Source: Tomocerus qinae (taxonomy: Eukaryota > Arthropoda > Collembola > Entomobryomorpha > Tomoceridae). From it: a stretch of 64,000 nt of DNA. The stretch covers positions 66,560,884 through 66,624,883 of the forward strand of contig CM034547.1 in assembly GCA_020055645.1 (NCBI GenBank). The letters run 5' to 3'. Each line of letters begins with the position of its first letter. Position 1 is the stretch's first letter. The translations under genes were made by a program, and so were the position numbers. The notes under the pieces were generated by a model. That model saw only the letters and a list, made by a program, of their open reading frames with translations. It had not been told where the DNA came from and searched no databases. Shown piece after piece: positions 1 through 64,000 of this stretch.

Positions 1-979
1 TTATAGGACTAGTAAGAGAATTTTGCTGCTGTTTAAAAAACCAGTCAGTCTGCCAGAAACTTGTCAGATATGTACAGGGTAGTGGGAAAACAAATCCATT
101 TAAGGGACAAAACTCTTTCTTAAAAGACTTCTAAGGGCTATCTCAGTTTATTTTGCAGTGGCCAACAAAACTTGCTTCTGTCATCGCTTTAAGTCATCTG
201 ATTGATTTCAATGTATGTAACAATATTATTTATTGTTTCCGAAAATTTTTTGATTTTGGAATCAAAATCATTTGCATTAATGGTTTCTACCCTGGTGTGC
301 GTTACTGTTTGGAAAGAAAAGATTGTAATCTATCTTGTTATGGAAGGGGTTAAATTTTTCTCCAGTCCCCTCTCAACCGCCTTGTATGGCGCTAATAATG
401 GTATGAATAATGGGAAACAATAAGCCAGTTTATGCAGGAGCAAACAGGTTTCAGATAACTATCCAACCGTATAGCAGTTTAACAGTGGATGCGTACGTCA
501 TAGACTACTAAATCATCATGCGTCTGAGTAGACGTATCTAATCCTAATTATTCCCACTTTAATATGTATTTTCTTGATTGCTAAGTGTCTTAGCAAGGTA
601 TATGCACAAAATAAATTCGCATTCTCGGTAAATCATGTTTTATTTTGGATTCTAAACATTGTAGAGTATAAAGGGAAAAGTTCGGTTTACAGGTTAAATT
701 TTATCAGATTGGGTATACATACACAATAAATATATTTTATCTATTTTAATTAGCCATTACTTTTTGTGTACTGTAAAGTATACACTAAGAGCTAAAATCG
801 AAAAGATTAGCCAATAACAGGTATAATTCAGGTAACAAGATATTCGCAAAGAACGCATTAACTATAGACATGCATATAAATGTAACATAACAGACGCGGA
901 TATAACAATAGTAGGCTTTCACAGAGGTAATGGTATTATTGCCGTCAATGTACATGTAATATAATATTTGACAGCTTTT
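1..979. other. non-coding sequence downstream of clip protease 1
   Basis: AT-rich sequence with only short, unrelated open frames and no codon pattern or motif I recognise. It holds the 3' flank of the minus-strand protease that stops at 980. I see no convincing gene. Confidence 0.5.
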
Positions 980-3088
980 CTAAGGTTCTAGATTATCCAA
1001 AATCCAGTTTTTATACCTGCTCACCCTTGAATAAACACCTGGGAGTCCTCCCACGCCGCATTGAACAGGACCAAATGATACAACTCCCAGCTGAAAATAT
1101 TTTATGTTTCTACGATTTTCATCTTTCAATTGTATAGGAAGGACTAAACATCCTCCGCTGTCTCCGCTGCACGAATCGTGATTCTTTACACCACCCGCAC
1201 ACAACTGCGTTGAAAAAAGGACAAAAAGCAATCAATGAAAATCATTGTATCAATTTATATCAAGCATTAAAAATAACAACCTGTAGATCGGTAATAGCAA
1301 TCCTGGAACTGTAATTTTTTTGACACTCCTCATTAGAGACAATAGGAAGGAGAACTTTCTGCAAAATTTTACTCCCTTCAGCTTTGTCTGTTTATAGAAG
1401 AAGATATTTTAGTAAGAAATTAGCTATATCTGTGCAAAATGACACGTTTATCAATTGTAATGTAAATATACTCCATTTAGTCCGTCCCCATCCAGTCACA
1501 TATCCCTTTTTCCCAACAAATTGTGACAAATCTTCGCTGCGAAGATAATGCTCTATTTTGTACTCATGAGCAAAAGGTAAACAGATAGGGCGAATGAATG
1601 GTGTATCAAAGGAAATATCCCTGTCCACGCGTATGAGTTCTATGTCGTTGGATTTATCATCGGTGTTGTAGTCTTTGTGAGGAATCACTTTTTCTATTCC
1701 GTAGTCTTCAACTCGCGAACAAAGATTCAGAGAGTTGCAATCCAATTCTGTTTCAGTGTTATATTCACCTAGTCTCACAACAGACCTAGACACACAGTCA
1801 TTAATATTACTCCTCATTTGAATAATGTACAATCAATGAAGTTTGTAATTTCCGTTTTATATTATATGTACGGCTCTATTTCACTCGAGTCTATTTCTTC
1901 GGTGCAATGTGCCTAGAAAACGAAATCATTTCATCAATTAGAATCTTAGTCTATTAAAGAATTAAAGTAGATGTAGTTTCTTACGGCAAGCAAGATGTAT
2001 CTTTTTGAGATGATCGCAGCTCCACAGTAGAATTCTGTTACATTTGATTCACCTCCTATAGCTAAAGACAGTTGACACTTCAAAAACTGCAATGAAACTT
2101 TATTGCTAAAAAATTGAAACTTACATCTGTAACCAATTCGGGCCATCCAAGGGTATTCACCTATTGTAAATGGAGATAATTAGTGCTACGGTGGACAAAG
2201 CTTTTATTTATCTTTTATTTATTTTAGAATGTTTTATCTGTACCGTGATCAGCGTTTAGTCCTCCGACAATGCGATCGGAACTCAAGGGATTGCCACAAT
2301 CTTTTAACGGAGGCAAAAGACGAAAGTTCTTATGAATTTGTTTTCCAAATCTGTCCAAAGGCTGCAGAGAAGGATCATCTACATTTTTGTTGCCTTCCGA
2401 GATGTTATTTGGGGATACTTTATCTCTGGTATTAAAACCAATTGGGTTGCCTTCATCCGTGGGATACACAATGGCTCCCATGTTGTAATTATTACGATTG
2501 GTAGCCGGTACATGAGAATTAGACTGTACGTTGTATTTGTATTTACTATCCTCTCTTAAATCAGTCAGGGCACAGCAGATCTGAGTATCATTTTTAAATT
2601 AATACTAAAAATTCATTTATGACTTAAATCCGATAGAATTGTGTCTACCGTTGGGTTTTCGAAATCTCTTTCACAAGTAAGATTTTGCAAAAGACGAATT
2701 TCAGCTCTGGTGATATCTCGGGACTTGAGAATTTGCAGCAGACGGGGGCATTCTTCAAACGGGACACATTGTCCATCAGCATGTCCTCCCGCGAAAGAAT
2801 TAGCATTGCATAGCTCTGCAGTAAATACAGAAACAAAACTGATTTTATGGACACTATGCAAATTAAAATTGAGACATTCATTAATTTTTTGCGGACATAA
2901 ATCTTGTTTATCTTTATACTATAAGATAAATTAAGAGTAAATACGTAAAAAAAAAGTATTACGAATTACACAAGTAAGATAAAATAAATGAATCCCGTCT
3001 TACGTGAAACGGAGTTCCGAAACTGAATACTAATTATGAGAATGAAAACCAGTTGTTTGAAATTCTTTCCTCTCCCACATTCTGTCAT
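980..3088 (-). CDS. clip-domain trypsin-like serine protease (paralogue 1)
   Basis: Secreted zymogen of the arthropod clip-protease (CLIPB-like) family that acts in extracellular cascades such as prophenoloxidase or Toll activation; the exact role is unknown. Nine exons, all in frame: 3088-3004, 2815-2649, 2580-2244, 2160-2125, 2061-1985, 1912-1872, 1785-1472, 1387-1281, 1204-980 (462 aa). The start gives a hydrophobic signal peptide. A six-cysteine clip domain spans residues 31-87, followed by a long linker. Predicted activation cleavage is R187/IVGG. The catalytic triad is His236 (AAHC), Asp295 (NDIEL) and Ser404 (GDSGG). Asp398 in the S1 pocket predicts cleavage after Arg or Lys. The extra Cys264-Cys270 loop is typical of CLIPB enzymes. 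Oddity: the Pro after GDSGG is Cys407. It is a tandem paralogue of the gene at 5412-7704, with the same exon phases. The family call is secure; the exon model rests on splice-site reading. Confidence 0.9.
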
Positions 3089-3129
3089 TTTGACTGACAC
3101 TAAAAGTGTAATCGTATTAGAATGGACAA

Positions 3130-3137
3130 TTTATATA
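3130..3137 (-). promoter_or_regulatory. possible TATA box of clip protease 1
   Basis: On the minus strand this reads TATATAAA, 42 bp upstream of the start codon at 3088. That spacing would give a transcription start roughly 15 bp before the ATG. In AT-rich DNA such a match can arise by chance. Confidence 0.3.
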
Positions 3138-3142
3138 TAATG

Positions 3143-5411
3143 TTATCACTTTTGTGTAAGACCAGAAATCATGGTTCAGACAAAACAAGTTGGATTTATG
3201 ATGAGATTCGAGTGGAATGTGTGTTAAAGTGTACGAAGAGTGACCTCATAATATTGTAAGGCATCTGTAGAGTTCTCCAGTCTTTTGTTCCTTTCGTTGG
3301 CTCTCTATCCTATAATTCTTACAGCATAGAAGTGTGGATTGCACACCAAAAAAGTTGTCTTCGCAGGCAGGATTCTAGTATAATTACATCTACATAATTA
3401 TTATTATTATACGGATCTGTCCACTTTTTGTGTTCTGAATAAATATGAATAACAATGCTGGGCTTCCTTCCCTGCTACTATCACACACACTTCACATGCA
3501 TAGGCAAATTGATATTGTGAAGTAGGTATAGCTATATAATCTGGACAATAGTGGGAGTGATGCTATTGTGATAAATCGTGAGGATGTAACGAACTCACAC
3601 AAACAACTAAAGGTTGGTTAAGATTGCAAGATCACATAGGTACGTGTAATGTGATCTTCTGCTGCAAGTGAAAAATAAACTAGTGTGTAAAAATGAAGTA
3701 GTGTCATCTTTAAGGATAACAATCTGTACAAAATCTGATCTGATGCGCAGTAATGCTATTTAAATTTATGTAGATGCGGATAGATCGAGTTGCTCTGCCA
3801 TTGTTTCTTTAACAAGTGAATTATTTTCCGTCTAAGAAGCACGGACTGAGTGACAATTCCAGCTTACAAATTAGCAGACTGACTGACTATGTAATAGATC
3901 TAAAATCTATTATATTTTTAGCATACCTGTTCTAAACATTTTTATGTCTCTTCGGCAATTTTTATGAATGTGGGCACAGCGTCAGTACACATTGGTATAT
4001 GGACTATTAGGGTATATTCAAGTTTTCGTGACAAAATTGTGGCTGTCGACTCGCACTTTGAATTTGATCGCAAAAAAGATATGAGCTAATTTTTGCTGAG
4101 ATTCATGGCACGAGTTGCATGCTTTACTTATGATATGAATAAGTAGTATAGTAATTAAAGTAATCATCTAAGCTGTATATATCTTATATAAATCTAATTT
4201 CTCTGTATGGACCTAGATTTAACAGGTAAACGTTTTGAACGTAGGAAACCAACGATTTGGGATGGTATCCGGATTGTGTAAAGCTTTTGTTAATAACACT
4301 AGATAATGTGCATTTTCTATTAGGTACATATCTGTACATATGCATAGGGTACTTCTGGGTATTTAATTTACGGTATTTTATCATAATATGCTAAGGAGAA
4401 ATAATAAAAGTATTTTTAAAATTTTTTTACATGGATAAATTACATCATGGTTATATTTGTTTATTATGTCGATGCAGTATACAGGTATTTTGTGATTAGG
4501 TACCTCCTCTAATATTAGCTGTTTCGTCAGACTCATCCTATATTGTACAGCTACCTAACCTGCACTGTGATGATGACTCTCTTTGTCGTGATATCATCTT
4601 CATTTATTTAATTTTTATAAACAATAGCTTTTGCTCAGTAGTACTCTATATGCAAGAGTGATCCTTGTACTCACAATTCACTTATATATAATATCACGCA
4701 CGTTTTATCTGAGGTATAATTCTCTGGGGCCCTGAGGCACAGCATTTCCTATTTTGTCTAATGCAAATAAATTGGATTGGGATAATATTGCATCCAGTAC
4801 TGTTAGCATAGTTCATTAAAATTGTCTGCAATTCGGAAATAAATCCAGAATGCCAATTTGTTATTAAGCAGAAACTTATTGATATTTTGCCGTTTACTTT
4901 CATGACGAGGATTGGAGCCAGTATTAGTATCGCTCGTATTATAAATCTGCAAATTGCTCTACATTGTCTACATTCTATGAGAAATACATTTTAGCTGTTC
5001 ACAACTTCGTACTTACTGATACAACTTGTTTTTACAATAAGTAAAGTGTCAAAAAGATTTCGTTTAAAACAAGCACTTTTGCAGATGAAATTTTTCGAAT
5101 TTGTACATAGGTCCCAAAAATAATTTCTACCAACGAATAAATTGATTTTTTCTACAAGGGCATGGTCATGAAAAGAATTGGTAAGGAAAGATAATATTCG
5201 CTTGGCTACTAAATGGAGATTTAATAATAATTTATTGTCTTAATATGTACTGCCTGCACATTGGTCAACTGAGATATTTGACTAATAATGTTGAGACTTG
5301 CAAGATCATTTTATGACGGTTAGTGTAAATAACAATATAGAGTAATAAAATACTATTTATGAGGTTTTTGTAACGAGTTAGTTAACAACATGTATTATTT
5401 ATAACTTAGTT
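3143..5411. other. intergenic sequence between the two clip proteases
   Basis: No exon-like frame, repeat or RNA gene recognised. The open frames near 4184-4384 and 4694-4903 show no family signature and look incidental. Confidence 0.5.
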
Positions 5412-7704
5412 CTAAGGCTCGATATTGTCCAAAATCCACTTCAGATATTGGGAAACCCTATTGTAGACTCCAGGAAGACCTCCGATCCCACACTGTACAG
5501 GTCCGAATGACACCACGCCAAATTGGAACATCTTACTGATACTGTTAGGGATATCAACCTAACAAAGATAGAATATAATTTTATGCTATTGATGTACATA
5601 TATTTTTTTTTTATTTTCTAAAAATAATAACCCACATTTTCCATCAATGGACCTCCACTGTCTCCGCCGCAAGAATCTTTGTTTGTCTCTCCACCAGCAC
5701 ACATCTACGCATGATCATGAGAAAATCTATTTTATTTCACTGGACGTAAATTCTACATAATGTAGTCTAGCAAGCGTAAGAATAATTATTTTCGCTCTGC
5801 ATTTTATTGACATAAGTATTTGTACCTGGTTTTCGGTAATCACCACTCTTCGCTTGTAAATCTCTTGGCAGTTACTGTTGGAAATTATTGGAAGCTTGAC
5901 TTCTAATAGCTGAACACTTCCTTCCGCCTTACCTTCATTTCATTTAGATACAAATGAGTATTGAGAACTATGTTATGAAAATCAAAATTAACTTACTCCA
6001 TTGAGTTCTTCCCCATCCAGCAACATAACCTTGACCTGAGGTCGACCGTAAAGAAAAAGGTATACCATATTCCCTCATAAAAGGTAAGCAAACAGGACGA
6101 ACAAAATCTGAAAAGCAACAACATCGTAAAAATACGTACACCATTATCTGAAAATACTTTGATCAAAGGAAATCTAATTGTTTACATGATTCGAAAGAAA
6201 TATCCCGGTTGACCCTAATAAGACTGATGTCGTTTTGTTTTGAAGACGAACTGTAACTTTCATGTGAAATGACTTTTTCAATTTGATAATCTTGTGGCTT
6301 GGAACAAACATTCCCCAAATCAGGATTGCAATCTTCTAACACACTCGTGTCGTGTTCTCCGAGACGGACTTCTGCTCTGAAAACATCAAAGAAAACCTTC
6401 AAAGTTAATTGCATTGCAAATTGGTTTCAAAGTTTCAATTTGAATAACTTACAGCATGAAATTGTCGTCAAACCCTTTAGTGCAGTGACTGGCCTAAAGA
6501 AATTATTGCAGTTATAGTAAATCTACTAATCGAAATACGAATTCAGTTAATGAATTCAGAATTGGTATTGCGTTAATTTTAAAAAACGAATATAAAATTT
6601 ACCGTGATGATGTAACGCGAATTGATAACCTTTATTGACACAAAAAGTAAAGTTAATAATACAATACATTTTAAGATATAATACGTATTAGGAATTATAT
6701 AGGAATTACCGTCCCTCCGCAATAATATGAAATTACTCCGGTATTTTTATCTAGAAATTCAGAACCATGATCATATTGATTAAAAGACCAATGTAAGCGA
6801 AACCAATTTGTTGAAAAGCTTTACTTTTACTATTTATAATTTACTTTTATATCCAATTCTTGCCATCCACGGATAAGTGCCGTGAGAAACGTTTTTACCC
6901 CCAATGATCCTGTCCTGAACTACAGAAAGACTGCATGATTTCAATTCAGGGATTAATCTGAAGTTAGGATGATTACGTAAGTCGACATCATGATGTATCT
7001 CTGGGGCTTTAGATGTTGTCGTTGTTGTCTTTTCTGTCACTGAGAACGTTGCAGAATGGTCTACCAATAACGATTCGTTTATCGCTGGATTGATTATGTT
7101 CGTTAAGGGACAACAGACCTACAATACAGTACAATATAATTTTCTGTTGAGCTTAGAATTTCTAATCATTGTTGCATCTATTTGAGTGCTTGCAGTTAAG
7201 GATAGGTACACAAAAGCGTGGAGGTAACAATTTAAATCGACACAGAAAAGGTACATGCTTTTAGAATTTCCTGGCACTATTTTTCGTGTGAAACTTACAA
7301 TGGGTTCTGACTCTGGATCCGTAACACAAGTGAGACGTTGTAGCATGACAAGATTTCGTCTTATTTTTGAGATTAAGTACTCAAACAGAATCGGACATCG
7401 AGTGATCTTTACACAATCTCCGACTTGTTTATTAATAGATCTGCATTGGACTGTCATCACAAATCAAAATTACATCGTTAATGCCAAAACAAAACATATT
7501 TGTATTAATCCTTATTGTAAACTGTATTCTGTATGTGTTCCATGTTTCAAAAATGTTATGTCGATCCTAAAAGTGTAGAAGTTGATTAATCAAACAAATC
7601 TCTAATAAGAAAGGGCTTAATTGCTTACGTGAATGAATTTCCTTTGCAAAACAAATTAGTATACAGATCACTGTCAAACTCTTTAAATTCTTGAAGAAAT
7701 CCAT
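5412..7704 (-). CDS. clip-domain trypsin-like serine protease (paralogue 2)
   Basis: Second secreted clip-domain protease zymogen, head to tail with paralogue 1. Eleven exons, in frame: 7704-7629, 7450-7299, 7118-6845, 6750-6710, 6629-6603, 6493-6453, 6376-6186, 6107-5997, 5932-5826, 5704-5636, 5558-5412 (411 aa). It has a signal peptide, then a six-Cys clip domain from Cys28 to Cys79 ending in the VCC motif. Predicted activation is at R146/IIGG. The triad is His193 (in ASHC rather than AAHC), Asp253 (NDISL) and Ser356 in a normal GDSGGP. Asp350 predicts trypsin specificity. The Cys220-Cys228 loop supports CLIPB. It has two introns that paralogue 1 lacks, inside CGG-T/VINSRY and after the active serine. 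The donor after MEN is GTGGGT, a weaker splice site, so the border at 5636 is the least certain. Confidence 0.88.
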
Positions 7705-8930
7705 GTTTATTGTAAAGTTCTGAGTATTTACACACACCTCTCTTGAATTAGTTGCGAATTGTGAATAGGCAAAAACTTTAAAAGGACTAGCCTAGTCTAA
7801 ATGATATTAATAGTTGCTTTCAATAAATCTCATTGGGCCTACTTTTAATATTCTTCAAGAAAATCCGTATTTGGATCTACTGAAGATACAAAAAGAAATG
7901 CACTTCCTATACAATCTATGCAACAGTTAGAAATTAACAACGTTGAACTAGTTAATTTGGTTGGTAGCAAGAAATCAGTTAGTGGAAACTGCTATCTGAC
8001 TAACACTGTTTGGAAATATCATAGAAGAAGAGATTTGAAGGAACAGCGGAGCGGCTGTTGCCTGTGGTGGACGGAAAGCTGAAATAAATGAAGATGCAGA
8101 GATTGATTTCCATGAAACGAATTATTGTGTAGGGTCGAGGAGATGTGCACATCTAGAACTTAGTATTCAGTTCACACACTTGCATTATTCGTGCCATACA
8201 ACACAATAGAAAGATACAAAAAATGCTTATAGAGCTACATAATAATGACCGTTTTGTTTGTCTATACTTTATGAGCAAAAAGTGATTATGCTATGCCTAT
8301 AGTACGTTTCATTAGCAATATGCTTGCTGGATACATCAAAATTTCCCTTCGTAAGTCTTGTACTTAGCAACATGCACATACATGGTCAGGTTGTTATAAG
8401 GTATAGGTATAAGACCTCTCATCCGCATTAGCTATGAATATTAATAGTACAAAAATGTATTTTTCTGAATTGTCTATACGAAATGGAACTATGCACAAAG
8501 TCATGAACTGATGTGCGTAATAATATTTGGAATTATTCCTTGGCTTTTCCCAATGCCTACATTTTTGCATTGCAAATACTGAATTATGCCAGAAACCATT
8601 CCTCTACCTGTGCGCTTTGTACCTGCCTCTTAGTCTGTTCTAGGCACCAAGGAATTACATCCATTTATTAGTAGTAACTACGTAGTACAACTAATAATTA
8701 TATACGCATCAATTAAGTATGGTACTAAAAAAGATATGCTAGAGATTGTGGTATCTCTTACATCCGTTTTATGGCCATCCTCTTGCCTGTTTCTGATGAA
8801 AGCATGCTTTATTATGCTATCCATCCTCTTCTTGGATTAAATATAATATACTATTGTGTACCCTATTAATGATATTACATTATTGTGACTTGTCTTAGGG
8901 AATTGTGAATATATGGTGGAAGAGGGAGCC
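7705..8930. other. intergenic sequence
   Basis: AT-rich sequence upstream of clip protease 2. I see no gene or repeat with recognisable borders. Confidence 0.5.
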
Positions 8931-8939
8931 AAGCACGTA

Positions 8940-9165
8940 TGCAGAACTGAGTTTCGGAGGGGGCTAGATTTCCAATAGATATTTTAAGTGAAAATTTTTG
9001 GCATTTTTTGAAGGAAATGAGTCAAAAATGGCCTAAAAATGGCAAATAATCGCGCGGGGCGCGAAATTTTTTGCTATTTTGAGAAAAAAATTCTCTTTTT
9101 CTTGGATTTCGGGGGGGGGGGGCTTCAGCCCGTAAAGCCCATCCCTAAATACGTCCTTGGAGGGA
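8940..9165 (+). repeat. dispersed repeat fragment, copy 1
   Basis: This GC-shifted block contains a run of ten or more G and the phrases TTTTTGGCATTTTTTGA and AATGGCAAATAATCGC. It matches, in reverse orientation, the block at 46920-47125 in the same order of phrases. The two copies are diverged by scattered substitutions and small gaps. It probably derives from an old mobile element; I see no terminal repeats or coding part. Confidence 0.6.
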
Positions 9166-9881
9166 GCTATAAAAATTGAAATGGGTCTAAATATGATGAT
9201 ATAATGTAATGCATTGAAGTGGAGATACAGCTACACATGTCTACCTAGGGTTTTTATATTACATGAATTATATAGCACCATTATGGTAACATTTATTTAT
9301 ATTCTGGTTTAAATGTGCTAGAATCTATGTGAAATGATGTGTTGATTGCAAAAAAAATGTCAGATAGGTATTGATTGCAAAAAATACTCCAGAGACCATT
9401 GCGTACATTTCCAAGAAATTTAGAATTTTTGATATATATAATACCATTTTTACTTTTGCAATAATCTGTTGAATTAAGTACAGGTGTGTGTGGTAAAGGG
9501 AAAATATTATGATTGGCATTTTCAGGATTTTTCTCTGCTGACTGGCTTGATGTGAATTTAGATACTTATCCTATTAATCTATGACGCACGAGAGAGAACA
9601 GCTCAGAAAAGAACAATAAACTCTGCTAAAGTCAATTTTATTGCTACCTCTACCCCATGCTTTAATATTTAACATCCGTATGCATTGGAATCTTCACTTG
9701 GATATTTCAGGTACCATTTATTACACCTATATTATACCCAGAATCCACTGCTGAATGGAGAGAATTGTACAGCTAAAGATTAAAGGTACAGAGAATTAAT
9801 TATGTCTGCTAGGTAAACATGTAACAAAATTCATTTCTGTACAGGATAGTTTTCTTGCTTTTTGGAATGATATAGTTTTAT

Positions 9882-10305
9882 GTAAATTGGTCCTAGTTAA
9901 CTGGTCTTCAGGCTAAAAAGTTAACTGTATTCCAGCTAATAAGTAAACCGGTGTTTATCAATTAGCAACTAGTCCTCTGGCGTAAGTAAACTGATCTTGC
10001 TAAAAACCAATGGCCTTCCTGCTTATCATAAACTTTAGAAGGCATTCCTCGTACTATCAACCGAATTTTGAGTTGACTTATTTCAAGTTCTATTATTTTA
10101 GAAGACCAGTATACTTTCAAGGAAGAACCAGTTGGTAATCGCCTAAGACCAGTTTAAGTTTTGCATGAAGACCAGTTTACTTGCATGAGCGGACCAGTTG
10201 CTTATTAGTAATTTACCGGTTTACTTTTGACTGGAAGACCAGTTGGTTTTTAACAAGACCATTTTACGTTTGACCCAAAATACCAGTTTACTAGGACCAA
10301 TTTAC
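9882..10305. repeat. fold-back/MITE-like inverted repeat built of GTAAACTGGTCTT subrepeats
   Basis: The two ends are inverted copies (GTAAATTGGTCCTAGT at the left, its complement at the right). Each arm of about 200 bp is a run of diverged copies of a 13-18 bp motif like GTAAACTGGTCTT, in opposite orientation on the two arms. The element is imperfect and probably old. No clear target duplication is visible (TTTAT left, GCCAC right). No coding capacity. Confidence 0.65.
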
Positions 10306-10593
10306 GCCACACACACAGGCCACCATATATATTACTACATGTTTGTAAGCATGATGATTACTTGGATTATCACATTATCAGGAAAGCTAATGGTAAACAC
10401 TATTTCGGTTATTTTAAAACATTCTGGTACATATTACTTGACTCTTGCTTAATATCAAAACTACCTCCTCCGCAGCCGTTTGTTGGTGCACAAAGGACAT
10501 AAACATATTCCCCATTGGCAGTCAAAATCGGCTCGAACACTTCAGAACCATTGAAGAAATCTGTATCGACTAGGTAGGGGTGACAAATAGCTT

Positions 10594-12657
10594 TCAACAT
10601 TTAAAATCAGGTGAATGTGACGGTCGTCTTCTTACAATCTTTTTGATCTTTACTACTTCAGAAAAAGGTTTTCCATTTAAAAGGGGGACCGATGTTCTTT
10701 GGAGTAGTTTGGAGCATCCGCTTTTCTCAAAGATAAAAGCCAACACCGCAGCCACGAGTCCATAGCCCAGGATGAAAAATGCTCCTGAAAAATGCTTTAA
10801 AGTTAAATCAACAGAACCCTTTGATGTTTTCATATCAGAATTGATTCCGTTAAGTTTCTCCCAAACAATTCTCCGTCGAAGAATCTGTGCGTAATCCTTC
10901 TTAATCCACTCTTGAGCCAGACCTCGTTCTATAATGGGAGCAATGACTTTATCAAAATTTGTACGGAAAATAGCTCGTTTTTCCATGACGAACCCGACAG
11001 CTATGAAGAAAGTTGAGACAGGTGCGATTTCCAATGCGTTTCTTCCAAAGCGATCGCTAAGGTTTCTGCTCAGAACAAAATCCGCCACACCTCGGTAAGA
11101 AATACAGCTGAATTTAGAATTCAGAGCGCGGATGAAACAGTTGATCGTATCGTTCTCCAAACTCATTTTGCTGAATATTTTCAAGTAAGTTGGGTTCTTT
11201 GCTGATTTTAGGAGATGATATGCTGCACCACCGAAGTATAGCAACCCACTTTCGAAAGAGGATTCCGACAGCTCTTCAAAAGTACTAGGGGGCTGCTCAA
11301 TTAAGGGGAATGCGAGAAATCCTACTAATTTGGATCTGTAAACACATGTTACAATTACCGCAAATAGTAACCAAAAAGCACAAAATGTTCTCATGGAATC
11401 TCCCCGGGGAGTTTTGGCTACTTGTTCCAAGAAGGACGATCCAATGTATCCAAATACTGTCCAAAAAGACCAAATTTCTTTCTTTTCATTCCTTTTAGAA
11501 CCATAATGGGCGGATTTTCTTGATAGGACAAGAAGTAACAGAATAATAAGAAAGATGACAGCAATGGTGCATATCCACATATCAACTGCAAATGGCCAAA
11601 GAACAGCTTTCCATGTGAAAATATTTTTTTGGGGTCCTGATGTAAAAGTCAAAAATTCGTACTCGACAGGAAAGGAAAATCCCACCAAATTGCTTCTGTC
11701 AAATGTCTGACCAGTGACTAAACCCACATGAGCCAGTTCAGTTAACACGTCCCCAACGCAGCCTACCCAAGTTCCGTTTTCTAGCTTATTCCCCGTACCT
11801 CCGCCTCCCGTGGCGGGAAAGATATCATACGTGAAATTATATTTCTTCTGTAAGCCGTTTTCTATTACATCTTTGTACAAACCTCGGACAGCAAGAAACT
11901 TTCCTTTTTCTAGCGAATTCGGTCGTAATTGTACACGTGGAATTATTCTTGTAGGACTGGAAACTTTGATAACATACCCGTTGAAATTTTGTAAGTAGTC
12001 AGGGAATAAGAACGATATCTCTGGAACAGTGCTCGACTTCCAATTTACATTTAGATTGACCAGTAAGGGTGACCCAGAATTACAATAAGTACATAAACTT
12101 TGAATTGTTGTTTGTCCATTTTTATTCTCAAGTACGGCAACCTTGTATTTTATTTTCCTTGAAAACTCAGGAGACTCCAACGCTTGCTTGATAACATCTT
12201 CCTGTTGCGATACAAATACGTAATGATCTTCGTCTTTTTTTGAAATGTAGTCAGCCGGAGGTACAATGAAATTAAATAGCGTAGAAAATATGCCAGGATG
12301 TATTTTATTTATAGATATGATTGAAAGAATACAATTTTTATTATGTTTGTGCACATTTCCAAATTTTCTCAGAGAAGTCTTGAACTCTCTCTCAATCTTT
12401 GAAGAATTCAATTTGGAAATTAAGTATATATCGTTTTTTGCCGAGGACGCAATCTCATATAGAATCCTGTTGGAGAAGTCTTTGAAATTCGTTTTTGTTC
12501 CTTTCAACTCCCTCACATCGTCTTCAATGAAAATGACAGTACATTCTGAAAATCTTTGTAAAACTATTTGAGACAATAGATCTCCGCTACTCATTGTTGA
12601 GTAAACCAATCCCAACTGGTGAAAGCAGAAAAATAATTGAACTAAATTGTGAAGCAT
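10594..12657 (-). CDS. divergent ionotropic receptor (IR family, intronless)
   Basis: Ligand-gated cation channel subunit related to ionotropic glutamate receptors, of the protostome IR chemosensory type; ligand unknown. Single open frame of 687 aa. I start at ATG 12657 because the frame further upstream begins with a GTG codon. Residues 1-20 are a signal peptide. A weakly conserved N-terminal domain of about 220 residues is followed by the split ligand-binding domain (S1 about 225-345, S2 about 450-610). Membrane segment M1 is about 353-378, the pore loop about 397-415 (WTVFGYIGSSF), M2 about 424-444, M3 about 625-643, then a short cytoplasmic tail. The M2/M3 architecture and the S2 end (APIIERGLAQEWIKKDY) fit IRs. 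The canonical SYTANLAAF-type gate motif is replaced by VYRSKLVGFLAFP, as in divergent IRs. The lack of introns also fits divergent IRs. Subfamily not assignable. Confidence 0.85.
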   Translation of the reverse strand: MLHNLVQLFFCFHQLGLVYSTMSSGDLLSQIVLQRFSECTVIFIEDDVRELKGTKTNFKDFSNRILYEIASSAKNDIYLISKLNSSKIEREFKTSLRKFGNVHKHNKNCILSIISINKIHPGIFSTLFNFIVPPADYISKKDEDHYVFVSQQEDVIKQALESPEFSRKIKYKVAVLENKNGQTTIQSLCTYCNSGSPLLVNLNVNWKSSTVPEISFLFPDYLQNFNGYVIKVSSPTRIIPRVQLRPNSLEKGKFLAVRGLYKDVIENGLQKKYNFTYDIFPATGGGGTGNKLENGTWVGCVGDVLTELAHVGLVTGQTFDRSNLVGFSFPVEYEFLTFTSGPQKNIFTWKAVLWPFAVDMWICTIAVIFLIILLLLVLSRKSAHYGSKRNEKKEIWSFWTVFGYIGSSFLEQVAKTPRGDSMRTFCAFWLLFAVIVTCVYRSKLVGFLAFPLIEQPPSTFEELSESSFESGLLYFGGAAYHLLKSAKNPTYLKIFSKMSLENDTINCFIRALNSKFSCISYRGVADFVLSRNLSDRFGRNALEIAPVSTFFIAVGFVMEKRAIFRTNFDKVIAPIIERGLAQEWIKKDYAQILRRRIVWEKLNGINSDMKTSKGSVDLTLKHFSGAFFILGYGLVAAVLAFIFEKSGCSKLLQRTSVPLLNGKPFSEVVKIKKIVRRRPSHSPDFKC

Positions 12658-13734
12658 TTTGCTCACAGATTAACAAAAATTTTCTTCTTTAATTTTATTT
12701 CTCAGGCTTATTTTAGATGTAAATAGAGGTAATGGAATGGAAATGGATAAAGTTTTCTTCCAGTGCGCACCAATTTCGTAAACGTGTAGTGACAATGAGT
12801 TTCTAATGTAGAATACTTTTCCTTTATGACTTTCGATTGCTTATCAAGCTTTTAAAAAATTACCACTTTCAGTTTAGATCAGATATGAGGAGTTTTAATT
12901 GTCAATTAAGTTATTGGATCAATATTACTCCACATCGCTGTGGTTATGTTTCCTGAAAGTGAGGTACTAATCATGAGGTATGCAATGACATTAACGCTAT
13001 GACTAGGACATCTGATAATAAATAGTGTTCTCCATATTGCTGACCTCTGGACATTCTTCTTGTCAGAATCCTCTTCCAAATTTTATGATTCGCTGGAACT
13101 GGGAATAGATATACATACAATACACATTCTGCGATAATTGATTGTGGCATGTTACAATTGAACAGAAGGCATATTACAGGCATATGGGATTAATTGGATT
13201 TTGATACAAATGATTCTTTCAGCTTAATTGGGTTTTAGCTTGATTGTAATTTCTAAGATTACTTACCATCGTCTTGTCACTTCCTGGTATCGTGACAATC
13301 GGATATGGCATTCAGGGTCGACACGTGCAAAGAATTTGTTCCATCCTAATCAGAGTTAATGTGCTTCATTATGAAAGTAATTATTCACAGGTTCTGCTTC
13401 TGCATTCTAGATGAAACGATATCATTAATATGGTCGCACGCTGCTAGTACTACAACGAGGCGAGCGCGACCTAATGGATCAAAAGCCCCTGGAGAAATAA
13501 ATTTTTTATGAAATTCGTCAGTTTCTTTGAAGTAATTATCAGAAAAAGATTTCTTCCTGGAAAAGTCGCTTATCCATTCACCATTAGCCCGGGTAGCTGA
13601 ATAATAAAGAAAGGAAATGTAATATGAATGATTATGAAGAAATAGTAGGTTTAAGACTATTGTAAAGTAAAATAACAGTTATGCTATAGTCAATATTGGA
13701 CTATACAAGACAGTTTTTCTTTTGTGGAAGATTT
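12658..13734. other. intergenic sequence between IR and lipocalin-like gene
   Basis: Presumed promoter region of the minus-strand receptor and 3' flank of the minus-strand gene at 13919. No gene seen. Confidence 0.45.
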
Positions 13735-13740
13735 TTTATT
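13735..13740 (-). terminator. polyadenylation signal candidate for lipocalin-like gene
   Basis: AATAAA on the minus strand, about 180 bp beyond the stop codon at 13919. Confidence 0.45.
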
Positions 13741-13918
13741 TGTAAGGAATGTATGGTATTGGGGTCCCATTTATGCTTCTGTCGATTTTTTAGGGATATT
13801 TATAAGGTGTTTCTTCGAGCTCGTCACTGCTCAGTAGTATAAATACGTAATTAAAAACACATTGTGTAAAAATTATGGCATTTTAAGTTGTTTTCGGAGA
13901 TGAATGATGAATCACGGT

Positions 13919-14898
13919 CTAGAATGGAAGAAACGGAGTATATTGGTAGAAAGGGTGGTGAGGGATGTGGACAGCCGAAGGTCGTCTATGAAAGTCTCGA
14001 GAGCGATGAGTTCCTTCCCGTGGCCATCCTAATTTGGGAAGAGCATAGAAATCTGCAGGAGGAATGCAAGATGTTGGTGGAAGGTAAGCTAATTTCCGAG
14101 GGTTGAAACCCAGATCGTAAACATGGTCGATAACTTTGTCAAGAACGTCGGTTGGAACTGAAGGATACGTCGTGAGTACTTGGTAATCTTTGTACAAATC
14201 GTCTACGCATCTCACAATTACTACGTAATGCTTGTTGTCTGTAGCTGTGATGTACTCTTCCGTTTTGGCTGAAAGTTATCAGATCAAAACAACTGAATAA
14301 AAAGTACTCTAAATTAATATTTTTTTAATATTGAGTAATTTTCCTTACAAACTCTCGAAGGATTTGTTCCTGGAGAGCCTCCTCTTGTTTTGCAGAGATT
14401 AATACCTCGATCCTCAGGTTTGCATTTCATGAAGAATTCGTTACCGAAGCCACTTGCTGTTGTATTATGTCCATCGTCTTCCTTTTGGAGTTCAACGGTT
14501 TGACAAATTTCTCCCAATTCGGTAGGTTCTGCTGGACGGCTGAGATAAACTTCAGCATTTCTTCGGAAAGCAAATTGACTGGCGATAGGGACATAAAATG
14601 TTCTCGGTTTCATAAGCTACAAAATTAAAAATTGACTCAAAAAAAACTCACAAAACAAAATGTCCCCGATTCGGTTAGTAAAATCATCTTTAAAATTAAA
14701 TAATTCTTTAAAATAATTAAAACTGACCCATTCGAAGTCGATTTCTTTAGCCACCTCCGGTTTAATGCATGGTCCCTCTGAGAAACTTTCGGTTGTAATA
14801 TGATGATGTCCATTTGTGTAATCATGGTGGCCATTTGTGAATTCGTGATACCCTAAAATCGGTGCCGATAGACACAGCACTAGCACCAATACAAACAT
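13919..14898 (-). CDS. secreted lipocalin-like protein
   Basis: Probable small extracellular ligand carrier. Three exons in frame: 14898-14728, 14616-14349, 14268-13919 (262 aa). The signal peptide is MFVLVLVLCLSAPILG. A His/Thr/Asn-rich stretch (repeats of TNGHHD) precedes GPCIKPEV, which sits where insect lipocalins have their first conserved Cys. Near the C-terminus the segment TATDNKHYVVIVRCVDD followed by YQVLTTYPSVP, a predicted helix (LDKVIDHVYDLGFN) and a Cys matches the last barrel strands, helix and closing Cys of ApoD/bilin-binding-type lipocalins. The middle is poorly conserved, and an unusual His/Pro-rich tail of about 45 residues follows the last Cys. The family call is by pattern only; a non-lipocalin cysteine-rich secreted protein remains possible. 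Confidence 0.6.
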
Positions 14899-17324
14899 AA
14901 TTGTGAAATATCTGAACTCTAAAAAGTTGTAACTTGGTGTATGTCAGGAAAGAAAAGGTTGTAGGTTCAGTTGAGATTGAATTCCTTAGACAGAAATCCA
15001 AGAAGCGGAAATAACGAAACAGAGCAAAAAATCCAAGTCAAAATTAAACGCACGAGACTAGAGTACTTATACTTAAATTAATGTGAGAATTGTGGGCTGG
15101 AACTGGAATATGGCTATATAGAGCACAGTCTTGCACTATATGGGCTTCCCTACTCTACTGCTTGGGATTTCGTTTTAATGCAATTTTATATGGTCAAGTC
15201 TTGTAGGACTACTTAGGATATCTATTAATATCTTCCTTTCTAATGAGCATAGATAACCGTAGAGGATGGATAAACATGTACCAAGTACCAAACACAATTT
15301 TTCTTTAAAAAAACCTACTTGTTAGCAACACAAAGGAAAATAAACTACGTAAGAAATGTTTGTTCATGTAAATATGATAGGTTTGTGCATAAAAATAGGT
15401 AAGCTGTATTCTGATAGTTAGCAGGTAGTAGATTAACTAACACCTAAACACTTCTAGAAGAATATTAACACAAGGTTTCTGATACTGCAAATAACCTTTT
15501 ATCTTATACACGCTGTACCTCTACTACGTCGATGCATTAAAATATAAAACTGTAGCAATCAAGGAAAAAATATATGCTAATATGGTAGTAGGGAATTGTG
15601 ATCAGCAATTATCTTTTATAACAATCTTCATAATGCTCATTCAGCCAACAGAAGTGCAGTTAGTTTAAGGACGCGGCTTAAAGTTTCCAATGATTCATTT
15701 AATTTACGACAGCGGAAATTGAAAATTGCATGTAAAATACAATATTATTGTAGATTCTAGCGTAATAAAGATAGGCATGTACTTGTGCAAATATTCCGAT
15801 TCTCATCGACAGTCGCGCTCCCTCCGTACCTCCACCTTTACGTTAGGAATAAGAAAAACTGCGATGGAAAATGCAAAATACAAGGCAAGGTGTTTAGATT
15901 ATTATATTCATAAGTATATCAAGTATTTATCTAAGTACATTTAATTGCACTTATATAGTATTCTATATGCTTCATTAGTCCAACATTTTCGTGCCATTGT
16001 CTTGCATTCTCACTTTCTGACTCTTGTGGAATGAAACAAACGTTTGGATTGTAATTTCCATATTATACTTACCTTATGAGAGTCTCGAGCCAGTCTCACA
16101 TGTCTATTAAGGTTGCATGGGGTTAAAGAGTATTAAGGAGCAGTTAATAGGAGCGATGAATCATGCTATATTAACAACCTTCCCTTCAACCAATTTCGAT
16201 TAATTTTTCGCACAGTTACTCATCATTCATCAATTCCTCGATTTAATATGTGAGTGTATAGACACTACATCCGAGACTAGACTAAAATAATAAAATCCAT
16301 TGCATAATATCGCCTTTGGCTTGTTCCAAGTACTACTTGTGTAACAATAATTTAAATATCCTCTTGATAGTGATTCTGTTAACAGAAAAGAATCTAAAAA
16401 ACAAAATTGCAATTCATCAGCAATTACTACCAATTCTGTTTCGGCAAAAAAAATTCTCTCTAAGTTTAGCCATTTAAATTCAAGCGTTTCAGTTCTTTAA
16501 CATGCTACTGGAATTCTACGCACAGATTAATACACATTCAGTTTTTATCAACATGTTTGAAAAAACTGGATTAATTCATTAAAGCGGCTTTTTGTTTTAA
16601 TTCCATTTCGGAAATTCGTTGTAAATTGTTTTATCCATCTAGCCTCTTTTGATAGTCTAACAATAAACATGATAGAAATTCTCATCGTTCTCTTAACCTA
16701 TATTAACCCCAAAGCCTTGGCATCTAGTCATGTCTGAATAGGAAAGATGTCATTGTGTAGTCTTATAAATATCTTTGTTGTGACAATTAATTGTAATTGA
16801 TAATGACGCAACACCCAATAAATAAAGCCATTTGTTCTAATTAATTTTGTGGTAGCATCTTTTAATCATTCTTCATTTCATTATCTTCTCCTGTTTCACA
16901 TGCACCATATTTACTACAATATCATTCTGTAGTGCCTACAGATATGAAATTCATTGAGCTATGCGAACCACAGTACTAAAACATAAAAAGGTGGAAATGA
17001 GAGTGCAAGAAGGTTAATGAAGGATTCTTTGGAAAACAATAACATTATTAAATAATATGAATTATGCTTATCGTCCAATTGCGTATATTTTCTTAGAAGC
17101 CCGTTCCTTTCATCGTTAGGTATGCAAAAAGTATTGAGTACCTCAATTCAAGCTAAATAAATAAATTTTTTATTTCGTTAAGTAATCACAATCACTAATT
17201 AGCAATAATTTGCCCTAATTACATTGAACCTATATTTCTGACAAAAGAAATTAAGCAATTTATTTCCAATTACTTTGTTTGCAAAAGTTGACAAATCAGC
17301 TAGACATGTGAACATAATGGTAGA
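14899..17324. other. intergenic sequence
   Basis: No gene, RNA or bounded repeat recognised. A TATATAG motif near 15115-15122 lies about 215 bp upstream of the lipocalin-like start and might be a distant promoter element. Confidence 0.45.
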
Positions 17325-17553
17325 ATATATGTGGTAGTCCAGAAGAGCAGGGGTGCCAGTAGGGCTAATGGCTAGTCCACAGGAGCACTGCTCTTGGGGC
17401 TTAGCCATAGGAGCTATCGACTTTAGTCCATAGGAGCAGTTCTGATTTCTTTGCATTAACAGTACGTATTTATTAAAAATATTATTATTAGTTATTATAT
17501 AATTAGTCAGTAGGTTAATATTGCATGAAAATACTTTGGACACAGTAAAATTA
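17325..17553 (+). repeat. left arm of a 229-bp inverted repeat
   Basis: This arm is the reverse complement of 17922-18150. I count three mismatches over 229 bp. The open frames seen in both arms are the same sequence read in opposite directions and are not supported as genes. The spacer between arms is 368 bp. Confidence 0.9.
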
Positions 17554-17575
17554 CCTAAGCCTATAGCTGGATGCC

Positions 17576-17700
17576 CCATTTATGCCAGCGGTCCTATGAA
17601 CAGAGTGCAAATTGACCTAATCGACTTGAGGTCTAAAAGTGACAGTGAGTACAAATGGATCAATTACAATTTCAATTACAATGTGGTAAAGGAATCATAG
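17576..17700 (+). pseudogene. decayed integrase-type transposon fragment in the inverted-repeat spacer
   Basis: Read from 17579 the frame gives YASGPMNRVQIDLIDLRSKS followed by DSEYKWI before a stop. It resembles the start of the integrase core in SCAND3/KRBA2-like (integrase-bearing DNA transposon-derived) proteins, where a similar RVQIDLIDMR..DGxYKWI segment begins the catalytic domain. Downstream pieces (RRVLQVQHI; LAVEELEYAHAEKIKYL) fall in shifted frames. It is a broken relic about 40 codons long. The assignment is from memory of the family. Confidence 0.5.
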
Positions 17701-17921
17701 ACTCATGCTGTATTCCTTGGACTCATGGGTATCGGACGTCGAGTGTTACAAGTACAGCATATTTTAGAGACTTGGCAGTTGAGGAACTAGAATATGCGCA
17801 TGCAGAAAAAATAAAGTACCTTGTAGTACCAAGTGTCATGTAGGCAACACTAAGTACTAATGTTCACTGCGATTAATCTCCTTTACTCTGATTCACTTGT
17901 CAATTTAATGATGTTACTTAT

Positions 17922-18150
17922 TAATTTTACTGTGTCCAAAGTATTTTCATGCAATATTAACCTACTGACTAATTATATAATGACTAATAATAATATTTTT
18001 AATAAATACGTACTGTTAATGCAAGGAAATCAGAACTGCTCCTATGGACTAAAGTCGATAGCTCCTATGGCTAAGCCCCAAGAGCAGTGCTCCTGTGGAC
18101 TAGCCATTAGCGCTACTGGCACCCCTGCTCTTCTGGACTACCACATATAT
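17922..18150 (-). repeat. right arm of a 229-bp inverted repeat
   Basis: Near-perfect reverse complement of 17325-17553. Ends in CCACATATAT, the inverse of the left end ATATATGTGG. No obvious target-site duplication beyond the shared AT run. Confidence 0.9.
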
Positions 18151-20397
18151 ATGGGCTTACTCTGAATATGTGTCGTAAGTATATACTATCACTGGCAGAA
18201 TAAGGCTAAACCAGGCTTTCTTGATTCGACTTGTGTAATTTATGGATGAACTGACATCGCTATAAATTAATGTTTTCTGATAAAAAGTATTTTTCAGTAA
18301 ACAAACAAAAGCAAAGGAGATATGTATACTAAGAAAAACAAAAGGTGCTAAATAAACTACAAAATTTGTATTTGTTTAGAGATTACTGGAAATAATTCCG
18401 CTCATGTACAACGTATACAGTTTTAAATATTCAATTCATGCCTAAACACTCTTCATGCTAGGTATTATCTTAAACACAATTTATAACAATATTGTAAAAA
18501 GCTTATTTAAAAATTTTACTATGAAACATCATGATCTCAATTTGAGAATCAGTAACTTCCACCATTTGTATCTTACGATAAATAAAACAGCAAAATAAAT
18601 ATAACTCGTTGCACCTTGCCCTATAAAAATGACATACTTATTTATACTTAGTAAATATATAGCAAAGCACTATTTTCCTAAGTATACTAAATTAAGTCAT
18701 TGAACAGAAGAACTGACATGCATTTCATGAGTGTTCAGAAACAGTATCACAGACCACTTTTATGTACAAATACTATATCATTAATAATAGAATGAAAAAT
18801 ATATTTATCGAGAGCTTTCTGCAAACGTAGCGGTAATCAAATCGAATTCATGCAAAGGTTCGAGAAATAAATAATAATTTTTATTTGTACATGGTTCATA
18901 CTAACTCTCTTAAACATTAGTGCTAATACATGCAACAAGGAGGCAGGAAAACTACGGCGCAGTATTAACATATTAGCACAGTGGCTTGAGTAGTGACTTT
19001 AAAAGCTTTCCCTAGTTTATGGTTTTATTCCTTAATTTTATGAGTAGATTGCATTCAAAGATGTAGATGTGATGTGTATAGGTATTTACGACTGTACCAT
19101 ATAATGTATGCAAAACAATTTGCCATTTACCGATGTCAGTTTTTTTGCAATTCCGTGGAGGAGTAAAAAATAATTTGTTCACAACATCCCACTTGGTAGG
19201 AAGATAAATGGATAAGACAGATAACAATACGTAAGGTAGAATTATTCATTTAGTAAACATCTATACAGTGTATAGTCTGTTACTGCTTGAACTTGAAATT
19301 GTACTAATTCCTACATCGATATTACTCCTCTACACTTATCTAGGCATACACGGCTACAGCAATAACGAGTTTTAATTTATTAATGATTCAATATTTGTAT
19401 TGACTGTCCAATGTTTTTTGATGATTGTTGTAGTTAAACTGGCAACCAGTAGAAGTAATGAGGAATTTTAAAAGGATATAATTAGGTACAGCGAACATCC
19501 TAAATATACACAACACAAATGGTCATGTACAACGAGTAAGTGGTAATTACAGAAAATAAGAATAATAATAATTACAGTTGCAACAACAAAGAAAAAAACG
19601 TGAGAAAATCTGGCTTAACTTTGGCCTTCCTTTCTTATAATAATATATGTACAGATACGTATAGTAAATATACGGCTATGAGCTTTTATTTACAATATTG
19701 ACGAAGATAGAGTAACACTTTTATTCCACCTGCACCTGATAATGCACCTCCTCCTATGCCTATTATGAGTGTTCATTATTTCAACTCATACTCATACCTG
19801 AAGGTAGTAAATGGCAAGGTTGTATTTTGTATCTGTAGTCAGTCTGTAGTGTTGACTTCTTGACTACTTGGAATTATTATGTCGCGGCGCAGTTAAATTT
19901 GACATGTGACAGGTGATGTTAACACAAACTAGTCAATGGTGACATGCAAAATGCTTAAATGTATTTAATTTAAAACTTTCAAAATCATTCAATATGGTCA
20001 AGTAAGATATATTTCTAATGTATTGTAATTTAGTAAGTAAAATTTTAATGTACTAAATTACTTAATTAAATTAAAAAACCAACAAACTGAAAAAATGAGA
20101 TCCAGGTTTTAATACTATCAAATCAGAATGTTCTAATTGGCCAAATTGAATAATTTTTGAGTTTTAAATCATTTTGTCAACATGTCACCTTTAACTACAT
20201 CTTTATACCCTGTGGATACATATAGTACATCTTTTACTATTACATAAACGGAAAGTGGGGCAAGCACATGGAATTCTGTTGAACGTTGTACGTATCTCCG
20301 TAACGTTTTATAATTGAACGTTTTATGTATGTCCGTACCGTTTTGTAAAGACTAGACTACCATATACCAGTACTGATTTTGCTTTACATTTCAACAC
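18151..20397. other. intergenic sequence
   Basis: AT-rich, no gene or bounded element recognised. Confidence 0.45.
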
Positions 20398-20400
20398 TAA

Positions 20401-20571
20401 GACCTGTTTTATACTTCTCACTTTCACTTCACTTTCACGTTTAGTGATGTCAAAATGACGTCTTTACGTTCAAACCCAAATTGGAAACATATTTTTGCTA
20501 ATTATAAATTATCTTGTAGTGGCGTCACAAAACGTGAAAGTGAAGTGAAAGTGAGAAGTATAAAACAGGTC
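20401..20571. mobile_element. PIF/Harbinger-type MITE 1 (171 bp, TSD TAA)
   Basis: Terminal inverted repeats of about 42 bp begin GACCTGTTTTATACTTCTCA and are perfect inverses at the two ends. The element is flanked by the 3-bp direct repeat TAA (20398-20400 and 20572-20574). A TWA target duplication and a TIR with a CTGTTT core are the signature of Tourist-like MITEs of the PIF/Harbinger superfamily. No coding capacity. Confidence 0.85.
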
Positions 20572-20903
20572 TAACGCATCAAAAATTGGTCTACCAAATA
20601 GTCAACGGTCTTTTGATGAAATTCCTATGCGCAATCGCTAGAAATTTACTTATTTCAACATTTTTATAGCACACTATGCTAGGTCTGCAGCTAGTAACTA
20701 TACATCATGCATATGTAATAGTAATGAGAGTACGGCATTGTATTTAGAATATACGGTATTAATTTAGGGCCAAGTCAATTAAACAGATACGGAATCTGTA
20801 ATGCTCTATCAATGCTTTAAGTACTTTAAATCAGTAATATCTTTACAACAACCCCTCCCAGAAAAAAAATCAATTCCTAATTGCCGATTAGATTGCCTTG
20901 TTA

Positions 20904-21095
20904 GACCTGTTTTAAGCTAGGTTTTGAGTTTCACTTTCCTTTCACTTCACGCGGAAAAAGGACCATTCAGTTACTTATTCTGCCTAAAATTCCAAATCCC
21001 CTCACCTGGGGCAACGGCAAAGTTTTATTTGAGAATGTTCCTTTGCGCGTGAAGTGAAAAGGAAGTGAAACTCAAAACCTAGCTTAAAACAGGTC
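20904..21095. mobile_element. PIF/Harbinger-type MITE 2 (192 bp, TSD TTA)
   Basis: Inverted ends of about 50 bp begin GACCTGTTTTAAGCTAGG, with two mismatches between arms. The flanking direct repeat is TTA (20901-20903 and 21096-21098). It shares the outer 11 bp GACCTGTTTTA and an inner TTCACTTCAC with MITE 1 but is otherwise different, so the same transposase probably moved two families. Confidence 0.85.
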
Positions 21096-21098
21096 TTA

Positions 21099-21682
21099 AT
21101 CCCAATTTTATGCGCTGTCATAATATATTGCTCCGCTCTATTAAAAATTATTTTCTACGACATAACCTTTGCTGCAAAAGTCATAGTATAGTAATATGAA
21201 AAAATGTGTCAAAATAGAAAAAAGACAAGATATAGTTAAATGGTTTAAATTAAATCCCCACTTTGTGGACGTAATAGTCCATAAATAAGCACAGCCGTTT
21301 AGATATTTTAAAACTCTTTAATAATATACGCAAATTGACGGAACTATTTACATATCAATCAAATCAATAATTAATATTTGAATAGTAAATACAAAAACGC
21401 ATTGATACCGTCATCTTAATCATTCCGTACTATTAAGTTAGTTAACTAAATAATAATTACGTCCTCCCTTGGTGGATACTAAAATCGCGAATCGCGCGGA
21501 ACTATTTTTCCCTTACAGCTATAACATAACAATCTCACAATGGTGACGAATACACACAATAATTTATGATAATCACAAACAGCACTTAACTCAGTAAAAG
21601 TGAAGAAAAGTAAATGTACAATTGACGTAAGCAGTACTCGTACAACTCTTTACAATTTTCAATTACGGCATAATGATTTACA
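21099..21682. other. intergenic sequence between MITE 2 and hAT copy A
   Basis: AT-rich; nothing recognised. Confidence 0.4.
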
Positions 21683-21690
21683 CTGCATCT

Positions 21691-23759
21691 CAGGGCCGGG
21701 GAATTGGGGGGGCGACCGGGGCGACGGCACCGGGCATCAAGCTGTGGGGGGCATCAAAACGGACGGAAAAATGTTTTTTTTGCCATTTACAAGATATAAT
21801 AGTATCCCAAAGTAACTAATAGAAAATGATTTCTCGGAAACAATACAGAGACAGAGACCACTAATTGGTTTATTTCCATTGTGTTACTAATCACGTCATC
21901 CGATTTTTTTAAACATTGGACATAATTTGATTGTTTCTTTAGATTGGGAAACTATAGTACTAAACTTCACAGAAATAGTGAGACAGTATCTATAGATTAT
22001 TTAATATCGTTCCTTAAGGATCCCAAAAGCCTGTATTTACTTTCAGATTGGTACCGGAAAAAGCCTACATCAATTTTTTGTTTGGTGGACGAATAAGCAT
22101 AAATCCATTTTTTGTTTGGTGGACGAATAAGCCTAAATCCGTTTTTTGTTTGGTGGACGAATAAGCCTATATCCAATTTTCGTTTGGTGCAGGAAACAGC
22201 CTCTCCTCTTACAGCCTTACGTAAAGTTGTTGTGCATTATGCATTTCTATATTGCCGTGTTCCGTAAATACAGCTCTACTCAATTTTAAAATCGATGTTG
22301 ACCAATAATTGACACACCATAAGCATCATAAATTTTCTTGTGCATGGGGCAATTATACACCCTTTTTCTTTAATAAACTAATATTGAAAAACAATAGGTA
22401 CAAAATATTTTGCATGGAAACTTTCCTTAAAGTTTGGAAATAGTTTCAAAAAATTAAGCTTTTATAGATCTAGCTTATAATTCTCCAACTAACAACAAAA
22501 TTTGTAATTTTTAGTTTTTTTAAACCGTCTCAACTCTAACTGTCTCACTCCAAACCGTGGCAACCCAAACATTTTAAATCCAAACTGTCTCACTCCAAAC
22601 CGTCGCAACCCAAACATTTTAAATCCAAACTGTCTCACTCCAAACCGTCGCAACCTACATATTCTAAATCCAAACTGTCTAAACTCAAACATTCCCAATC
22701 CAAACCGTCTCAATCCGAATCGTCTCAATCCAAACCGTGTCAGTGTAATCAGTCTCAGTCTAAACCTTCTGAATCCAAACCGTCTCAGTCTAAACCGTCT
22801 GAATCAAAACCGTCTCAGTCTAAACCTTCTGAATCCAAACCGTCTCAGTCTAAACCTTCTGAATCAAAACCGTCTCAGTCTAAACCTTCTGAATCCAAAC
22901 CGTCTCAGTCTAAACCTTCTGAATCCAAACCGTCTCAATCCAAATATTCTCTATTCAAACCCAAACAGTCTTTATTTAAAATTTCTCGATTCAAACCGTC
23001 TCATCGCAAACCTTCTGAATCCAAACCGTCTCAATCTAAACCGCCTCAACCAAAACTTTGTCAATCCAAACCGTCTCAATCAAAACCGCCTCAACCCAAA
23101 CTTCCTCAATCCAAACCGTCTCAATCAAAACCGCCTCAACCCAAACTTCCTCAATCCAAACCGTCTCAATCAAAACCGCCTCAACCCAAAGTTTCTCAAT
23201 CAAAACCGTCTACAAACCGCCTCAACCCAAACTTTCTCATCCAAACCGTCTCAACCCTAACCATCTTATCCCAAACAGTCTTAATCCAAAAACGTGTCGA
23301 CTCAAACCGTCTCAAACGTCTTAATCAATTTGTCTCAACCTAGCCACTATCTACTCAAACCGTCTCAGCCCAACCAGTAACTCCCCAAACCGTCTCAACC
23401 CAGCTAGTATCTACCCAAACCGTCTCAGCCCAAGCAGTATCTCCCCAAACCTTCTCAACCCAACGAGTATCTACGTGAACGGTCTCAAACCAACCACTGT
23501 CTCCCCAAACCGTATCAACTCAACCAGTATCTACCCAAACCGTGTCAATCTAACTGCCTCATCTTAATCGTCTCAAACTTATAATGTCATTTTTAAATTT
23601 GGCATTTTATTCCTATTCTATTTTAGTATAATACTTTGTGTCACAAAAATATTTTTGCCCGTTCTACAATTTCAGGAATGACATTAAAGTTAGTAAAAGG
23701 GGGCTGGGGGGCATCAAAATAGCGTTTGCCCGGGCAGCATTGAAACCTCACCGGCCCTG
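21691..23759 (+). mobile_element. non-autonomous hAT element, copy A (2069 bp)
   Basis: Ends are CAGGGCCGG and CCGGCCCTG, a hAT-type terminal inverted repeat. The flanks carry a perfect 8-bp target duplication CTGCATCT (21683-21690 and 23760-23767). The sub-terminal regions are G-rich and share GGGGGGCATCAAAA near both ends. Inside is a roughly fourfold 37-bp repeat (TTTTTTGTTTGGTGGACGAA, about 22070-22200) and about 1.05 kb of 15-bp satellite. No transposase frame is present, so mobility would need a helper in trans. It differs from copy B by one T in a homopolymer as far as I can see. It lies about 330 bp downstream of the half pint stop codon. Confidence 0.93.
22520..23570 (+). repeat. 15-bp minisatellite inside hAT copy A
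   Basis: Variable tandem copies of CCAAACCGTCTCAAT and relatives (CTAAACCTTCTGAAT, CAAAACCGCCTCAACC) with a 15-bp period. The period is a multiple of three, so long repetitive open frames appear on both strands (22489-22728 minus, 23058-23324 plus). These are by-products of the repeat, not genes. Confidence 0.9.
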
Positions 23760-24086
23760 CTGCATCTTCACATATACAATCTAAAGCTACAAATGCTCTC
23801 AAATGTTCTACATTCAATTTACTCTATTCAATCAGACTGCTTCTTGACATTAATCACTACGCTACTTACATTTTCAGCGCTAAACTAGTTGCAAAATTTG
23901 TCACATATGCAACAAACTACTACATTTATCTCGCTTTCTATACAATTCATCGCATCAAATATATAAAAACGAAAAATGCAAAGCAAATGAGTAACAGTAC
24001 ATATTGCCTGGAGATATTGAAAATTGCCATACAAAATCAAAAATTAAATAAATAGCCACAAATTAGATCAAATGTTGGTAAAAAAT

Positions 24087-27000
24087 TTATCCGGATAGAT
24101 CATTGTTTTTGTACATTGGAAATTCGTAAATCTCGCAAACTACTCTTCGACCACCAAAAAATCGTCCATGTAATGAGTTTTTAGCCGCTTCCGCTTCTGC
24201 GAATACAACAAAATTAAAATGGATTATATGATTAGAATCATAAATGTTTACTTCCTTCTCTCAAAGACAACTGTAAAGGTTTTATCAACAATTTACCACT
24301 AGGATTGGAGAATTCCACAAATATCTTAACGACAACAGGCGCATCTAATTCTTCTGATTGCTTTTCTTCATATATAATTACACGCTCTACTGCTCCATAA
24401 CGATTGCATTCTTCTGTTATTTCATCCTGCAAAGTGTCATCCACATCTTCTGGAGATACCATATTTTTTAACACAATAACAGGCGAACTTTCATTTCGCA
24501 TTAATTTTTGCATGACTAAATGCCTTGCACTCTGGCCTTTGATAGAGACATTTTCTTGAGACGACAGACTGGTGTTTTCATTGTCCTCTGCTAATTTCTT
24601 TACAAGTTCTTCTCTCTGTTGGGAAACATTAAATACATAAATTTTAATATTTATACTTGAATGACTACGACTTACTTCCTTTATCTACATTAATAACTTT
24701 TATTTTGCGGAGGAATGCCTGCGTAGTTAATTATAGGTTATTTATTACACCAGGATGCAAATACTAAGAACATTGGTAGGAATAGTAGCAGTAAATATAT
24801 TATCAATAATATAAGCTAATATAAGAATTAATACATGTCCATCAATATTTACCGTTGCATCTGCAGGAGCTATGGAAAACGGAAGAGGTGGAGCTAAAGA
24901 TGTCGATGGCACCGACTGTGGCGTTACATTACTTAGTTCTGTCGGCATGGATGGCATCGTTATTGGAATACTTAAGGGCATTGGAGGCATTGTCATAGCA
25001 GGTAGAATAGTAGGAGGAGGTATGGCCGCCACAGGAGGAGTGTTGCTAATTCCTAAAATAATCAAAAAATCATAAAAAAAATTTCTTCATAGTTTGTTGC
25101 ATTAGAAGACCTATTAAGTAAACTGAAGTCTCACTAATTACTTTTTAATAAATATGCATGAATGTTTTGGTTAGAGGTGAACGAAATAGCTTCAAGATTT
25201 CAATTTCACAAGACCAGGGGTATGGAACGAAAAAACATTGCTGAACGGTGAAAGTACCAAACAATTTACTCTTTACAATTGCCTAATTAATTGCCATAAT
25301 GAAATCCCCAATTACAATATTCTAATAATAATAATAATATTGACCAAAATCGTAAGCTATAAATATATCACAGTCACAGTATACCGTAAATATCGATATA
25401 GTTCCGCCTATCGAAATAATTCCGCGTACGCGTATTTAAAAATTACCTGCTGAAGCTGTAATAGGTGGAACAAGGCCTCCTGATATGGTAGCAGGTATTG
25501 TTACAGGGAGGACTCCTACGCCAGGAATTGCAATGCCAGGTGGAGGTACATTCGATACAATAGGGGACCCAGATAATCCAATCGAACTACTAACAGAAAG
25601 AGAACCTAGTGTTGGAGCCACCTGGAAGATCAAAGTAAAGCATATTTTTCAGTGTTGGTTATTGCAGTTTATCCTAACATGGAAGGATTTCAGATGGGAA
25701 AGGTTTGGAAACATTGCATCAACACCATACAACAATAATGATTTATATGAAGCTATTTATAGATTTCAAAATAAAGCATAACTGTAAGTTTTTATATTCT
25801 GACTCAAAATATTCGGCATCTTGAGCCCAAACTTTAAAAACTGTTACTTTACCACAAGTCGTCAACAAAACGTCTCATCATTGAAAACCAACAGGATTCG
25901 TTGTTAATTTCTTGTGGATACACCATTTAGGCTTACATTAGTAATTAATAATGAATATAACAATTTCATGGTGTAATCGTAAACTATGACTATTCTCACC
26001 AAGCGAGGAGGAGAAACTATGGATGGAACAGGGGCGACAGGTAGAGGTAATGGTGCCATTCCAATTGACACAGGTGAAAGACCCGCTGCGGCCATTGACG
26101 ACGAGGCAGCTTCGTGTTTTGTCAGTCCTAGAGCTGCAGCTGTATTTGTAACGGCTTCCATTGCTTGGATTTTAGCAGTAGCAGCAGCGGCTGCCACTGC
26201 TGCTGCTGTTGGCATTTGACTTTGCCCAGGATTGGCTTGCTGTTAAACATTTTGTAAAATTAACAATAGAGCTATAATAATGCTTTAATATTAAAAATAA
26301 TTATATAAATTGGTTATTTAACAAGACAAAAATAATACCTGCAAAGCATTAGGAGGAGTAATGGCTTTCCCAACTCTAAGGTACTGACCACCAAGATCGA
26401 ACAGGTTCATTGAGGCGATGGCTTCTGCCGCTGACTGTGCTGTTTCGTATTCAATAAATCCATAGCCCCGATGTTTTCCTGGAGACGGGCCTGGAGCAAG
26501 TTTACAAGCCTTTATTTTTCCAAATGCTTCAAATACACTAAAAATGAGCAAAGTTATTTAAATTCTGACATAAGTCTTGATTGAAGCAATTTGCTTTAAA
26601 TTTTAACACGATAGGATCACACGAAAACTACTATGATATGAACAAAATATATAGAGGTATCCACTTTTAATACAAACCTTTTAATATCTTCTTCTGTTAA
26701 ATCTGGATGTATTGAAGCAACATAAATACGATGGTATGCCTTGGCCTCGTCCATTAGGTCATCGATGACTTGGTCCATATGGGAAAACTTTATTCTGGTA
26801 TCTCTGCCACACTAAAACAATGGTACGTCAGGATTATGTCAAAACTTTCAAAGTTATTCGGCACTGTAGACAGCAGGGCCGGGGAATTGGGGGGGCGACC
26901 GGGGCGACGGCACCGGGCATCAAGCTGTGGGGGGCATCAAAACGGACGGAAAAATGTTTTTTTTGCCATTTACAAGATATAATAGTATCCCAAAGTAACT

Positions 27001-30000
27001 AATAGAAAATGATTTCTCGGAAACAATACAGAGACAGAGACCACTAATTGGTTTATTTCCATTGTGTTACTAATCACGTCATCCGATTTTTTTAAACATT
27101 GGACATAATTTGATTGTTTCTTTAGATTGGGAAACTATAGTACTAAACTTCACAGAAATAGTGAGACAGTATCTATAGATTATTTAATATCGTTCCTTAA
27201 GGATCCCAAAAGCCTGTATTTACTTTCAGATTGGTACCGGAAAAAGCCTACATCAATTTTTTGTTTGGTGGACGAATAAGCATAAATCCATTTTTTGTTT
27301 GGTGGACGAATAAGCCTAAATCCGTTTTTTGTTTGGTGGACGAATAAGCCTATATCCAATTTTCGTTTGGTGCAGGAAACAGCCTCTCCTCTTACAGCCT
27401 TACGTAAAGTTGTTGTGCATTATGCATTTCTATATTGCCGTGTTCCGTAAATACAGCTCTACTCAATTTTAAAATCGATGTTGACCAATAATTGACACAC
27501 CATAAGCATCATAAATTTTCTTGTGCATGGGGCAATTATACACCCTTTTTCTTTAATAAACTAATATTGAAAAACAATAGGTACAAAATATTTTGCATGG
27601 AAACTTTCCTTAAAGTTTGGAAATAGTTTCAAAAAATTAAGCTTTTATAGATCTAGCTTATAATTCTCCAACTAACAACAAAATTTGTAATTTTTAGTTT
27701 TTTTTAAACCGTCTCAACTCTAACTGTCTCACTCCAAACCGTGGCAACCCAAACATTTTAAATCCAAACTGTCTCACTCCAAACCGTCGCAACCCAAACA
27801 TTTTAAATCCAAACTGTCTCACTCCAAACCGTCGCAACCTACATATTCTAAATCCAAACTGTCTAAACTCAAACATTCCCAATCCAAACCGTCTCAATCC
27901 GAATCGTCTCAATCCAAACCGTGTCAGTGTAATCAGTCTCAGTCTAAACCTTCTGAATCCAAACCGTCTCAGTCTAAACCGTCTGAATCAAAACCGTCTC
28001 AGTCTAAACCTTCTGAATCCAAACCGTCTCAGTCTAAACCTTCTGAATCAAAACCGTCTCAGTCTAAACCTTCTGAATCCAAACCGTCTCAGTCTAAACC
28101 TTCTGAATCCAAACCGTCTCAATCCAAATATTCTCTATTCAAACCCAAACAGTCTTTATTTAAAATTTCTCGATTCAAACCGTCTCATCGCAAACCTTCT
28201 GAATCCAAACCGTCTCAATCTAAACCGCCTCAACCAAAACTTTGTCAATCCAAACCGTCTCAATCAAAACCGCCTCAACCCAAACTTCCTCAATCCAAAC
28301 CGTCTCAATCAAAACCGCCTCAACCCAAACTTCCTCAATCCAAACCGTCTCAATCAAAACCGCCTCAACCCAAAGTTTCTCAATCAAAACCGTCTACAAA
28401 CCGCCTCAACCCAAACTTTCTCATCCAAACCGTCTCAACCCTAACCATCTTATCCCAAACAGTCTTAATCCAAAAACGTGTCGACTCAAACCGTCTCAAA
28501 CGTCTTAATCAATTTGTCTCAACCTAGCCACTATCTACTCAAACCGTCTCAGCCCAACCAGTAACTCCCCAAACCGTCTCAACCCAGCTAGTATCTACCC
28601 AAACCGTCTCAGCCCAAGCAGTATCTCCCCAAACCTTCTCAACCCAACGAGTATCTACGTGAACGGTCTCAAACCAACCACTGTCTCCCCAAACCGTATC
28701 AACTCAACCAGTATCTACCCAAACCGTGTCAATCTAACTGCCTCATCTTAATCGTCTCAAACTTATAATGTCATTTTTAAATTTGGCATTTTATTCCTAT
28801 TCTATTTTAGTATAATACTTTGTGTCACAAAAATATTTTTGCCCGTTCTACAATTTCAGGAATGACATTAAAGTTAGTAAAAGGGGGCTGGGGGGCATCA
28901 AAATAGCGTTTGCCCGGGCAGCATTGAAACCTCACCGGCCCTGGTAGACAGAATTGTTGTGTTACCTTGATGTTACGTCCTCCTATCATGACTCCGTTCA
29001 TCTGCTCCAATGCCAATTGTGCCGCCTCCGGGAGATCATATTCAACAAAGGCAAATCCTTTGTGTTTCTGTGCAACCGGATCCCAAGACATATTAATTGT
29101 CTTAATTGGTCCTGTTTTGCCAAATTCCATTCGTATTACAAATCCTAACCCCATAATACATTCAACAAAAGCGAAAATGTTATACTTATATAATACAGTT
29201 GTTGCATAACAGGCAAATTGCATAACCCCACAACTGTATCACGCGAAATAGTAAAGCGTAAGCCAAAGGACCACCTTATTAGTGAAAGTATATATTGTCC
29301 AGTATTCTTTTGTTGTTTATTAAACTCCAAAGAGAAACTACGAAAAGGAACTGCACAGAAAAAAATATAGAAGAGAAACTCAAAACCTAATTTTGAATAA
29401 TTAAATATCAAAAAAGAAATAATTGTCTGTAGTCTGTGTCAATTCTTACCGTGGCTGTGACTCTTACAAAATGCTTTTTGGTTGGCTGATGGGAGAGTTA
29501 CTTATTAACAAGGGGAGAAAGTGTGGCATTGCAGTCTTGCTTAAAAGTGAATAGAGCAAAGCAAAAAATATAACATATATAGTACGACTTCAGTCCAAAA
29601 TTAAATATCATCAAATTCTATAAAAAATACTATTTGCCATCACTAATAAAATACCAATCATTTAAAGCCATCAAGATTGGCATGTTCACAAAATTTTCAT
29701 ATCAAAAATGCAGCTAACGTAATAAAAACCACTTGAAATGTAGAAACACACATTTTGATCAGTTGATTTAGGCCTATGAATACGCAACAATGAATTATAT
29801 TAAAAATCGGTTTCTTACCAAAAGGAGCAAATGCTTGTCGAATAGTATCCTCGCGAAGTTCAAAACTAATGCTTCCAATGTAAACTCGGCACATGAGTAC
29901 CAATGCTTGATGCCTTTGTAGTGATTTGGCTTGCTAAAATATTTCCCAAAAATTAGCAATCAGTAAGGTTGAAGGTAAACACCCAATACATAATATAAAA

Positions 30001-30468
30001 ATAGAATGGTGATTTCATAACTTAAATATATTTCACCTGTTGTTGATGTGCAAGTGTTTGTTTCATAAGTACATATTTTATACTCTGCTCCATTGCATAT
30101 TTCTTCGCTCGTGCAATGTCATCTTGATCTCTTCTTTCAAGTTTAGGTAGAGCTACTCCAAGTATACTGGCAGCAACATCTCGCTTTGCTCCGGGTCCTG
30201 GTATAGATAACGTTAAATCAAGTTTTCAAATAGTGATTAGAATAACTTTACAGACTTTTCACAAAACACAAAAAATTATCGTGAATTGTTTCTGTCATCT
30301 GTAATGTAACGTACCTGCAAAAAGGGGTCCACTTTGATTTAAATCGGTGATGGGAATACGAAGGAATTCTGAAGGTGGCATGTCCTCAATTTTTTGTCGC
30401 TTTAGCAGAGGGTCGACATATATAGACGAGGGTCCAGCCAAATGGTTCATCATTGGAACACTGGCCAT
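24087..30468 (-). CDS. hfp: poly(U)-binding splicing factor half pint / PUF60
   Basis: Nuclear RNA-binding protein that helps U2AF recognise 3' splice sites and regulates alternative splicing. Eleven coding exons, in frame: 30468-30315, 30197-30037, 29933-29819, 29111-28966, 26811-26678, 26537-26339, 26239-26000, 25621-25447, 25052-24853, 24615-24297, 24196-24087 (650 aa). The conserved [10 protein letters not shown] and [11 protein letters not shown] helix precedes RRM1 (about 121-197, [20 protein letters not shown]). RRM2 is about 220-297 ([25 protein letters not shown]), followed by an Ala/Pro-rich linker and the C-terminal UHM (about 553-640) with its RFFGGRRVV motif and terminal DLSG. 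The RRM1-RRM2 linker ([12 protein letters not shown]) departs from the usual GRPSNMPQAQ. Intron 4 carries hAT copy B. A 9-nt in-frame microexon at 24676-24684 is possible. A non-coding 5' exon probably ends near 30687. Confidence 0.95.
24676..24684 (-). other. possible 9-nt microexon of half pint
   Basis: Between coding exons 9 and 10 of half pint the minus strand reads TAG|ATAAAGGAA|GTAAGT. It would add Ile-Lys-Glu in frame just before REELVKKL, where other PUF60 proteins have a charged helix (KKAHEKQQEELQKKL in fly). The upstream sequence is not pyrimidine-rich, which weakens the case. Confidence 0.25.
26874..28943 (+). mobile_element. non-autonomous hAT element, copy B (2070 bp), inside half pint intron 4
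   Basis: Same ends (CAGGGCCGG / CCGGCCCTG), same orientation and practically the same sequence as copy A, with one extra T in a run near 27700. It has its own perfect 8-bp target duplication GTAGACAG (26866-26873 and 28944-28951). It sits 22 bp inside the intron from the 5' splice site of exon 4 (28966). Removing the element and one duplication leaves an intron of about 76 bp, normal for this gene. No transposase is encoded. Confidence 0.95.
27704..28754 (+). repeat. 15-bp minisatellite inside hAT copy B
   Basis: Same array as in copy A, with the same order of repeat variants. The two arrays were therefore copied together and have had little time to change. Confidence 0.9.
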
Positions 30469-30482
30469 TGCAAATCCTTCAC

Positions 30483-31950
30483 CTGTAAACAATAATCAAG
30501 ACTTATAAACAATAAATTATGTAAGGGCAAGATCAATGTTGCACGATAGATCGCCTTGTAGTTAAATACATACAACATATGACACATTGACACAATTAAT
30601 ACATTCAATACTATATTTTATAGTTACCATTTTCCAAACCAAAAAAACAAAAACAAAAATTAATGAATCAAAACAAAACTTACTGTATCACAGCTGAAGC
30701 TGATCTGATACTCAGGACACAAGAATAGAACACAATGGATGATACAAGGTAGATTAGATATCGACTGGATTTTGAGCCCAAAAATGTTAACTAAATAATT
30801 CTTACACCGGCATCAAAACGGACCAGACCAAAAATTAATGTCTTCACTTATGACTTCCTTTTTAGAGTAGAATCTGTCGAATTACGTTTCAAACGCCGAC
30901 CGACACTGAAAAGATGCTGCTTTGCTGCGCTTGGAATTTAGTTCTTGTTTATGTTATGGATGCCGTGTGATATCAGGAGCGCGAGGTACGAGGATATTAA
31001 CTCTTTATGTACTGTACTTGTACTGTGGATAGATTGGCTTGGTTGCAGCTTGGATGGACTTTATCGAATGCCAACTTTTTTGTAGTGCTTAATCTGAATT
31101 TTCACAAAATCTCGGAAAACGTTAAAAATCGACCACCTCCGATTTTGATGAAAATGGGTGAAAAATCACAAATGCGATTCTAATAATGATTATGGAAACA
31201 ATATTCCAAAATAAAATTTTTGGGGACCTGGGGAAATTCGAAGATTTGGAAAGCGGGCAGAATTTTTGAAAATTTTCAACTTTTTATTTTCAAAAATTTT
31301 TACCCGGTTTTTCCTAACCGATTTACATGGTGTTAGGGTCCCTTAGATTTGCAAAAAGATTCCCTACAAGGTAGTATATTATAGGCCTTCTTGATATCTA
31401 GTCTGTGTTGGGCTGTGGTGGGGGGAATTATGTGTGATGACCGTGTAGAACACTACGAGTCGCACTCCGCTGCTTCAGCTAAACTGAATAGACGTCTTTC
31501 TATGTTGGCGACAGCTATCGTTTCGGCCCTGGACTAGGAGAGAAGATAAAGGTTTAAACACAGACGAGTTAACAGAGACAAAGTTGATCAGCTTATAGTT
31601 TAAATATTAACTAATTTTACACATCATCACCACATCATACAAACAGTCCAAGGCCTAGCTGTCGGCTGTCGCCAATAATATAGAAAGACGTCGACGTTTC
31701 CCACAATTCCAGGCTAACACAGACAGGTATTGAAGTCATTTCAATACCTATTCATGTTAATTTGGTGACCGGACACCATAACAGAACAAGGACTGGAGGT
31801 ATGCCGTATGTGTTGGGGTACATTATTGAAAGCATTTGTGGGAAACCTCTTTCTGTTGTTTTACAAAAATGACACATAATTTTAATTAGAGTCCCATCAC
31901 AAATAAATTAAATGTCCTATTATAATTTCTATGTAAAGAATATTGATTTT
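30483..31950. other. half pint 5' region and intergenic sequence
   Basis: Contains the first intron and probable non-coding first exon of half pint (splice donor GTAAGT on the minus strand near 30687). An AT-rich block near 31050-31350, with phrases such as GATTTTGATGAAAATGGGTG, may be an old repeat. No protein gene recognised. Confidence 0.45.
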
Positions 31951-31952
31951 TA

Positions 31953-32161
31953 TACGCCAACGCAAAGGCAAAAGCTCCTGACGCCCGGCACGGAACATTT
32001 CATAGCTTCGGTCCATGTAGTTGGCCACGTGACTGACTGGTTAAAAAAATTATCTGATTTAAGGACTACTTCCCTCTTAACCCTTTGAACACAGCTTCGC
32101 AACGGGCCGTTCACATAGTTGGTCAATCTATGAACGAAGCCGCTGCAACGCAAGGTTGGCG
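31953..32161. repeat. possible small MITE with 10-bp inverted ends
   Basis: The ends read ATACGCCAAC and its inverse, with partial inverted similarity inside (CTTCG..CCATGTAGTTGG). About 209 bp. I see no certain target duplication. The minus-strand open frame here (31950-32153) is probably a by-product. Confidence 0.4.
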
Positions 32162-33298
32162 TATTTAGGATGTAATGCGGGATTAACCAGGAATGAGAAT
32201 TTGGTGGTTTGGGGCAAGGAGATATGAGATAATATGAGCTGATGATTGTTACTTATGAATGAACCCTCAACTTTCTCGGCAATGCATTATGAGTAGGGAA
32301 ATCTCCCTGCGATGAGATAAGCGTTTTGGATAAGCGTACAGAAGCGTGTAGTAGCTTATTCGAAAGACCGCAAAAAGTACTAGGGCACTTGACAGCCCTT
32401 TTTTCCGATTTAAAATTAGAAATAGGAAAAAAGACACCATATTTCGCAGCTCAATATAAATTCGTAATCAATTTTTTTATTTTCAAAAAAAGATTAAAAA
32501 TACTTAAAATTTTTTTTTCAAAATTCCGGCCTTCAGGTGCCCTAGGCAAAAACTGGAACTTTCAGAATATAACTGTTTCAAAGCTATAAGTTGACCCTGT
32601 GACCTGTTCTCATCGCAGGCAAAAGGGGAAGCCACCCAAGTGCTTAGTTCTAACGACAGTGCAGTGTCAGGAGCTGTGCTTCAGGCCTCAACCATAGTAG
32701 GTTTGTGCAAAAACGCGAAAACATTTTATAACAATCACTTATGTAAATGTATGCATAGTGTCAAGTTCAGCTGCATTGCTTATATTATAGGTATACGCGT
32801 TTCGCCGATTCGGCGCGCCGTCATTCATACTCATGCAATGCAAATAGTTGTATCTTGTATTTCTATGTAGTACCGGTACTGAATCTGATATAATTTATTA
32901 TAAAAGTTAAATAGCACATGCACGCAGTTGGTAGTTGGTAGTATAGTGGTAGTATACGACAACAACGGTATACACGAGGACGAGGGCGAGGAGCTCAATC
33001 AATCAAGATCAATCCCAACAAATCTTTCTGAGAGGTGTCTGTCAGGTCAGACTTCTCCATTTTTTCAACTTTTTGGTAAGTAGTTTAGTTTGGATTTTTG
33101 TTGTTTTTCAAAATATTTTTTCGTTTGGGGAGGTTGGGATTTTCAAAGACTACACTTACACTGCAGGTGGTCATATGTCATAGATGATAGAATAGACAAT
33201 AGATTCTTAAGATTCAGATGTTTTCATTTGGTAATGGTATAGTTGAGTTTGATAGGGAATTAAACCGTTTTTTTATTATTAACAGGTTCTGTCGGACC
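32162..33298. other. 5' region of the BTB gene
   Basis: Probably contains the non-coding first exon, ending at a GTAAGT donor near 33074-33080. The second exon begins after TTATTATTAACAG at 33284. No other gene seen; the open frame at 32326-32589 shows no family signature. Confidence 0.5.
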
Positions 33299-36200
33299 AT
33301 GTATAACAATAACATGCAACAGGGGCTGAGACCATACATGTGGGTAGCTAATAATGGTGTGGTGAGACCACAAATGTGGATTAACAACGAAGCTCAACCT
33401 CAGCCCCAAATGTGGATCGATAATGAAGGTCAGCAACAACAGTGGACCCCTCAGGAAGCTCAACCAATAATGTGGGTACCTCCCGAAGGTCAACCTCAAA
33501 TGTGGACACCTCTGGAAGCCGCTCCTGCTCATAATTGGACACCACAAGGCACTCAACAACAACTGCCGACAAATATTCAAGGCCAGGCTCAAATGTGGAC
33601 ACCACAGGACGCTCAGCAACAACTGCCAATAAATAGTCAAGGCCAGACTCAAATCTGGGTTTCTTATCCTCAGAATGCTCAGCAACACATGTCAACAAAC
33701 AATGATGGTCAGACTCAAATGTGGATAAATAATAATGAACTTATTCGGCCATCATCGTGCTCAACAAATGAAGCTGATCAATCCCAAATGTTGGCCAGGA
33801 ATGAAGCTCGGTCGAGGAAGCTAGCCAATAATAGCAAAGTTCGAACGCCACCGTTTGTCAATAATGAAGGTGAAGCAAAGCCTTGGGTCAACAATAACAG
33901 TGAAGAAAACCCGCAAATGTGGGTGAACAACGGTGTCGAGCAGCCTATTCGAAATGTTATTGTTGGACCGCCGTCTAATTGTATCAAGTATTCTACTACT
34001 ACAGAGATAAATTTGGACGCTCCTCAAGAGTCCATCGGAAGCTCTGCTTCCGATTATTTTATGTTTTTATTCGAGAGCGGAAATTATCATGACACATTGT
34101 TCAGTTTAGTAGATTTGGAAATGACAGTACCTGCACATTCTTTCGTTTTGGTAGGCAGATCTTTACTGTTTAGAAAGATTTTTGTAGACTGTCAAACGCA
34201 ACCATGTATGATTCCAGTTGATGGCAGTTCTTATGAAAACTTCAGATTGTTTCTTAAGGTATAATTTATTTGTACTATAATTGAGACAGGGGTATAATAA
34301 TAAATAGTTACTAAAGACGTCAATGTGCCTAAATTTCTCCCCATTCTTGTAGTTGATACTTTTGTGGTGTCTTAGCCATTTTGGGGGTATAGAAGAGCTT
34401 TATGGTTTCAAATTTTAACATTTTAACTATTAAGTTATTGCTGAAATTTTTTTGCTATTTCTTTCATTTGCAGTGCTTCTATGTAGACTCTGTCGACTTC
34501 AGTCCGTCGGCTTCTTTGGATATTTTACGACTTGCTATCAAATTTGAAGTAAAGAGCTTGATTGCTCGGTGTTCTGGATCTGTGCGAGCGAATATTAGTG
34601 TCACCTCAGTCTTACCAATTTTTAGCATCGCTTCCGATTGGGACCAACCCGATTTAAAACACTGGTCTTTGGAATTTATTTCGCAGTAATTACTCTTTAT
34701 TTAGAGAATTTTTATCGTTAACCTATTAACTTACAATGTAAAGATTATTAACCAAGTAAAATGCATTAATATTTTTGTTATCCAGAAATGCCAGTCAAGT
34801 TCTAAAAGACAACAACTTTGAAAAGCTGTCTATGGATAAAATTTTAGCTATCGTAAACCATGACAATTTAGTTGTTCCGGAAGTCGAAATTTTCCAGGCG
34901 GCTCTCAGGTTTGTAAGCAGTAAATCTATTTTTACATAACAATATTATTTATCATACCTTTCATACCGTTAAAATTGCTTTCATCGGCAATATATCAATT
35001 TATATAGCTCAAAATTTTTACATCATCCAAAAAGGAAGTAAGGTATGTGTAAGGTAGTAAGGCATTCGATTTATGTAAAAGTTATAATGTTTTTTGGTTT
35101 TCGGTATGTATTTTTAGTATTTGTACATACTTCAATCAAAAGATAGGTGGTTTAGCTACTTAATTATTTGTTAACTTATTAACCTTAACTTTATTTACTT
35201 TACTATTAGAAGAAGAGCCTCTGCCAGAATTATTAATCATGGCTGTGCTATTTTCTTTCAGATAAGGCTATCCTTATTTTCATTTTGTTTAAGGCAGCAA
35301 GTGAAAAGGAACGGGATGAAAAAATTTAAAAAAATCACCCCTTTTTTGATGTTTTATTTTTTACAACCTTTAATATTCTTAAGTTTAAATATTAAATAGT
35401 CAATTTTCATAGATTCTATACTGATACTGACTGACTACTAAGACCTGAGACTATTAATATATTCGATTCTCGTTGTTTGGTTATATGCGAATAAATTGGT
35501 TCGCACGATACGTGTGTATTTTAGTTAATTTTACATTAAATTGTATTGCAGGTGGGCGGATTTTGATCTACGACGTCGTAAAATACCTGTATCAGTTACA
35601 GGCCGTCGTAAGTTAATTGGACCGATAATGCCGTACATTAGATTTCTGCTAATGACATCTCAAGAACTCTGGGACATCGTCCGGCCTGTGCAAGTATTAA
35701 ATTCTGCAGAATTCATGGAAATTTTTACTTACGTTAACGAAAAGGAGAAAGGGTAAAATTTTTTCAACAAAATTTATTAACAAAAATTGTAGTGTACTGG
35801 CGTTTGAATAAAAGGAGGTATTTATAATTATTGCAATTTTAATTGCTAGAATTCGAAATCTGACTGTGCCCACTGGGTACGAAATTGCGCCTCGTGGATC
35901 AAAGTACATAGCGATAATGTATGATGGACCTTGCACTAGGGAACCCTCCTCATACCTGTCTTCAACTGCAGAAAAACACGTTTTTGTTGAGGAATTCCGG
36001 TATGTGTTTATTATGCATTTTCAAAAGATATAATATACCTAGTTTGCTTGTGTCTCATTCTCTATTCTTTCAAATATCCTCATCATTTCAAAAAGATATT
36101 GAATTGGAGACCATATTATTGAAGATAAAAATGAGTGCTATTCGTTACCAATTTAATTGTTTTATTAATAAATTCTATTTGTTTTTTACATTGTATTAGA

Positions 36201-37062
36201 TTTAAATCTGACTTCAAGATGTATTTATGTGGAATTTGTCTTTACGGTTCGGGTTTACATGATCAAGTTAAAAAGCATCGACTTTATGTGGACTACGATA
36301 TTACTTTTCGCATTATGGGCGAAAACCGTCAGCAAAACACTTTCTCAACTAATGAGTTTAAAAAAACTGCCAATCTTGACTTCGAAGTACTTCTGCCAAG
36401 TAATTATCAAATTCTAAAAGATTGTTTGTACACAGCAATCGTCGAAGTTTCGGTAAATCACTTTCTAATCTGAATGCATTGTTACTTTATTAGTTATAAT
36501 CCACATTAGTCCTGCTCGATTTTCTTCTTGTGTAACATAATGAACTCGCTTATTTATTTAATTTTATGCTGTTCATTTATCATTCAACATTTTTATTAAA
36601 TATTTTCCTGTTAGTTGTCCTTTTTGTTTGATTAAAAGAAAAGTGATGCTTCATTGAAATAATCCCTTCCCAAGACCATATTTGACGGGCCTATGATTTT
36701 CTTAGAGTACCGTTGTTATTGATAAAGGATCTATGAGTTCAGAAACAGTTACTTTATAAAGTAGTTTCGGCTAAAGTTTGAAAAGGTTCCAATTAGAAAC
36801 ACTGCAAAAGTCAATTAATATTTCATTGTAACTCTGTTGTGCAAATGTGCAATTTTTGCTTAGTCAAAGTCAAAATTAATAATTATCTTTCTATTTAAAG
36901 GGGTACCGCGCACGTTTTGGGATGAAAAGAGTCAAGCAGAAGGAAATGAAACTGTCTGGCGGACGCTTTGCCATCGTTAAATTCTTCGAGCGAAAAGATG
37001 TTAGTGCATTTTCTCACGTTGGCATTTGTCGGGGTTTGATATTCACTTTGAACTCCAACTAA
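33299..37062 (+). CDS. BTB-BACK-PHR domain protein (BTBD1/2/3/6-like) with Q/W-rich N-terminus
   Basis: Likely substrate adaptor for Cullin-3 ubiquitin ligases, by family. Seven coding exons, in frame: 33299-34258, 34474-34685, 34786-34908, 35552-35752, 35850-35999, 36200-36452, 36901-37062 (686 aa). I start at 33299 because TTATTATTAACAG just upstream is a good splice acceptor; an in-frame ATG at 33218 would lie in the intron. Residues 1 to about 245 are low-complexity, with about ten degenerate repeats around a QMW core rich in Gln, Asn and Pro. BTB is about 249-370 (HDTLFSLVD; VPAHSFVLVGRS), BACK about 380-500 (DNLVVPEVEIFQAALRWAD), PHR about 505-686 (MYLCGICLYGSG; terminal GICRGLIFTLNSN). 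The long repeat-rich N-terminus is not usual for BTBD1/2/3/6. Orthology within the family is uncertain. Confidence 0.87.
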
Positions 37063-39059
37063 CGCAAAAAAATAACTTCTAGCTTAACATTTGTAGGTCT
37101 TGTAGGTAATGAATTTCTTATTCATGCACCTTACATGATTAAATTACATAGTTTTCCTGTACTTTAGCTACGTCGTTAGATTTAGATTAATGGACTTGTA
37201 GTATCAGTAGTAAGTGGTTAAGAATTATGTATTGAATTTCTATTAAATGTTTTTATAACAATTTGATTTTTTGAATAAATTGATTAATTTTATTATACTG
37301 ATGATTCTTATGTTTTCAAGAATTTTTAATAATATTTAGTTTACATTTAGTAGATAGATTTGTACTTTGTAACGAAGTAAGGCACTTTTATCATCCATGT
37401 GTTATGGAACATTAGATCGGCTGTCATTTCCTATTAAGTTCGCTGATAGTATTGTCTAATGGTGAATTGATTGTAGTTTAGCAAATAAAATATGTGCTGT
37501 ACTTAATAATAATAACAATGTAGTCTATTCATCATTTAACTTAATATTTTCAGTGGTAGGTTATTGGTATTTACTCAAAAACCATCATGCAGTAACTGAC
37601 TGTAATGCTTTGCCTACTAATATAACAAGCTCATCATTACATCCTTAATATAACTGTGGGAGGTTTGTGTCACCGCAAAATCTCTGTAGCATCTGATGAC
37701 CACTTTTGGAGCCTTATCTTATTTAAGGTGTATTATCACGTAGTATGGTTTACGGAGGTTTGCTTTCCAAAAGATGCAATTCAAGCAATGCAATATTAAC
37801 ATTATCAATGTTACGAACTTACAAATGTCTATGTAATTCATCACTTCAACTTCAAACCATGATTAATTACTTGAAACTTCTATACCGATATGTGCACAGA
37901 CACAGCTGTGTGGTGCGTACTTATATAGTTTAAGGAAGCAAGTAATTCCATAAATCCCAAGTGTACGACATTTAAACAAAAAGAACAATAATTTACCCTT
38001 TCCAGACTCCTCAATTAGTCCTCTTGCGACCCGAATTTATTAAGCTTAATGTATTACTGCAGGAAAGGAAAGTCTTACTTGTGAATATTCCAATCATTCT
38101 ATTGTCCCATCCTAAATCCTCCGTCCCCAAAAAAATGTTAAATGTTTTTCTACTTGAAGATGCTAACTGTTTACGATAAATGAATTGTGGTACAATGGTA
38201 TAAAGTTGTTATCTTATGATTGTTATGTTTTATATTAAATGTATCTTACTTGTTATAAGTTGCAAATTGATATGGGTGCACACAAAATTCATGCAGTATT
38301 AGTAAGACAGTGTGTGCGTGACACTATGACTACAGCCAATCTTGGGGTGCACAGTACCAAAGTATAACTAAATAACCTGATGTAGAAAAATTGCTAGAAT
38401 ATCTGTACTCATTCGTAATCCGCGTAAACTGTAGGAAAAATTACATCAAAAGCAGCTTCCATGTACAGTGTAAGTTGTCCGTGAAATTATTAATAGAAAA
38501 AGGATGATAAATAAGAAAACATGCTGGAATAATCACTGATATTTTATGATAAAAAGGAAATATAATAGTAATGTGGGAATACTGGGAATAGATTTTTACA
38601 GTACTACCAATTAGTTAATAAATTGCATTCGTAGGCATTAAGTGAGGAAAAGTGGTGACAATGCATGAAATCTGCCTTGCCCGTATCAAATCAGTAACTG
38701 TCCTATTACAGAAATACAAAACAATGAATTAACAATTGGGAAGCTTCCGGATCACATATTTTCTCATCTGTGTCCTTGTTGAAGGTATAAAGGGTGGGCA
38801 TTCAAAGAAACTCTTTTAGTTACTCGACTCTTGGGCCATGACATTCTTCCACTTATTTAGCCAGACGAAGAAAAGATATTCCCAATGCAGTTTACTAAGA
38901 ATCATCTCACACAATTAGTAACTCAGCAGTCGTCTTCTCTGTAAATCTTAGCATTTGAAGCAGATTAGACTGTAGAGAACAAAGACATAATTGAAATAGC
39001 TGTACATAAAACAATAGCTGTAGACTCTACAGTGAACTCTATTCACTCGCAGCGTCAGA
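37063..39059. other. BTB gene 3' flank and intergenic sequence
   Basis: An AATAAA at 37274-37279 is a likely polyadenylation signal for the BTB gene, 212 bp past the stop. A TATAAAG at about 38786 lies 270 bp before the next gene start and may be a core promoter. No gene recognised. Confidence 0.45.
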
Positions 39060-41624
39060 ATGGGAGAATTGTCATCAAAATTCGTCTGTGTTCATTTAAT
39101 TGTGTTATTTGTATGTGCTAATGGGAACGTGATGATGAACTACGAAATGTCTAATTCCAACCATGTCCCTGTAGCTGCTACCTATTCCGGAATGCGAGAT
39201 CGAGGATATAGTCGAAATTATCAATATCCTCCACCTGGTAAACAAGCTAGTAAAACACTTTCAAAGTATTTATTGAAGTATAATTAATGTATAAATAATG
39301 CAATGATGTTTAATATTAATGTCGTGTATATACTAATTATAAATGATTATGTATGTAGATAAATATGGTGATGATATGCCCTCATCGTCAAATAACAATT
39401 GGTCAGGAGGACGGCAATTAAGTTCACTTGCAGCCACCAGTTTGCAGTCCGCAGCTAGCTCAGACTACTTATATGGAGGTATTCAACTAAATTTAATTTT
39501 TTCAGGGATTTTACTTGCTATACTAAAGAGTAGCATACTAAAATACGATTATCTTAACAAAAGAAGATATGCGAAAGTTTGTTATGTAAACATTTTTTTG
39601 ATATGGAGTTGAAAACTTTAAATAAATAGACATATCGATTATGATTCTCTACCCAAAACCTTTTTTAGATACTTTAGTATTTTGTCTACCTACCTTCTAA
39701 AATTCATGTATTTAATAGCGACTGCAAATGATAACTATGCCGCTGCAAATGGCCATGGACACGGCAGCCACGCAGGCGGAGAAAAAACGTATGGTTGGGG
39801 GTAATATTTTTGCTATCTTATTCACATAGAACCGATTAAAAAATATCATTTTGAGGCAATAAAAAATTAATACCCATCACAGGCACAACAAACAATATGT
39901 TTACGTTAATAATTCAGCAGTAGGATTACTCGGATTTCTATCTCTTCTTTCTCTCATTCAGGTACCATTAGAAGTAATCCTAAATGTATATATTCGTCCT
40001 TCGTTTATGTTACCGAATTGTAGCTTATTATTATTGCCTACAAATTTGCCTTTTTACTAACATATAAATGGAAAATGTTTCTTTGTAAAATGACTTTCAA
40101 ATGGTAAAAGATATTAATATTTTCATAAAAGCTCTCTTCTTACATCAGATGTCTTACCATAGGGGTTTTATTTGCCAATATTGTGAAGAAATCATTACTT
40201 GTAAAATTAAATAGTATTGCAATTGGATTTGACTTAATTGACCTCTAAACTAAATTGTAGTTGAATTGAAGCGTTTCACTTATGTAAAAGTTCTCTTTTT
40301 AATTTTAGGAAAGATGGCTGTAATTCAGCTTTGGGACTTTTGGGTGTTCTCGGTCTGGCGTCTTATCTACAGGTAAATCTTTCTCCTGTATTGTCCATCC
40401 ACTGCATCTTCATTCAATTTTTCCTTTTTATTAAAGACGCAGACCGAAAAATATACCCAAAAGTCTTTTTCTTTATCTCACAATGAATTTCCATATAGAT
40501 CCCTATACGATATGGTTAGCGAATTTGATAAAAAATATCAGCCTTACCTTTTTCATCAACATTTCACAACAGCAACTTTTTTTTGAAAACTCAACAGCAG
40601 TAGTTATCATTATAATCAACGGCAATGACATTACAATTTTTAAGCATAAACGGATGGACAATATTATCCAAAAGTGATTCAAAAATTGTTTGATTTCATT
40701 TATATTTGTGATATAACTTCATGATATTTCTTAATTTCAATGTAGAATGTGTTAAGGCAAATGACCACAACCGCAGCTCCTGTTGTTGTACCTCCTGGAC
40801 GCAGAAGGAGAGAAATATATTCAGCTGATGGCTCAAACATTTCTACTACTTCTAAAACGCCGAGCTTAACTAAAGATATAGATGACCTTACTAACAAACT
40901 TGTTCCTCTTTTGGTAAGTTTCAAACATAAATTGCAGTGCTAAAATTACAATTCACTTTGACTGGTAGTATGCCTAATCGAAATGGGCGAATGACCAAAT
41001 TGTTACCTAATGAGGGAAAGCAGTTTTCTCCAATAACACAGTTTACTGGGTTTACAATTTTCACTTAAGAGAAAACAGATTTCTCTTATTTTTTTCATTA
41101 AAGTGCTGTTAGTGTATTTAATGGCAACAATATCTTTGTTTTCTATAAGACGGCAGTCGGACACGCCAGAGACGGTCTCATTCCTGTCAAATGTACTCGA
41201 CGACAAGTCTGTCTTGCAAATTATTTGCTTTCGAAGGAGTTGGAGATGCATGGAAAATCGATAGGAATAGTGCTAAGGTATCAATAACCAAAACACTCTT
41301 TTCTACAAAATTGTTTCTCAAAAATAGATTTTAAAAATACTACATTTAGTCCGCTAATAATATTAAGTAAAATAATAATATTGTATGCTTTCAATCCTAA
41401 ATGTGATAAAAGTTGAGATATTTATTGTATTTAATTTATGACTATTCAGCACAGCAATTGGGAAAATGTTAAAAGAAGTGGACAAAACGGGTACGGTGGT
41501 CGACGAAATAGCGAGGGCTGCTAAAGCTGGGCGAAGTGGAAAAAACTGTGAGAGACTTTATGATTCGTGTCCTGCATTAGCAAGACTGCCAGTTTATACA
41601 TTGCCTTCAGCCATTAATTTCTAA
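39060..41624 (+). CDS. secreted tandem-family protein A, with mutually exclusive exons 4a/4b
   Basis: Family not recognised. Exons: 39060-39237, 39359-39478, 39719-39800, then 39883-39961 (4a) or 40309-40372 (4b), 40746-40913, 41150-41277, 41450-41624. Use of 4a gives 309 aa and of 4b 304 aa. A signal peptide precedes a Tyr/Pro region and a short Gly/His stretch (NGHGHGSHAGG). The cassette is a hydrophobic helix: 4a NNSAVGLLGFLSLLSLIQ or 4b CNSALGLLGVLGLASYLQ. Then come a TTTAAP linker, a furin-like site RRRR172-175, HARDGLIPV with two Cys (KCTRRQVCLAN), and AGRSGKNC with LYDSCP. Four Cys are shared with the two downstream paralogues. Both cassettes enter in phase 2 and leave in phase 0; joining both, or skipping both, gives an early stop. 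Role unknown; probably extracellular and proteolytically processed. Confidence 0.82.
39883..39961 (+). other. alternative exon 4a (hydrophobic cassette, type a)
   Basis: 79 nt between TACCCATCACAG and GTACCA. Completes a phase-2 codon and ends in phase 0. Encodes GHNKQYVYV followed by NNSAVGLLGFLSLLSLIQ. The same cassette type is fixed in gene B (43869-44085). Confidence 0.8.
40309..40372 (+). other. alternative exon 4b (hydrophobic cassette, type b)
   Basis: 64 nt between TTTTTAATTTTAG and GTAAAT. Same phases as 4a. Encodes GKDGCNSALGLLGVLGLASY then LQ. Gene C (49314-49377) has an exon of exactly the same length and type. Confidence 0.85.
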
Positions 41625-43210
41625 GGGCCAGTTGAGGCTTGTGGATAGCATACATGGCCAGTTATTATATTGATGTCATCTTATAGACATCTTTTTGTTC
41701 TTTTTGTAAATACATTTGGTTGTTATGTTATAATTTATCTGTAGATAATATTATGATGAATAAATGTGAACGGTTTCACACACATTGTTCTTATCACTGA
41801 CCTTCTCCATTTATAACATTAAATCTTGAGCTTTTATAATTTTACGATTCTATGACGTTAAACTTCAAATATGCATGATATCAAATTAAAAGAATTCTCT
41901 ACTACACCTTAGAGAAAGCACTTTTCTCTTACAACCCAGTAACACGATTAACAGTTTTCACCAAGGAGAAAACCTAGAACATTGATGTTGTTTGACAATT
42001 AAGTTAACAATAAATTGCGGTTCAATGGAAATTAATTAGGGTATAAATACAGTTAGGGTAACTAGAAACCGTTCATGACTATGCCTTTCACCATTTGTAA
42101 ATTTTCGATGTGAGAATGAAAGCATTTAAATATAAATTTCATTTACACTCATAAATAAAATTTAAATCAAAGAAATATAAATCTCATTTTCGAGAGTTTA
42201 TTTAACACCCAAAACAATTTAACTGTTCTTACAGATTTATTAGTCAACTAGGCGCTCAGTACTGCTATTGGATTTCGAAAAATGCTTACTCTGAAGGAAT
42301 TTCAACTTTTATCTAATTACATACAGCGATAAGTTGTGAATTCTGTAAAGCATAAGTTACATACTTATTTTATAAAGTACAAACACGATTATAGAATAGA
42401 GATAAGATGTAAATTCACAGTATGACTATGACTTTGGAATAAATATTGTGTTTAACATAATGGACATCACAGTTTGAAGCGTGCCATTTACCTAAATATT
42501 GTCAAGCCCTTAGACCTGCATTCTGCGTGTACTCAGATCCAAAAACGTGTGCGTGTGTGTGAATGAATGCATGTGTAGTGTGTCCTAATCCTATTCTCTA
42601 AAATAGTGTCACTTGAATCACTTCCCTTATCTTTATTCTGATAGGAAGATTGCCTGTGTTAGCAAAATTGCACGGTTTTCTTACCTGTGTCTGTGATAGC
42701 ATGAAGAGCATATATCATCCCTATTCTGCATGCATCTTCATGTTCTTTACGCAGCAGATGTTAACTACTACATGTCATAATATAATCTGATTCGCATACT
42801 GGTTTTAACACTTCTGTCATACAGTAGACACACAATCACTTTGTTTTCTTACTATGCCTATTTGTCATAATCCGTTTCGTTTGTTCTCCTCGTACATGAC
42901 TACTTTGTATATATGGGGATTTACAGGAATCATTTAGCGTTAGTTGTTCAGCAAACCATTTAATTTAACAAACATCTTTAAATAGTATGTAGGTATCTCA
43001 TCTCAACTCGTATATCCGTAACTGAAATCACTGTAAAAGTACCATCAGTACATAAATGGCAATTAAAGCATAAAATACTAAGAAAAACGATATCCTGGTG
43101 GATTTGGAGTAGAGTGGAAAGAAGGAGCTGAAGGAAACGCAGTTGGTTCTTAGAAGTCAGGAACCAAACTTCATTTTTGTGCAGATCGATCCCATATTTA
43201 TGTTCTGATC
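41625..43210. other. 3' flank of gene A and intergenic sequence
   Basis: AATAAA at 41759-41764 is a plausible polyadenylation signal, 135 bp past the stop. A short block near 41915-41975 (TTTTCTCTT.ACAACCCAGTAA) resembles, in part inverted, one in the intron at about 41018-41080 and may be a small old repeat. No gene. Confidence 0.45.
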
Positions 43211-44537
43211 ATGAAGAAATATTTCAAACTGATTGTTGTTGTGATAATTTTAGGCAGTCGATTTTTAGGAATCCTCAGTGTTGATAATCGAAATATCGTT
43301 CTAGCAAAACCCCAACTTTATATGAGTGCCTATCCCCCACCAGGACCATCTTCAGTTTCAAATTTTAAGGTTAATACTGATGGACTTCAACCCAAGCGTG
43401 GTCGAGCCAAAATAAGATTTATTCGCAACAGAAGAGAGAATGACGGTTAATTAGAAAAGTATTTATTTTTGCACATAATTTTCAACTCCATGATAAAACA
43501 TGATTTAAAATTACAGGTGGAGGTGGATGGGGAGGTCTGGGGTTGGGTAGCCGATTGATCAACTCCCTTACTCCCGGAAATCTCCTGGGATCTGCAACCA
43601 GCCATGATGATCGATACGAAGGTTTGGAATAAAACTTTAAAATATTATTGTCTGGCAATTGAAATTAACTGGTCTTTATATAATTTGTTTTTCAGAAGAT
43701 TCATATGCCTCAGCTACGGGGTATGGTCATGGTCATGGAGGAGGAGGAGGGGGCTATGGGGGCCATGGAGGAGGGGGTCATGGAGGTGGCGGGTATGCTT
43801 TTCAAAAAATAAATCCATGTTTTAGATATAGAATAATAAAATAAATAAACATTCTTATGATTTACTAGCAAGGGCCACTTGAATAATTCGGCGGTAGGAC
43901 TTTTGGGATTTTTGTCGCTGCTGTCACTTATTCAGACCGTTTTAAACCAAACAACTACAACTGCCGCACCCATGGGAAGGAAGAAAAGGGACTACGATGA
44001 AGATAGGCTGGAGAAGGGGGAATTAAGGGAGACAGGGCCTCCTACCCAAGCGGATAAAATCATTCAACTTCTTTTGCCAGTTTTGGTTAGTTTTTGGTAT
44101 AATTATTTACAGGACAATATTTTGTCATTTATATATAATTTAAAATGAATTTTACAGTCTGCGATAGCACATGCAAGAGATGAATTAATTCCTGTTGATT
44201 GTACTTTACGACAAGTGTGTCTGGCTAATCAGATTCTTGTAAGGGAATTAGGGGCTCCGGGAATATCAGTTGGTTCTATGCTCAGGTATTACGAAATTGA
44301 AATATTCTTAAACTATTGAAAATCTTATTATGCTGAAACTAAAGTTATGTGCCATTTTCTAGCGATGGGATTGGACGGATTTTAAAAGAAGTGGATAAAA
44401 CCGGAGGAGGTGTTCCTTTAGTAAAGAAATCTGGGAAGGCCGGGCGAAGTGGGAAAAAATGTCACAAACTATATCATGAATGTCCCGATATAAAACATCT
44501 ACCTCATTATTATATACCTTCTACGATGACATTTTAG
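43211..44537 (+). CDS. secreted tandem-family protein B (type-a cassette)
   Basis: Second paralogue of the unrecognised secreted family. Six exons, in frame: 43211-43445, 43517-43621, 43696-43792, 43869-44085, 44158-44285, 44363-44537 (318 aa). A signal peptide is followed by AYPPPGPSS and a basic run RFIRNRRE (possible processing site). Next come a Gly/Trp segment, then GYGHGHGGGGGGYGGHGGGG. The type-a hydrophobic cassette (NNSAVGLLGFLSLLSLIQ) runs without an intron into TVLNQTTTTAAP and the furin-like site GRKKRD. The C-terminus has HARDELIPV, CTLRQVCLAN, AGRSGKKC and LYHECP. The last two exons (128 and 175 nt) have the same lengths in all three paralogues. Gene B ends 153 bp from the convergent thioredoxin-like gene. 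Function unknown. Confidence 0.82.
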
Positions 44538-44586
44538 ATAATTTTGGTTCATTTGTTTACTATAATTAAATTAATTACAATTAATA

Positions 44587-44596
44587 TTTATTTATT
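44587..44596 (-). terminator. polyadenylation signals of the thioredoxin-like gene
   Basis: Two overlapping AATAAA hexamers on the minus strand, about 95-105 bp beyond the stop codon at 44691, in the convergent interval shared with gene B. Confidence 0.5.
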
Positions 44597-44690
44597 GTAT
44601 TTAGTAGTTTTGTGTTTACCAAAAAATGTGGTTTATGTATTACTGTGTTTGTGTCATTATACTTATAAACATTTACAAAACAGAATGTAA

Positions 44691-45709
44691 TTAAAACAGT
44701 CTTATTGGCAACTTTCTAGAAGCATAACTTTTTCCGATCATAAATGAAACGAATTCATTTGCTTTTCTTTCGAAAGAATACTTTTCTCCTTTCTTTCCAG
44801 GGGTGAAGTAAAGAAATGTTGGGAAACTCCTGATATCATGTTCTTGGCATTTCTGTTTTGAAATTCAAAGAAATTAATGCTTGAATAGAATTAGAACTAA
44901 ATATATTCGATTCGGTATATTCGGTAATATTATATTTACTTCTACTACTATACGAAAAGTTTTTCGTGAGAATGATCGCCCCTAAAAATGAGATAAATCA
45001 GACTTACCAATTTAGCTTCATCGCAGTCTAAAGCTCCCATAGCCCCAGGATATCTGAAATTTTTCAGCTGCTCTGCTGCACTTGCAAAATCGGGAGTGCA
45101 AATTTGGCTGTAATAGCACCCTATAAACCACAAAATGATGATAGTTTATAAAAGTTCAACATTTTAATATTATTTTATTTATGAACTGCATGAACAAAGT
45201 ATAGGTCTTAAAGCTTATTACATTTTCTATCTTCAAAATTAGGAAAAGAATCTTTTTTGGTTTATCAAAACGAGTTCAATTTTCAGAAAAAAATTATTTG
45301 GTTAATTTAAAATCGGTTTACATGCTAAAAGTTCAATTTCGAAATATTCAACAAGAATTTATAAACTGACTGACGACTTAAAAATTGTGGATTAATTGAC
45401 AGAAAATGAATAGAAGGGTATGGACTTACATTTTGCGTAGAACATGATTAGGGAATATGGTTTTTCAGAGATAAACTGATCGATATTGCTTGAATCCAAT
45501 TTTTGAACAGACTCATGGCTAACTTTGGCTGATCTACTCCACCATTGTTTAGTATTTTCAGTACCATACTCTCGTCCAACTCGCTTGATTTCTGGAGCGA
45601 AAGCGCTGCAATTTTCTTCTGGCTGAAGAATATTCTTTGGATTATGCTGTCCCGCGGAAGAAATAACTGTTATTTGTGCAATTGCTAGTAGGATTTTTAC
45701 GGATCTCAT
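44691..45709 (-). CDS. secretory-pathway thioredoxin-fold protein with degenerate active site
   Basis: Small PDI-like protein, probably ER or extracellular. Three exons, in frame: 45709-45430, 45120-45008, 44852-44691 (184 aa). Signal peptide MRSVKILLAIAQITVISSAG. The domain begins at about residue 70 (FISEKPYSLIMFYAKWC), equivalent to the VMFYAPWCGHC of PDI domains. The active site reads W94-C95-YYSQI-C101, so the CxxC spacing is lost and normal dithiol chemistry is unlikely. The remaining core is intact: ASAAEQL helix, ALDCDEAKL, and SFPTFLYFTPGKKG with the conserved cis-Pro142. It resembles non-catalytic PDI relatives that bind clients. No KDEL-type tail (ends PIRLF), so secretion is possible. 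It lies antisense between two members of the tandem secreted family. Confidence 0.8.
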
Positions 45710-46919
45710 TTCCCCAACTAAATTGAAGTTTGTATATTGAAATGAAGAAATCTGGGGTAGAGGAAGAAATTTCTTGCCAGTTTCTTAACAGTTACTTTGA
45801 ATGAAAATCGTAGATGTTAAATACTCGGCGAATAGGGAAAATATATTCAAACCCTTGAAAGGATTCGTTTTAAATACCTACGGGAACCAGAGGACTGGAA
45901 TCAGAATTAGGTTAAAAGGACAAAGGGAGTTGTTTTTCCTTCTCAGAATTTCTATTGGGTTAGGTTATGTATGAATCATCACAGAATGAAAACATTTAGG
46001 AGATAAGTTGTTGCATCTGCAATGATACAGAACATAAGATAAGCTTATTCGGTTAACACCAATTCATAAGAATATTCTATATAGAGGTATATTTAAAATT
46101 CATAAATAATATTTAGTGAATAAATATTCGCATCTATTTATGTAGGCAGAAGTGTCTTCCGATTCCATTGTCATAATATTTAATTTAAATGTACAGTACT
46201 ACTATAAGTTGCTATATTTATTATTATTCCAGCTTTTCGATAGGCCATGTCTGATAACTGTTTAAATACTTTGCCCTGTTTTAAAGTTAAAGTAAGCATT
46301 GTTAGTCGAGTCATTTAAAGAAATTTCCGATAAATGAAGACCTTAAAATGTACGTTGAAATAGGACATCATAATGTCATGTCCATATCATCTTACCTTTA
46401 CCTTATTCAACTAATGACACTTTTAGAGGGTATACACATCGTATCTATTTTTGTGATAATGGCGTAGTATGTAGTATATTTCTCACTAAGAGATAGTTAT
46501 AAATAAACTTCCCATTTCTCTAGTTTCATTCCCATTAGCCATCTTAATACGGCTCAAATTCAAATAAATGTAGGGCTCCACTCCTATTGTAAAGAATACT
46601 AAAGTATGAAAAAAACGAGAGCATTTTGTTTTCTAGGAAGTAAACCAAAATATGTAATAAGTGTATGTAAAAATGTGTACGTGTAAGAAAACATGCATGT
46701 CCAAGTTTAATATTTATAAGTAAAAATAGAACTTGCAAGCACGAAAATTCATAATATAGTCTCATACCTACGCGTAGCTACGTACAGACTGCTATTTAAA
46801 TAAAGCATGTATATGATTAATTAAATTAGGGTAGTACTCAAAAATAACTGTACAATTTCTCCACGTTTAAAATAGTTTTTTCTAAATTAATTATACTGTC
46901 TCTAGCTCAATGACGCATT
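45710..46919. other. intergenic sequence
   Basis: AT-rich upstream region of the thioredoxin-like gene. Nothing recognised. Confidence 0.45.
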
Positions 46920-47125
46920 GAAAGGGAGGCTTTACGCCTGAACCCCCTCCCCCGAAATCCATGAAAAAAAAACTTTTTCTTATAGCAAAAATTTTCGCGC
47001 TTCAGGCGATTATTTGCCATTTTAGGCCATTTTGGACTCATTTTCGTCAAAAAATGCCAAAAATTTATTTGTAAAATTTTATGTAGTGAAATGGGTATAT
47101 GAAATTTTAGCCGCCCTGGAAAATG
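46920..47125 (-). repeat. dispersed repeat fragment, copy 2
   Basis: Reverse-orientation relative of the block at 8940-9165, sharing TTTTTGGCATTTTTTGA, AAATGGCAAATAATCGC, GGATTTCGGGGG and the end phrase GTAAAGCC. Diverged copy, no coding part seen. Confidence 0.6.
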
Positions 47126-48566
47126 CTGTCGCTTTTAGTTGATGTTAAAGTATTTTTGACATTTTAGAGGCAAAGACGACAGCAGATGACATTATTACGG
47201 TTATATTACATGTACCTGTAGAATTCTTTTTAGTACTGCTTTAATTAATTGTAGTAAGTTTAATGCTCTCTAGGAATCACCATCTGTTCGCCCTAACCTA
47301 AAGACTTGCATAACTGTATGCTGAAAAGATAACACTAATAAATATGTGTACTTAACTATTAACGGTTTTCCCTATTAAGTATAGTCTATATATCTGTGGG
47401 TTTTACTTTGTCAAAATAGTCTCTACTTACACATTCAGAGGGGTTTATTATTGTTTTCCATCTTTTGTGATCACAAACTAATACCTCCCTAATGAATGCT
47501 TGTTGAAATTCAATCTCTAAACCTGCGTTATATATTAATATTGGTTTTGGTTTTAGAGACGTACAACGTACAAGTGCCACATAACAGGAGCTGCTGTTTC
47601 AATCATGAAAAAAAGTGATTAAATTACGTATGAATTATGTCTGTATATGTAATAACTTATCAGAGGCAATTGGATCTACTTCTAAGGGATAAATAAACAA
47701 ATTCAATTTGTAGGATGTATATACACTTTAGTTCGTCATTGCCATTCATCTGCTAAACACACTCGATATGGTCTTGTGACTTGTAAAGATAAACATTTTT
47801 AAATCCAAAGATTTCCTCCAAAACATTGGTACACACTACACACATGATGCATGTAATGGTATAGCACACAAGATAAATGAAACAGCAAACTTGACAAAAC
47901 AACGCTTGAGATGATTTAGACAATGATCATATTATAATGATGACAATGAAATGGAAGTCAGCAGTGTATAGGTGTTAACATGTGTTAACAATAACATCCG
48001 CATCACTTGCTAACTCTCAAGTTCAACATACTCAATTAATGTGTATCTAGCTACAATTACATTTGGAGGATGTGTTCTTTTATTATATAGTAGTTAGCAG
48101 CATTTCGGTCATGTACTATGCAAAAGGTATTCATTCTTTTAATGTGTACACAAATAGTCACGTACATAACTTTAAAACTGTAACAATTCTTGCTCTATCC
48201 CCAATGATTTGCTGAATCTTCTAAAGAATTGAAAAAGTAGTTACATGAGTTTGGTTAATTATACAAACCAGGATTCTTTTACCTACCTGAAACTTGAAGC
48301 CCCTACCAGGTATGTAAGTTCCTATGATTTCCTTATATTAGGAACGATTACTGCCATCACTTATTGTGAGTGTCAACTTACACATATGCAATTTCCATAA
48401 ATGCATAGGAAATAAACTAAAAGAATATCATTTAGTACTGCAACGCTGAATGCTATTCTTGAGGTGTATGTATGCATTTTAGTTAGTCATTGCCATTTAT
48501 CTGTTGAACACACTTGTCTTGTAATCCGCAGAGATATTTAAAATCCAAAGATTTTCTTTGGTGAAG
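47126..48566. other. intergenic sequence upstream of gene C
   Basis: No gene recognised. Two related phrases ending in CATTTATCTG / CATTCATCTGCTAAACACAC (near 47740 and 48490) suggest a short local duplication. Confidence 0.4.
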
Positions 48567-50123
48567 ATGTTGGCCAAATTGAAAATTAAGGATTTTTATT
48601 TAATCTCAATAACCATTTCTTTAAAACTGCTTCACGTGCTTGCTCAACACCAAAAGGAAGCCGAAGAGATAATTTTCAAAAATTCTACATTAGGAAACGC
48701 ACATAAAATTCCAGGTGTTGAAATAAATACTCCGTCAGTTCAACCGATATTAATGAGAAGACGCAGAGAAAATTACAAAAGTTATGGAAACTTTAAATCG
48801 GGTAAGGGGCTAAAATCTTTTGCGTAGTTATGCATAAATTCTTTTAAATCGAATTTATATGGAGTCCAAAAAATTACCAGCCATCATGCAGATTATTTGA
48901 AATAATGAAAAGCAGTAACCATTTGGCGAAATATTTTAGGAAAACCAAAAGGATGGAGTGAAAGAGAATTGAACGTTGATAACCACCAAAATTCAGCTTC
49001 TTCCACTGACTATGTCTATTCCGTTACCGGTTAGAGTCATTTATTCTACTACACCATCACCTTCAGTATAGTATACATAGTATAGTATAGTATGTGATAT
49101 ATATAATTTGAATATGCATTACTTAAGATTTGGACGAATATGGAAGCTACGCTGCGGAAACGGGCTACGGTCACGGTGGTGGACACGGAGGAGGAGGAGG
49201 CTACGGTCACGGGGGAGGAGGACACGGTGGCGGCTACGGGTAAGATGATAAAAAATATTTTTTAGATATAAAAAGTTCAGTATTGAATTTTGAGTGTCGT
49301 TATCTCCATTAAGGAAAGGGGACTGTAACTCTGCCCTTGGACTTCTTGGCGTCATTGGCCTCGCCTCTTATCTACAGGTCTCTTACACATTAAATATTTA
49401 CAGCTATAAGAAACAAGGTATAACAGTTTAGTTTCTGCCAGCAGAATGTGCTAAGACAGATGACGACAACAATGGCACCTGCAATGCCACCCGGAAGGAA
49501 AAGGAGGGCAGTGTCCGATGTTAACATGTCCTTCACCAATGAAGATATGAAGCAACCGTCTGTGGAACCCGATATGGACAGATTGATGAAACTTTTATTG
49601 CCTTTCATGGTACGATCTCGATCGATTAACTTCAGAATGCATAAATGCTGGCCAATTAAATATTAACACTAAAATTATTCCGAAACTTACTTCTACTTAG
49701 TCATGTGTAATGATAATAATTTAATTTTTATTTACGTTTATTAGACTGCAGTGGCTCATGCTCGAGATCGGTTAATTCCATTGAGCTGTACTCATAGGCA
49801 CATTTGTCTTGCAAATGCTCTCCTTGTTAAAGAACTTGGAGAATACGGCCGATTTGTAGCAACTCTTTTAAGGTTCTTTTAAATCCTAACATATAATTAA
49901 ACCTTGGAGTACAGAAAAAATAATTTGTTCTTATTTCCTTTATGTTAGTGCCAAAGTTGGAACTATGCTGACGAAAGTTGACAAACTTGGGTCTATTGTG
50001 AAAGTGGTAGATAAGATAGCCAAGGCTGGACGAAGTGGCACTAACTGTGCTAAAGCATACAAATACTGTCCAGTTCTCTCTCAGCTTCCTTCATATTCTA
50101 TTCCAGCTGGGTTTATTCTGTAA
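48567..50123 (+). CDS. secreted tandem-family protein C (type-b cassette)
   Basis: Third paralogue of the unrecognised family. Seven exons, in frame: 48567-48801, 48940-49029, 49128-49239, 49314-49377, 49445-49609, 49745-49872, 49949-50123 (322 aa). The first ATG in frame is 48567; codons just before it are TTG GTG AAG. Signal peptide, then a processing-type run MRRRRE, then a Gly/His region (GYGHGGGHGGGGGYGHGGGG). The type-b cassette follows (CNSALGLLGVIGLASYLQ, 64-nt exon like 4b of gene A), then NVLRQMTTTMAP and the furin-like GRKRRA. The C-terminus is HARDRLIPL, CTHRHICLAN, AGRSGTNC, YKYCP and PSYSIPAGF. The exon of 235 nt at the start matches gene B; the last two exons match both paralogues in length. 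Function unknown. Confidence 0.82.
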
Positions 50124-50727
50124 AAAATCCAGAATTTTAGTAACCTATTTTGCCTTATTGTTATTATTAAAAATGTGATCACATGTTTCACTCATAGAAA
50201 TATTATATATTATAGCAATATAATAAAAAATAAATATAATATTTATGTATATTATAATATGATTCACTTAATAATTAAATTGTTGGTTATGGTTGTGGTG
50301 TGAATATTTTGATTTACAGATATTTTGATTTTCATGTTAAGAATTCTCGGAAAGTAAATACAGATAGAAACTGAAATTCTATCTCTGAGACATAAAAATG
50401 CATGAATAGTTTAATTGAATAGGTTCATTTAGCTAATAAGTATTGACTAATAAGACTACTAAACTGACTAAAACATGAGCTGCATATTGCCATTCCAGTT
50501 TCATAAACATTATTTATTCATTTAATTTTTTTAGCAATTTATTATTGAATTGAAAAAACGAAATGAACAATGATAATAATATGACTTTGGACTTTGATTC
50601 ATGATATCATGATATTTTATTATTATGTAAAGTGAAGGAACAAAGTGGGGCCAATAGTAAGCTATTCGTCGCGTCGGTAGTAATCCATCGCTCGCGGGAT
50701 TCAAATCGTGTCACCGCTCTTTCCAAA
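50124..50727. other. gap between gene C and Listerin
   Basis: Contains an AATAAA near 50222, about 100 bp past the gene C stop, and the presumed Listerin promoter and 5' leader. No other feature. Confidence 0.5.
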
Positions 50728-53700
50728 ATGGGTAAGGATCATAAAGGTCAGAGGACGAAGGGCTCTGCTAAAGTAAGTATTTTTAATATTCAAATTAAAG
50801 TCATTTTGTATTTTAATTGCACTGATTTAATACTATATTTACCATATTTTATAGCCTTCCAGCAGCAGCCGAATTGCAACTCTATTGACAGATGAAGCAA
50901 AGAATTTATCAACATCCGGTGGAAATGCGTTTCTACAGGCTCAAGCACAATTCAACGAAGATTATGAGATGGATCCTGAAACCAGGTTGACTTTGAAAAA
51001 GTTGGGCAAAAAAGACGCTGTAACAAAAATTAAGGTGATCTAAAAATGAAAAATTGTTGTATTCCTTCTTATTGCCCAGCCCATCTTTAATTTAACCAAT
51101 GTAGCGAAAATATGCGACTGGGCACAAAAAGATGATGTAATCTTTATGTAAATTAATTAAAGTATATACTAAATATTTCCATCGACATTTATTTTCCAGG
51201 CACTGGAGCAATTAATTGAAACAGCCAAACAAGATGAAACACTCCCTGGGACACTTTTGAGTTACTACGTAAAAATATATCCTAAATTATCTCAAGATGA
51301 AAACCGAAAAGTCAGGGAATTGGGGAATGTTCTTCTTGGAGTGATAGGAATAGCAGTTGGCCGTGAACTAGCTCCATATCTCAAGAGTCTTATGCCTTTT
51401 TTAGTATTCTCTATTTGTGATTGCTATGCTACTGTGTCTTCTACGGCCACAACTGCCTTCCAGGTCCTAAAAAGATTTTTCTGCTATATTAAGTCGTAAA
51501 TATATTTATAATTTGTAACTCTCCTGTTGTCAATTATAGGCTATTTTCCCTGAAGACAAGAAACAAAAGAGTCTGAAATTTGCACAAGAAGAAATAGTTT
51601 CTACCATAAAAACAAACATTCAACAAGTCGATATAAGTAAAATCGACGAAGAAAATGCAGATTTTAGAATAATTTACTCGAATTTGAAAGCTGTACTGTA
51701 CCTGAGTGACAACGACGTCATGGATAAAGATGCGATTGGTGATTTAATGAAAACTCCTAAATTTCTTGACATCATAAAGGATTTCCGGACTGGGGCAATT
51801 TGTCAGGTAAAATAAGTTCCCACATTTTCCCTCAATGTCATCTATTCTCATTCAACTATTCATGGTGTACAATTTCTCCAATATAGCTACGTCGTTTAGT
51901 ATACGATATACTGTCAAGAACAACTCCCCCAAAGAAGATAATTGACGAGTGTCTTAAGAAAGAAACATCTATAGAAGCGATTCCTAATCTATGGAATTGT
52001 TTTCTGGCTCTTTCCGTGAGTGGGTCTTTCGACCCTGAGTTTATTAAAGACCATCTAATTGACTGCTGTGAAAATGGACTGCATGGGAGTGACAGCTTAG
52101 GACTGGGTGTACTTCCTGTCGTAGCTTATGTACAACAGGACCCATTTTCTGTCAGTGTTATTGAAGCTCTAATTTCGGGGTAACTCTCCTGATTTATTTA
52201 GTTTTGGTTCTGTACATCTTAACTTATCTATTTCATCCTTAGATCGTTTTCTTACTGACCCCGCCGTATTTACTTTTTAGGTACAACAAAACAAAAAATC
52301 GCAAAATATTAAGAATCGTAATAGAGATTTTTAGCTATCTCACCAAATCTTCTCAACAAGATCGCCTACACGAAGACTTAATATTCCCTTTTATTGTGGC
52401 TTCAAATTTCTCTCAAGAACTGGCTACTTCAATCAGTCAACTGATAAAGTCGGAATATTTCTACAACAATTTCCCGATTTTTCTGTCGAAGGATATGAAA
52501 TCATTCAACACAGTAGCGTTTGCCCAATTTGTGAGTGGAATTTTGAAACCGAAAAAATCAGTATCATTCTCCAGTGAAAAAAGCAAGGACGCAGAATTGT
52601 ACAAAAAGAAATTTTTAATAGACACCTGTAGAATAGCAATTGAAAGCAAGTCATACGAATTCCTGAAAGTTATTACCCGAAAATTTTGTACGAATGAATT
52701 TTGGACGGACATAGGAACATTTGATTGCAATATCCTGTCAATCAATTTAGATATGCTCAAATTCTATCCGGAAAAAATTGAAAAAGTCAAAAAAGAGCTG
52801 ACGAAATCAGAATTTTCAGTTTTCATTACGGAAATAGTTAAATTCGAACAATTACCCGTTGTTGTTGATTTCTACCATTCGACTGATTTTGTTGACCGAC
52901 TGTTGCTTCATTGTCGTAAAGAAACTGTAGAGTTAAAGTTTGTATTGCGTCCTATATTTCAATTCGTTATGGATAAGATATTAGCTGAATTATTGGAAAG
53001 GGATGATGTCTTTTACGGCGAGATTTCGTCTTACAATATTGATACGACTAAGATTCGTGCCAAGTTAACTCGTCAGTATATTCAAAACCGAATAAAAGGA
53101 GAAGATGTCGAATTTGAGAGTTTAATGTCGCCGGAGCAGAATTACGAAATATTGTCCGAATACATTCTCCAGGATAGTGACATGATTTTCAAAATAGCAA
53201 CCTTTATTGACATCAAGCCCCAAGATATTCAAATTTACCACATTAGCGAATCTTTGTACGGCAGCTACGGTCTTTCCCCTCAGCTGACAGCTGGAGGCAC
53301 GCTACTAAATCCTGAAGTAAGCGAAGATAAACTAATTAAAAGCGTCAAACATACTATACTCTACTGCAAATGGAATTTGCATGTAAATGAGAATTTGGAC
53401 AAATGTCTCAAGTACCTGATGGAAGCGATGGCCTTAGTTAAGCTGGGATCAAAATTAAACTATGACTTGGAAATTTGTTCAGACGAACTGGACAAAATTT
53501 GGGAGAAGATCAAGGACATTAATATAATGGATATTTTGGACATGGAAAAATTACCAACCAGAATTTTGAGAAATAAACTGAAAGTGGGATCTCCTTTAAC
53601 AGTAGACTTCTCTGTCGATGACCCAGATTTTGTTAATAAAGCCCAAAAGCTTTTAGATAAAATCTTTATGAATTATGGGGACTATTCGAAAATAACTAGT

Positions 53701-55492
53701 TGGCTAATGACTGAACGAAAAATCCATGCTGACGAATTTCAATTCGACTTGCTGTATAGAGATGTTAAGGATAAAAACAAGCTCATAGCTATCGTCAGAT
53801 TAGTTGAATTTCTTGTGGACAAATGTGACGAGGAATTCATCTCAACTTCAGCTTGCTGGATTTCATCGTACCTTAAGAATTGCAAAACTGTTACTACATC
53901 AAGTCTAAGTGTGACAACATTTCTCGCCAGAGTCGTGACTAAGTACGAAATACTGTCGAAGTTGAATAACTGGAAAGAGTTTGAAGAATTCTTCGCTGCA
54001 AATTTCTACCCTGTTATATACTCACAATTTTTTCAGTTGTTGGAGATGCCAAAAGATTTCAATGTTCGGGCTACCTTATATTGCGTAGCTGAATGCCTTT
54101 CAGGAATCCCTGTCCACACATTAGCATTCATTCAACCCGATGCAAGAGTTCTGGTTGACGACTTTGGACGTTTGCTCGAAGACGAGGAAGTTTTCATAAA
54201 GGTAGGCTAATCCCATAAGAGTTATATTAAAATAATAAAAAATTATTAATAAAATTAAATAGATAAATATAAATAGACTATCTATTTAAAAGGTGAAAGT
54301 TTAAATCAGCCATTTAAAAATTTGTAATTTAAACCAGGCATGCAGTTACCAAGTCCTGAAAAAGGTAAAAAATACTTCTGATGACCTACCGATTGTTCCA
54401 GGACCATTTACTACGTTGTTCAGCAAAAAAAATGACAAAGACCTGCTAAGTTACTATTTGGGTTGGGATGCTCTTCTAACAATTCAATGCTCGTCCATTG
54501 AATTTGCGAACTATGTCAAGTAAGTAATTTGCATGAGAAAACGTCATTGTTTCAGTAATTTCCAAACAAAAATAATAGAGAATCATGTAAACTGTTTTTA
54601 GGCAGCCGAATTTGCTTCCGAAGTTGCTGAGCAGTCTTTTCTTCACTACACTGACAATGACAAATGACTACTTGAAACAATACTTTGAAACAGAAGTCAA
54701 CTTAAAGTCTGTCAATTTGGTGCATTTAGCATGCCAGCTACTGCAGAAAACAATGAGAACGTTGCCCTATACTGTCAGGTGGTGGTGGAATTCAGAATTG
54801 ACGAAACAGAGGGACAAAGTTCATGTTGACAAATTTGTTAAGACTTTCCTTAGTGCTAAATTAGCAGCGGAGGAATTGGGACGCGTTCAGTGGCAGAAAG
54901 AACTGGACAATGTTGAGGTATTTAGATTTTCTAAAATTTATAGAAGGAAGTTTATAAATCAATTGATTCTAAATAATAGCCTGTATAAATCATAATTTTT
55001 ATTAGATAAATTGTCATCCTGGATGCAATGAGTTAATTGCCCGGTATAAAATAGAAGAAACTTCAGTATCCCTGACTATAACTTTGCCGTTAAACCATCC
55101 TTTGGGACCCGTTCTTGTAAAAATATCAGATAAGAACCTTCACGCAAGAATTTCGCATCTGTTGAATTCCCGCTCACATTCCTTAGCAGCCGGATTAAAA
55201 CTCTGGAAAGAGAATCTGGACGGAGTTTACAAAGATGTGGACGAGTGTGCAATTTGTTTTTTTATTCTTCACCATGTAACCAAAAATGTACCTAAACTGG
55301 CCTGTAGAACTTGCAAAAAGAAGTTCCATGCCGCATGCCTGGTAAACATTCTATTATAACTTAATTAACTTCCTTTTACCCATGAATATATTATACCTTT
55401 CATTTAAACTAATTAACTTTATTTTTTTCTAGTACAAATGGTTCAATACAAGCAACAAATCCGAATGCCCACTCTGTCGTAATTTATTTTAA
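50728..55492 (+). CDS. Ltn1: E3 ubiquitin-protein ligase Listerin
   Basis: Ribosome-associated quality-control ligase that ubiquitinates nascent chains on stalled 60S subunits. Ten exons, in frame: 50728-50772, 50855-51034, 51200-51463, 51540-51806, 51887-52179, 52281-54201, 54338-54519, 54602-54917, 55006-55341, 55433-55492 (1287 aa). The N-terminus (MGKDHKGQRTKGSAKPSSSS) has the conserved Listerin start, followed by FLQAQAQF and the HEAT-repeat-like solenoid (TRLTLKKLGKKDAVTKIKAL). The C-terminus has the RWD-like segment (LNHPLGPV) and a variant RING: Cys1237, Cys1240, Cys1256, Cys1259, His1264, Cys1267, Trp1271, Cys1280, Cys1283. The length is several hundred residues below the usual 1,550-1,770, the loss lying in the solenoid. 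AATAAA lies at 55528. Confidence 0.93.
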
Positions 55493-55527
55493 ATTGTGAT
55501 GACCTATAATGCGCAAGTAAACATTCT

Positions 55528-55533
55528 AATAAA
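55528..55533 (+). terminator. Listerin polyadenylation signal
   Basis: AATAAA 36 bp past the stop codon. Confidence 0.6.
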
Positions 55534-58500
55534 TTATGTCTTATAAACAATTATGTAAACGTTTACATTTCTGCTGCAAACTGCGGGTTACTTTTGTGTA
55601 TCTCTTTGTTCCTTAACCACAATGCAATTATCAAGAAATTTGTTGGAACTTCATAAAATCATTTAAATAATTTTAGACTTTTTGCAATTTAAAAGTAATA
55701 GGGTTCTCTAGGTCTTTGTTGTGACCAATCTGATTGCATTTCAATTTATATTCGTTTTATTCAGTGAGTGCTGTGAAACTTTCAGGAAACATTTAATACA
55801 CTTTAATATAAACTTAATGTAGGTTCCCAGAAGCAACTTAATTCATAGTAAAGACTGCATTAACTTAAACGTCCTTTTTTGGTTTGTATTTATTACCTAC
55901 CAATAAGTATCCTCATTATTCCATCCTTTCAGATTGCTTTCAAGCTGGATTAATTTACCCATATGATTGCTGTATAATCTGCGGCTACGTGTCCATATGA
56001 AGAAATAATGTTGAGTAAAAGAGTTTTATTTTTCATCATTTAGTATTTGTAGTTATTTTAAATAGCTACAGTACAGTAGTAAAGTAGTCTGCTGTTGGTA
56101 AAGGTAAGCTTTTATTGCGGCACTGCAACCAACAGAGGTATGAAACTGCATGGCTACTCGTAAGGAATCATTAAACTTCATAACATATATTATACTGTCG
56201 GCTGTTGGTCATTCATATCTCTGTGCTCATCTTTACGCTTTTCGTTTTTGCCTTCTGTTGTTTGGAGTTGTATGAAAGAAGAGTAAATGTATGTAATGAC
56301 TAGCAAATGACCTTGCTTTATTTACCGCTAAGCATCGGTATTATACTTACGTATTTTGCTTATCTTCTAGGAATAATTATTTTAAACAGGAATTCAATCG
56401 TTTCACGTTGCACGTTTTACTGAGATAGCAGCAATGATAACAGTGGCTACTTTACATAAGTTACATCAGGGCTTGTGGTAATACGCATCGTAGTATAGTT
56501 CAAGCAAACGGCACAAGAAAAACAATTCTATTTATACTATTCCATGTATACAATCAGAAATGTGTGCTATTGTATGCGCGTAATGTTATTAAGCCTTCTG
56601 GGGTAGTGGTAAATAAATAAACTCGTATACAATGGACTATACAATATAAACTAGCAATATAAACACAAAAGTAAATGCGAACAATTACAATTCATGAATA
56701 TAATTTGAAATTCCCCTAAAGTAATTTGTAATTGTGTACTTACATTGTTACATTACATTTGCTTAAAAATGAAAATGGTAATTCTCGGTTTAAGTAAATA
56801 ATATTATTATAACTATGTTCAATCATCAATAATGTGATAGTATAGCCTTTTTAAGCCAACAGCACAATTTCCATAGGTGTACTTTTTTAAGGTGTGTGTT
56901 CATGTATTATAAGTAGAATACGTGCTTGGGAAATGTGTATTTCTAACTAGAGATTTAATATACCAAATCCAAACCAAACTCCAATCGACAACTTTTTATT
57001 CTTGGAATTTTATAATCGTGTATAATATGACCATATATGACTAATATTTACAAGATCAAGTGTGATTACGATTAGGTACTTGATACTCGCAGAATTAAAA
57101 AGAAAACACAACAGTAGTACATTATACGAGCATTTTTAGTACCTTAGAGATATGCGTCATGCTAATATAGTATTATGTACGATAAATATTAACTGTATAC
57201 CTGAATTTTATTTTCTATCCATGCAACAATCTATGAATTACGTTACAGCAGTAGTCCTCATTACATCTCTGTTCCAAAAGACAACGCCCTTTTAACTACA
57301 AATACGCTTATTACTACTTAAATGGTTAAAAATACGTAATTTTATTATAAAAAAATTACAAATGTGGACTATGTACGTTACATGCATTAGAAAAGAGTGA
57401 AATATCTATACAAATTATCTACCATGCTTTGAACCAGAAACAGTAGTATTAACTAAGCAGTTCGAGTTAATTCGCACCAAAAAGCGTTTGTAGATTTTAT
57501 AACTTATTACTCGCTCTTCAGAAAAAGGATTACGTCATCCCATGGAGTAAATTCCCAGCGAAACGCAAATCTTGGTTGACACAGTTTTTAATGTAAGATG
57601 CAATGGTCATGGTCACAGATAAGATTACTCATTATGACTCTACAAATACGTTCTAATTACTATTACGTGAGTGATGACTGCTATGATCATCGCCTCTAAA
57701 ACTGGAAACATTTCTTCTTGCTCCATTTGTAGCATTATATGCATATTGCACAGGTCTACCTGATAGCCTACTTTCGAGAACAATGGATTATGTATGTAAA
57801 TAATAATTAAGTGCATAGCTCATCTGGATCTGGTTTTCTATACTTGTTATGAATGTTGGCTTTTAGAAAAACAGTGAGAGTTTGATTACTCTGATTCACT
57901 ATTTATTTTCCCACGTCCTTGCCCTTCATTTCCTTGTTCAATGTTCACTTCAGTGAAGTTCAAGCTCAAGTCTGTGTTTATTTTCTTGCTCCTCATTTCC
58001 ATTCCCGTTTCATGCCATGTCATCACTATATTCACAGTCATCATACCTTATCCTCCCTAGTTTAGCTATAACCTAATAAATACTACAATTTATTTATAGT
58101 TTTTATGCCAACTTCTACTTACTTATGTTTTAATTCTCATCCTAAACTTCAAAACATTCTTCAAAAAAACTAATGAAGGTATGGAATAGTTTCTACCTCC
58201 ATGAAAATACTACACAAATAAGTTTTGTTATAGAGTGGTAGTCTTTCAAAGTGCCAATCAGTTGGTAAGAGCATAATAAAAAGGACAAACTTAGTCCTTC
58301 CATTAACATCATACAAAATACAGAAAATTAAATGACCATAATAGTACTGATTGATATCGCTATTAACTTGGGTACTATAATATTACTAAGTAAGGTTAGC
58401 TTTTTTTGAAAAGAGTAGTTTTAGCATTCTGAAATTTTTAAAAGTCTTCATTGAAACTACATATGAAATGTTCGCTTTTTTGGTTCATAACATTTCCAAT

Positions 58501-60925
58501 TCAATAAAGATATTATACCATTACAGTTCAATTAGTACACTATACAGTTTATTTTTATTACTGAAAATAGCATGGCAAGAAATAGATTAGTATAGCATTT
58601 GAAAAAATCAAACTGGACAGTGCACTTTTTGTTACATCGAGTCTTACTAAGTACAAGATGGTTATCTGGCTATTTATAGTTTTCACTATTGTGAAGTTAT
58701 TGCTACATTTAAATAAATTAAAGAACTGGCCTTCACCAGGGCAAGGCAGTCTGAAGGTGCGGTTATTAATTGCTTTGATTTTTGGATTAGTAAAACAAAC
58801 AATAATCTAATTATTCAATGTTGAAGACAAAATGTAGATTGATTTATAGGCTTGGGTATTCCTGTTTTATTTTATTATTTTCTACTTTTGTCAACACATT
58901 GGTGTGTAATCTCCTATATAATTTATGAAATACTAATTAAAGTGCTTAATATGTATTATAGTTTTTTTTATAGATGTTCATACTTTTCTCAATTTACAAT
59001 CTGTACGGTCATTCTGTTACTTTTATCGACAGCAATATAATCTGTCACGGAACACAACTGCTTCCTAACTTCATTGAAATTTTATATTTGTCAAGATTCA
59101 AACAAATCACACACGGTACTATTTACTATATACATTCTATATAGCATGTATATAGGCTGTAGACTGTATTATAGTTATTAGACATATTCTTATTATCTAT
59201 GAAAGATAAATTCATTTTAAGTCCTATTTAATCAACATCATTTAAAATAAATAATATATACATAAAAGATGAAGACCTTTACTTCATTTTCAGTCACAAA
59301 ATCAAATATTGTAGTTCTACTACGCAAGCAGTACCTTCAAGATATAATACTATGAATTCTGAGTTGTAGATACTATAGTGCTATATACAGGAGAAAACCC
59401 GGTGCCTATTGAGTAAAGCAAACAACGTAATAAAAGGTAATTAAGGATGCATGTGGTTGTTTATACACAAAGTAGACGCATCGTATCATTATATGCATAA
59501 ACCATTCTTAACAAACTTAATGAAATTGGAAAGACAAACGAATGCCATATTACATGCTTATTATGTACATCAAAGAAGTAGCTAAGCTAAATGAGAAGCT
59601 AAGCTCAGAGAATAACTGAAGCTGCCAATATTATTTTATGCTGATGACGTAGCGAAGCGTCGTATTTTTTGCAGGTGAAGAAGAGTTGGTAGCTAGTAGA
59701 CTGTGACCAATTGCATGTGTAAGTGGAGTCTTATCTAGCTCTTCATGTAACGTAATTTACTATTATGGCATAACCAACCATCCACTTCATTCTTAAGGGA
59801 TGGGTGAGCACAAGAAGACAAAAGCGAGCAGGTATTGCAATACTTCATGTGTGTAGGTAGACCATATGATTCCTTCTTCTCCAGCAGCCTTTCCATGCGA
59901 AAACCATGAAGCGAATAAAAAGCTGAAGATTGGACGATGATGTACACTATTTTACAATATTAAATGTATCTATATACTGCATACTGAGTGCTAATATAAG
60001 AAAATGGCAATATTATTAGTGCCTTTGTGCTCCTTATTACGTGGTACAGCAAAACTAGCACGAGTACCATTTCTACATAAAATATGATTATTTCTATATA
60101 GTTGGAATTTTTATGTGAGATAACACTAACTTAACTACGCTATTGCAACAATATAAATGAACAAAGAATTTCAGCCTTTGTGTATATTATGATTGTAGAT
60201 AATCCGTATTAAAACTCCAGGGCAAGATGCAAGTATTAAGTAAGAACTAGCCAAGCTAAACCAAATAAAATGTGAATTATACAGGTATAAGTTTCCAGAT
60301 TCCACGAGTAGGTACAGAAAAGACTTTTTCATAATCAAACGAGTTCTATACCTGTTGTTGTCGTATTCTTCAGACTGTTGTATTTAGGTAGGTATTAATA
60401 CAATGCCGCAATATGCTATGCAATTACAAATCCTGCAAACGCTTCCTGATCTCTTTCAACGTTACCCTTTGTTCTCACGGGGAGGCTGGCCACAGCTTCT
60501 GGAACAGATTTCAGTTTTTTGATTCATTCTTAGGACAACCTTTTAATTAACTAACTAGAATCAAACGCAAGGGGAATTATATTTTCGTTCGGTAACAGTT
60601 CATTCGTCTCCTTGCCCAGTCCAAGCATCGTCGTCGCATTTTAGCCCAGCTATTTTCATACTTTCCTATTACATTTATCTAGTTCTTTTATTTTTTAGTG
60701 TTTTATCTACCAGTCTCACTCTTCACATTCATCTAATCTCAAACTCTAAATAATACAAATACTGCATGCAGGTGACTATGTAACGTGTTCAAGTGTATTC
60801 CATTTTTACTGCGTCTTACATTTTCATACTTTCTCTATAGTGGGTTTTAAAATCACAAGTTTGACCAAAGACATTATTTTGATAATAATTTACTAAAACT
60901 GAATTAGTGGAGAATAGCAGTCAAA
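55534..60925. other. long gene-free interval
   Basis: About 5.4 kb of AT-rich sequence. Only short incidental frames (for example 58852-59040 and 59735-59947) without family signatures. I see no transposon ends, RNA gene or conserved exon. Confidence 0.5.
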
Positions 60926-63900
60926 ATGTTACATCCACTAGTCAAATCTTGCTTTGGAACATTTGTAGTTCTGTCGTTACTTTCTGTACAAAATCATGTC
61001 TCAGCTACTCCTGGACACGTTTATTTTAGCCAAGGTGGTAGCGGCTATCAATTTGACATACCGGATGCCACATCAGGTAAAATTCCATTCAACAATCTGC
61101 ATGAAATAATTTATTAGTGTAAACATTTTCTTCCATCAAATGGAAACTATGGTTTAATTACCTACTTACTTTTAGAAACATGGTGAAACAGCGAGAGAAA
61201 CGCTAAGCTTAAATTCCGTCTATAATTACCATGTTTATTGTTTATCATTCATCTATTTGAAAGTAGAATTAACTAATTATTATTTAGCGCATAAAAAGTT
61301 TTCGGATGTAAAAATACCTATTTAACTTTTATCCTACTGTAAATTTAATTTTTCATCTACATAAAATTTTAATCTAAATTTTTGAGATTTTAATCTCGAA
61401 AAAATATCTAGGCATGCACTAGTGGACCAATATAGACGGTTATGAATAAAGGTTTGCTATGCCAAAAATTGCGTGAACTCAAAACAAGCAGAAAAGTCTT
61501 TAAGCCCAGTTACCGTAAAACCTAAATCATATTTTTAACAGAATTTCACTTAGGAAATCAATTTTCATGGATGAAGACAGCAAAGTTCTTTTACAGCTTA
61601 TCTAAAAAATTGTTATGAAGAATTACTTTACACACTGTACTACAATATATCACTTATAGACAACTATGTTTGCGAATTTCTAACTGTAGTGGACAGTTCG
61701 AAATTTGAGTGCAGAGGAATGAAATCTTTAATATGTATGGGCCATTGGGTTATAGTTTTAACATTTTTACTGTCTATGCATGCCCAAAATGTATTAGAAG
61801 CAAAAAGTAAAGCATACATCTTTTGGTCGGCTAAATAATTCTGTTACCAGACAGGCAACTAATGAATTTCAAAATCTATCATGAATTAATATCATTTTTA
61901 TCTTCCCTAGGAGTGAGCCATGCAGCTTTCGAAAAGGGTTCGGGCCTAATATTTCCGGGATTTACTCTAGAAAATGTTAAGAGTTTGAAACCAACGCAGT
62001 TAGCCGAAGCAACAAAGGTCGAAAAGGTAGTGGTTGCGGCAGAAACGAAAGATGTTAAGACGGAATCAGCGGCAGCACCACCACCAGTAAAAAATGTCAG
62101 GCCGAAAGCGCCCAAAAATGGTAATTTGACTTTTTAATGCTATGGATTATTTCTTTCCGTACATTATAATTATGACTCAAGAGTCGTAGATCATTTTCCT
62201 ACATACAAAACAAATACGTTTTAGTCATAGTTTGCCCCTAAAATCTCATCTTTGCAATAAGTTAGCTATGTATTATGTACATACATTTAAATACATTTAA
62301 TTTCTTCTTAACGCAATGAATTTTCTTTCAGTTGCAGTTTCTGGGAGAGATCTTCAAACAGGGGCGGAGAGCAGACCACGTCCCGAATTTCTAAAGCTGC
62401 AGACTCCAAGTCCTCGTCGGTTTGAACATTCTAGTTCAAGTTCAGAATCAGGATCTGGAAGTCAAGACTCATCTGAAAACGAGGCATGGACATCGCCACC
62501 CAAGAAATTTCACAAACTACCCAAGTGTAGCCAGATGAAATGGCCAATGGCCAATCCAGATAAGAAATGTTACAGTCCGGCAACCTCAGTTCGGGCACGT
62601 CAAGTGCAACCAGCCTTCAACACAAGACTATTGCCAAGACCACTTTCTCCAGTTAACCCCAATGCAGCATTAGAGTTTAGGAATAATTTCCCACCTAGAC
62701 CACATCATTTTGGACAGGCAAGCAACTCTCACCAACACTTTTCTGAATCAGGACCTCCCAGAGCTCCGATGACTTATGCTGAGTATAAGAGCATGTTTTC
62801 AAATAATCCCCACTACACTCATGGAGATCAGCCAAGCTACAACCAAGGGAAATATCCTTTGACTGCTACAGTTGACAGTTATCGCGTAAATTCTCAAAAA
62901 TCGGGCACTGGTTACGGGTACGAAGCGACAACTGCATCTCCACCTAGCTATAACAAGGGACCAAGCTACAACTATGGAGGACAACAATCTCCCCCTAGCT
63001 ACAGTTATGGACAACAATCGACAACTCAAGCACCACCAAGTTACAATTACGGACAACAATCACCGACTCAATCGCCCCCAAGCTACAATTATGGACAACA
63101 ATCGACAACTCAATCATCTCCTAGCTACAACTATGGTCAACAGTCACCTACACAAGCGCCACCAAGCTACAACTATGGACAACAATCAACCACTCAATCC
63201 CCTCCAAGCTACAACTATGGACAATCACCTACACAAGCGCCCCCAAGTTACAACTATGGACAACAATCGACCACTCAAGCACCTCCAAGCTACAACTATG
63301 GACAACAATCGACCACTCAAGCCCCTCCAAGCTACAACTATGGACAAAAATCTGCCACCCAATCGCCTCCAAGTTACAACTATGGTCAACAATCGACCAC
63401 TCAATCACCTCCTAGCTACAACTATGGCCAACAGTCACCTACACAAGCTCCACCAAGCTACAACTATGGACAACAATCAACAACTCAATCGCCTCCAAGC
63501 TATAACTATGGTCAACAATCAACTACTCAATCGCCTCCTAGTTACAACTATGGCCAACAATCAAACACTCAATCTCCACCCAGTTATAACTATGGTCAAC
63601 AATCAACCACTCAATCGCCTCCTAGTTACAACTATGGTCAACAATCAACCACTCAATCGCCTCCTAGTTACAACTATGGTCAACAATCAACCACTCAATC
63701 GCCTCCTAGTTACAGCTATGGTCAACAATCGACCACTCAATCGCCCCCAAGCTATAACTATGGTCAACAATCAACTACTCAATCGCCTCCTAGTTACAAC
63801 TATGGCCAACAATCAACCACTCAATCTCCACCCAGTTATAACTATGGTCAACAATCAACCACTCAATCTCCACCCAGTTATAACTATGGTCAACAATCGA

Positions 63901-64000
63901 CCACTCAATCGCCTTCTAGTTACAACTATGGTCAACAGTCAACTACCCAAGCGCCATCTAATTACAACTACGGTCAGAGTTCCAACAACGGTGGAGGAGC
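60926..64000 (+). CDS. secreted SYNYGQQ-repeat protein (5' part; runs off the window)
   Basis: Partial gene, not recognised as a known family. Exons: 60926-61076, 61911-62120, 62332 to beyond 64000 (at least 676 aa, no stop reached). Residues 1-28 are a signal peptide (LVKSCFGTFVVLSLLSVQ; SATPG). Exon 2 is Lys/Val/Ala-rich (VEKVVVAAETKDVKTESAAA). Exon 3 begins with a Ser/Pro/basic stretch (SSSSESGSGSQDSSE; two Cys) and from about 62950 becomes roughly 23 copies of a 14-residue repeat, consensus PPSYNYGQQSTTQS, period 42 bp. Tyr/Gln/Ser/Pro composition with a signal peptide suggests an extracellular structural, adhesive or cuticle-associated material. The SYGQ motif resembles prion-like domains of FUS-type proteins, but those are nuclear. 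Intron 2 is 834 bp. Confidence 0.78.
62990..63970 (+). repeat. 42-bp coding minisatellite
   Basis: About 23 in-frame 42-bp units. Codon usage varies between neighbours in the first half (GGACAACAATCG, GGTCAACAATCA). Units after about 63500 are more alike, suggesting recent local expansion. One unit near 63222 lacks a single Gln codon. Confidence 0.92.

Follow-up and report, generated by a model that had tools for sequence, protein, structure and literature searches.

Competing intronic RNA pairings as the probable basis of an either-or exon choice in a DM4/12-like gene of Tomocerus qinae

Control of mutually exclusive exons by an intronic docking site and competing selector sequences is an established mechanism in insects. 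The docking site lies in the right-hand intron in 14-3-3zeta, Mhc and MRP1 (PMC6071210), exon 4 of the beetle Dscam1 gene has selectors downstream of the variable exons (PMC8042237) and selectors that overlap exons have also been reported (PMC8042237, section 11). PMC6071210 also gives a model for the origin of such systems, in which one arm of the stem is duplicated along with the exon, and describes a second route to exclusion, through the reading frame and nonsense-mediated decay. Natural switching between docking conformations is left for further work in the discussion of that article. In human gene families, sister genes are known to retain a single cassette apiece (PMC9741552).

Here we analyse gene A, one of three tandem genes in a 64,000-nt window of the Tomocerus qinae genome (GCA_020055645.1, contig CM034547.1, positions 66,560,884 to 66,624,883; coordinates below are those of the window unless stated). 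We consider it probable that exon choice in gene A is mutually exclusive and governed by intronic RNA structures that compete with one another, while the reading frame serves as a back-up filter.

Gene A occupies positions 39060-41624 on the forward strand and is composed of exons 1, 2, 3, 5, 6 and 7 together with two cassettes, 4a and 4b. Exon 1 (39060-39237) carries the start codon and a hydrophobic N-terminus that resembles a signal peptide when judged by eye, from which the protein is predicted to be secreted. It is followed by exon 2 (39359-39478) and by exon 3 (39719-39800), which is rich in glycine and histidine and ends in phase 2. Cassette 4a (39883-39961) encodes the helix NNSAVGLLGFLSLLSLIQ and cassette 4b (40309-40372) the helix CNSALGLLGVLGLASYLQ. 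Exon 5 (40746-40913), with NVLRQMTTTAAP as its first residues, contains the basic site GRRRR, while exon 6 (41150-41277) and exon 7 with the stop codon (41450-41624) encode the DM4/12-like region. All borders are AG/GT and the phases are consistent throughout, with both cassettes entering in phase 2 and leaving in phase 0. The original prediction had given the coordinates from exon 3 to exon 5 and the lengths (79 nt for 4a, 64 nt for 4b) and phases of the cassettes correctly to the base, and its proposal that exon 3 can be joined through either 4a or 4b to exon 5 at 40746 also holds; the single-cassette proteins, of 309 residues with 4a and 304 residues with 4b, are both in frame.

That prediction went on to describe a mutually exclusive pair, enforced by the reading frame, in a secreted protein. 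A homologous and apparently mutually exclusive pair is supported, as is predicted secretion by the signal peptide seen by eye, but the role given to the frame is not supported in the form stated, and that of a membrane-active or core helix is conjectural. The spliced frames do confirm that the wrong combinations stop early: with both cassettes the protein ends after ...LSLIQ-ERWL and with neither it ends after ...GWG-MC, in both cases well upstream of the last exon. However, these shifts occur because the duplicated exon has a length of 3n+1. They follow automatically from duplication of such an exon and are therefore not independent evidence. The filter is real, in that the full protein is encoded by one-cassette messages only, though it merely discards wrong messages. 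From the predicted pairing of an intronic docking site with its selectors, RNA structure would seem the likelier selector of the cassette, acting at the level of splicing; this pairing did not figure in the original prediction.

The two cassettes are adjacent, homologous and of the same phase, each fits the flanking exons, and their helices are identical at 11 of 18 residues. A six-frame scan of the window revealed four such helices, two in gene A and one in each of its tandem paralogues, gene B (43211-44537, forward strand) and gene C (48567-50123, forward strand). The 4a helix matches that of gene B at 18/18 residues, and the 4b helix matches that of gene C (exon at 49314-49377) at 17/18. 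Gene B has only the 4a-type helix and gene C only the 4b type. Over the 18 helix codons there are 13 nucleotide differences between 4a and gene B with no amino-acid change, and 14 between 4b and gene C with one amino-acid change; 11 synonymous changes stand against none and one respectively, with synonymous sites near saturation. When changes were placed at random, none of 20,000 draws equalled the real value in either comparison. The protein tails of genes A, B and C beyond the basic site are only 44-48% identical. Conservation of the helices amid so much synonymous change, next to diverged tails, argues that both cassettes have been selected as coding exons, and the sequence comparison thus indicates strong purifying selection on 4a and 4b alike. 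It is very unlikely, then, that gene A makes a single protein, with one of its cassettes a dead or cryptic relic. The acceptor of 4a is poor in pyrimidines (9/18, against 14/18 at 4b) and a hairpin engulfs 4b (see below), as might be expected of a remnant, but near-saturated synonymous change with so few amino-acid changes would not be, and the splice sites and phases of both cassettes are intact.

Common to the two helices are the motif GLLG and small residues spaced three apart (S3, G6, G9, S/G12 and S15), which form a stripe. They differ in that the 4a helix, like that of gene B, has the sequon NNS, whereas that of 4b, like gene C, has a cysteine instead. This cysteine is an odd fifth one, added to the four that exons 6-7 encode; two further cysteines of gene A lie in the presumed signal peptide. 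In the alignment, genes D and E, two further members of the family introduced below, have neither sequon nor cysteine at this place. A run of basic residues follows the helix in all five genes, which we take to be a motif of the furin-site type. The swap of 4a for 4b would seem to trade an N-glycosylation sequon in the helix for an extra cysteine while keeping the small-residue stripe.

A candidate docking site lies at 40621-40664 on the forward strand, in the intron between 4b and exon 5, and ends 81 nt upstream of exon 5. It is predicted to form 38 pairs with selector a (39990-40038, forward strand), which starts 28 nt past the 4a donor, with pair probabilities of 0.64-1.0, and this pairing is retained when the region is folded to its minimum energy. 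Part of the same site, 40652-40664, can form 13 contiguous predicted pairs with selector b (40388-40400, forward strand), which is much shorter than selector a and starts 15 nt past the 4b donor. One intronic site is thus complementary, beyond chance, to a sequence beside each variable exon. Exon 4 is thus present as a tandem pair of homologous copies, and the docking site can pair with selector a or with selector b but not with both, the bases 40652-40664 being claimed in both duplexes.

To judge these pairings, shuffled introns were scanned for every possible docking site, so that the test is corrected for the search. The weaker of the two pairings has an energy of −17.9 kcal/mol, compared with −14.7 kcal/mol for the best of 1000 shuffles, and no shuffle reached the real value; the sum of the two pairings was likewise reached in 0/1000. 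None of 648 GC-matched windows attained the value of the weaker pairing and two attained the sum, while without GC matching (2495 windows, both strands of the sequence) 17 attained the former and 31 the latter. The pairing of selector b with the docking site was equalled in none of 500 shuffles, and the selector arm 39985-40040 gave a z score of −6.6 (0/200 shuffles). Amongst the nine intron pairings tested, that of the 4a-4b intron with the 4b-5 intron and its selector arm stand out (0/200 shuffles each); the other seven are unremarkable, being equalled by between 30 and 136 of 200 shuffles, and none of the upstream (left) docking pairs rises above the shuffles. Cruder measures were less discriminating. 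For the duplex between the two introns (99 × 373 nt), the raw energy was reached in 979 of 3160 unmatched windows, and in 1 of 1000 shuffles, and a first test of a 21-nt core of the docking site against the 4a-4b intron gave P = 0.054.

An origin of the arms in a repeat element was rejected: the stretch containing selector a (101 bases) and that containing selector b together with the antisense arm described below (128 bases) each match only their own place in the genome, in a search that skips simple repeats and whose counts are lower bounds. Homology between the two downstream introns was also sought beyond the selectors and is weak, since 33 of 1000 shuffles did equally well. Just past each selector there is a 20-nt direct repeat (40041-40060 and 40415-40434, 85% identical), possibly a trace of the original duplication of exon plus intron.

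These results bear on two other explanations of how exclusion might be achieved. In the first, splicing is loose, the frame and nonsense-mediated decay remove messages with both cassettes or neither, and the RNA pairings are incidental. The early stops are what it requires, and exclusion through decay has been described (PMC6071210). On the other hand it offers no reason for the docking site or the hairpin to exist, both of which lie far above shuffles, the weaker docking pairing also lying above GC-matched windows; we regard it as unlikely, if a serious contender. In the second, exclusion would result from steric crowding, a mixture of U2 and U12 introns or a distant branch point. These routes are known for clusters of two exons (PMC6071210; PMC7969005). 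The intron between 4a and 4b is 347 nt long, and the nearest upstream AG leaves an exclusion zone of just 16 nt at the 4b acceptor, so that neither a very short intron nor a long AG-free zone is present. The donors are ordinary GT sites and do not conform to the U12 pattern. We give this second explanation next to no credence.

A second structure involves exon 4b itself. Positions 40333-40364, within the exon, are predicted to form 29 base pairs with an intronic antisense arm at 40434-40467 (both on the forward strand), so that the predicted hairpin encloses the 4b donor and holds selector b in its loop. The stretch has a predicted folding energy of −52 kcal/mol (z = −6.3, 0/200 shuffles) and the exon-intron duplex was matched in 0/300 shuffles. 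Across windows of equal size 28/3192 fold as well, some 20 of these lying in repeat arrays or fold-backs, and a duplex as strong between one segment and the next was found at 9/3190 positions, one of them overlapping the 4b hairpin itself. No such hairpin is seen at the 4b-type exon of gene C (z = −0.02). That gene C, without a choice to make, is without a hairpin is a point in favour of the hairpin being part of a switch.

That the hairpin simply blocks the 4b donor was considered and rejected, as the donor is unpaired with a mean probability of 0.50, within the range of the other donors (0.26-0.64). A counterpart hairpin at 4a was also sought. There is a 10-nt perfect complement (P = 0.013), but the local fold is ordinary (z = −1.04, equalled by 29/200 shuffles), and we do not propose a hairpin there.

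Elsewhere in the window, long fold-backs (inverted repeats) are found at 17199-18165 and 20401-21080. In the former nearly the same peptide is encoded by both strands, and it is therefore probably, from its sequence, the remnant of a mobile element. There is also a direct duplication of 2,070 bp, 99.95% identical (21691-23759 and 26874-28943), which holds a strand-asymmetric low-complexity array. The minus-strand gene that contains or adjoins it is presumably PUF60/half-pint-like, a name we take from its RRM sequence. At the right-hand end of the window an open frame at 62301-63998, containing many imperfect repeats of the type PPSYNYGQQSTTQS, continues past the window end.

Folding of the region under constraints shows how the docking pairings and the hairpin may interact. 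In the free fold (−246.1 kcal/mol) selector a is paired and the 4b hairpin is closed. Once a penalty keeps the hairpin open, the fold with selector a (−224.4 kcal/mol) is slightly preferred over that with selector b (−221.6 kcal/mol), a gap of 2.8 kcal/mol. With the hairpin open and the pairing of selector a to the docking site blocked, selector b pairs unaided (12/12). With the hairpin closed, selector b fails to reach the docking site even when selector a is blocked from it, under nested folding, which cannot score the hairpin and the selector b pairing jointly as these would form a pseudoknot.

On these models, and if the structures act in the cell as predicted, the following sequence of events may be envisaged. 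In the ground state, closure of the 4b hairpin would follow at once on its transcription. Its loop would tie up selector b, and selector a would pair with the docking site. This pairing would loop out 4b and bring the donor of 4a close to exon 5, from which the 4a message would result. Were the hairpin opened by some factor, selector b could become a rival for the docking site, and exon 5 would instead be joined to 4b. Messages with both cassettes or neither would be frame-shifted and probably destroyed. Sister genes B and C each carry one choice of helix permanently. More tentatively, the 4b hairpin could be a regulated lock that hides both exon and selector. A single opening event, brought about by a helicase, by an RNA-binding protein or through editing of the duplex, would then expose the exon and free its selector. 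Exclusion would then have three layers (sequestration, competition for the docking site and frame-shifting of errors), and the switch would toggle between a glycosylated protein and one capable of a disulphide, of the kinds that B and C make constitutively. We regard this as a possibility, and not the likeliest one.

The genome (334 Mb in 115 contigs) has TTAGG arrays of the arthropod type, with 235 exact matches in the forward and 296 in the reverse direction where the control gave 0. To place gene A in its family this genome was searched with the gene B helix, the join of 4b with exon 5, and exon 6. Five members were found, A to E, two of them (D and E) through these searches of the species' own genome. 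Gene D (L016 1051-2379, minus strand, on C4) consists of one uninterrupted open frame, 417 residues long from the first methionine, and is likely a retrocopy of an E-like gene. Gene E (C2, the contig of the window, 49.252-49.254 Mb), which was found via exon 6, has several exons, of which exon 4 is 79 nt long and the first ones lie outside the model. One helix is seen in each of D and E, and these resemble the 4a type about as closely as the 4b type (9-11/18), so that on the sequence the helix residues by themselves do not settle which type is older. In a tree of the exon 5-7 part (five sequences with long branches, 200 replicates) D and E join with a bootstrap of 100 and A and C with 92, B lying outside both pairs. 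Taken with this tree, the 79-nt exon 4 of gene E suggests that the 79-nt 4a type is probably older and 4b a derived copy, with gene C probably having lost 4a afterwards. The origin of 4b may be later than the split of B, in which case B need not have lost it.

The intron that follows exon 4 (or 4a) is present in A, C and E and absent from B, where exons 4 and 5 are fused (43869-44085, forward strand); it is the sole one missing among the modelled introns of B. The single-frame gene D lacks it as well. So clean a loss is the outcome expected from recombination with a spliced 4a message, which we infer to be its cause.

In an alternative history gene A is a chimera, in which unequal crossing over, and not internal duplication of the exon, brought together the 4a of a B-like gene and the 4b of a C-like one. 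The nearly perfect matches of 4a to B and of 4b to C would fit, as would the tandem arrangement of the three genes. The tree of exons 5-7, for its part, joins A with C (bootstrap 92, on the five long branches noted above), exons 2-3 of A are nearer to C by eye, and the B-like left half that a chimera should show is not seen. We think it doubtful for these reasons, and it bears on the origin of the switch, not on its working. The layout agrees with the origin model of PMC6071210, duplication of a stem arm together with its exon.

The protein of gene A is filed on its sequence as DM4/12-like only. Against Pfam DM4/DM12 (PF07841), genes A, B and C gave E-values of 7e-4, 0.62 and 0.041, and their scores (20.6, 11.2 and 15.0 bits) all fall below the curated cut-off of 22 bits. 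Four cysteines are aligned in the exon 6-7 part of all five genes, and four conserved cysteines near the C-terminus are described for DM4/DM12 in PMC12825958. Searching the genome with the Pfam family gave 12 places, none of which is any of genes A-E, and it is hence no census; in stretches of about 3 kb around these (one strand, three frames) the best helix match was at most 8/18. The exon 6-7 part had no match to a solved structure up to an E-value of 1. No relatives outside this genome were confirmed among 21 pattern hits in viral_contigs and 33 in genome_contigs, which hold viruses and prokaryotes, not insects.

Gene A is a compact, two-choice case of exon choice driven by RNA structure, on the reading preferred here. 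Exon 3 to exon 5 spans less than 1.2 kb, and the whole switch therefore fits in one minigene, with the adjoining genes B and C as natural controls in which the choice is fixed. The hairpin lock, if true, would reveal a means by which cells might control a switch of the docking-site type. The choice made in splicing and the duplication of genes appear here to trade places within about 11 kb. In titles and the beginnings of abstracts, a literature coverage that is limited and gives no proof of absence, no description of such a switch in this protein family was found.

As set against the known systems, gene A is an either-or pair of the docking-site and selector class in a little-studied family, the extra lock being unusual. 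With beetle Dscam1 exon 4, 14-3-3zeta, Mhc and MRP1 it has in common the tandem homologous exons and a docking site in the right-hand intron, with selectors right behind the variable exons and contested docking bases. It differs from this class in having two variants only, in encoding a secreted DM4/12-like protein, in that wrong products are frame-shifted, and in the strong exon-intron hairpin with one selector in its loop. The bidirectional or pseudoknot-limited pairing of srp and RIC-3 (PMC6071210) likewise involves a pseudoknot and two structures that could hardly coexist, but gene A is without an upstream (left) docking pair above shuffles. Gene A, like B and C, departs from DM4/DM12 (PF07841) in the long front rich in glycine and histidine and the invariant GLLG helix, and all three remain below the cut-off, whereas the C-terminal region and its four spaced cysteines are shared. 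Finally, the FYN family, CACNA1S/CACNA1F and PGM1/PGM5 (PMC9741552) also have both cassettes in one gene and one in each sister. Here, in contrast, three tandem genes lie within 11 kb, B lacks the neighbouring intron and may never have had a 4b to lose, and a single-exon relative is found elsewhere in the genome.
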